Source: a virus. From it: a stretch of 29,482 bases of DNA. Positions 1-29,482 of this stretch are shown piece after piece; positions within the stretch are counted from its first letter, which is position 1; the number at the start of each line of letters is the position of its first letter. The notes beneath the pieces are model-generated. The model made no database searches. It was not told where the DNA came from and saw only the letters and a list, made by a program, of their open reading frames with translations. Location: positions 1 through 29,482 of IMG/VR virus record IMGVR_UViG_3300034374_003180; one strand, given 5' to 3'. A program made the translations under genes and the position numbers.

Positions 1-59
1 TAATAAGCATCCGCTGATCCGCGATCCATTGGTGATCCGTGTTTGGGAAAGCTATTCAT
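1..59 (-). CDS. Small phage protein of unknown function, 5' part only
   Basis: Only the first 19 codons lie in the window; the gene continues leftward past base 1. The ATG at 57-59 is preceded by a strong AAGGAG ribosome site (68-73 on this strand) and a near-consensus promoter (89-117), so the start is well supported. The visible peptide includes HGSPMDRGSADAYY. I recall a family of small phage proteins beginning with a similar DRGSADxYY motif, but know no function for it. Confidence 0.75.
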   Translation of the reverse strand, partial: MNSFPKHGSPMDRGSADAY

Positions 60-88
60 ATTTGGTTCTCCTTATTGCCGATAAGAAC

Positions 89-117
89 ACAATATTTTAT
101 TTTTGTGGATATGTCAA
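89..117 (-). promoter_or_regulatory. Sigma70-type promoter with TATCCACA in the spacer
   Basis: On the minus strand the -35 is TTGACA (112-117), the spacer is 17 bp and the -10 is TATTGT (89-94). The word TATCCACA occupies 104-111, directly after the -35. The leader then runs through GGCAATAAGGAGAA to the ATG at 59. The same design recurs at 1376, 17184 and 17246, and in part at 4917. Confidence 0.75.
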
Positions 118-125
118 CACCTTTT

Positions 126-140
126 GTGAAATTATTTCAC
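126..140. promoter_or_regulatory. 15-bp perfect palindrome, candidate operator
   Basis: GTGAAATTATTTCAC is a perfect inverted repeat around one central base, lying 8 bp upstream of the -35 of the promoter at 89-117. Its location suits an activator or repressor site. A run of T follows on the plus strand, so a weak plus-strand terminator cannot be excluded. Confidence 0.45.
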
Positions 141-168
141 TTTTTTGTGCATCAATCCATATTCTGTA

Positions 169-504
169 TTACAAGCCGAATATGCGTTTCATTGTTTTTG
201 TAATGAAATACCCTTCATGTTGCGGGTGTCGCGCCATAAATAAACGGGCGTACAGCGCAATAAAGTCATTGGAAACTTTATAAACTTCGTCATGCGTCAT
301 TGCAGTTTCCCATCTGACCCTGTTAGCGACCATCCAAGCGGAGCCGCGCTTAGGTCGACGCTGTATCATTTGTAAGCTGAACTGCTCAAAGAACTGAAAG
401 GTCGCTGGATTGGTGCGCATGTGATATAAGAACTCAGTAGCAAGACATCCCTTTTCATTTGTCTTAACGCTATCAAGATAGTTAAAGAACTCATTCTCAT
501 TCAT
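169..504 (-). CDS. Hypothetical protein, 111 aa
   Basis: Leftward gene of unknown function. The ATG at 504 has an AGGAA ribosome site about 9 bases upstream. The product is mixed charged and aromatic with no signal peptide or membrane segment. It is followed by the promoter of the next leftward gene, so it is probably the last gene of the small operon starting at 1349. No family was recognised. Confidence 0.7.
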   Translation of the reverse strand: MNENEFFNYLDSVKTNEKGCLATEFLYHMRTNPATFQFFEQFSLQMIQRRPKRGSAWMVANRVRWETAMTHDEVYKVSNDFIALYARLFMARHPQHEGYFITKTMKRIFGL

Positions 505-525
505 AGTCTGGTTTCCTTTTTTTGA

Positions 526-813
526 TTACATCCATATTGTGCATGTGCCGCGACCATAAAAGTATTCATCTGGCATATCTGCGACAGTGTAGACAACTCT
601 GTATCTTTGACCGATGTTGTCTTTGATTTGATCTTCGCTGGTAAGCTGTTCTTCCTCTGGTCGATTGATTGTTACACCATCTCTCTTGATTGAGTTATTA
701 TGAGTAATTGTTATTTCGGACCCTTGCTCAAAATGCCAAATTGCCCACTCCTCATTGTAAGTCCAGAATACCCTTCTAGGCGTTGAAATCCTAAACTGTA
801 GTTTAGCTGTCAT
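526..813 (-). CDS. Hypothetical protein, 95 aa
   Basis: Leftward gene of unknown function. The frame can be extended to a TTG at 825, but the ATG at 813 is preferred: it has a GGGGG ribosome site five bases upstream and overlaps the end of the upstream gene by 11 bases, the tight coupling seen along this operon. The product is soluble-looking, with several W and Y residues (VFWTYNEEWAIWHFEQG) suggesting a small beta-rich domain. No family recognised. Confidence 0.7.
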   Translation of the reverse strand: MTAKLQFRISTPRRVFWTYNEEWAIWHFEQGSEITITHNNSIKRDGVTINRPEEEQLTSEDQIKDNIGQRYRVVYTVADMPDEYFYGRGTCTIWM

Positions 814-1021
814 CGTTACCCCCAAAGCATTGGTTCCACTCTTCTGGGATAATTCCCGACATCAAGAACTCGCGCTCATCATCGTTAAGCTGTGGCATTG
901 CGTGCTGGATAAGTCTGCCGCTCTGCCAATCGTCAAGCTGCTCTTTGGTTATGGGCAGTTCCATTTCGTTAAGTTTTCCAGTTAACATACTGCGCTTTTG
1001 GATAAACATTCTGTGCCTCAT
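803..1021 (-). CDS. Small conserved phage protein, 72 aa
   Basis: The ATG at 1021 overlaps the upstream stop in an ATGA arrangement and has a GGGGGA ribosome site 7 bases away, so I prefer it to the TTG at 1036. The product carries the pattern KRSMLTGK, then ITKEQLDDWQSG, LIQHAMPQL and GIIPEEW. I recall very similar small proteins in many marine and alphaproteobacterial phages, always without an assigned function. Confidence 0.75.
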   Translation of the reverse strand: MRHRMFIQKRSMLTGKLNEMELPITKEQLDDWQSGRLIQHAMPQLNDDEREFLMSGIIPEEWNQCFGGNDDS

Positions 1022-1185
1022 TGTTTTGTCCCCCAAGCATCGTCCATAAGGATTTGTTTGACTTGTGCTTCGGTCAGATCAAAGTGCCTCGCAACCTGCT
1101 TTATGGTTACGTTCATATTGCTGTCAAAGAACCAGCAAATTTCTTTCCGCATCATAAGGTCAACTTCTGAAATCCAATCGCCCAT
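1018..1185 (-). CDS. Small protein with helix-turn-helix-like segment, 55 aa
   Basis: The ATG at 1185 has GGGAG eight bases upstream; a longer frame from 1200 lacks a ribosome site. Residues TIKQVARHFDLTEAQVKQIL in the second half have the spacing and hydrophobic pattern of a helix-turn-helix, so a small DNA-binding role is plausible but not shown. It lies two bases downstream of the gene at 1188-1349 and overlaps the next start by 4 bases, so it is translationally coupled on both sides. Confidence 0.65.
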   Translation of the reverse strand: MGDWISEVDLMMRKEICWFFDSNMNVTIKQVARHFDLTEAQVKQILMDDAWGTKQ

Positions 1186-1187
1186 TT

Positions 1188-1349
1188 TCAATACTCCCAA
1201 ATTGGTGAGAACCCGATGTCATGATCAAGGTAAACAACTGCTGATCCCAAGAATTTCCAATCGCATGACTTTGCGATGTATTCGCCCCAAGTTTTAGCTT
1301 CGTCTAAAGTGCTGAAGATTTTTTCTGATGTAAGTCTGTTAGCAATCAT
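1188..1349 (-). CDS. Small hypothetical protein, 53 aa
   Basis: A short leftward frame beginning MIANRLTSEKIFSTLDEAKT and ending FSPIWEY. The ATG at 1349 is preceded by AAAAGGAGAA and by a promoter with 17-bp spacing at 1376-1404, so it looks like the first gene of the leftward cluster that runs to 169. The ATG at 1354 can be excluded because it meets TGA after one codon. A single-domain alpha/beta protein is likely. No family recognised. Confidence 0.7.
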   Translation of the reverse strand: MIANRLTSEKIFSTLDEAKTWGEYIAKSCDWKFLGSAVVYLDHDIGFSPIWEY

Positions 1350-1375
1350 GTCATTTTCTCCTTTTGCCTATTTAA

Positions 1376-1404
1376 CGAATATCACAAGATTGTGGATAGG
1401 TCAA
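1376..1404 (-). promoter_or_regulatory. Sigma70-type promoter with TATCCACA in the spacer
   Basis: On the minus strand: -35 TTGACC (1399-1404), 17-bp spacer, -10 TATTCG (1376-1381). TATCCACA lies directly after the -35 (1391-1398), exactly as in the promoter at 89-117. The leader contains AGGCAAAAGGAGAA before the ATG at 1349. Confidence 0.7.
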
Positions 1405-1452
1405 CATCTTTTTTAAAATAATCATCGTTAATTTTACATAAAGTAACATCAG

Positions 1453-1479
1453 AAAAAATGGTAGCCCTTACGAGGGCTA
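1453..1479 (-). terminator. Intrinsic terminator for leftward transcription
   Basis: A 7-bp stem with four-base loop (TAGCCCT-TACG-AGGGCTA, 1462-1479) is followed on the minus strand by CC and then ATTTTTT (A-run 1453-1458 on plus). It lies past the end of the leftward recombination operon, beyond the antisense of rusA, and before the promoter of the next leftward operon. The hairpin is also close upstream of the rusA start. Confidence 0.7.
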
Positions 1480-1496
1480 TCTACTATATCTAGTGC

Positions 1497-1970
1497 ATGG
1501 CACTACAGATATGTGAATTTAAAGTATATGGCACACCAATAGGTAAAGGCAGACCGCGCTTTACTCGTAATGGTCATACTTACACGCCAACCAAAACCAA
1601 AGACTATGAAAAGCGGGTTGCTTCGGCTGCATGGGCAGAAATGAAACGACAGGGTATCCAGCCTACAGATAGGCGGGTCAATATGATAATTACAGCGTTC
1701 TTTGATATTCCTAAGTCATACTCAAAGGCTAAGACGATAGAATGCCAATGTGGAATAGTTATACCGCCACGCCCTGATATAGATAACATCGGTAAAATCA
1801 TTGCGGATGCTTGCAACAAAATTGTTTATGTAGATGACGCTCAAATTTGGTTTTTGGCTATGTCAAAGCAATATTGTGATCAAGGACAGCAAGCTCATGT
1901 CCATGTTAAAGTTCAGTGGGATGATCCGAGTAAGAATAGTCGGGACCATATAGTTCTCGCCACAATTTAG
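1497..1970 (+). CDS. rusA: RusA-family Holliday junction resolvase, 157 aa
   Basis: RusA enzymes are small dimeric endonucleases that cut four-way junctions during recombination and packaging. The N-terminal GTPIGKGRPRF segment and the later PPRPDIDNIGK and YVDDAQI segments fit the family; the acidic residues D94, D96, D113 and D114 are the expected metal ligands, with K100 nearby. Length is usual for the family. No ribosome site precedes the ATG; a TATATC hexamer six bases upstream (1485-1490) would place transcription start at the ATG itself, so a leaderless message is possible. The gene points rightward, against its recombination partners, and its last 65 bases overlap the HNH gene tail-to-tail. 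Confidence 0.9.
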   Translation: MALQICEFKVYGTPIGKGRPRFTRNGHTYTPTKTKDYEKRVASAAWAEMKRQGIQPTDRRVNMIITAFFDIPKSYSKAKTIECQCGIVIPPRPDIDNIGKIIADACNKIVYVDDAQIWFLAMSKQYCDQGQQAHVHVKVQWDDPSKNSRDHIVLATI

Positions 1971-2238
1971 GCTGTCTGTGTATAGCTACCTTTGAGCTAT
2001 CCCAAAGACCTTGATGATGCCCTTCGCACAATGGAATAGCGTCTAAATCAGAACGCTTCCTTGTGCTATATCTATCGTGAATGGGATGGTGCGCTGTGGT
2101 CGCTGACATTTGAACCTCATTAAAAGTTTTACAAATAATGCAGCGTCTTGATCTTATTGATTGTAAAAAGCGTTCATTCTTCTGTTTTTTGGATTTGTCT
2201 TTCAGTCCTACGGGCGGCTTGTTCGCCAAGTTTGTCAT
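1906..2238 (-). CDS. HNH-type nuclease, Ref/DUF968-like, 110 aa
   Basis: A zinc-binding HNH pattern is clear: C33-x2-C36, then H50-H51, D66, and C71-x2-H74-H75 within PLCEGHHQG. This arrangement resembles the C-terminal nuclease domain of phage P1 Ref (a RecA-dependent nuclease) and the DUF968 phage proteins; I cannot separate these by eye. The N-terminal 25 residues are lysine-rich and probably disordered. It is the last gene of the leftward recombination operon, with GAGAGG ten bases before the ATG, and overlaps rusA on the opposite strand by 65 bases. Confidence 0.8.
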   Translation of the reverse strand: MTNLANKPPVGLKDKSKKQKNERFLQSIRSRRCIICKTFNEVQMSATTAHHPIHDRYSTRKRSDLDAIPLCEGHHQGLWDSSKVAIHRQPKLWRELYGPDYSYSDHPTEL

Positions 2239-2243
2239 GGAAA

Positions 2244-2588
2244 TTAACCTCTCTTCGCAAAAGGTCCATCTGTTCTTTTATCTCCGAGTTCACCATAGTC
2301 CCCTGCGATGATTTCAGAAATTCGTCCTTGATTGACATTGTATTTCTCCGCTAATGCCCTTGTACTCATCCAAGGCTCTTGCAGATGCCATTGTAACACA
2401 CTGTCTCTTATTTGTGGAGTTATGGGGTTCGCGGTCGCTGGTGCTTTTTGATTTTTGTGTTTTTTCCGCACCATATGACTAAGCGCGGATTGCACAGACG
2501 CCCTTATGAACATGGGGTCAGATGTGCCATCTTCCATTGCGTCCAGAAGTCGTTCTAATATTGCTCTAGCGCGTGGAATGTCGCTCAT
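2244..2588 (-). CDS. Helix-turn-helix protein, 114 aa
   Basis: Residues MSTRALAEKYNVNQGRISEI near position 75-95 form a convincing helix-turn-helix, so a DNA-binding role is likely. The N-terminal half is helical, the middle rich in K, N and A. It overlaps the upstream gene by 4 bases (ATGA) and is followed 5 bases later by the HNH gene. It could be a regulator of the operon or a recombination accessory factor; nothing in the sequence decides. Confidence 0.7.
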   Translation of the reverse strand: MSDIPRARAILERLLDAMEDGTSDPMFIRASVQSALSHMVRKKHKNQKAPATANPITPQIRDSVLQWHLQEPWMSTRALAEKYNVNQGRISEIIAGDYGELGDKRTDGPFAKRG

Positions 2589-2830
2589 TGTAGAAACCTT
2601 TCTTTGATTAAGCCATTGTAATCGAAAACCATAAGGTCCTCTAACTCTGGGTGCATAATGATTATTATATTAGAGCCAAGTCCGTTACTTTCAGAGAAAA
2701 TCGGGAAAGGACATAAGGTAATCGCTTCATTGTCAAACATATCAAAAAGTTTTGGCAATGCGGCGCACATTTGCTCAATCGAAACGCCTTCCCCTCTAAA
2801 TACTTCATATAGCTCAGTTTTATCTGTCAT
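2585..2830 (-). CDS. Hypothetical protein, 81 aa
   Basis: Short acidic protein of unknown function inside the leftward recombination operon. Its start overlaps the end of the upstream gene by 11 bases and its stop overlaps the next start (ATGA), so it is co-translated. There is a central hydrophobic stretch (NIIIIM) too short for a membrane segment. No family recognised. Confidence 0.65.
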   Translation of the reverse strand: MTDKTELYEVFRGEGVSIEQMCAALPKLFDMFDNEAITLCPFPIFSESNGLGSNIIIIMHPELEDLMVFDYNGLIKERFLQ

Positions 2831-3233
2831 TTAATAACTCCATTGGGTCAAAGCCTATTGCCTCTGACAGTTTCTGCATTACTGCCTCAAAGAATGTATT
2901 GAACTCTTGCTGGTCCATTTTGTCTAAAGCAATGCTGTCAGGGAAATAATAAACCCCGCCAAATTCGCTTGCTACAACCTGATAGTATCCACAGGCTATT
3001 TTAAGCTCTCTATGCAAATGCTCTGATGTAGGCCAGCGTCCAGTAGCCTTGACCACTTTCCCCAGAATTGACCAATACATTTTATGATGTTCGGGCGACC
3101 TGTCTCTTAAAGGCAATAAGGAGAATGCAGTGCCGCCCGAACACTGAGCCAACATTTCCGCATCATATGGAGTAGCTGGCTCAAGAACCCCGCTGGACAT
3201 GCGTACTGTTATGCGGGGTTGTTCTTTCTTCAT
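2820..3233 (-). CDS. DUF1367/NinB-like recombination-associated protein, 137 aa
   Basis: The central part (SPEHHKMYWSILGKVVKATG, then a helix ending LKIACGYYQVV, then FPDSIALDKMDQQEF) follows the layout I remember for phage DUF1367 proteins, which lie with ERF, SSB and RusA-type genes and are related in position to lambda NinB. The family is thought to take part in recombination but its biochemistry is not settled. It sits directly downstream of the SSB gene here. Family placement is from pattern memory only. Confidence 0.6.
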   Translation of the reverse strand: MKKEQPRITVRMSSGVLEPATPYDAEMLAQCSGGTAFSLLPLRDRSPEHHKMYWSILGKVVKATGRWPTSEHLHRELKIACGYYQVVASEFGGVYYFPDSIALDKMDQQEFNTFFEAVMQKLSEAIGFDPMELLNDR

Positions 3234-3250
3234 ATCAGGACTTTTTCTTT

Positions 3251-3610
3251 TTAAAAAGGTATTGCGTCATCATAATCTGGGTCTGCTTTCTGTTGAGTTG
3301 GTGACATATTGACCTCATGCGATTTAGATCGTTGCCCCAGCGTTAAGCTGGACACTCTACATTGCAAATATTTATTGCCGTTATACTCTCGCCAACTTAA
3401 ATCTCCGACAACGGTAAGTTGTTTGCCCTTCTCAATGTATGGAGCAACAGCTTCACCAGCTTTGCCCCAATAATTACAATCAAAGAAATAGGTTTCATTT
3501 GCTCTTTTGTCATTAACAGCCAGAGAAAATGAGCAAACCACATCACCATTCTGAGTTGTTCTTATCTCTGCATCTCTTACTGCATTTCCGACCAATGTTA
3601 TCATTTTCAT
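3251..3610 (-). CDS. ssb: Single-stranded DNA-binding protein, 119 aa
   Basis: An OB-fold SSB that coats single-stranded DNA in replication and recombination. Visible family features are ITLVGNAVRDAEIR at the start, FSLAVND, YFFDCNYWGKAGE, an Lxx-x-GDL strand and the acidic tip DYDDAIPF at the C-terminus, the peptide that recruits partner enzymes. It is short, with a linker of only about 20 residues. GGAG lies 8 bases before the ATG, which overlaps the ERF stop by 4 bases. Confidence 0.93.
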   Translation of the reverse strand: MKMITLVGNAVRDAEIRTTQNGDVVCSFSLAVNDKRANETYFFDCNYWGKAGEAVAPYIEKGKQLTVVGDLSWREYNGNKYLQCRVSSLTLGQRSKSHEVNMSPTQQKADPDYDDAIPF

Positions 3611-4215
3611 TTTATAATCTCCGCTTCACGGTTATTGTAAGCAAGCTCTAGTTCGCTTGCTCTGATGCTGTTAAAACCCTTTATATTAGAAATCAGGTTA
3701 TGCACCTCAGGGCCAAACTGTATCATTTGATCCGCTGTCGCATCGGTTAAAAAGGTTTCCAGCTTTTCCGCTCTGTTTAACATTTCCTGTTGCTGTCTTG
3801 TAAGGCGCTTTTCTTTGACGTCTTGCTTAACCTGCATTCTCCCCATGCCAACCGCTGTGTTGCCATCATCATCTGCGACTGCAATACCCGTTAAAGATAG
3901 CAAACCATATCTACGTGCATAGGTAATCGCGCCACCTAAAGACTGCATGTCGCCTTTCTTGTATTCTAGGTACACTTTGCTGTGAAATCCCTCGCCTGTT
4001 TCATGGAGAATTTCCGTTCTTACATAAAAACCATGTTCATCTGCATTACAGCACTGTATAATAGCAAATCCATGTGCATGGAATACTGGAAAAACAGCGT
4101 CTTGAACTGATTGCAAGTCCGCATAGCTGTTTTTCAAAAATGGGTTTGTTGCGTTTTTTAAGGCGACCCCCATTTCACTTTGCGCTTTTGTAAACGCTTT
4201 GATTGCGTCAGTCAT
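3607..4215 (-). CDS. erf: ERF-family single-strand annealing recombinase, 202 aa
   Basis: ERF proteins (phage P22 type) anneal complementary single strands and circularise or repair phage DNA. The N-terminal domain has NPFLKNSYADLQSVQDAV and the diagnostic MQSLGGAITYARRYGLLSL followed by VADDDGN, all family hallmarks. The C-terminal 60 residues are helical and charged. The start overlaps the upstream stop in a TAATG junction with AAGGA upstream, and the next gene is ssb, its usual partner. Confidence 0.93.
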   Translation of the reverse strand: MTDAIKAFTKAQSEMGVALKNATNPFLKNSYADLQSVQDAVFPVFHAHGFAIIQCCNADEHGFYVRTEILHETGEGFHSKVYLEYKKGDMQSLGGAITYARRYGLLSLTGIAVADDDGNTAVGMGRMQVKQDVKEKRLTRQQQEMLNRAEKLETFLTDATADQMIQFGPEVHNLISNIKGFNSIRASELELAYNNREAEIIK

Positions 4216-4697
4216 TATTTCATCCTTATTGATATAGTTTCGGGTCCAGCGACCAATTCGGCCCCATCAATCTGAACTCCAGCTTTCAGTTGATTTTTTA
4301 TTGCTACTTTATCTGGTGTGATAGTCACCTTGCAGAGTTGACTTGGTATCTTCCTTTCGTCGTGTATTAGCAAAGCCTCTGCGCCTTTGCGTAATGATAT
4401 GGTTGCGAGTGTATGTGGTATTTTGCTTTGTCCCGTCCAAAGCAGTAGACGCTTTAGTGATAGCTTGAGACTATCGCGGCGTCTCTGAATTGTATTCTTG
4501 CGATTGCTGTATTTTTCTATAATGGTTTGAACGGCCTCATATTGAGCATCGGTCTCTACGATTTGTTCAATAATGCTCCCTACAGCTTCCATAACATCTG
4601 TTTCCCCATCAAGTGTATCCCAGAATACTTCTAAGTCATCTTTAAACGGAGCAAGTTCCTCAGAAAGCATTGTAATAATTGCGCTGTCTAGTTTCAT
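4215..4697 (-). CDS. Gp157-like phage protein, 160 aa
   Basis: Resembles the siphovirus Gp157 family: a first half of heptad-like helices (residues 1-95, including FWDTLDGETD and a K/R-rich helix QRRRDSLKLSLKRLL), then a beta-rich tail with ATISLRKGAEAL and ISIRMK. Gp157 was linked to phage resistance in Streptococcus thermophilus phage work, but in genomes it almost always lies next to ERF and SSB genes, as here, suggesting a recombination role. It overlaps the upstream gene by 4 bases. Confidence 0.85.
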   Translation of the reverse strand: MKLDSAIITMLSEELAPFKDDLEVFWDTLDGETDVMEAVGSIIEQIVETDAQYEAVQTIIEKYSNRKNTIQRRRDSLKLSLKRLLLWTGQSKIPHTLATISLRKGAEALLIHDERKIPSQLCKVTITPDKVAIKNQLKAGVQIDGAELVAGPETISIRMK

Positions 4698-4888
4698 GGG
4701 GTTTTTCTCCCGTGCGCAATTTCAATGGCCTTGTTAATAATATCAGTCATTCCAACTGGTATTGATCGCTGCAAATACTTGAGGTGATCTATTTCACCAG
4801 CTTCATATTGATCGTCAACTTGTCGCTGATGATCAATGAAAAGTTTGATTAATTCATCCTTCAAGTCAGCTGTGCTGGGTCTTTTCAC
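4694..4888 (-). CDS. Hypothetical protein, first gene of leftward operon, 64 aa
   Basis: The start is GTG at 4886-4888: AAGGAG lies 6 bases upstream, and the nearby ATG (4894) meets a stop after two codons. Product is a small charged helical protein with no recognised family. It is the first gene after the switch promoter at 4917-4945 and is coupled by a 4-base overlap to the Gp157-like gene. Confidence 0.7.
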   Translation of the reverse strand: MKRPSTADLKDELIKLFIDHQRQVDDQYEAGEIDHLKYLQRSIPVGMTDIINKAIEIAHGRKTP

Positions 4889-4910
4889 GTCATTCTCCTT
4901 AAATTGCCTG

Positions 4911-4938
4911 TTTACTTATCTATCGAAAATGATAAATA
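4911..4938 (+). promoter_or_regulatory. Possible rightward promoter of the Cro-like gene
   Basis: TTTACT (4911-4916), 16-bp spacer, TAAATA (4933-4938), overlapping the leftward promoter almost completely. AGAAGGA lies upstream of the ATG at 4968. Boxes are weaker than those of the leftward promoter. Confidence 0.45.
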
Positions 4939-4945
4939 ATGTAAA
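4917..4945 (-). promoter_or_regulatory. Leftward promoter of the recombination operon
   Basis: Minus strand: -35 TTTACA (4940-4945), 17-bp spacer, -10 TAGATA (4917-4922). The leader then carries CAGGCAATTTAAGGAGAA before the GTG at 4888, the same leader type as at the 59, 1349, 17154 and 17300 starts, but without the TATCCACA word. Confidence 0.7.
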
Positions 4946-4967
4946 GAAAAAAATAGAAGGATTAACA

Positions 4968-5159
4968 ATGGAAGAAAAAACTAGCGGTTACATATCTGTT
5001 GAAGAGGCACGAGAGCGCCTCAAAGATAGGCGACTTAAATATGTAGCGGAAAGCATAGGCGTTACATACATGAGCCTCAGTAGATTGATGAGAGGCGAAG
5101 GTAATCCCTCATTTAAGCTGTTGAGCGGCTTGACGGATTATTTTAATGAGAGGCCATAA
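4968..5159 (+). CDS. Cro/CI-type (XRE) small repressor, 63 aa
   Basis: A one-domain helix-turn-helix protein: LKYVAESIGVTYMSLSRLM is the helix-turn-helix, followed by RGEGNPSFKLLSGLTDYF, the usual fourth and fifth helices of the XRE fold. With only 63 residues it has no oligomerisation or cleavage domain, so it resembles Cro more than CI. The frame is open further upstream to 4836, but the ATG at 4968 with GAAGGA upstream gives a normal start. It is transcribed divergently from the recombination operon across a large inverted repeat, the classic layout of an autoregulated switch. Confidence 0.85.
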   Translation: MEEKTSGYISVEEARERLKDRRLKYVAESIGVTYMSLSRLMRGEGNPSFKLLSGLTDYFNERP

Positions 5160-5183
5160 AAAAAGACCCCCGCTCGGAGGGTC
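5158..5183 (-). terminator. GC hairpin with U-tract on the minus strand
   Basis: GACCCCC-GCTC-GGAGGGTC (5165-5183, one bulged A) forms a stem preceded on plus by seven A. Read leftward it is a hairpin followed by TTTTTTT, a normal intrinsic terminator shape. It lies just after the Cro-like gene and would stop transcription entering from the right; as a plus-strand terminator it lacks a U-tract. Confidence 0.5.
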
Positions 5184-5196
5184 CAGATATGAGGCA

Positions 5197-5204
5197 GTTC
5201 GAAC
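5197..5204. promoter_or_regulatory. GTTCGAAC palindrome
   Basis: Perfect 8-bp palindrome in the 75-base gap between the Cro-like gene and the replication initiator. It may be a regulatory site; there is no second copy nearby, so support is weak. Confidence 0.25.
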
Positions 5205-5211
5205 AGTAGTA

Positions 5212-5233
5212 AAACTTAAAGAGGATTAAGTTT
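5212..5233 (+). promoter_or_regulatory. Hairpin holding the ribosome site of the replication initiator
   Basis: AAACTTAA (5212-5219) and TTAAGTTT (5226-5233) are a perfect 8-bp inverted repeat. The six-base loop is AGAGGA, the ribosome site, and the repeat ends one base before the ATG at 5235. In RNA it would display the ribosome site in a loop; as DNA it could be an operator. Confidence 0.6.
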
Positions 5234-5234
5234 C

Positions 5235-5924
5235 ATGTCCCATTATATGACCGCTCTTGCCATGAAGCAAGTAGGATTAAAGCCAGCAACGAAAATAGTT
5301 CTTTATTGGCTTTCTGATCATCATAACAGCGAAACAGGAGAATGTTTCCCTAGCCATAAAAGATTAGCGGAGCTTTGCGAGATGACAGACCGCAGCGTTC
5401 GCAATCACCTTGAGGAGTTGCAAAATTTGGGCCTCATAAAGATCGTAGAGAGAAAGCGCGATAATGGCTCACAGACTAGCAATAGCTACCTACTGCAACT
5501 TATGGATACTTATGGCGACAACCACCCTAGGAAAAATATTCCTACCCCCTTGGAAAATATTTCCGACCAGCCAAGGAAAAATATTCCTACCCTTAACCTT
5601 GGAAATAATAATCATGTAATTGAACCTAATAGGGCAAAATCAAAAAGAGCTACTTCTTTGCCAGATCAATGGGTTCCAAACCAAAAGAATATTGCAGATG
5701 CAATATCAAGAGATTTTACAGAAGAGGAAATAACACATGAAGCGGAACAGTTCAGAAATTATCACCTTTCCAAAGGATCAACTTTCAAATCATGGGATGC
5801 AGCATGGCGCACATGGCTTGGCAACGCTAGAAAGTTTTCCAAAGCATATAACGCCAGAACAGGCGGCAATGCTCAAACAATGCTGTCAGCATTTGGTAAA
5901 CTCGCAAATAGATTGCAAGGATGA
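5235..5924 (+). CDS. Replication initiator, lambda O-like, with internal iterons, 229 aa
   Basis: N-terminal winged-helix domain (residues about 15-90): YWLSDHHNSETGECFPSHKR, then LAELCEMTDRSVRNHLEELQ and LGLIKIVERKRDNG, as in phage O-type initiators. Residues 95-128 are a linker encoded by four iteron-like repeats (5526-5613). The C-terminal part has FRNYHLSKGS followed by SWDAAWRTWLGNA, a pattern common in phage initiator proteins, where the domain is thought to contact the helicase or loader. It is followed by an overlapping gene that could be the loader. I infer it binds the repeats in its own gene to start replication, as lambda O does. Confidence 0.85.
   Translation: MSHYMTALAMKQVGLKPATKIVLYWLSDHHNSETGECFPSHKRLAELCEMTDRSVRNHLEELQNLGLIKIVERKRDNGSQTSNSYLLQLMDTYGDNHPRKNIPTPLENISDQPRKNIPTLNLGNNNHVIEPNRAKSKRATSLPDQWVPNQKNIADAISRDFTEEEITHEAEQFRNYHLSKGSTFKSWDAAWRTWLGNARKFSKAYNARTGGNAQTMLSAFGKLANRLQG
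5526..5613. repeat. Four iteron-like repeats: candidate replication origin
   Basis: Four 17-bp units start at 5526, 5548, 5571 and 5597: CCTAGGAAAAATATTCC, CCTTGGAAAATATTTCC, CCAAGGAAAAATATTCC and CCTTGGAAATAATAATC. Spacing is 22, 23 and 26 bp, about two helical turns. The first three contain a near-palindromic GGAA-N5-TTCC or GGAAA-ATA-TTTCC core; the fourth is degenerate. AT-rich sequence follows to the right. Lambda ori has the same plan: four near-palindromic iterons at similar spacing in the middle of gene O with an AT-rich side. Confidence 0.75.
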
Positions 5925-6246
5925 TTTACCATTCTTTGAAATGGCTTTAGGGAAATTAACAGAGCCAGTAACTTCCAAATGGCTGTTTGGGCGTGTCGCA
6001 ACGCTGCAAGCCCATTACTATACGCAAGCGATGCCAGAAGAATTACTAGAGGCTTTAGGCATGGACTGGTATGAAGAGCTAAAAGACTTCCCTGCATGGG
6101 CTATCAGCAATGCTTGCAGATGGTGGATGAGCGCAGACAATGAAAAGCGAAGATACAAGCCAGTTTGCGGCGATATATCAGCAAGAGCAAAAACCGAATT
6201 GGGTATCGCCAGCATTATTAAATTACGCCTAAAACAACACGCTTGA
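5869..6246 (+). CDS. Hypothetical replication-module protein, candidate helicase loader, 125 aa
   Basis: The frame overlaps the end of the initiator gene by 56 bases if the ATG at 5869 is used; the same frame stays open back to 5737, so the exact start is uncertain. The product contains HYYTQAMPEELLEALGMDWY, then DFPAWAISNACRWWMS, then YKPVCGDISARAKTE, a layout I remember from uncharacterised proteins of alphaproteobacterial phages and elements. Its position directly after an O-like gene is that of lambda P or phage helicase loaders, which is the only functional hint. No ATP-binding motif is visible. Confidence 0.65.
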   Translation: MLKQCCQHLVNSQIDCKDDLPFFEMALGKLTEPVTSKWLFGRVATLQAHYYTQAMPEELLEALGMDWYEELKDFPAWAISNACRWWMSADNEKRRYKPVCGDISARAKTELGIASIIKLRLKQHA

Positions 6247-6295
6247 TAATATATCTAACATGATTTAGGAATAAATAAACATACGGAGGTAAAAA

Positions 6296-6871
6296 ATGAG
6301 CCAGTGGGCGGCAAAAGAGATCGAACAGATTGCAGTTGAAGATTTAATTCCATACGACAGAAACCCTAAAATTCATCCAGATACTCAAGTCAAACAGCTT
6401 GCAAATAGTATCCGTGAATGGGGTTGGACTATGCCTATTCTAGTAGATGAAAACACACAGGTAATTGCGGGGCATGGGCGTCTATTCGCAGCCAAAGAGT
6501 TAGACATGAAAGAGGTTCCTTGTATTAGAGCTACTGGATGGACGGAACAGCAAAAGAAAGCCTATGTTATTGCAGATAATAAACTTGCAGAAAATGGCGA
6601 GTGGGACACTAATGAGTATTTTTCTCAGCTAAAGGAAATGAGTAATGACGGCTTTGATCTGGGACTTATGGGTGTTGATATTGATATGTCAGCTTTTAAC
6701 TATAACCCAGTATATGAGCCAACATTTGATGCGTCAGAGATTGACGAAAGCAAGATGGTAAAGGCAGACCAATATATGCAGCGCGACCAAGAGAACAGAT
6801 TGATGGGTCGGGAGGGGACAGAAGTAATCTGCCCTCATTGCATGGAAACATTCGTATTTACGGGTAGATAA
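6296..6871 (+). CDS. ParB/Srx-fold protein with C-terminal CxxC, 191 aa
   Basis: ParB-type N-terminal domain: DLIPYDRNPKIHPD (residues 17-30), then IREWGWTMPILVDE and the signature VIAGHGRLFAA (56-66; cf. the GxxR motif), and VIADNKLAEN (91-100). Related proteins occur alone or fused to DNA adenine methyltransferases in phages; here the methylase part is absent and the C-terminus has C179-x2-C182 (ICPHCMETFVF), half of a zinc knuckle. ParB-fold proteins of this class may bind CTP or cleave DNA; neither is shown. A strong CGGAGGT site precedes the ATG. It opens a six-gene packed cluster. Confidence 0.85.
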   Translation: MSQWAAKEIEQIAVEDLIPYDRNPKIHPDTQVKQLANSIREWGWTMPILVDENTQVIAGHGRLFAAKELDMKEVPCIRATGWTEQQKKAYVIADNKLAENGEWDTNEYFSQLKEMSNDGFDLGLMGVDIDMSAFNYNPVYEPTFDASEIDESKMVKADQYMQRDQENRLMGREGTEVICPHCMETFVFTGR

Positions 6872-7167
6872 TGTCCATAGAAAGATTGTCAGAGAACTTG
6901 AGGAACGCGACCTATAAGTTCGCAAAGACAATGCCCTACATGCCGCATTTCTACACTGTTGGAAAAACGTGGGATGACTACAAAGAATTTCTTTGGACAT
7001 GTCATGCAATACAGGAACATGGGATTAAGCAGCAGTTTTTCAAAGACCCTAGAAAATACTTTTATTTAGATGGTTGGCGATATTGGATTATGGACAAAGA
7101 CCCCAATGACGCGGCAATCATAAACCGAGAGCGTGAAACAATTAGGATGCCAAAATGGTCAGAATAA
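6871..7167 (+). CDS. Conserved small phage protein, 98 aa
   Basis: Starts in a TAATG junction with the ParB-like gene and overlaps the next start by 13 bases. Motifs MPHFYTVGKTWDDYKEF, then IQEHGIKQQFF and YLDGWRYWIMD resemble a family of small phage proteins I remember (MPHxYTxRxxWD...GYxYWTMG) usually found near DNA-modification genes; their function is unknown. Aromatic-rich, soluble, no transmembrane segment. Confidence 0.7.
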   Translation: MSIERLSENLRNATYKFAKTMPYMPHFYTVGKTWDDYKEFLWTCHAIQEHGIKQQFFKDPRKYFYLDGWRYWIMDKDPNDAAIINRERETIRMPKWSE

Positions 7168-7724
7168 TTGTAAAAGCTATGCCATCCAGACAGCCGTATA
7201 TTGATTATTTACGGAAATATTTGCCGCAAGCCGAATTTTGCATGGACCAAGGTAAAGGCGCATTTGATACTTTTTTGCGTGCTTTGAAAATGGCTGGTAC
7301 AGAGCCATGCATACATATGGAAGAAGATGTCATTTTGACCGATGGGTTTTACAACAAGATACATGAGATCATAGCAAAAAAGCCCAATAACTTTATACAG
7401 TTTTTTTCGATGCGGCAGAAGGACCTTACAGAAGGTTCGCGTTGGGATAATAATTTTCTAATGAACCAATGTTGGTATGCACCAATGTTCTATTCGGAAA
7501 AGATGCTTAAGTATGCGATGGGATGGTACTTGAAAAATGGAAAAATACACCCAACAGGAACAGATACTATGGTGTGTGATTGGTTAAAGTCTCGCAAGGA
7601 AAAGTATTGGATACACTGCCCAAGTCTTGTTGATCATCGAATTGGCAAGTCAGCTATAGACCCGCGCCGTTCTTCTAAGCGTCAATCACTAACATTTAGG
7701 AATGGTATATATGACGATTTATAA
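7155..7724 (+). CDS. Glycosyltransferase-like protein (GT-A type), 189 aa
   Basis: Small single-domain protein beginning MVRIIVKAMPSRQPYIDYL, a Rossmann-type strand. The segment CIHMEEDVILTDGFYNKI (about residues 53-70) has the acidic EEDV turn that replaces the DxD metal motif in several GT-A families, followed by QCWYAPMFYSEKML and PTGTDTMVCDWL. Such proteins lie in phage gene sets near methyltransferases. Targets could be a modified DNA base or a surface sugar; the neighbours favour DNA but do not prove it. AGGA lies 9 bases before the ATG; both ends overlap neighbours. Confidence 0.65.
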   Translation: MVRIIVKAMPSRQPYIDYLRKYLPQAEFCMDQGKGAFDTFLRALKMAGTEPCIHMEEDVILTDGFYNKIHEIIAKKPNNFIQFFSMRQKDLTEGSRWDNNFLMNQCWYAPMFYSEKMLKYAMGWYLKNGKIHPTGTDTMVCDWLKSRKEKYWIHCPSLVDHRIGKSAIDPRRSSKRQSLTFRNGIYDDL

Positions 7725-8307
7725 CTCAGCATTAAAAAACGGCACAAAGCAATTCGAGGGATACCCGCCCACACAAAGGTTTGAACATGAGGGCTGCATC
7801 GGTATGCGGCGTAACATAATAACCGAGGGGTATTTTGCAGAGTTAGAAACCTGTGATATTATTTATTGCGAGCCACCATTCCCTGCGGGAGTAAAGGTGT
7901 TTGATGAGCGAGCTAAAGAAAAGACATCATCTTATAACGATTTTGCCCACCAGTTTGCAGTGCTTTGGGAAAGACTTTCACACAAACCAAGATTGGCTAT
8001 TACTAACAAGCGGTTAGAAAAAGCACTTCCAAAACCAGATGTGCAAGTAAAAGTCAGGCTGAATACCAATTGGGAAACACTTAGCTGTTGGGGCATAACA
8101 CCACCTAGCGGAATGAGTAATCTAGGGGTGTGTGAATATCTGGGTAAGACATTCAATAGAATGGGGGATATTACATGCGGCTATGGTGTTCCTGTCTTGC
8201 ACTTTAAGAAAGTAAAATCTGGCAATACATTTGTAGCATCAGATTATGACGCTCACTGCATTACAGTTTTAAGGATGTTGATGAATGAAAATACACCTCA
8301 AAGATAA
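7711..8307 (+). CDS. Divergent DNA methyltransferase-like protein, 198 aa
   Basis: TTAGGA nine bases upstream supports the ATG at 7711 rather than that at 7702. CDIIYCEPPFPAG (residues 48-60) resembles motif IV of amino-methyltransferases ([DNS]PP[YFW]) but with E in the first place. Later GDITCGYG (152-159) and SDYDAHCI (177-184) resemble the motif I region (DPxxGxG) and the acidic SAM-binding turn, giving the permuted IV-then-I order. The E and the changed glycines make activity uncertain. It may be a catalytic relative acting on another substrate. It ends overlapping the PAPS-reductase-like gene by 23 bases. Confidence 0.6.
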   Translation: MTIYNSALKNGTKQFEGYPPTQRFEHEGCIGMRRNIITEGYFAELETCDIIYCEPPFPAGVKVFDERAKEKTSSYNDFAHQFAVLWERLSHKPRLAITNKRLEKALPKPDVQVKVRLNTNWETLSCWGITPPSGMSNLGVCEYLGKTFNRMGDITCGYGVPVLHFKKVKSGNTFVASDYDAHCITVLRMLMNENTPQR

Positions 8308-9442
8308 TGTTTGCGATGCAGCATTAGAGCGTATTCGTTACATCTTTGACGAGTTTGAGAACGTAATAGTATCGTTTTCAGGCGGCAAGGATAGCACAGT
8401 AACCCTTGAGATGGCGTTAATCGTTGCGCGTGAAAGAAATCGCTTGCCGCTTAAAGTATTATTTTTAGATCAGGAAGCCGAATGGCAGTGCGTAATTGAC
8501 TATGTGCAAGAAGTCATGGAGCGGGATGAGATTGAACCGATGTGGTTTCAAATGCCCATCCGTTTGACCAATAGTACATCGAATGAGCAACACTATCTGC
8601 ATTGTTGGGAGGACGGTAGCGAATGGATGCGCGAAAAAGTCCCTTACGCTATTACAGAAAACGATTATGGCACAGATCGGTTCCACGAACTTTTCCCCGC
8701 AATATACAAAAAGCACTGGGATGGGCAAAGGCTTGCTGTTTTGGCAGGGATCAGGGCAGAAGAAAGCCCCGCTCGACTAGCGGGACTAACAACGGCGGCG
8801 ACTTATAAGTGGGTTACATGGGGTAAACATCCAAACAAAAGCCGAGAGCATTACAATTTCTACCCCCTGTATGATTGGTCATATACTGATATTTGGAAAT
8901 CCATCCATGACAATAATTGGTCATATTCCAAAGCGTATGATTACTTTTATCAATATGGAGTAAGCCCAACCAAGATGCGCGTGTCAAATCTTCACCATGA
9001 AACAGCAGTTCATCAGTTGTTTTATTTACAGGAGATTGAGCGAGACACATGGAACAAGCTGACAAAGCGTCTAGGCGGTATTAATCAGGCACGGCATATG
9101 ACGAAAGAGGATATGTTCCAAGCCAAGAAACTTCCATATATGTTCAAGGATTGGAAAGAATACAGAGATCATCTGTTGATAAATCTTGTTACTGATCATG
9201 ATTACCAAGAGGCCATGCGTAAGAAGTTCGCGCAGATGGACAATGTTTATGCTGCAATGAAAGATATATCCAAGCTGCATAAGGTGCATGTTGCTACAGT
9301 CTTAGCACAGGATATTGATTTCACTAAATGCAGTAATTTCGAGCAAGGGCCGTATGCTATAACTTATCGTCGTTGGAAGCGCGGCGACACGAAGTTTGTG
9401 CAGCGGTCAGAACATAGGGACTGGATACCAGTAAAGACATGA
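8285..9442 (+). CDS. ibrA: IbrA-like PAPS reductase-family ATP pyrophosphatase (DUF3440-type), 385 aa
   Basis: The PP-loop VSFSGGKDSTVTL (SGGKDS at 32-37) marks an adenine-nucleotide alpha hydrolase of the PAPS reductase family, followed by VLFLDQEAEW. The second half (YPLYDWSYTDIWKSI, YDYFYQYGVSPTKMRVSNL) has the extended region seen in DUF3440/IbrA proteins; assimilatory PAPS reductases are shorter and have a C-terminal ECGxH, absent here. IbrA with IbrB regulates immunoglobulin-binding genes in E. coli; its chemistry is unknown. The ATGA overlap with the downstream ParB-like gene reproduces the IbrA-IbrB pair. Confidence 0.87.
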   Translation: MKIHLKDNVCDAALERIRYIFDEFENVIVSFSGGKDSTVTLEMALIVARERNRLPLKVLFLDQEAEWQCVIDYVQEVMERDEIEPMWFQMPIRLTNSTSNEQHYLHCWEDGSEWMREKVPYAITENDYGTDRFHELFPAIYKKHWDGQRLAVLAGIRAEESPARLAGLTTAATYKWVTWGKHPNKSREHYNFYPLYDWSYTDIWKSIHDNNWSYSKAYDYFYQYGVSPTKMRVSNLHHETAVHQLFYLQEIERDTWNKLTKRLGGINQARHMTKEDMFQAKKLPYMFKDWKEYRDHLLINLVTDHDYQEAMRKKFAQMDNVYAAMKDISKLHKVHVATVLAQDIDFTKCSNFEQGPYAITYRRWKRGDTKFVQRSEHRDWIPVKT

Positions 9443-10101
9443 AGATCATTAGTCAACTAGAGCAAGCCTTACATGGGCTAAGTGAGAACGACAAAATAGA
9501 AATGATCGAAAAGATCAAAGATCACTTGCATAAGGAAAGCCCAATCCAACAGCCCGTTGATCGGGTCTATTGGGTTGATGTTGATAAAGTAGAGGCTAAC
9601 GATTACAACCCCAACAGTGTAGCGGGTAAAGAAATGCGTTTGCTTTACACCTCAATCAAGCATGACGGATACACGCAGCCCGTAGTAACCATCTATGACG
9701 AAGAAAAAGGCAAGTATGTCATCGTAGATGGGTTTCACCGCTATTTTATCTGTAAGAGCAATCAGGACATCAGAGATCGTAACAAGGGCAGACTGCCCAT
9801 CGTTGTCATTGAGAAAGACATCAATGATCGTATGGCCTCAACAGTCCGTCACAATCGGGCCAGAGGCGCACACTCAGTCGATGGCATGGCGAACATGGTA
9901 TTCTCTATGTTAGAGGAAGGTTGGGGCGATGCGGAAATCTGTAACCAGTTGGGTATGGAGCCAGAAGAATTATTGCGGCTAAAGCATATTACTGGCTTCT
10001 CAAAGCTATTTGTAGATGCCGAATACAAAAAGGCATGGGTAACTAAACAGCAAATCTTGATTAAAAAGAAGTGGCAAGATGAGCATGGGGTTGACCAATA
10101 G
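9439..10101 (+). CDS. ibrB: IbrB-like ParB nuclease-domain protein, 220 aa
   Basis: A 35-residue helical N-terminus, then a ParB domain with VDVDKVEANDYNPNSV (46-61), a KHDGYTQPVV turn and the IVDGFHRYF signature (95-103), and TVRHNRARGAHS later; the C-terminal half contains a helix-turn-helix-like EICNQLGMEPEELLRLK. The VDGFHR form is typical of IbrB-like proteins paired with PAPS-reductase-like IbrA. Overlap by 4 bases with the upstream gene implies fixed stoichiometry. In this phage it could act on DNA with IbrA or as a transcription regulator. It is a second, distinct ParB-fold protein in the cluster. Confidence 0.85.
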   Translation: MKIISQLEQALHGLSENDKIEMIEKIKDHLHKESPIQQPVDRVYWVDVDKVEANDYNPNSVAGKEMRLLYTSIKHDGYTQPVVTIYDEEKGKYVIVDGFHRYFICKSNQDIRDRNKGRLPIVVIEKDINDRMASTVRHNRARGAHSVDGMANMVFSMLEEGWGDAEICNQLGMEPEELLRLKHITGFSKLFVDAEYKKAWVTKQQILIKKKWQDEHGVDQ

Positions 10102-10145
10102 CTTACCGCTGGTAAAAAGTGAAAATAAGTGATAATGTTGGTGAC

Positions 10146-10766
10146 ATGAGTAACAAAATAGAAGAGGCGCTACGCCGAAAGATCAAAGAAGAGTTTGTTC
10201 ATGGCTACATCGATGAAAACGGTGTGCGCCAATACCCCTCTATTATAGCTCTATCCAAGCGACACGATGTTGCTAATGTTTCCCTGCACAGATGGTCAAA
10301 AAAAGAAGATTGGCAGGGGGAAAAGAACAAAGTGCAGACCGAATATGAATTAGCGGTGCAAAGAGAGCGTCAACAATTAATGGTGCAAAATGGCACCTTA
10401 TTAGACGATAGGTCAATCAATCTTGCTTTTGGGATGATGAGCGATGTAGCAAGGCGCTTAACCGAAGATCAAGAAAACAGAAAAACATTGAACGAAATTC
10501 TTAATATCCCAAGTGCTCAAGAAAGAGATGAGCAACTAAGAAAGTTCAACACTAAACATAAAATTCTGACAGCGCATGATTTAAACTCAATTGCGGGGGT
10601 TGTGGCTACTGCTCAAAAGATCGGCAAATTAGCACTTGGTCAGGCTCAAGAGATTAGCAAGGTTTCCGCTCATGTTACAGCACCAGATAGTTTACGACAG
10701 GTTATCGCAGACTTGGACGAACTTGCCGCAGCGAAGTCATCAACAGCAAAGCACACTATACAGTGA
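10146..10766 (+). CDS. terS: Terminase small subunit-like protein, 206 aa
   Basis: Directly upstream of the large terminase and with the right domain order: an N-terminal helix-turn-helix (SIIALSKRHDVANVSLHRWS, then KKEDWQ), a long charged helical middle, and a C-terminal helix for contacting the large subunit. Small terminases recognise the packaging site on phage DNA. An in-frame GTG at 10119 would add nine residues; neither start has a clear ribosome site. The end overlaps the large subunit gene by about 95 bases depending on the latter's start. Confidence 0.75.
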   Translation: MSNKIEEALRRKIKEEFVHGYIDENGVRQYPSIIALSKRHDVANVSLHRWSKKEDWQGEKNKVQTEYELAVQRERQQLMVQNGTLLDDRSINLAFGMMSDVARRLTEDQENRKTLNEILNIPSAQERDEQLRKFNTKHKILTAHDLNSIAGVVATAQKIGKLALGQAQEISKVSAHVTAPDSLRQVIADLDELAAAKSSTAKHTIQ

Positions 10767-11967
10767 TTGGCTGAAAATGGCTCGACCAGAGCAAATTACC
10801 CCTGTTGGGGATTGGAATGTCTGGTTAATCTTAGCGGGGCGTGGTTGGGGCAAGACAATGACGGGGGCATTTGATACGATGATCTATGCCCTTAACAATC
10901 CAGAAAGCCGTGTAGCTGTAGTCGTTCCTACATTTGGCGATCTTCGCCGTGTAGCTTTTGGTGGTGTTTCTGGTATACTCAAGTGGTTACCAGATGAGTG
11001 CTTGCTAAAAGGCAGAGGTCAAGGATACTCCTCATCAGCGCAAGAAATAAGGCTTTACAATGGCTCATTGATACAAGGCTTTGCGGCTACAGAGCCAGAA
11101 CGACTTAGGGGGCCACAGTTTCATAGGGCTTGGTGCGACGAGGTTGCAGCTTGGTTTTATCCAGAAGCTTTTGACCAACTAATGTTTGGCTTGCGTCTAG
11201 GCGAAAATCCGCAATGCGTTATTACAACAACACCAAAGCCGAATGAGCTTACCCGTTCATTGATCAAGAGAACTGGTACTGTTGTGACTAGGGGTAGCAC
11301 GTTTGACAATGCTGCAAATCTTGCTCCCGCCGCATTGCAGCAATTGAAAGAAAAATATGACGGGACAAGGCTTGGCAGACAAGAGCTTTACGCAGAGGTG
11401 CTTGATGATATAGAAGGCGCACTCTGGTCTTGGTCTATGATTGAGGGAAGTAGACTTTCAGATCAAAATTTACCAGAGCTTCAAAGAATTGTGGTAGCTT
11501 TGGACCCCGCTGTTACAAGCGGTGACGATAGCGATGAAACAGGGATAATTGTTGCAGCAAGGGGTGAAAATGATGAGTTTTATGTGTTAGAAGATGCTAC
11601 AATGAAGGCAAGTCCCGATGGGTGGGCGCGAAAAGCGGTAGAGCTTTACCACAAATATAACGCGGATCGAATTATCGCAGAAGTAAACAACGGTGGAGAT
11701 TTGGTCGAAAGAGTGGTAAGAACTATAGAGAGAGTTCCTTACTCAGCAGTTCGCGCTAGTCGTGGTAAGCTAGTAAGGGCTGAACCGATTGCGGCGCTTT
11801 ATGAGCAAAGGAAAGTTCATCATGTCAAAGAATTTAAAGAGTTGGAGGACCAATTGATTTCATATACTCCAACATCCAAATCGTCACCTGACAGATTGGA
11901 CGCCCTTGTATGGGCTTTGACAGAGTTATCGCAGCGTAGTGGCAAGCCATCGTGGAGAATAAGTTAA
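10672..11967 (+). CDS. terL: Terminase large subunit, 431 aa
   Basis: ATP-driven packaging motor and nuclease. ATPase domain: LAGRGWGKT is Walker A (about residues 53-61 of this start) and AWCDE is Walker B with catalytic E. Nuclease domain: VALDPAVTSGDDSDETGI supplies the first aspartates and SPDRLDALVWAL the last metal-binding aspartates. Length is normal for the family seen with HK97 heads. The frame opens at a TTG at 10636; the ATG at 10672 has AAGG nine bases upstream, while an ATG at 10777 would start only ten residues before the conserved GDWNVWL. Start therefore uncertain. Confidence 0.93.
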   Translation: MLQHQIVYDRLSQTWTNLPQRSHQQQSTLYSDWLKMARPEQITPVGDWNVWLILAGRGWGKTMTGAFDTMIYALNNPESRVAVVVPTFGDLRRVAFGGVSGILKWLPDECLLKGRGQGYSSSAQEIRLYNGSLIQGFAATEPERLRGPQFHRAWCDEVAAWFYPEAFDQLMFGLRLGENPQCVITTTPKPNELTRSLIKRTGTVVTRGSTFDNAANLAPAALQQLKEKYDGTRLGRQELYAEVLDDIEGALWSWSMIEGSRLSDQNLPELQRIVVALDPAVTSGDDSDETGIIVAARGENDEFYVLEDATMKASPDGWARKAVELYHKYNADRIIAEVNNGGDLVERVVRTIERVPYSAVRASRGKLVRAEPIAALYEQRKVHHVKEFKELEDQLISYTPTSKSSPDRLDALVWALTELSQRSGKPSWRIS

Positions 11968-14132
11968 TGGGTATTTTCGACAATCTGCGCAGCGCAGTAT
12001 TTGGGCAAAGATTTGAGATCAAGGAAGCACCAAAGGTCTATGTTCAAGGCGCGATGATGAATTATACAAGGCGCGATAACTTCAAGGCTTATGCCAAAGA
12101 GGGGTATCAAGAGAACGCTATTGTGTACCGCTGTGTTAATGAGATAGCAAACGGGGCTGCATCTATTCCGTTCAAGGTCTATCAGGGGGATGTAGAACTT
12201 GAAAGCCACCCTCTTATAAGCCTGTTAGAAAGACCAAACCCGATGCAAGCAAGCGTCGAATACTTTCAAGCATTGTATTCATTTCTTTTGCTATCTGGTA
12301 ATAGTTACGCTCTGTCCTCTGGTGTTAACCAGATACCTACAGAGCTTTACCTTCTTCGACCAGATAGGGTTGAAATTGAGCCAAGCGACACATCAATCCC
12401 AAAAAGTTACAAGTATAAGCTTAACAGCCAAGTGGTAGCGCGATATGAAGCTGATCCCGTAACAGGACAGTCTGAGGTTAAGCACTTTAAGCTTTGGAAC
12501 CCCTTAGATGATTATTTGGGTCTATCACCCTTAATGGCGGCGGCTGTTGATCTTGATCAGCATAACATGATTGCAAAGCACAATATTGGGTTGCTTAATA
12601 ACGGGGCGCGGCCTTCGGGTGCAATTGTGTTTAAGCCACAAGATGATCTTGGCAATGCCATGACATTGACTGAAACGCAAAGACAGCAAGTAATGCGTGA
12701 CTTAGAGGCTAGATTTACGGGTGAAAAGAACGCTGGTCGCCCTATGCTTTTAGAAGGCGACTTTGATTGGAAAGAGATGGCTATGTCACCGCGTGATATG
12801 GACTTCTTGCAAAACAAGCATATGGCTGCAAAGGACATTGCGCTTTGTTTCGGGGTTCCCTCTCAGCTTATCGGGATACCTGACAGCCAAACCTATGCGA
12901 ATGTTCAAGAGGCGCGTCTTGCGCTATATGAGGAAACCATCATTCCTCTAGCGCGTAGAGTTGAGAGCGACCTTAACGAATGGTTGGCGCCTAGTTTTGG
13001 TGACGATATTTCAATAGAATATGATATTGATGCTATACCAGCGATGACGGAGCGCCGCCGCCGTATATATGAAAATGTTACAAATGCGGTTGCACAAGGC
13101 ATAATAAGCCGTAATGAAGCGAGAGAGAGACTAGGATTAGAGCCTATCAATGGTGGTGATGAGGTTTACATCGCGGCTAATCTCTTTCCCCTTGGTGGCC
13201 CAGACATAGCGCCAAGCGAGGGTCAAACACCAGAAGAAGCAGGTAAGCAAGCTTACGGAGAGCAAAAGCTTGACTTTTATCCAGATGGTGAAGAGGTTCC
13301 CGACAACTTACCAGATGCTTATCGTATGGGGGATGGTGAAGAGCGGTGCGGCAACTGCATGCACTATGATCAGCAATATTGTGATTTATTTGATGCAGAG
13401 GTCAGGGCGCAGTATGTTTGCGGCAAATGGGAGCCACAAGACGACGAAGAGAAAGCAGAAAGTGATGTTGACACAGTGCCAACAACGGCAATGGCACGAA
13501 ACGCAGAGCGTGGACTTGAGCTTCGCAAAGAGTATGGTCGTGGCGGCACTATCATCGGTGTTACAAGGGCAAATCAGCTAAAGAGCCGCGAGCGTCTTAG
13601 CCCAAGCGTTGTGCGAAGAATGCACAGTTATTTTTCAAGGCACGAAGTAGATAAGAGGGCGCAAGGATTTCGGCGCGGGGAAGATGGTTGGCCTACAGCT
13701 GGATTGGTAGCATGGTTGCTTTGGGGCGGCGATGAGGGTCAAACTTGGGCGGCAAGCAAGGTTAAGCAGCTTGATCGTGAACGCGATAAGATGTGCGAAG
13801 CAGTTGATGAGACAAAAGCGCCTACCAAGATTTCGGATGCAATCAAGAAATCGCTTGCTTCTAAGGTAAAGGAACACAATGACGAATATGGGGATCAAAA
13901 GGGTAAACGGGTAACGCAAGGGATGCTTGAGGCCGTATTCCGTAGAGGCGTTGGCGCTTATCACACCAATCCGCAATCAGTAAGACCTACTGTTCAAGGT
14001 CCAGATCAATGGGGTTTAGGACGTGTAAATGTTTTCTTGAGGGCGGTTAGAACGAATAGGTTCCCAAGTGGTAAATTTGACACCGATCTTTTACCAGAGG
14101 ATCATCCCTTAAAAACAGGAAAAGATAAATGA
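11967..14132 (+). CDS. HK97-type portal protein with long C-terminal extension, 721 aa
   Basis: Portal forms the DNA gate of the head. Residues 1-400 are a normal HK97-family portal (AIVYRCVNEIANGAASIPF, then LLERPNPMQ, ALCFGVPSQLIGIPD and the ERRR helix). Unusually about 300 more residues follow: a cysteine cluster C461, C464, C472, C485 (CGNCMHYDQQYC, YVCGKW), a segment TIIGVTRANQL through MHSYFSRHEVDKR and WLLWGGDEG, and a final segment EHNDEYGDQKGKRVTQGML with GPDQWGLGRVNVFL and TDLLPEDHPL, which I remember from a separate phage domain (DUF5824-type; name not verified). The ATG at 11967 has GGAG 8 bases upstream and overlaps the terminase stop by one base. Confidence 0.92.
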   Translation: MGIFDNLRSAVFGQRFEIKEAPKVYVQGAMMNYTRRDNFKAYAKEGYQENAIVYRCVNEIANGAASIPFKVYQGDVELESHPLISLLERPNPMQASVEYFQALYSFLLLSGNSYALSSGVNQIPTELYLLRPDRVEIEPSDTSIPKSYKYKLNSQVVARYEADPVTGQSEVKHFKLWNPLDDYLGLSPLMAAAVDLDQHNMIAKHNIGLLNNGARPSGAIVFKPQDDLGNAMTLTETQRQQVMRDLEARFTGEKNAGRPMLLEGDFDWKEMAMSPRDMDFLQNKHMAAKDIALCFGVPSQLIGIPDSQTYANVQEARLALYEETIIPLARRVESDLNEWLAPSFGDDISIEYDIDAIPAMTERRRRIYENVTNAVAQGIISRNEARERLGLEPINGGDEVYIAANLFPLGGPDIAPSEGQTPEEAGKQAYGEQKLDFYPDGEEVPDNLPDAYRMGDGEERCGNCMHYDQQYCDLFDAEVRAQYVCGKWEPQDDEEKAESDVDTVPTTAMARNAERGLELRKEYGRGGTIIGVTRANQLKSRERLSPSVVRRMHSYFSRHEVDKRAQGFRRGEDGWPTAGLVAWLLWGGDEGQTWAASKVKQLDRERDKMCEAVDETKAPTKISDAIKKSLASKVKEHNDEYGDQKGKRVTQGMLEAVFRRGVGAYHTNPQSVRPTVQGPDQWGLGRVNVFLRAVRTNRFPSGKFDTDLLPEDHPLKTGKDK

Positions 14133-14836
14133 ATATCGGATCAGTGCAAGCGGCTAAAGGTTCTTATGGACCAGCCATATATAAGTTCGGTTTTAATGCA
14201 GCGATTACAACCGATGAGGAAACAGTATGGGACGCTGGGGGTGTTTATAATTATCCATCAAGCGCGGGGGTGGCAACGGTTGTAAGCTCATCAACGGCAG
14301 ATGATCTTGTTGGCACTGGCGCACAGAAGGTAAAGATTGAGGGTCTTGATGCTAACTATAATGCTCAAATCGTCGAAGTCGAAATGGATGGGACGACTAA
14401 TGTTTCAACAACCGAAACATTTATAAGGGTATATCGTGTTTATGTAAGCCAAGCTGGTAGCGGCAAGGTTAATGCTGGAAACATTACGATCTCTATCGGT
14501 GGTTCGGTAAGGGCGCAGATTAGTGCCAATCAGGGGCAAACGCTAATGGCTGTATATACCGTTCCAGCGGGATTTACAGGGTATGTTACGCAATGGTCAT
14601 TTAGTTCTGGTGCTTCAGCATCTAACAAGTATTTAGATGGGCGGCTAATAATTCAAAGGTTCGCGGGGATCATTCAAACAAAGGCGCGTTCAACAATTCA
14701 AAACACCTCTTTCGTTCAAGACTTGCAGGTCGCTACGGTAGCTAATGAAAAGGACGATATAGAAATTCGGGCTGTTACTTCATCAGGCACAGATGCGGTT
14801 TCTGGTACATTCTCTGTTTTATTGAAGAGAAATTAA
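14129..14836 (+). CDS. Probable virion structural protein, 235 aa
   Basis: A beta-rich, Ser/Thr/Gly-rich protein with no lysine clusters or catalytic motifs, typical of head decoration or baseplate-like proteins. Segments AGSGKVNAGNITISIGG and MAVYTVPAGFTGYVTQWSFS resemble proteins annotated only as structural in marine phages. It starts in an ATGA overlap with the portal gene, indicating co-production with head parts. Exact role not known. Confidence 0.7.
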   Translation: MNIGSVQAAKGSYGPAIYKFGFNAAITTDEETVWDAGGVYNYPSSAGVATVVSSSTADDLVGTGAQKVKIEGLDANYNAQIVEVEMDGTTNVSTTETFIRVYRVYVSQAGSGKVNAGNITISIGGSVRAQISANQGQTLMAVYTVPAGFTGYVTQWSFSSGASASNKYLDGRLIIQRFAGIIQTKARSTIQNTSFVQDLQVATVANEKDDIEIRAVTSSGTDAVSGTFSVLLKRN

Positions 14837-15168
14837 TGAAACTTACAAAAACTGATGCCGTTGATCTTTTCCAAGAGATAGGCCGAATATTTGAACGTGA
14901 TTGGAATGAGCTATCAGGCATGGAGCTTTCAAAGTGGGATCAAGATTTGCTTATGGGGGTCGCCTGTTACAGTGCTTTATTCCTGAGAGGCGAATATAAA
15001 ACGCTAGACTTGGCACAAGAGAAAGTTCTTCAACATATACGAGATCAGGCGACAAAGAACCCAAATTACAACAAGGTAAGAAAGCGCACCACCTTGGGCA
15101 TCTACAAGCTATTCCGCGAACTAGAAAAGCAAATGGATGCGACGATACCGAAAGATAAGGATTTGTGA
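14836..15168 (+). CDS. Hypothetical head-module protein, 110 aa
   Basis: Starts in a TAATG junction with the structural gene and ends overlapping the next start by one base. The product is mostly helical and charged (DAVDLFQEIGRIFERDW, then a K/R-rich middle RKRTTLGIYKLFRELEKQM). It has the size of an adaptor or head-completion factor, but no family was recognised. Confidence 0.65.
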   Translation: MKLTKTDAVDLFQEIGRIFERDWNELSGMELSKWDQDLLMGVACYSALFLRGEYKTLDLAQEKVLQHIRDQATKNPNYNKVRKRTTLGIYKLFRELEKQMDATIPKDKDL

Positions 15169-15437
15169 TGAGCCAGTACAGTGGAAGAGATTGGCCTTTT
15201 CCTTGGGAAACCCAAAAGCATTTTGTTCCAAAGGTAGACATCGCATCAAGGCTTGAGAGGGCGGCTTTGTTTTTGGGTGGCAGGGAAAATAAGCACTCTG
15301 AACTTTATACTTCGGCTGCGGACGAAATATATCGTTTACGTTTGCTATGTAATCAGAACAAGATTGATTATGGGGAAGTTCTGCCAAGGTGGGATGAATG
15401 GAATAACAGGCTTGAAAAGAAAAATCTTTTAGGATAG
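15168..15437 (+). CDS. Hypothetical protein, 89 aa
   Basis: Begins at the ATG of a TGATG junction with the upstream gene (a GTG at 15165 is also in frame). Helical, with DIASRLERAALFLGG and SAADEIYRLRLLCNQ resembling short coiled-coil helices. It is the last gene before a strong terminator at 15480, closing the terminase-portal operon. No family recognised. Confidence 0.65.
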   Translation: MSQYSGRDWPFPWETQKHFVPKVDIASRLERAALFLGGRENKHSELYTSAADEIYRLRLLCNQNKIDYGEVLPRWDEWNNRLEKKNLLG

Positions 15438-15479
15438 TGTTTTCTTATCGTACATGTCTGAAGTTACTATATTGGTCGG

Positions 15480-15517
15480 AAAAGGGGGTAAGTGCTTGCG
15501 TACTCGCCCCCCTTTTT
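15480..15517. terminator. Strong, probably two-way intrinsic terminator
   Basis: AAAAGGGGG (15480-15488) pairs with CCCCCTTTT (inside 15507-15517), with a T-run on plus and a TTTT on minus. It ends the terminase-portal operon and can also stop leftward transcripts from the accessory genes at 15638-17154. Confidence 0.85.
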
Positions 15518-15590
15518 CTTAATTGAATTGGTTTTGATCAAGAGAAATTAGCGCATAGCGTTTAATGTTATTTTATGGTATATTTAAGTT

Positions 15591-15658
15591 GCGATGTAGT
15601 TGAGTGCATCGTTCCTCCCTGTTAGACTGGGCCACGATTAAACCCGTGGCCCATTTTT
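15591..15658 (+). ncRNA. Candidate small RNA with anti-ribosome-site motif
   Basis: An extended -10 box (TGGTATATT, TATATT at 15579-15584) would start a transcript near 15591. The next bases form a small hairpin (CGATG 15592-15596 with CATCG 15607-15611), then an unpaired TTCCTCCCT (15612-15620), then a 9-bp terminator hairpin and T-run. A CCTCC motif between hairpins can pair with ribosome sites; CCUCCUCCC motifs occur in the alphaproteobacterial cuckoo-type small RNAs. The -35 is poor, so this is a hypothesis. Confidence 0.4.
15628..15658 (+). terminator. Intrinsic terminator, 9-bp stem plus T-run
   Basis: TGGGCCACG (15628-15636) pairs perfectly with CGTGGCCCA (15645-15653), followed by TTTTT. 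No protein gene ends just upstream on this strand: the previous operon is already closed at 15517. This orphan terminator supports a short transcript in 15518-15627. It overlaps the last codons of the leftward gene at 15638. Confidence 0.8.
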
Positions 15659-15820
15659 CAAGAAGTCCTTTATTTCCTCTTCGCTCCACCTGTTTCCAAC
15701 GCCCATATAATGAGGCTGTGGTAGGCTTTTGTTCCTGACGCCCCCTAAGAAGTCGGTTATCGTTAAGCCCAGCATACGGGCCGCTTGGACGGCCTTGATG
15801 TACTTAGGGAACCTAGACAT
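15638..15820 (-). CDS. AlpA/excisionase-like DNA-binding protein, 60 aa
   Basis: Winged-helix pattern of the AlpA/MerR-like small regulators: YIKAVQAARMLGLTITDFL (recognition helices), then LPQPHYMGVGNRWSEEEIKDF, matching the P.P....G.RRW...EI..FL signature of that group. Such proteins act as excisionases or activators. Its ATG overlaps the upstream stop by 8 bases. No integrase is in the window, so a regulatory role is as likely as excision. Confidence 0.7.
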   Translation of the reverse strand: MSRFPKYIKAVQAARMLGLTITDFLGGVRNKSLPQPHYMGVGNRWSEEEIKDFLKNGPRV

Positions 15821-16094
15821 CCTGCTCTAACCGATCCTGTGCGCCTGATATAATTGCTTTTAGGGTATATCTGTCAGCACTGTCTAGTATTCCGTTAATG
15901 AGTTTAGTACAGTCTGTTCCCCGAAATTCTATCCATCCGGTTGGGGCAACATTATTGCTTATATCTATGGTAAAGACATCAGGGAGGTAGTCGCTATATT
16001 GCCTCTCAAGGCTGTACGCTCTGTTTTCACGCCCATGAAAAGAAATTCTTTTTTTTGCGATAAAGTTCGGGTCGCACGTTATAATTTCAATCAT
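15813..16094 (-). CDS. Hypothetical protein, 93 aa
   Basis: Leftward gene in the accessory island. The leader GGAGGTAAACG before the ATG is base-for-base the same as that of the GIY-YIG gene start at 16735. The product is beta-rich at the start (IEIITCDPNFIAKKRISFHG) and helical at the end. No family recognised. Confidence 0.65.
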   Translation of the reverse strand: MIEIITCDPNFIAKKRISFHGRENRAYSLERQYSDYLPDVFTIDISNNVAPTGWIEFRGTDCTKLINGILDSADRYTLKAIISGAQDRLEQDV

Positions 16095-16135
16095 CGTTTA
16101 CCTCCAAAGTTTTAAGATATTGTATTGGTTTAAGC

Positions 16136-16735
16136 CTAGCAGAACCCGACATGATTACCTCCGTAATAATCAAAGTAATCATCTCCACAAATGACGTCAG
16201 CATTTATCAAGTCTACAAAATTATAAACCTCTGTAAAAACTGGTTTGTTTTTCTTCAATCTGTTTTTTCTCACTACTTGTTTATTAAATATTGGTCGCAT
16301 CTTTGCAATCGCTAACGCTTCTACATCTCTTGCCTCTTCATATGTTTGGAAATATGATGTCATAATAAAATCAACTGAGTACCACCATGATTTATCATTT
16401 CGGTGCTGTCTTATTCGACTGCGAAGATTGTAAGTACAGCCAATGTAAAGGGGTATTACTCTCTTGTTTGGGCTATTCCCCTCTTTGTCGGCGTCTGGTA
16501 AAGAGCCAAGCAAGTAAACAGAATAGTGTTTTTTGAATGTTTTATGAGAACGATCCCTGCCCTCTGGCAAGCACTCAAAATGGTTCCAGATAAAGGCATT
16601 AGCAAATTGTTCATCTGAGGCCGCAGTTAATGGTTTGTCTTTCGGAAATGACATGGAATAGTTAAGACCATGGTTCCAATAATACATAGTCTCAGGGGGC
16701 GTTCTGGTCCATTTCTTTAGAGAAAGTTTAGTCAT
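16136..16735 (-). CDS. GIY-YIG nuclease-domain protein, 199 aa
   Basis: GIY-YIG endonuclease core from residue 70: YSVYLLG, then IPLYIGCTYNLRSRIRQH (tyrosine Y97, arginines R105 and R107, H111), WWYSVDFI, and the helix TYEEARDVEALAIAKMRPIFN with the metal-binding E139 and N151. The first 65 residues are an unrelated extension that may give specificity. Such domains occur in homing endonucleases, which invade phage genomes, and in stand-alone proteins. GGAGGT lies just before the ATG, which overlaps the upstream stop by 8 bases. Confidence 0.85.
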   Translation of the reverse strand: MTKLSLKKWTRTPPETMYYWNHGLNYSMSFPKDKPLTAASDEQFANAFIWNHFECLPEGRDRSHKTFKKHYSVYLLGSLPDADKEGNSPNKRVIPLYIGCTYNLRSRIRQHRNDKSWWYSVDFIMTSYFQTYEEARDVEALAIAKMRPIFNKQVVRKNRLKKNKPVFTEVYNFVDLINADVICGDDYFDYYGGNHVGFC

Positions 16736-16898
16736 CGTTTACCTCCGAGGGGTCCATATACTCCTCTGCTATAACGAAGTCTTTTATTTCATCTTCGCTC
16801 AAGTAAACGCAAAAGCTGCGTATTACCTGTTCAAGATTATAATATCCTTGGTCAACCCGATCCAAGAATTTGTTAGTAACTTTGCGAGTGTATTCCAT
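16728..16898 (-). CDS. Small acidic hypothetical protein, 56 aa
   Basis: A short leftward frame from the ATG at 16898 to the stop at 16728, fitting neatly between the flanking genes: it starts 4 bases after the upstream stop and overlaps the GIY-YIG start by 8 bases. The product is acidic at its C-terminus (EEYMDPSEVNDD). Its 3' end supplies the ribosome site for the GIY-YIG gene. No family recognised. Confidence 0.6.
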   Translation of the reverse strand: MEYTRKVTNKFLDRVDQGYYNLEQVIRSFCVYLSEDEIKDFVIAEEYMDPSEVNDD

Positions 16899-16902
16899 TC
16901 GA

Positions 16903-17154
16903 TTAACCCTTTGCTGCTTTGTCGATGCCGAATGCTAAGTTGATGCCGTATGTTGCGCAATTGTGCATGCGTCTTGCGAGTGCGCTATGACTGCTTGCTG
17001 GATTTACCTTTGCAGCTTTTTCAGAACGAGCAGCTTGGTCAATAAAATATTGAATGGCTTTTGAGCCATCGTTATCAAGCTCGCGCATTTTAGCGTTGAA
17101 GATTTTTTTGGCTGTTTCCCATTTTGTAGGAAATTTTGGGTAGATGCTTGTCAT
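16903..17154 (-). CDS. Hypothetical protein, 83 aa
   Basis: First gene of the leftward island operon. The ATG at 17154 follows AATAAGGAGAA and a near-consensus promoter at 17184-17212. The product is basic and helical (KWETAKKIFNAKMREL, then ARRMHNCATYGINLAFG). No family recognised. Confidence 0.7.
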   Translation of the reverse strand: MTSIYPKFPTKWETAKKIFNAKMRELDNDGSKAIQYFIDQAARSEKAAKVNPASSHSALARRMHNCATYGINLAFGIDKAAKG

Positions 17155-17183
17155 TTCGTTTTCTCCTTATTGCCTATGTAACT

Positions 17184-17212
17184 TATATAGCATCTGTGGA
17201 TATTGCTGTCAA
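17184..17212 (-). promoter_or_regulatory. Leftward island promoter with TATCCACA in the spacer
   Basis: Minus strand: -35 TTGACA (17207-17212), 17-bp spacer, -10 TATATA (17184-17189), with TATCCACA at 17195-17202. The leader holds AGGCAATAAGGAGAA. Same design as the promoters at 89 and 1376. Confidence 0.8.
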
Positions 17213-17220
17213 CGCAAAAA

Positions 17221-17235
17221 GTTAAAATAATTAAC
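17221..17235. promoter_or_regulatory. Inverted repeat between divergent promoters
   Basis: GTTAA-AATAA-TTAAC lies midway between the -35 boxes of the leftward and rightward island promoters, so one bound protein could affect both. The arms are only 5 bp and AT-rich. Confidence 0.35.
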
Positions 17236-17245
17236 AAAAAAGTTA

Positions 17246-17274
17246 TTGACATCAACAAATTTTGTGGATAAGTT
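17246..17274 (+). promoter_or_regulatory. Rightward island promoter with DnaA-box word over the -10
   Basis: -35 TTGACA (17246-17251), 17-bp spacer, -10 TAAGTT (17269-17274). TGTGGATAA (17263-17271) is the exact complement of the consensus DnaA box TTATCCACA and overlaps the -10. The leader contains AAGGCAAAGGAGAA before the ATG at 17300. Confidence 0.75.
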
Positions 17275-17299
17275 GTATGCAAGGCAAAGGAGAAAGCAC

Positions 17300-17641
17300 A
17301 TGAGATACGATCTTTACCAAATCAAAGCAGCTACAGCGACACCCGCAGCGGACAAGGCCAAAATCGACATGATGATGGATTTCAGCGACAACAAGATAGG
17401 CGGTATAGCGCGGGATGCTTGGGACAAATTCTTTTATACTAGAGTGGCAACACTTGATGCGAAAGATTACAACGATGCTTTCGAGGTCGGGAATATTGGA
17501 CCAGAAGAAAAGATTACTCGCTATGCTGCACTTTCATCAGCATCAGTCGGAGACATACTTATCGCAGAGGATGGCACCATCGCAGTAATAGCAAATATCG
17601 GATTTATCCAAATCGGATACAGCGCAGTACACGCAGCATAA
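17300..17641 (+). CDS. Hypothetical protein, 113 aa
   Basis: First rightward gene of the island. AAAGGAGAAA precedes the ATG at 17300; an in-frame TTG at 17246 falls in the promoter and is rejected. The product begins MRYDLYQIKAATATPAADKA and is mixed alpha/beta with DILIAEDGTIAVIANIGFIQ near the end, which looks like a small beta barrel. Function unknown. Confidence 0.7.
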   Translation: MRYDLYQIKAATATPAADKAKIDMMMDFSDNKIGGIARDAWDKFFYTRVATLDAKDYNDAFEVGNIGPEEKITRYAALSSASVGDILIAEDGTIAVIANIGFIQIGYSAVHAA

Positions 17642-17653
17642 GGGGGAATGAAA

Positions 17654-17833
17654 ATGGTAAGAGAGGGACAAGTTATAGATGCGATTGATCACATCTTAGA
17701 GACAATGGATCGCAGAGGTTGGGACAAGCTGTCCGAGAAAAGCAAGAAGTCTTACGAGGCTTTATGGGCTTTACGCGAGGGGCTTGAGGGCAACCCAGAT
17801 GATGGTACAAAGATGATCTTTTATATACCGTAA
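17654..17833 (+). CDS. Small hypothetical protein, 59 aa
   Basis: AGGGGG lies about 7 bases before the ATG at 17654; an in-frame ATG at 17648 is too close to it. The product is charged and helical (AIDHILETMDRRGWDKLSEK). It follows the previous gene by 12 bases. No family recognised. Confidence 0.6.
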   Translation: MVREGQVIDAIDHILETMDRRGWDKLSEKSKKSYEALWALREGLEGNPDDGTKMIFYIP

Positions 17834-17844
17834 GGAGACAGACA

Positions 17845-18108
17845 GTGTTCCAATACAGCAAAAAGCGAGTTCACAAGGATGTTCCAGCTTGGGATATTTT
17901 TTACGGCGACAAGCGTTGTGGCTTGCTCACAGCATTTCCTCTGGACGGCCCAACGGCTACTATAAAGGTTGAACAGAATGTTAAAAGCGATATGAAGGCG
18001 ATCGTAGAGCGCACGGTTGACGCCTCTACAGTCAATATGTGCTTTAACAGGGCTACAGAGTTGCACCAAGAAATGATTGAACATATAGTCATGGAGCTTT
18101 ATTCGTGA
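17845..18108 (+). CDS. Hypothetical protein, 87 aa
   Basis: Starts at GTG with AAGGAGA nine bases upstream. Alpha/beta protein with one central sheet (AWDIFYGDKRCGLLTAFP) and a helical end. It is the last small gene before the head genes resume 12 bases later, so the rightward island promoter may also feed the MuF, protease and capsid genes. No family recognised. Confidence 0.65.
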   Translation: MFQYSKKRVHKDVPAWDIFYGDKRCGLLTAFPLDGPTATIKVEQNVKSDMKAIVERTVDASTVNMCFNRATELHQEMIEHIVMELYS

Positions 18109-18120
18109 TACATCAATCAT

Positions 18121-18903
18121 ATGAACATACCAGTTTTTATCAAAGCCGAGGGTCGCAGACGATTAAACATTGCGAGAGAGCTTGGTGAAATAAACAGGCT
18201 TCGGCTGTCTTATGAAAAGTCTCTTGGCACCGCGATGCTTGCGGTCTTTGCAAAAGCTGGACAGCAAGCGGCAAATAATTTTGAACGCTTCAACAGCTTT
18301 ACAATGAGAGACCTTCAACACGAGGCCGATGTTGAAAGGGTTCTTCGCGCACATTACGCAAGCGTCATTACTACTTTCAGCAATAGGGTTTATGACAATA
18401 CAAAGCGCACGGCGTTTGAGCTTTTGATTGATCAATACATCTTGTTATATGGGGCAAACCGCATAACAGGAATAAGCAACACTACAGCTAATATTATCAG
18501 GGGTGCCATATTCGCAGGGGAAGCAGACGCGCTTGGAGTAGCCGCGATTGCTAGTTTGATCAGGGAACGCACAGGCGGCGCAATGGGGCGATCTAGGGCG
18601 GCTACAATAGCGCGAACAGAAACGCATGGCGCTGCATCATGGGCTACCCATACAGCGATACAAGATCAGCCTCTTAGATATAACAAGCAATGGGCTGCGG
18701 TATCAGATAGCCGCTCAAGGTCGCACCATGCGGTAATGAATGGTGTGCAAGTAGGACCAGACGAGGATTTTATAGTGCGTTACAATGGCGTTGAATATCG
18801 CATGTCGCATACGCATGATCCAAGAGGCGGTCCAGCGAACAATGTAAATTGCAGATGTGCAACTCTTTATGTTGCGGATGAGGACGAAATCTTTAGGGAT
18901 TAA
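18121..18903 (+). CDS. Phage Mu gpF-like minor head protein, 260 aa
   Basis: C-terminal MuF domain is clear: MGRSRAATIARTETHGAASW (about 158-177), KQWAAVSDSRSRSHHAVMNG with its conserved histidine, and the cysteine-containing end DPRGGPANNVNCRC. These proteins are few per virion, sit at the portal and help head assembly or are ejected. The N-terminal 150 residues are helical. No clear ribosome site precedes the ATG; translation may depend on the gene just upstream. In most HK97-like phages this gene lies directly after portal; here the island separates them. Confidence 0.9.
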   Translation: MNIPVFIKAEGRRRLNIARELGEINRLRLSYEKSLGTAMLAVFAKAGQQAANNFERFNSFTMRDLQHEADVERVLRAHYASVITTFSNRVYDNTKRTAFELLIDQYILLYGANRITGISNTTANIIRGAIFAGEADALGVAAIASLIRERTGGAMGRSRAATIARTETHGAASWATHTAIQDQPLRYNKQWAAVSDSRSRSHHAVMNGVQVGPDEDFIVRYNGVEYRMSHTHDPRGGPANNVNCRCATLYVADEDEIFRD

Positions 18904-18961
18904 CATATACTTCAAAAACCACTATTAGTATGTTACATTAGCTTAAACAACGAGGTCTAGT

Positions 18962-19813
18962 ATGCCATTGCCACAGCCAAACTTGGGTGAAGATCGGGAT
19001 GACTTTATGTCCAGATGTATGGGCGATGAAAAGGTAAGAGACGAATTTCCAGATAGTAATCAAAGGGTTGCTGTTTGTAATTCCCAGTACGAGGGCGCAA
19101 AGATGGTAAATGACAATACAGTTGATTGCGATGAAATGGAAGCAATTGACGAAACAAAATCAGAAACAATAGATATTGCGTTTGAGTATAAAGCGCATGA
19201 TGACGCAGAGGAAAAGGGCGTATTTACTGGATATGGCTCAATTTTTGGCAACAAAGACCTTGGAAATGACATTGTTGTCGAGGGTGCTTTTGCTTCGTCA
19301 ATTGGCAAAAAGGGCGCAAAAGCTGTCAAAATGCTTTACCAGCACCGTCAAGATGAACCAATTGGCGTTTTTGATGAAATCATAGAGGACCGCCGTGGCC
19401 TTAAAGTAAAGGGTCGTCTTGCTATGGGAACGCAGCGCGGACGCGAAGTTTATGAGCTTATGAAGATGGGTGCGCTTGATGGCCTTTCAATCGGCTATCG
19501 CGTAGACCCAAAGGGGGTTGAATATGATGAGAAGCGTAAAAGGCGCTATCTAAAATCTGTTGACCTAATGGAGATTTCCGCAGTCACTTTCCCCATGAAC
19601 CCCCGTGCACGGGTTCAGGCAGTAAAGGGTGCGGAACGCACGGTGCGTGAATGGGAGGAACTTCTGCGGGATGCAGGTAGCCTATCGCGCAACGAGGCAA
19701 AGGTCGCCGCATCTGCGGTCGCCGTGGCACTGGAACAGCGGGATGCTGTAAAAGAGGAGACGCCAGAAGTCCTTGAAGCGATTAGTCGCTTTACAAACAT
19801 CCTTAAATCCTAA
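18962..19813 (+). CDS. HK97-type prohead protease, 283 aa
   Basis: Serine protease of the S78 type that cleaves the capsid delta domain during head maturation. Core features: FTGYGSIFGNKDLGNDIVVEGAF (split: FTGYGSIFG and GNDIVVEGAF), catalytic H128 in LYQHRQDEPIG and catalytic S176 in LDGLSIGYR, then LMEISAVTFPMNPRARV. An extra N-terminal segment of about 65 residues (PQPNLGEDRDDFMSRCM, SNQRVAVCNSQ) precedes the core; I have seen similar leaders on marine phage proteases. GAGGT lies 7 bases before the ATG. The C-terminal helix may act as scaffold. Confidence 0.92.
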   Translation: MPLPQPNLGEDRDDFMSRCMGDEKVRDEFPDSNQRVAVCNSQYEGAKMVNDNTVDCDEMEAIDETKSETIDIAFEYKAHDDAEEKGVFTGYGSIFGNKDLGNDIVVEGAFASSIGKKGAKAVKMLYQHRQDEPIGVFDEIIEDRRGLKVKGRLAMGTQRGREVYELMKMGALDGLSIGYRVDPKGVEYDEKRKRRYLKSVDLMEISAVTFPMNPRARVQAVKGAERTVREWEELLRDAGSLSRNEAKVAASAVAVALEQRDAVKEETPEVLEAISRFTNILKS

Positions 19814-19829
19814 TCAACGGAGTGATCAA

Positions 19830-21044
19830 ATGGAAGATCAGGTAAAAGTAGCCGTTGACGCAATGGCGGGTGCCTTTGAAGAGTTCAAAAAGGTAAACGA
19901 TGCGCGTCTAGCGGAAATTGAAGCCAAGGGTTCATCTGACCCTGTAACAGAGGAAAAGCTTGCGAAAATCGAAGCTGACCTTGACCGTTACGAAGCCATT
20001 AACCAAAAGCTGGTGCAGCAAGAGAAAGCCAGCGAAAACTTTGGTGAAAAGCTTGGCGAAATCGAAAAGATGTTGAGACGCCCTGCAAACGCAATGGAAG
20101 CCAAAGAAGTCGACATTAGCCTCAAGGCTTGGGACAGCTTCATGCGCAAGGGTGAGCAAGGTATGGACGAAATGGAGCTTAAAGCTCTTACAGTCGGTAC
20201 TGCGGCAACTGCGGGTAACTTGGCACCAGCCGAGTACGTTGAAGAGCTTGTAAAAGTAATTACAGAGATTTCTCCTGTTCGTTCTGTTGCGCGTGTTCGC
20301 CAGACATCAAACAAGGAAATCGAAGTTCCAAGCAAAACAGCGACTTTCGCGGCGGCATGGACAGCTGAAACTGGATCACGTACAGAGACAACTGGTTATA
20401 CCACTTCTCTGAATACGATCCCAACCCATGAGCTTTACGCTCTGGTTGATATTTCAAGTGCATTGCTTGAAGACAGCGTGTTTGATCTTGAAGCGGAAAT
20501 GAACCAAGAGTTTGCAGAGCAATTTGCAAAAGCGGAAGGTGCAGCGTTTATTTCTGGAAACGGAACCAACAAGCCAACAGGTATTACCAACGGCACAACG
20601 GTTTCATCAACAACGGCGGCGGGTGCAGCGGCAATTACTACCGATGACTTGATGGATTTGGTTCACGACCTCAAATCAGACTATGCCCGTGCAGCTTCAT
20701 TTATGATGAACCGCGCTACACTTGGTGCAATCCGTAAGCTGAAAGATACTGCTGGTCAGTACATCTTCCAGACAGGGTTCTCAGGTCAGTCTGGTTTGCC
20801 AAACACAATCTTGGGCCATCCATATGTAGAGGCGCTTGATGTTGCGGATATTGGCACAGGAAACAAATCTGTAATCTTCGGTGATTATCGCCGTGGCTTT
20901 ATGATTGTTGATCGTGTTGCGCTTTCTGTTCTGCGCGATCCATACTCACAAGCCTCATCGGGTAACGTGCGTTACATTGCACGCCGCCGCGTAGGTGGTG
21001 AAGTAGTGCTTGCAGAGGCAATGCGCGTTCTTGAACATCCGTAA
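19830..21044 (+). CDS. HK97-fold major capsid protein, 404 aa
   Basis: CGGAG precedes the ATG at 19830; the longer frame overlapping the protease gene is rejected. Residues 1-95 are a charged coiled coil (the delta or scaffold domain removed by the protease): LAKIEADLDRYEAINQKLVQ and FGEKLGEIEKML. The mature part begins near KALTVGTAATAGNLAP, with HK97-fold landmarks EISPVRSVARV, AAWTAETGSR, LYALVDISSALLEDS, FISGNGTNKPTGI and the C-terminal VIFGDYRRGFMIVDR and RRVGGEVV. Length and order are normal. The likely cleavage site lies about residue 100-125. Confidence 0.95.
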   Translation: MEDQVKVAVDAMAGAFEEFKKVNDARLAEIEAKGSSDPVTEEKLAKIEADLDRYEAINQKLVQQEKASENFGEKLGEIEKMLRRPANAMEAKEVDISLKAWDSFMRKGEQGMDEMELKALTVGTAATAGNLAPAEYVEELVKVITEISPVRSVARVRQTSNKEIEVPSKTATFAAAWTAETGSRTETTGYTTSLNTIPTHELYALVDISSALLEDSVFDLEAEMNQEFAEQFAKAEGAAFISGNGTNKPTGITNGTTVSSTTAAGAAAITTDDLMDLVHDLKSDYARAASFMMNRATLGAIRKLKDTAGQYIFQTGFSGQSGLPNTILGHPYVEALDVADIGTGNKSVIFGDYRRGFMIVDRVALSVLRDPYSQASSGNVRYIARRRVGGEVVLAEAMRVLEHP

Positions 21045-21053
21045 AAATTGAAC

Positions 21054-21071
21054 GGGGGGCTTCGGCCCCCC
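21054..21071 (+). terminator. GC hairpin with TTCG loop after the capsid gene
   Basis: GGGGGGC-TTCG-GCCCCCC, a very stable tetraloop hairpin, 9 bases after the capsid stop. No T-run follows, so it may protect the 3' end or lower transcription into the downstream gene rather than stop it fully. Confidence 0.6.
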
Positions 21072-21092
21072 CTTCACCTCTGGGAGTAGCAC

Positions 21093-21410
21093 ATGAAGAT
21101 AATGATGGTTAAGACCGCAAGTGGAAAAGCCCGTGAAGATGGTGCTGTGTCAATGAAGTATCTTGCGGGTACCCAATACGAAGCTACCGAAAAATGGCAA
21201 GAGAAGGTATTCTCTACTTTAGTATCTCTTGGATTTGCAAACGAAATCGGTGGCAACGCAGGGCCGACAGAAACAAAGAGAAAACGTGCTAGAGATGCAA
21301 AAGGTAAATTGAAGGCTGATGACCCTAGCACTCCTGATGTGAATGAAGCATGGGAAGAACCCACGCCGCCAAAGAAAAAGCGCGGACGTCCCCCGAAAGT
21401 AAAAAAATAG
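21093..21410 (+). CDS. Small protein with basic AT-hook-like tail, 105 aa
   Basis: GGGAG lies 8 bases before the ATG. The first half has a short beta-type fold (SMKYLAGTQYEATEKWQEKV); the second is disordered and charged, ending PPKKKRGRPPKVKK, in which KRGRPPK matches the AT-hook core RGRP. Its place between capsid and tail proteins suggests a head-completion or capsid-associated role; the basic tail could touch DNA inside the head. Function unknown. Confidence 0.65.
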   Translation: MKIMMVKTASGKAREDGAVSMKYLAGTQYEATEKWQEKVFSTLVSLGFANEIGGNAGPTETKRKRARDAKGKLKADDPSTPDVNEAWEEPTPPKKKRGRPPKVKK

Positions 21411-21425
21411 ACAAGGCTCTAATCG

Positions 21426-21454
21426 TTGAGTGTGATCATTGTTTGTGCTAAGTT
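21426..21454 (+). promoter_or_regulatory. Promoter upstream of the tail-protein genes
   Basis: -35 TTGAGT (21426-21431), 17-bp spacer, -10 TAAGTT (21449-21454), the same -10 as the rightward island promoter. It lies in the 80-base gap before the gene at 21491 and probably drives late virion genes. Confidence 0.55.
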
Positions 21455-21459
21455 CATGG

Positions 21460-21469
21460 TGCATATGCA
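21460..21469. promoter_or_regulatory. TGCATATGCA palindrome at the transcription start
   Basis: Perfect 10-bp palindrome 5 bases past the -10 of the promoter at 21426-21454, where a repressor would block initiation. Single copy seen. Confidence 0.35.
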
Positions 21470-21490
21470 ACAATCAACGGAGGGCCGAAA

Positions 21491-21862
21491 ATGGCAACCT
21501 TAAATGATCGCGTCTTTGATAGTGGCCTATCGGTTCTGGACACTGAAGCCTCTCGCATCGACGTAACTTCTCAAGAAGCCACTACTTACACAGAAGCTAC
21601 TTCCACGTACACTCTTGGAAATTCAACTTCTCTTTCTATTGCTGCACCAAGCGATAGAACGGGCGGGGGGCGCAAAGTGACGGTGGCGGCTATTACTGAT
21701 GGATCAATCAGTGCTACTGGAACAGCCACACATTACGCGATTACTGACACAAGCAACTCACGCCTCTTGGCAACGGGAACGCTTACAGCGTCACAGGCAG
21801 TTACCTCTGGCAACACCTTTACTCTAGCAACATTTGATATTGGTATCCCTGATCCAGCATAA
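21491..21862 (+). CDS. Probable virion structural protein, 123 aa
   Basis: Preceded by CGGAGGG. Ser/Thr/Ala-rich beta protein without charged clusters (VAAITDGSISATGTATHYAI, LLATGTLTASQAVTSG), similar in composition to small proteins found before tail fibres in marine phages. Probably a connector or decoration protein; the exact role is not known. Confidence 0.7.
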   Translation: MATLNDRVFDSGLSVLDTEASRIDVTSQEATTYTEATSTYTLGNSTSLSIAAPSDRTGGGRKVTVAAITDGSISATGTATHYAITDTSNSRLLATGTLTASQAVTSGNTFTLATFDIGIPDPA

Positions 21863-21894
21863 TTTGCTAGTAATTTAAAATAGGAGAACTCGCT

Positions 21895-24800
21895 ATGGCG
21901 AAAAAAGTGTTCGTGAATAGAGCCAAAATGTCCACAGCGACTACAGGCACATCGACAATTACCTTAGGGTCAGCCGTAGCGGGTTATCAAACATTTGAAG
22001 AAGCAGGGGTCGTAAACGGAGATGAGGTCCGTTACGTCATTGAGGATGGCGACAACTGGGAAATTGGCACTGGCACATACACAAGTTCGGGTACTTCACT
22101 TTCCAGAACAGTTTTGGAAAGCAATAATGCTGATAGCGCAATAAGCCTGTCAGGAACAGCCTATGTATTTATTACCTCTGCGGCTGATGATTTCGTCCAG
22201 TTAGATGGCGATACAATGACGGGCGATCTTGGGTTGACTGACAACTCAAAGCTTTCAATCGGTACTGATAATGATCTTGAAATCGTTCATAACGGAACGA
22301 ACACTATAATTAATGAGCGTGGCACAGGTTCCTTAAAGTTCCAAGTTGGTGGGACAGATGTTGCGACAGTAACCAGTAGCGGGTTTACAACTAATGTTAC
22401 GGGTAATGTTACGGGTAACTTAACGGGGGATGTTAAGGCAACTAATGGCACATCTGTATTGGACAGCGGTACTGATGGAACAGATGCGACCTTTACTGGA
22501 AGCGTTACTGGTAATGTTACTGGTAATTTAACAGGGGATGTTACTGGAAATGCAGATACCGCCTCTGCCCTTGAGACAGGGCGTACAATTAGCCTAACGG
22601 GTGATGTTAGTGGCAGCACCACATTTGACGGTTCAGCTAATGTCAGCATCACTGCAACGGTTGCAGACGATAGCCATGACCACACTAATGCGACTACAAG
22701 CGCAGATGGCTTCATGTCCGCATCTGACAAAACGAAGCTTGATGGGGTTGAGGCAAACGCTACAGCGGATCAAACAGCCAGTGAGATATTGACCGCCATT
22801 AAAACAGTTGATGGCTCTGGTTCAGGGTTAGATGCAGACCTTCTTGATGGTAATCAAGCAAGTGCGTTTGCTACTTCAAGCCATAACCACACTCTGGATA
22901 GCCTTTCCAATGTTACTATTACATCGAATAGTTCGGGTGAAATCCTAAAATGGAATGGAACCGCGTGGGTAAACAATACTCTTGAAGAGGTAGGGGCGCT
23001 TACTGCGAACCAAACAATCACACTGAGCGGAGATGTAAGCGGTTCTGGGACCACATCTATTAGCGTGACTGTGGCGGATGATAGCCATAACCACGTCATT
23101 TCAAATGTCGATGGACTGCAAACATCTCTGAACAGTAAGTTAAGTCTCAGCGGCGGGACAATGACGGGTACTCTGACCTTGAATGCTGATCCTACTTCTA
23201 ATTTACACGCTGCGACGAAAGAATATGTGGATACAATTGCTGCGGCGGGTATTCATTACCATGATCCAGTTAGGGTTGAAGCACCAAGCAATCTCAACGC
23301 TACATACAACAACGGCTCATCTGGTGTGGGTGCCACTCTTACAAATGCAGGGACCAATGCGGCTATAAGCATTGATGGGGTTTCTCTAAGCCTCAATGAT
23401 CGTGTGTTGGTCTATAATCAAACAAACTCAGCGCACAATGGGATTTATTACGTTTCAACTGTTGGGGATGGCTCAACCGCTTGGGTTCTTACCCGTGCTA
23501 CGGATGCAGATAGCTATGGTGCTTCTGACAAGGATGCTCTTGGTGAGGGCGATGCGTTCTTTGTAAAGGAAGGTAGTACTGGCGCGGGTGAACTCTATGT
23601 AATGAACCAAACTGGTGCGATTACCTTTGGCACAACAGCGATTACATTCACAGTTGTTGCTGAAACGGCGGTCTATACCGCTGGAACTGGCATCACTTTG
23701 ACAGGAACTCAATTCTCTATTGGTCAAGATGTTGCTACCACAGCAAGCCCAAGTTTTGCGGGAGCAACCTTTACGGGTGATGTAACTTTTTCAGGCAGTG
23801 TTTATGACGTTGTTTGGGATAATTCTACTAATTCCTTAGAATTTCCAGATAACGCACAGATAAGACTTGGTTCATCTTCTGATTTTACACTATATCATTC
23901 AACTAATAATTTTATAGATATTTATACGGGTAATCTCTATATAAGGCAATTTGGTAATGATTTAGATGTTCTTATTCAAAGTGATAATGGCTCTGGCGGT
24001 ACTACAAATTATTTTATTGCAGATGGATCAACAGGCGAAGTTCAGCTATATCATTATGGGAGCCAGAAGCTTGCGACAAAGACAGGCGGTGTCGAAGTAA
24101 CAGGAACAGTAACCGCAACCGCATTCTCAGGGGATGGTTCTTCCCTTACGGGCATCTCTACTGATTTGGTAGGTGACACCACACCTCAACTTGGCGGGAC
24201 ACTTGATACCAATGGCAATTTAATTCAATTTGGAGACAGTGGTAGTGCAACTGATGATAGGCTGCAATTTGGTGCTTCCCAAGACCTAGAAATTTATCAT
24301 GATGGAAGCCACACGCGCCTTGTAAAAAGTGGTGATGGAAAACTCATAGTATCGTCTGGCGCTAATAACAATATCGACATTAATGCAGGGACAGGCGGGA
24401 ATACTATTGAGTTGATAGCATCAACGGGGCAGGTAAAGCTATATTATGGGGGTTCAAAAAAGTTTGAAACAACATCAACTGGCGCACTGGTTACGGGGCA
24501 GCTTGACGTAGGTGATATTAGTATTGACGAAAGTACAATAAGTGACGCAACTGGTGCCTTAACAATAGATGTCGCCACCGAAATCATTTTAGATGCAGAC
24601 GATTTTGGCAAAGTTCAGTTTTATGACGGTGGAACGCATTACGGAACTTTTCGAAGAAACGGCAGTGATGTAGAAATAAAAACTATTATATCAGATGCAG
24701 ATATAAAGTTTATTGGTGTTGATGGTGGTGGTGCAGTTACCGCCCTTACCCTTGATATGTCTGATGCTGGTACAGCTATCTTCAACCATGACATATCATT

Positions 24801-26352
24801 GCCCGACAATGGTAAGGTTAAAATTGGGTCTTCAGATGATCTGCAACTTTACCACAATACAGCTACAAGTTTTATAGATAATTATGTAGGTAATTTAGAT
24901 ATAAGAAACTTTTCAGACGATGCAAATGTTCGTATTCAAAGTGATAATGGCTCTGGTGGCACTGCAACATACCTTACAGCAAATGGGTCAACTGGAGAAG
25001 TTCAGCTATACCATTACGGATCAGAAAAACTTGCAACGAAAAGCACAGGTATTGATGTTACTGGCAACATAACAGTATCAGGCACCGTTGATGGTCGTGA
25101 TGTTGCTACTGATGGCACTAAACTTGATACTATTGCAACAAACGCAGATGTCACGCCTTCTTGGGTTCCAGCAAGTGATCCCAGCTATTTAACTGCACAC
25201 CCAAGCATCACGGCGGCTTCAAGCGTTGACAATACTGGCGCGGCTGTAATCCAAGACGTAACGCTAGATACCAATGGTCACGTCACTGGGCTTGCCTCTA
25301 AGACACTTAGCTATACAGATGTAGGCGCTGCGGCTTCTAGCCACACGCACACATCAAGTCAAATCACTGACTTCCAAGAGGCTGTTGAAGACAGAATTGG
25401 TGCGGCTATTACCGCAGGTTCAAACATTACAGTCAGCTATAATGACACTACTGGGGAAACAACAATTGCCGCAACCGATACGAACACCACATATTCGGCT
25501 GGTTCTGGTATAGACCTTACTGGGACAACATTCAGCCATTCGGACACGTCCTCTCAAGCCTCTGTAAGCAATGCAGGGCGCACATACATCCAAAGCATAA
25601 CATTGGACACATATGGGCATATTACTTCTATCTCAAGCGGGACTGAGACTGTTGTAAACACTGATACAAACACCACAAGCCTAGCGATTGAAAATGGAAG
25701 TGGCGCATCGCAATTTACTGTAACGGATACGGTAGGATTGGAATTTGCTGCGAGTGGCGCGACATCAGTTGCTTTCGATAGCACCAATAAACGGGTTACA
25801 TTTTCAAGCACAGATACCAATACAACTTATGGTGCTGGCAGCGGGCTTACCCTTTCAAGCACTACCTTCAGCGTAAACGCGGATCAGAGGTCCGTAATTA
25901 CACAAATCGGTCAAGATACAAACGATTACATTTCTGTTGGTACAACCAATATTGATTTTGTGCTTGATGGGAATGTTGATGCGCGTATTGAAAACGATGG
26001 TGACTTCCATGCAGATGGAAACGTCATAGCGTATTCAACCACTATCTCTGATCCACGCCTCAAAGAAAACATAAAGCCTGTAACAAATGGGCTTGAGAAG
26101 GTCATGCAGCTTAATGGCTACACCTTCGATTACAAGGCTGATGGGGTATCAAGCGCGGGTGTTATGTCCCCAGAGGTCGCAAAGGTTCTGCCTTCTGCTA
26201 TTAAGAAGTCAAAGCTGAAACTGAAAATGGGCGATGATAACGAAACTGAATATGATATTGTTCAGTATGATCAGCTTACAGCTTTGCTCATCGAAGCTAT
26301 CAAAGACTTAAAAGCAGAAATTGAGGAACTAAAAAATGGCTCTCACAAGTAG
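21895..26352 (+). CDS. Long tail fibre with self-cleaving chaperone domain, 1485 aa
   Basis: Forms a fibrous trimer for host contact. N-terminus MAKKVFVNRAKMSTATTGT through SLSRTVLESNNAD is a conserved virion-attachment region. Repeats follow: VTGNVTGNLTGDV twice near residues 170-220, and a block of about 80 residues (SDNGSGG..., GEVQLYHYGS..KLATK) at about 658-740 and 977-1060. A further domain around 455-560 (HYHDPVRVEAPSNLNATYNN) occurs in many phage tail proteins. The C-terminus (1385-1485) is a peptidase S74 intramolecular chaperone: S1385 and K1390 in SDPRLKENI have the spacing of the Ser-Lys cleavage dyad. The end is a coiled coil. Overlaps the next gene by 17 bases. Confidence 0.9.
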   Translation: MAKKVFVNRAKMSTATTGTSTITLGSAVAGYQTFEEAGVVNGDEVRYVIEDGDNWEIGTGTYTSSGTSLSRTVLESNNADSAISLSGTAYVFITSAADDFVQLDGDTMTGDLGLTDNSKLSIGTDNDLEIVHNGTNTIINERGTGSLKFQVGGTDVATVTSSGFTTNVTGNVTGNLTGDVKATNGTSVLDSGTDGTDATFTGSVTGNVTGNLTGDVTGNADTASALETGRTISLTGDVSGSTTFDGSANVSITATVADDSHDHTNATTSADGFMSASDKTKLDGVEANATADQTASEILTAIKTVDGSGSGLDADLLDGNQASAFATSSHNHTLDSLSNVTITSNSSGEILKWNGTAWVNNTLEEVGALTANQTITLSGDVSGSGTTSISVTVADDSHNHVISNVDGLQTSLNSKLSLSGGTMTGTLTLNADPTSNLHAATKEYVDTIAAAGIHYHDPVRVEAPSNLNATYNNGSSGVGATLTNAGTNAAISIDGVSLSLNDRVLVYNQTNSAHNGIYYVSTVGDGSTAWVLTRATDADSYGASDKDALGEGDAFFVKEGSTGAGELYVMNQTGAITFGTTAITFTVVAETAVYTAGTGITLTGTQFSIGQDVATTASPSFAGATFTGDVTFSGSVYDVVWDNSTNSLEFPDNAQIRLGSSSDFTLYHSTNNFIDIYTGNLYIRQFGNDLDVLIQSDNGSGGTTNYFIADGSTGEVQLYHYGSQKLATKTGGVEVTGTVTATAFSGDGSSLTGISTDLVGDTTPQLGGTLDTNGNLIQFGDSGSATDDRLQFGASQDLEIYHDGSHTRLVKSGDGKLIVSSGANNNIDINAGTGGNTIELIASTGQVKLYYGGSKKFETTSTGALVTGQLDVGDISIDESTISDATGALTIDVATEIILDADDFGKVQFYDGGTHYGTFRRNGSDVEIKTIISDADIKFIGVDGGGAVTALTLDMSDAGTAIFNHDISLPDNGKVKIGSSDDLQLYHNTATSFIDNYVGNLDIRNFSDDANVRIQSDNGSGGTATYLTANGSTGEVQLYHYGSEKLATKSTGIDVTGNITVSGTVDGRDVATDGTKLDTIATNADVTPSWVPASDPSYLTAHPSITAASSVDNTGAAVIQDVTLDTNGHVTGLASKTLSYTDVGAAASSHTHTSSQITDFQEAVEDRIGAAITAGSNITVSYNDTTGETTIAATDTNTTYSAGSGIDLTGTTFSHSDTSSQASVSNAGRTYIQSITLDTYGHITSISSGTETVVNTDTNTTSLAIENGSGASQFTVTDTVGLEFAASGATSVAFDSTNKRVTFSSTDTNTTYGAGSGLTLSSTTFSVNADQRSVITQIGQDTNDYISVGTTNIDFVLDGNVDARIENDGDFHADGNVIAYSTTISDPRLKENIKPVTNGLEKVMQLNGYTFDYKADGVSSAGVMSPEVAKVLPSAIKKSKLKLKMGDDNETEYDIVQYDQLTALLIEAIKDLKAEIEELKNGSHK
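22393..22550. repeat. Imperfect repeats coding VTGN-type units
   Basis: Near-identical stretches at 22393-22440 and 22502-22550 encode NVTGNVTGNLTGDV and SVTGNVTGNLTGDV; each is itself made of short GTTACNGGTAAT-like units. They form a low-complexity beta shaft and are a likely place for copy-number change by slippage. Confidence 0.75.
23868..25080. repeat. Two diverged copies of an 80-residue fibre module
   Basis: The segment at about 23868-24110 and that at about 24826-25070 share long runs at both DNA and protein level, for example ATTCAAAGTGATAATGGCTC and GAAGTTCAGCTATA. A partial third copy (STGQVKLYYGGSKKFET) lies at about 24420-24480. The fibre shaft evidently grew by internal duplication. 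Confidence 0.8.
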
Positions 26353-27661
26353 CGGTCAAATTGATCTCAACGCAATGCATGTCGAAGCGGGGGGCACTAC
26401 TGGTACCGAATGCACTTTGAACGATGCAGATATTCGCGGCTTAATCAGCAAGGGCGCGGGGGCGCAGAACGCATTCAACGAATATTACGGGGCAAGTTCT
26501 TCAGCTACGCCACAAAACATTTCAAGTACCTCATCAATAAATGGAACCACTATTAATGGTTTCATGGCTATATATGCACATGATAATGGCGACTTTCAGT
26601 TACATTTTAGATATGATGGATTAAATTATAATACTCGCGCTATGTCGACAAATGATGGTGCTAGTTGGAGTACAACCGCCCAAACAGGCCCAAGTGGAAG
26701 TAACACGACTAATGTACCGCTAACAGTTTTTACCAATGCCAATAGGACGTTTTTACCATTTGGCAGTGCAGGGGGGCTTTACGCTCAGTATCAATCAGGA
26801 AAATTTTCCAATATGTCTTTTTGGATTTTGACTGATAATGGCCATGACCTTCAAATACCTAATAGTCAGAATTATGGAGTACAAGTATTTCAACTAGGCA
26901 GGGATCAAAACAATAAAACAGGTCAAATTATTGCTGTAGGATCATCCCAAAATGGTTGGCAGTGGAACGGGTCGTATTCATCTACCGCAGTAGCAAGTTC
27001 GAATGTAACCAGTTTCCCAATGCCATCAACCTCAATTGGTTATGCTTACTCAAGACCTTGGAAAAAAGGCAGTAATCTTTTCATTGTAGGAAGGGGTGGT
27101 AGTAATTCAACTCAAGACCCAATTGTTTCACTTTATTCTTCAAATAGTGGATCAAGTTATTCGGCAACCACAATTAGAACTCTAAATACCAGCACTGAGG
27201 CCAATCAAAACTTATGGATACAGGGTTACGCGGTAGATGAAGCAAATGATGATTTTTATTGTTTAATACGCGTAACCCTGAATACTGGAGGAAGTAGAGA
27301 TCATATGTACAAAACAACCGCCTCTAATGCTGGCGCAAGTTGGACGCAAGTAAGTAGTGATATTTTAGATGATTGTTTTGGCAGAACAAATACTAATGAT
27401 GTTGGCACTGTGAGTGATTTTGATGTTTACGGTGGTTGTTTCTGTGTAGCATGGACAAATGTTTCGGGAACTAGTGCAAACTATTCTTCTGGTTCATCTG
27501 TTTATAGTTTGCGTGATGGTGGATGGGGTAGTTCTAGTTGGGTCAATCACTTAGTAACGCTTTCTACCCGACAAACTAATCAGGGGATCAAGAAGGTAGC
27601 AATAAATAGCAACAAAAAAGCCATTGCGCTAGAGCTTCATACATTGAGGAGATTTTATTAA
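26336..27661 (+). CDS. Tail protein with Asp-box-like propeller region, 441 aa
   Basis: The first 53 residues (SSGQIDLNAMHVEAGG, LNDADIRGLISKG, AFNEYYGAS) match a short adaptor found at the start of many marine phage tail proteins. The remaining 390 residues are beta-rich with Asp-box-like turns STNDGASWS (104-112), a weaker SSNSGSSYS near 270 and TTASNAGASWTQ near 330, as in sialidase-type beta propellers. It may bind or trim host surface sugars; no catalytic Arg triad could be identified, so binding is likelier than hydrolysis. GAGGAA precedes the start inside the fibre gene. Confidence 0.75.
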   Translation: MALTSSGQIDLNAMHVEAGGTTGTECTLNDADIRGLISKGAGAQNAFNEYYGASSSATPQNISSTSSINGTTINGFMAIYAHDNGDFQLHFRYDGLNYNTRAMSTNDGASWSTTAQTGPSGSNTTNVPLTVFTNANRTFLPFGSAGGLYAQYQSGKFSNMSFWILTDNGHDLQIPNSQNYGVQVFQLGRDQNNKTGQIIAVGSSQNGWQWNGSYSSTAVASSNVTSFPMPSTSIGYAYSRPWKKGSNLFIVGRGGSNSTQDPIVSLYSSNSGSSYSATTIRTLNTSTEANQNLWIQGYAVDEANDDFYCLIRVTLNTGGSRDHMYKTTASNAGASWTQVSSDILDDCFGRTNTNDVGTVSDFDVYGGCFCVAWTNVSGTSANYSSGSSVYSLRDGGWGSSSWVNHLVTLSTRQTNQGIKKVAINSNKKAIALELHTLRRFY

Positions 27662-28213
27662 ATGTATGAATTTAGATGTGAAGATGAATATGATCCTGAA
27701 AAAATGATATATGTTTTATCAGATAGTCAAAAGGCTATGTCTGAAGCGGTTATGTTTAAACAGGGGTCTGATGATTTAGAATATTTAATAAATTATTGGG
27801 ATAGCACAATTCGCACCCTTGCGGAGCAAGAGGAATACAAATTCCATCAAGCATGGCGTGGCGATCAATTGGTAATGTATGGCGTTGCTGGGGTTTTCAA
27901 TGATAGATACCATCAAGGCGCTGGGTTTTACAGATCATACGAAGGTAGTCGAACTTGGACATTTTCAAGGGAATTTTGGCTGCAACACGTTGAATATTGC
28001 AAAACATTGCATACAAATAGAATAAGTGCGGACGTAAAGAAGCTTGATGATAATAATGAACAAACTCCTCATTGGTCAATGTTGCAGCTTATCCCTCAAA
28101 GGATTGGTCTTTGGATGACAACAGAAGAGACAGAACAGGAAAACGTAGGTAGATGGACTATGTATTTTAATGAGAGAATATATCAAGAACTCAATCCACA
28201 CCTTCACGACTAG
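27662..28213 (+). CDS. Hypothetical tail-region protein, 183 aa
   Basis: Begins on the base after the upstream stop, with GAGGAG about 11 bases before the ATG. Aromatic-rich alpha/beta protein (YKFHQAWRGDQLVMYGVAGV, RTWTFSREFWLQHVEYC), no membrane segment or signal. It overlaps the ANL-enzyme gene by 44 bases, so the two are probably made together and may work together: for example as an acceptor or transferase for an activated acyl group. That link is inference; no family was recognised. Confidence 0.65.
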   Translation: MYEFRCEDEYDPEKMIYVLSDSQKAMSEAVMFKQGSDDLEYLINYWDSTIRTLAEQEEYKFHQAWRGDQLVMYGVAGVFNDRYHQGAGFYRSYEGSRTWTFSREFWLQHVEYCKTLHTNRISADVKKLDDNNEQTPHWSMLQLIPQRIGLWMTTEETEQENVGRWTMYFNERIYQELNPHLHD

Positions 28214-29087
28214 CGGCACAACAGGGCATCCAAAACAGGTTCAACACAGCCAAGAGTTTTTGGATGAAGTTTCCCAAGCAAACATTGATCTGTATGGTCA
28301 TACCAAAAAATCCAAACTGTTGAACTATATGGCTCCTATGAGCATAGGAACGGCGGTCATGATGGATAATGTTCAGCGCATGATTGGGTGTGAAGTTCTG
28401 CATGAGAAGTTTAATCCATTTACATTCATAGATTATATCCATGAGGTAAGACCAACATTTATGGTAATGCCGCCAAATATGTGGCGCGTCTTATCTAAGA
28501 TGAGTTCATGGCAGAAATTGGATATGTCCTCATTTGATTTTGTCTCTGTTGGCGGTGATTTCACAGCCAATGGTATGTTACATGATATAGCAAGGCGTGG
28601 AGCTAAGAAGGTTCTCAACGTCTATGGATCAACAGAGGTTCCCCCGCCTGTTTTGTATAGCTATGGAGAAAATCATTATTCTCGCTATAAAACCCCTGAT
28701 GGTGTCAGCATGAAGTTCTCAGACAGGCGAACTCTAATGTGCAAGTGGGATAGTCAAGGTGAATGGTGGGACAGTGAGGATTTGGTAGAGGGTAAAACCG
28801 TCTGGGATTTTTACCTAAAGGGCAGAGAGCGCAACATGTTCAAACAAGACAGTGTTCGTGTTTACCCAGAGGAAGTTGAAAAAACAGCCGTCCATTATGG
28901 TGCATCCATCGCCCTATGTAGACAGGTGAACTTCAATGCTGTTGTTTTTTACACGGGCGATATGAATGAATTTTCATTGCATCAGGAATTGAAACACATT
29001 CCAAGGCTGCGAATGAAAAGGGTAAGTCATATTGAGGTAGATGAAAATTTGCGTAAGATTGTAAGAAATCAATCTATCCCTACTTAA
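28170..29087 (+). CDS. Short ANL-superfamily adenylating enzyme (acyl-CoA synthetase-like), 305 aa
   Basis: Adenylation motifs in the right order: phosphate loop TTSGTTGHPK (13-22), YGSTE (152-156) for the adenine and acyl pocket, DSEDLV (201-206) in place of the usual TGDL, GRERNMFKQDSVRVYPEEVE (218-237) as the hinge, and K296 in NLRKIVRN, the position of the catalytic lysine. These enzymes activate a carboxylic acid as an acyl-adenylate. The usual length is about 500; here the protein begins only 12 residues before the phosphate loop, so the first ~150 residues of the large domain are missing. No clear ribosome site; it overlaps the upstream gene by 44 bases. Its substrate is unknown. Confidence 0.87.
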   Translation: MREYIKNSIHTFTTSGTTGHPKQVQHSQEFLDEVSQANIDLYGHTKKSKLLNYMAPMSIGTAVMMDNVQRMIGCEVLHEKFNPFTFIDYIHEVRPTFMVMPPNMWRVLSKMSSWQKLDMSSFDFVSVGGDFTANGMLHDIARRGAKKVLNVYGSTEVPPPVLYSYGENHYSRYKTPDGVSMKFSDRRTLMCKWDSQGEWWDSEDLVEGKTVWDFYLKGRERNMFKQDSVRVYPEEVEKTAVHYGASIALCRQVNFNAVVFYTGDMNEFSLHQELKHIPRLRMKRVSHIEVDENLRKIVRNQSIPT

Positions 29088-29088
29088 A

Positions 29089-29118
29089 TAGACAAACGGC
29101 ATAGAATTGTGATAAGTT
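29089..29118 (+). promoter_or_regulatory. Possible promoter before the repeat-containing gene
   Basis: TAGACA (29089-29094), 18-bp spacer, TAAGTT (29113-29118), the third rightward TAAGTT -10 in this window. It lies in the 65-base gap after the ANL-enzyme gene. Confidence 0.35.
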
Positions 29119-29152
29119 GCCTATAGTGTAGCGCACCAAAAAAGGGTTCTCA

Positions 29153-29482
29153 ATGTCATCATTCTTTCCATTCGGCGCATCCCCGTTTGCAGATGATATT
29201 GATGTCATCGAAGTTTTTGGTGGGCAGGGGATTACTTCAGGTTCGCCAGTTGTAGATCAGGTTGATTTTACGCAAGGCCATCAATTTTCTGCGAATGATT
29301 TATCTTCTCAAGCGCCCACAATAGACACATCCACAATTGCACAGGATGAGGTCTTAGCTGCGAATGGTATTACAACTGGCGCGGCTTCTATAGATGCGGC
29401 TGATTTTACGGAAAATAATGTATTCAGTACATCTGATCTGAATACTGGATCGCCATCCTTAGGCACTACACAAATTGACCAG
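29153..29482 (+). CDS. Virion-type repeat protein, 5' part only
   Basis: Open from the ATG at 29153 (AGGG eight bases upstream) to the window end, 110 codons. Opens MSSFFPFGASPFADDIDVIE and then consists of 23-residue repeats of the form [IL]-T/S-x-G/Q-x-P-x-[IV]-D, ending x-F/L-x-A/T-x-D/G. Similar short repeats appear in marine phage structural proteins. Probably a fibre, baseplate or head-surface protein; the rest lies outside. Confidence 0.75.
   Translation, partial: MSSFFPFGASPFADDIDVIEVFGGQGITSGSPVVDQVDFTQGHQFSANDLSSQAPTIDTSTIAQDEVLAANGITTGAASIDAADFTENNVFSTSDLNTGSPSLGTTQIDQ
29231..29482 (+). repeat. 69-bp imperfect tandem repeats in coding sequence
   Basis: Units start at 29231, 29300, 29369 and 29438, each 23 codons: ITSGSPVVDQVDF..., LSSQAPTIDTSTI..., ITTGAASIDAADF... 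and LNTGSPSLGTTQI... The DNA has diverged much more than the residue pattern, so the period is old and kept by selection. The array continues past the window. Confidence 0.8.

Follow-up and report, generated by a model that had tools for sequence, protein, structure and literature searches.

An ANL fold that begins close to its phosphate loop has been seen before in a cellular protein. The ANL enzyme of Dyadobacter fermentans (PDB 4gs5, 358 residues) has only a very short stretch ahead of this loop, which lies near residue 40, and the roughly 150 residues that go before the loop in full-length enzymes are thus not essential to the fold. We know of no GNAT partner for this protein. The passage of an acyl group to a GNAT-fold transferase, with an adenylating enzyme of ordinary size as in the SbzB type, is likewise known. 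In the biosynthesis of SB-203208 the adenylation step belongs to SbzB, and SbzC, a GNAT enzyme, then moves the acyl group off a carrier protein; the N-acyl amino acid synthase FeeM is likewise supplied by an acylated carrier (PMC6331615). As to viral tailoring enzymes, flavin halogenases are known from cyanophages, for example VirX1 of cyanophage Syn10 (PDB 6qgm; PMC8407142), and a halogenase has been reported in 20 of 153 cyanophage genomes (PMC10452541).

The locus described here lies in a 29,482-base IMG/VR virus record (the whole stretch analysed, hereafter the window), which by its terminase, portal, protease and HK97-type capsid genes belongs to a tailed phage; the best matches of the capsid protein are to a Rhizobium phage (45%) and an Azospirillum phage (34%). 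Its plus-strand gene at 28170-29087 encodes a short ANL adenylate-forming enzyme of 305 residues. The Pfam match of this protein (AMP-binding, PF00501, 1.4e-17) is restricted to positions 170-338 of the 384 in the profile, which indicates that the protein starts at the phosphate loop: about 12 residues stand ahead of it, and upstream of the ATG the frame is open for just 7 codons. From there on every expected motif is present on the plus strand, namely the phosphate loop TTSGTTGHPK (A3; residues 13-22, 28206-28235; T14, S15, G16, G19 and P21 invariant), YGSTEVP (A5; residues 152-158, 28623-28643; Y152, G153, T155, E156, V157, P158 and P159 invariant), the ribose-binding Asp position in SEDLVE (A7; Asp204, 28779-28781), the hinge motif Gly218-Arg219 (A8; 28821-28826) and the C-terminal catalytic-position lysine in NLRK..R (A10; Lys296, 29055-29057), the last three and R299 being likewise invariant among the 38 aligned family members. 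An FDxS-like A4 motif was not seen by eye in the family alignment; in NRPS adenylation domains the Asp of motif A4 binds the alpha-amino group. The first-pass annotation had noted both the retention of all motifs after the phosphate loop and the lack of some 150 N-terminal residues, and both observations hold, the latter relative to full-length ANLs. Structure prediction, which it had proposed for this protein and its neighbour, confidently yields the large and the C-terminal domain of the ANL fold (AlphaFold2, pLDDT 90.6), and a Foldseek search places the model with ANLs that include MenE and the amide synthetase McbA, at E-values of about 1e-15 and TMq values of up to 0.79.

The claim that no system of this form had been described does not stand as far as the short form is concerned, for which 4gs5 is a precedent. 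The phage profile aligns to residues 29-268 of 4gs5 at low sequence similarity (E 2.5e-5) and the structures match with an E-value of 5.5e-15; the two differ in that 4gs5 is cellular and the phage enzyme shorter still. Short ANL proteins are also encoded by uncultured Caudovirales (UniProt/BFVD; for example A0A6J7WHT9, 359 residues, TMq 0.75); their name 'Acs' is automatic, and a description of function or partner was not found for them.

The window enzyme has many viral relatives. Direct searches gave six loci, to which a three-sequence profile search added none; a degenerate DNA pattern for YGSTEVPP retrieved 94 viral stretches, and the profile built from the first three proteins matched an open reading frame in all but a few of them. 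After removal of duplicates the family comprises about 88 viral loci with 49 distinct full-length proteins, all of them short (about 305-365 codons), with 12 to about 70 residues ahead of the phosphate loop (12 in the window enzyme, about 30-70 in most relatives). A frameshift in relatives that restores a longer gene and decayed homologues with lost motifs had both been named as signs of a broken gene; we looked for both and found neither, the former in the relatives inspected, the latter among the 38 aligned members. Moreover, the divergence between the window gene and its relative in locus L005 is strongly synonymous (dN 0.10, dS near 2.9). The window enzyme is thus confirmed as a real, conserved, phage-encoded short ANL enzyme. 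Four ANL queries against 50,697 deposited phage records returned remote partial matches only and no full-length family member. Among about 85,000 genomes of bacteria and archaea, a scan that relied on two short peptide patterns, and that may therefore miss distant cellular relatives, gave a single locus on a Chloroflexi MAG contig with viral-looking genes. This locus (L116, PAAV01000010.1) carries halogenase, ANL, nitroreductase, carbamoyltransferase and radical-SAM-like genes, and the contig is apparently that of a phage assigned to a bacterial bin.

The ANL gene does not stand by itself. Directly upstream lies a plus-strand gene for a protein of 183 residues (27662-28213), and the two genes share 44 nucleotides in different frames (28170-28213), an arrangement that suggests translational coupling and bears out the overlap noted in the first-pass annotation. 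The protein has no significant Pfam match. Its AlphaFold2 model, however, which was built from 7 sequences of the window's own partner family (A4) and of which one of five versions was confident (pLDDT 83.8), shows the GNAT topology b-a-a-b-b-b-a-b-a-b-b; Foldseek returned 338 PDB matches at E<=0.001, the best 50 of which are all GNATs or GNAT-containing proteins, with a best match at E 1.1e-7 (probability 1.00). We therefore predict from the model that the gene encodes a GNAT-fold acyltransferase-like protein. The acetyl-CoA motif [RQ]xxGx[GA] is absent from all 29 partner sequences checked, so that the activity could be lost or different.

A search for the gene pair, also proposed in the first-pass annotation, shows that it recurs across viral loci: a partner from one of four families adjoins the ANL gene in 67 of the 69 loci in which enough flank was available or a partner had been detected. 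Almost every pair overlaps, or else a halogenase gene intervenes. Homologues of the window partner lie 5' of the ANL gene and overlap it by 1 to 83 nucleotides in each of the 7 window-type loci. The partners of type A6 are located downstream, as are usually those of type A5, and a fourth type is found in loci L048, L090 and L116; the median gap is -44 nucleotides for A4, -8 for A5 and -17 for A6. The GNAT fold was modelled for A4, whereas position is the basis on which A5, A6 and the L048/L116 type count as partners. Profile comparison among A4, A5 and A6 detected no relation, and a common ancestry of these families is hence not indicated. Among the Pfam families, the A5 partners match best to that of FeeM, an N-acyl amino acid synthase with the GNAT fold (PF21926; 6 of 10 members, E 0.012, all below the Pfam cut-off; the window partner has no match to it). 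In six records taken as a whole, FeeM likewise gave the sole match of this kind, with E-values from 3e-4 to 8e-3, and in two of the six it was confirmed to be the A5 partner itself. An A5 query had no match in the deposited phage records.

The partners have been exchanged while the activating enzyme stayed the same. The ANL proteins of L038 and L025 are 96% identical but their partners only 27%, and between the window and L004 the corresponding values are 98% and 46%. The DNA of the latter two matches at 96-97% identity as far as position 26494 and from 28153 onward, with a sharp mosaic block in between that comprises the body of a fibre-like gene and the partner gene and breaks off just 5' of the ANL start. 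The comparison with L005 is the reverse: there the partner is close (dS 0.33), the ANL is distant (dS near 2.9) and the fibre-like gene has diverged. In the tree the L017 clade, which has A5 partners, is nested within the clade with A6 partners. That the ANL enzyme has changed partners and yet keeps one is our strongest new evidence that the two proteins act together, as these data suggest. Since the partner has a predicted GNAT fold, activation of an acid followed by transfer is the natural reading, and we consider it fairly probable that the pair constitutes a two-enzyme acylation module. In such a module the short ANL enzyme, judged by its invariant residues and fold, would spend ATP to convert a carboxylic acid into an acyl-adenylate, and the partner, judged by its fold, the gene overlap and the constant pairing, would move the acyl group to an acceptor amine or hydroxyl. 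This arrangement resembles SbzB/SbzC and FeeM in that an acyl group is passed to an amide-forming transferase of GNAT fold, with SbzB as the adenylating supplier, but those systems use a carrier protein, and a carrier domain (PF00550) was not found in 23 phage records, which are fragments. The acyl intermediate would thus need another route, and may be handed over directly, as a CoA thioester or via a host carrier protein. With the activator conserved and the partner exchanged, it is probably the partner that sets the acceptor or the product.

What, then, would be acylated? A flavin halogenase gene (PF04820) joins the pair in 29 loci, some of which belong to T4-like phages, and it abuts or overlaps the ANL gene in 27 of the 29. 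Its catalytic lysine and glutamate (K73 and E380 of the L037 protein) are invariant in 11 aligned members, as in viral halogenases of the VirX1 type, which likewise combine PF04820 with these two residues in T4-like phages; by motif we take them to correspond to K79 and E346 of PrnA. Two halogenase genes of deposited phages, HTVC008M and S-B64, were inspected and have no adjoining ANL gene. A fatty acid desaturase gene (PF00487) is present in 8 loci, 3' of the A6 partner, and a small membrane protein (DUF6356) precedes the ANL gene in 24 loci, mostly abutting it directly. A radical SAM protein of 457 residues (neighbour cluster 4, mostly on the opposite strand) is found beside the cassette in 39 loci, for example in L028. 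In the A6-type loci the cassette follows a gp44-like clamp loader gene and precedes a gene pair resembling gp62 and RegA, and in L037, L046, L018 and similar loci the order between these genes is halogenase, ANL, partner and, in part, desaturase and glutaredoxin-like gene. In phage C48C1, which has the closest gp44 found, the genes for gp44, gp62 and RegA are adjacent, and we accordingly read the cassette, from gene order, as an apparent insertion between gp44 and gp62/RegA.

Such a setting invites the explanation that the product of the pair is an N-acyl amino acid or a related amide, which the halogenase and the desaturase would tailor and which would act during infection as a signal, a toxin or a lipid active on membranes. 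The presence of these two tailoring enzymes, one of them in almost constant contact with the ANL gene, favours a small molecule or lipid, and the rank of FeeM among the families matched by A5 partners, the position of the cassette within an early replication operon and apart from fibres and the nitroreductase and carbamoyltransferase genes adjoining the L116 cassette point the same way. On the other hand, no halogenase was found in the window-type records, the similarity to FeeM is weak and the 23 records yielded no carrier protein; we hold this explanation to be possible, and put it forward tentatively.

The window-type loci place the pair in other company. In the window a tail fibre gene for 1485 residues (plus strand, 21895-26352; PHROG tail fibre families, best 1.1e-32) is followed by a fibre-like gene that adjoins the pair (plus strand, 26336-27661), of which the N-terminus only matches a family (PHROG 26746, function unknown), and the position of the pair in a tail-fibre neighbourhood, given in the first-pass annotation, is thus supported. 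Elsewhere in the window a gene with PAPS reductase and DUF3440 domains is followed by a ParB_N gene (8285-10101), a pair that presumably resembles IbrA/IbrB, and the structural gene region contains on the minus strand an open reading frame with a GIY-YIG domain (16136-16735), possibly a homing endonuclease. In the window-type loci as a group the pair comes after fibre genes, and its vicinity also includes DUF6165, a gene for a glycosyltransferase 9 and a GT25/PLOD/2OG protein; in L007 (7928-9745) the last of these is a single chain of 605 residues, encoded close to the fibre genes, in which a PLOD-type glycosyltransferase domain is combined with a GT25 and a 2OG-Fe(II) oxygenase domain.

The position of the pair at fibre genes favours a surface target. 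It would fit with N-acylation of a receptor, either an amino sugar or a lipid, by which superinfection would be blocked, and so would the nearby glycosyltransferase genes and the joint replacement of fibre body and partner in one exchange. However, other cassettes lie between gp44 and gp62, away from fibres, and the one gene of the T4-like loci that had been labelled FIB was not confirmed as a fibre by PHROGs and has been set aside as such; modification of the host surface is a rather doubtful candidate. The same neighbourhood underlies the idea of the first-pass annotation that the pair acylates the phage's own fibre. The pair does lie directly 3' of a fibre-like gene, and fibre body and partner were exchanged together between the window and L004, but this co-exchange was seen once only, the comparison with L005 sets a close partner beside a diverged fibre-like gene and a distant ANL, and the versions in the replication operon have no adjoining fibre, all of which makes decoration of the virion unlikely. 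Thus, of the targets first proposed (a fibre, a surface sugar or a metabolite), the underlying notion of acyl activation fits our data, but the fibre is only one option, since related cassettes lie between gp44 and gp62 and many carry a halogenase or a desaturase, which is no less compatible with a small molecule or lipid.

Could the ANL enzyme work on its own, as an acyl-CoA ligase that aids host utilization of fatty or aromatic acids, with the partner incidental? Its nearest sequence relatives are indeed fatty-acid ligases, aryl-CoA ligases and Cfl, but a partner in 67 of 69 loci, encoded by a gene overlapping that of the ANL enzyme, renders this quite improbable. Finally, that the gene is a decayed fragment of a host ANL gene, as the absent N-terminal part might suggest, or one broken by an upstream frameshift, is rejected as extremely improbable, because every relative is short and the divergence is strongly synonymous (dN << dS), and because the motifs are invariant, the fold is confident, the upstream frame is open for 7 codons only and the single locus in about 85,000 cellular genomes lies on a viral-looking contig.

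We thus return to the two-enzyme acylation module. Its most likely products would be a small molecule or lipid carrying an N-acyl group, or a surface glycan decorated with acyl groups, with the fibre as a third candidate, and in the T4-like relatives the halogenase and sometimes the desaturase may tailor the product further. More speculatively, we envisage a carrier-free, transferable mini-pathway, composed of a compact ANL enzyme, an exchangeable GNAT-fold transferase, often a flavin halogenase and sometimes a desaturase, that might produce, in the course of infection, virus-specific and possibly halogenated N-acyl compounds, which would be diversified by the transferase being swapped and the activator kept constant. 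As cellular short ANLs and ANL-GNAT pairs exist, the parts of the phage module are already known. A search of the literature on phage ANLs and ANL-halogenase cassettes retrieved nothing relevant, and the pairing in phages, the exchange of partners and the halogenase cassette appear to be undescribed.

Taken together, our results suggest that the uncultured phages with this two-gene unit attach acyl groups to some molecule during infection. To our knowledge no native substrate has been established for the viral halogenases, and a constant activator with an overlapping partner offers a short, testable route to their chemistry. If our reading is true, the combination of a constant activator with a swapped transferase would be a new viral way to diversify chemical modification, comparable to serotype switching.
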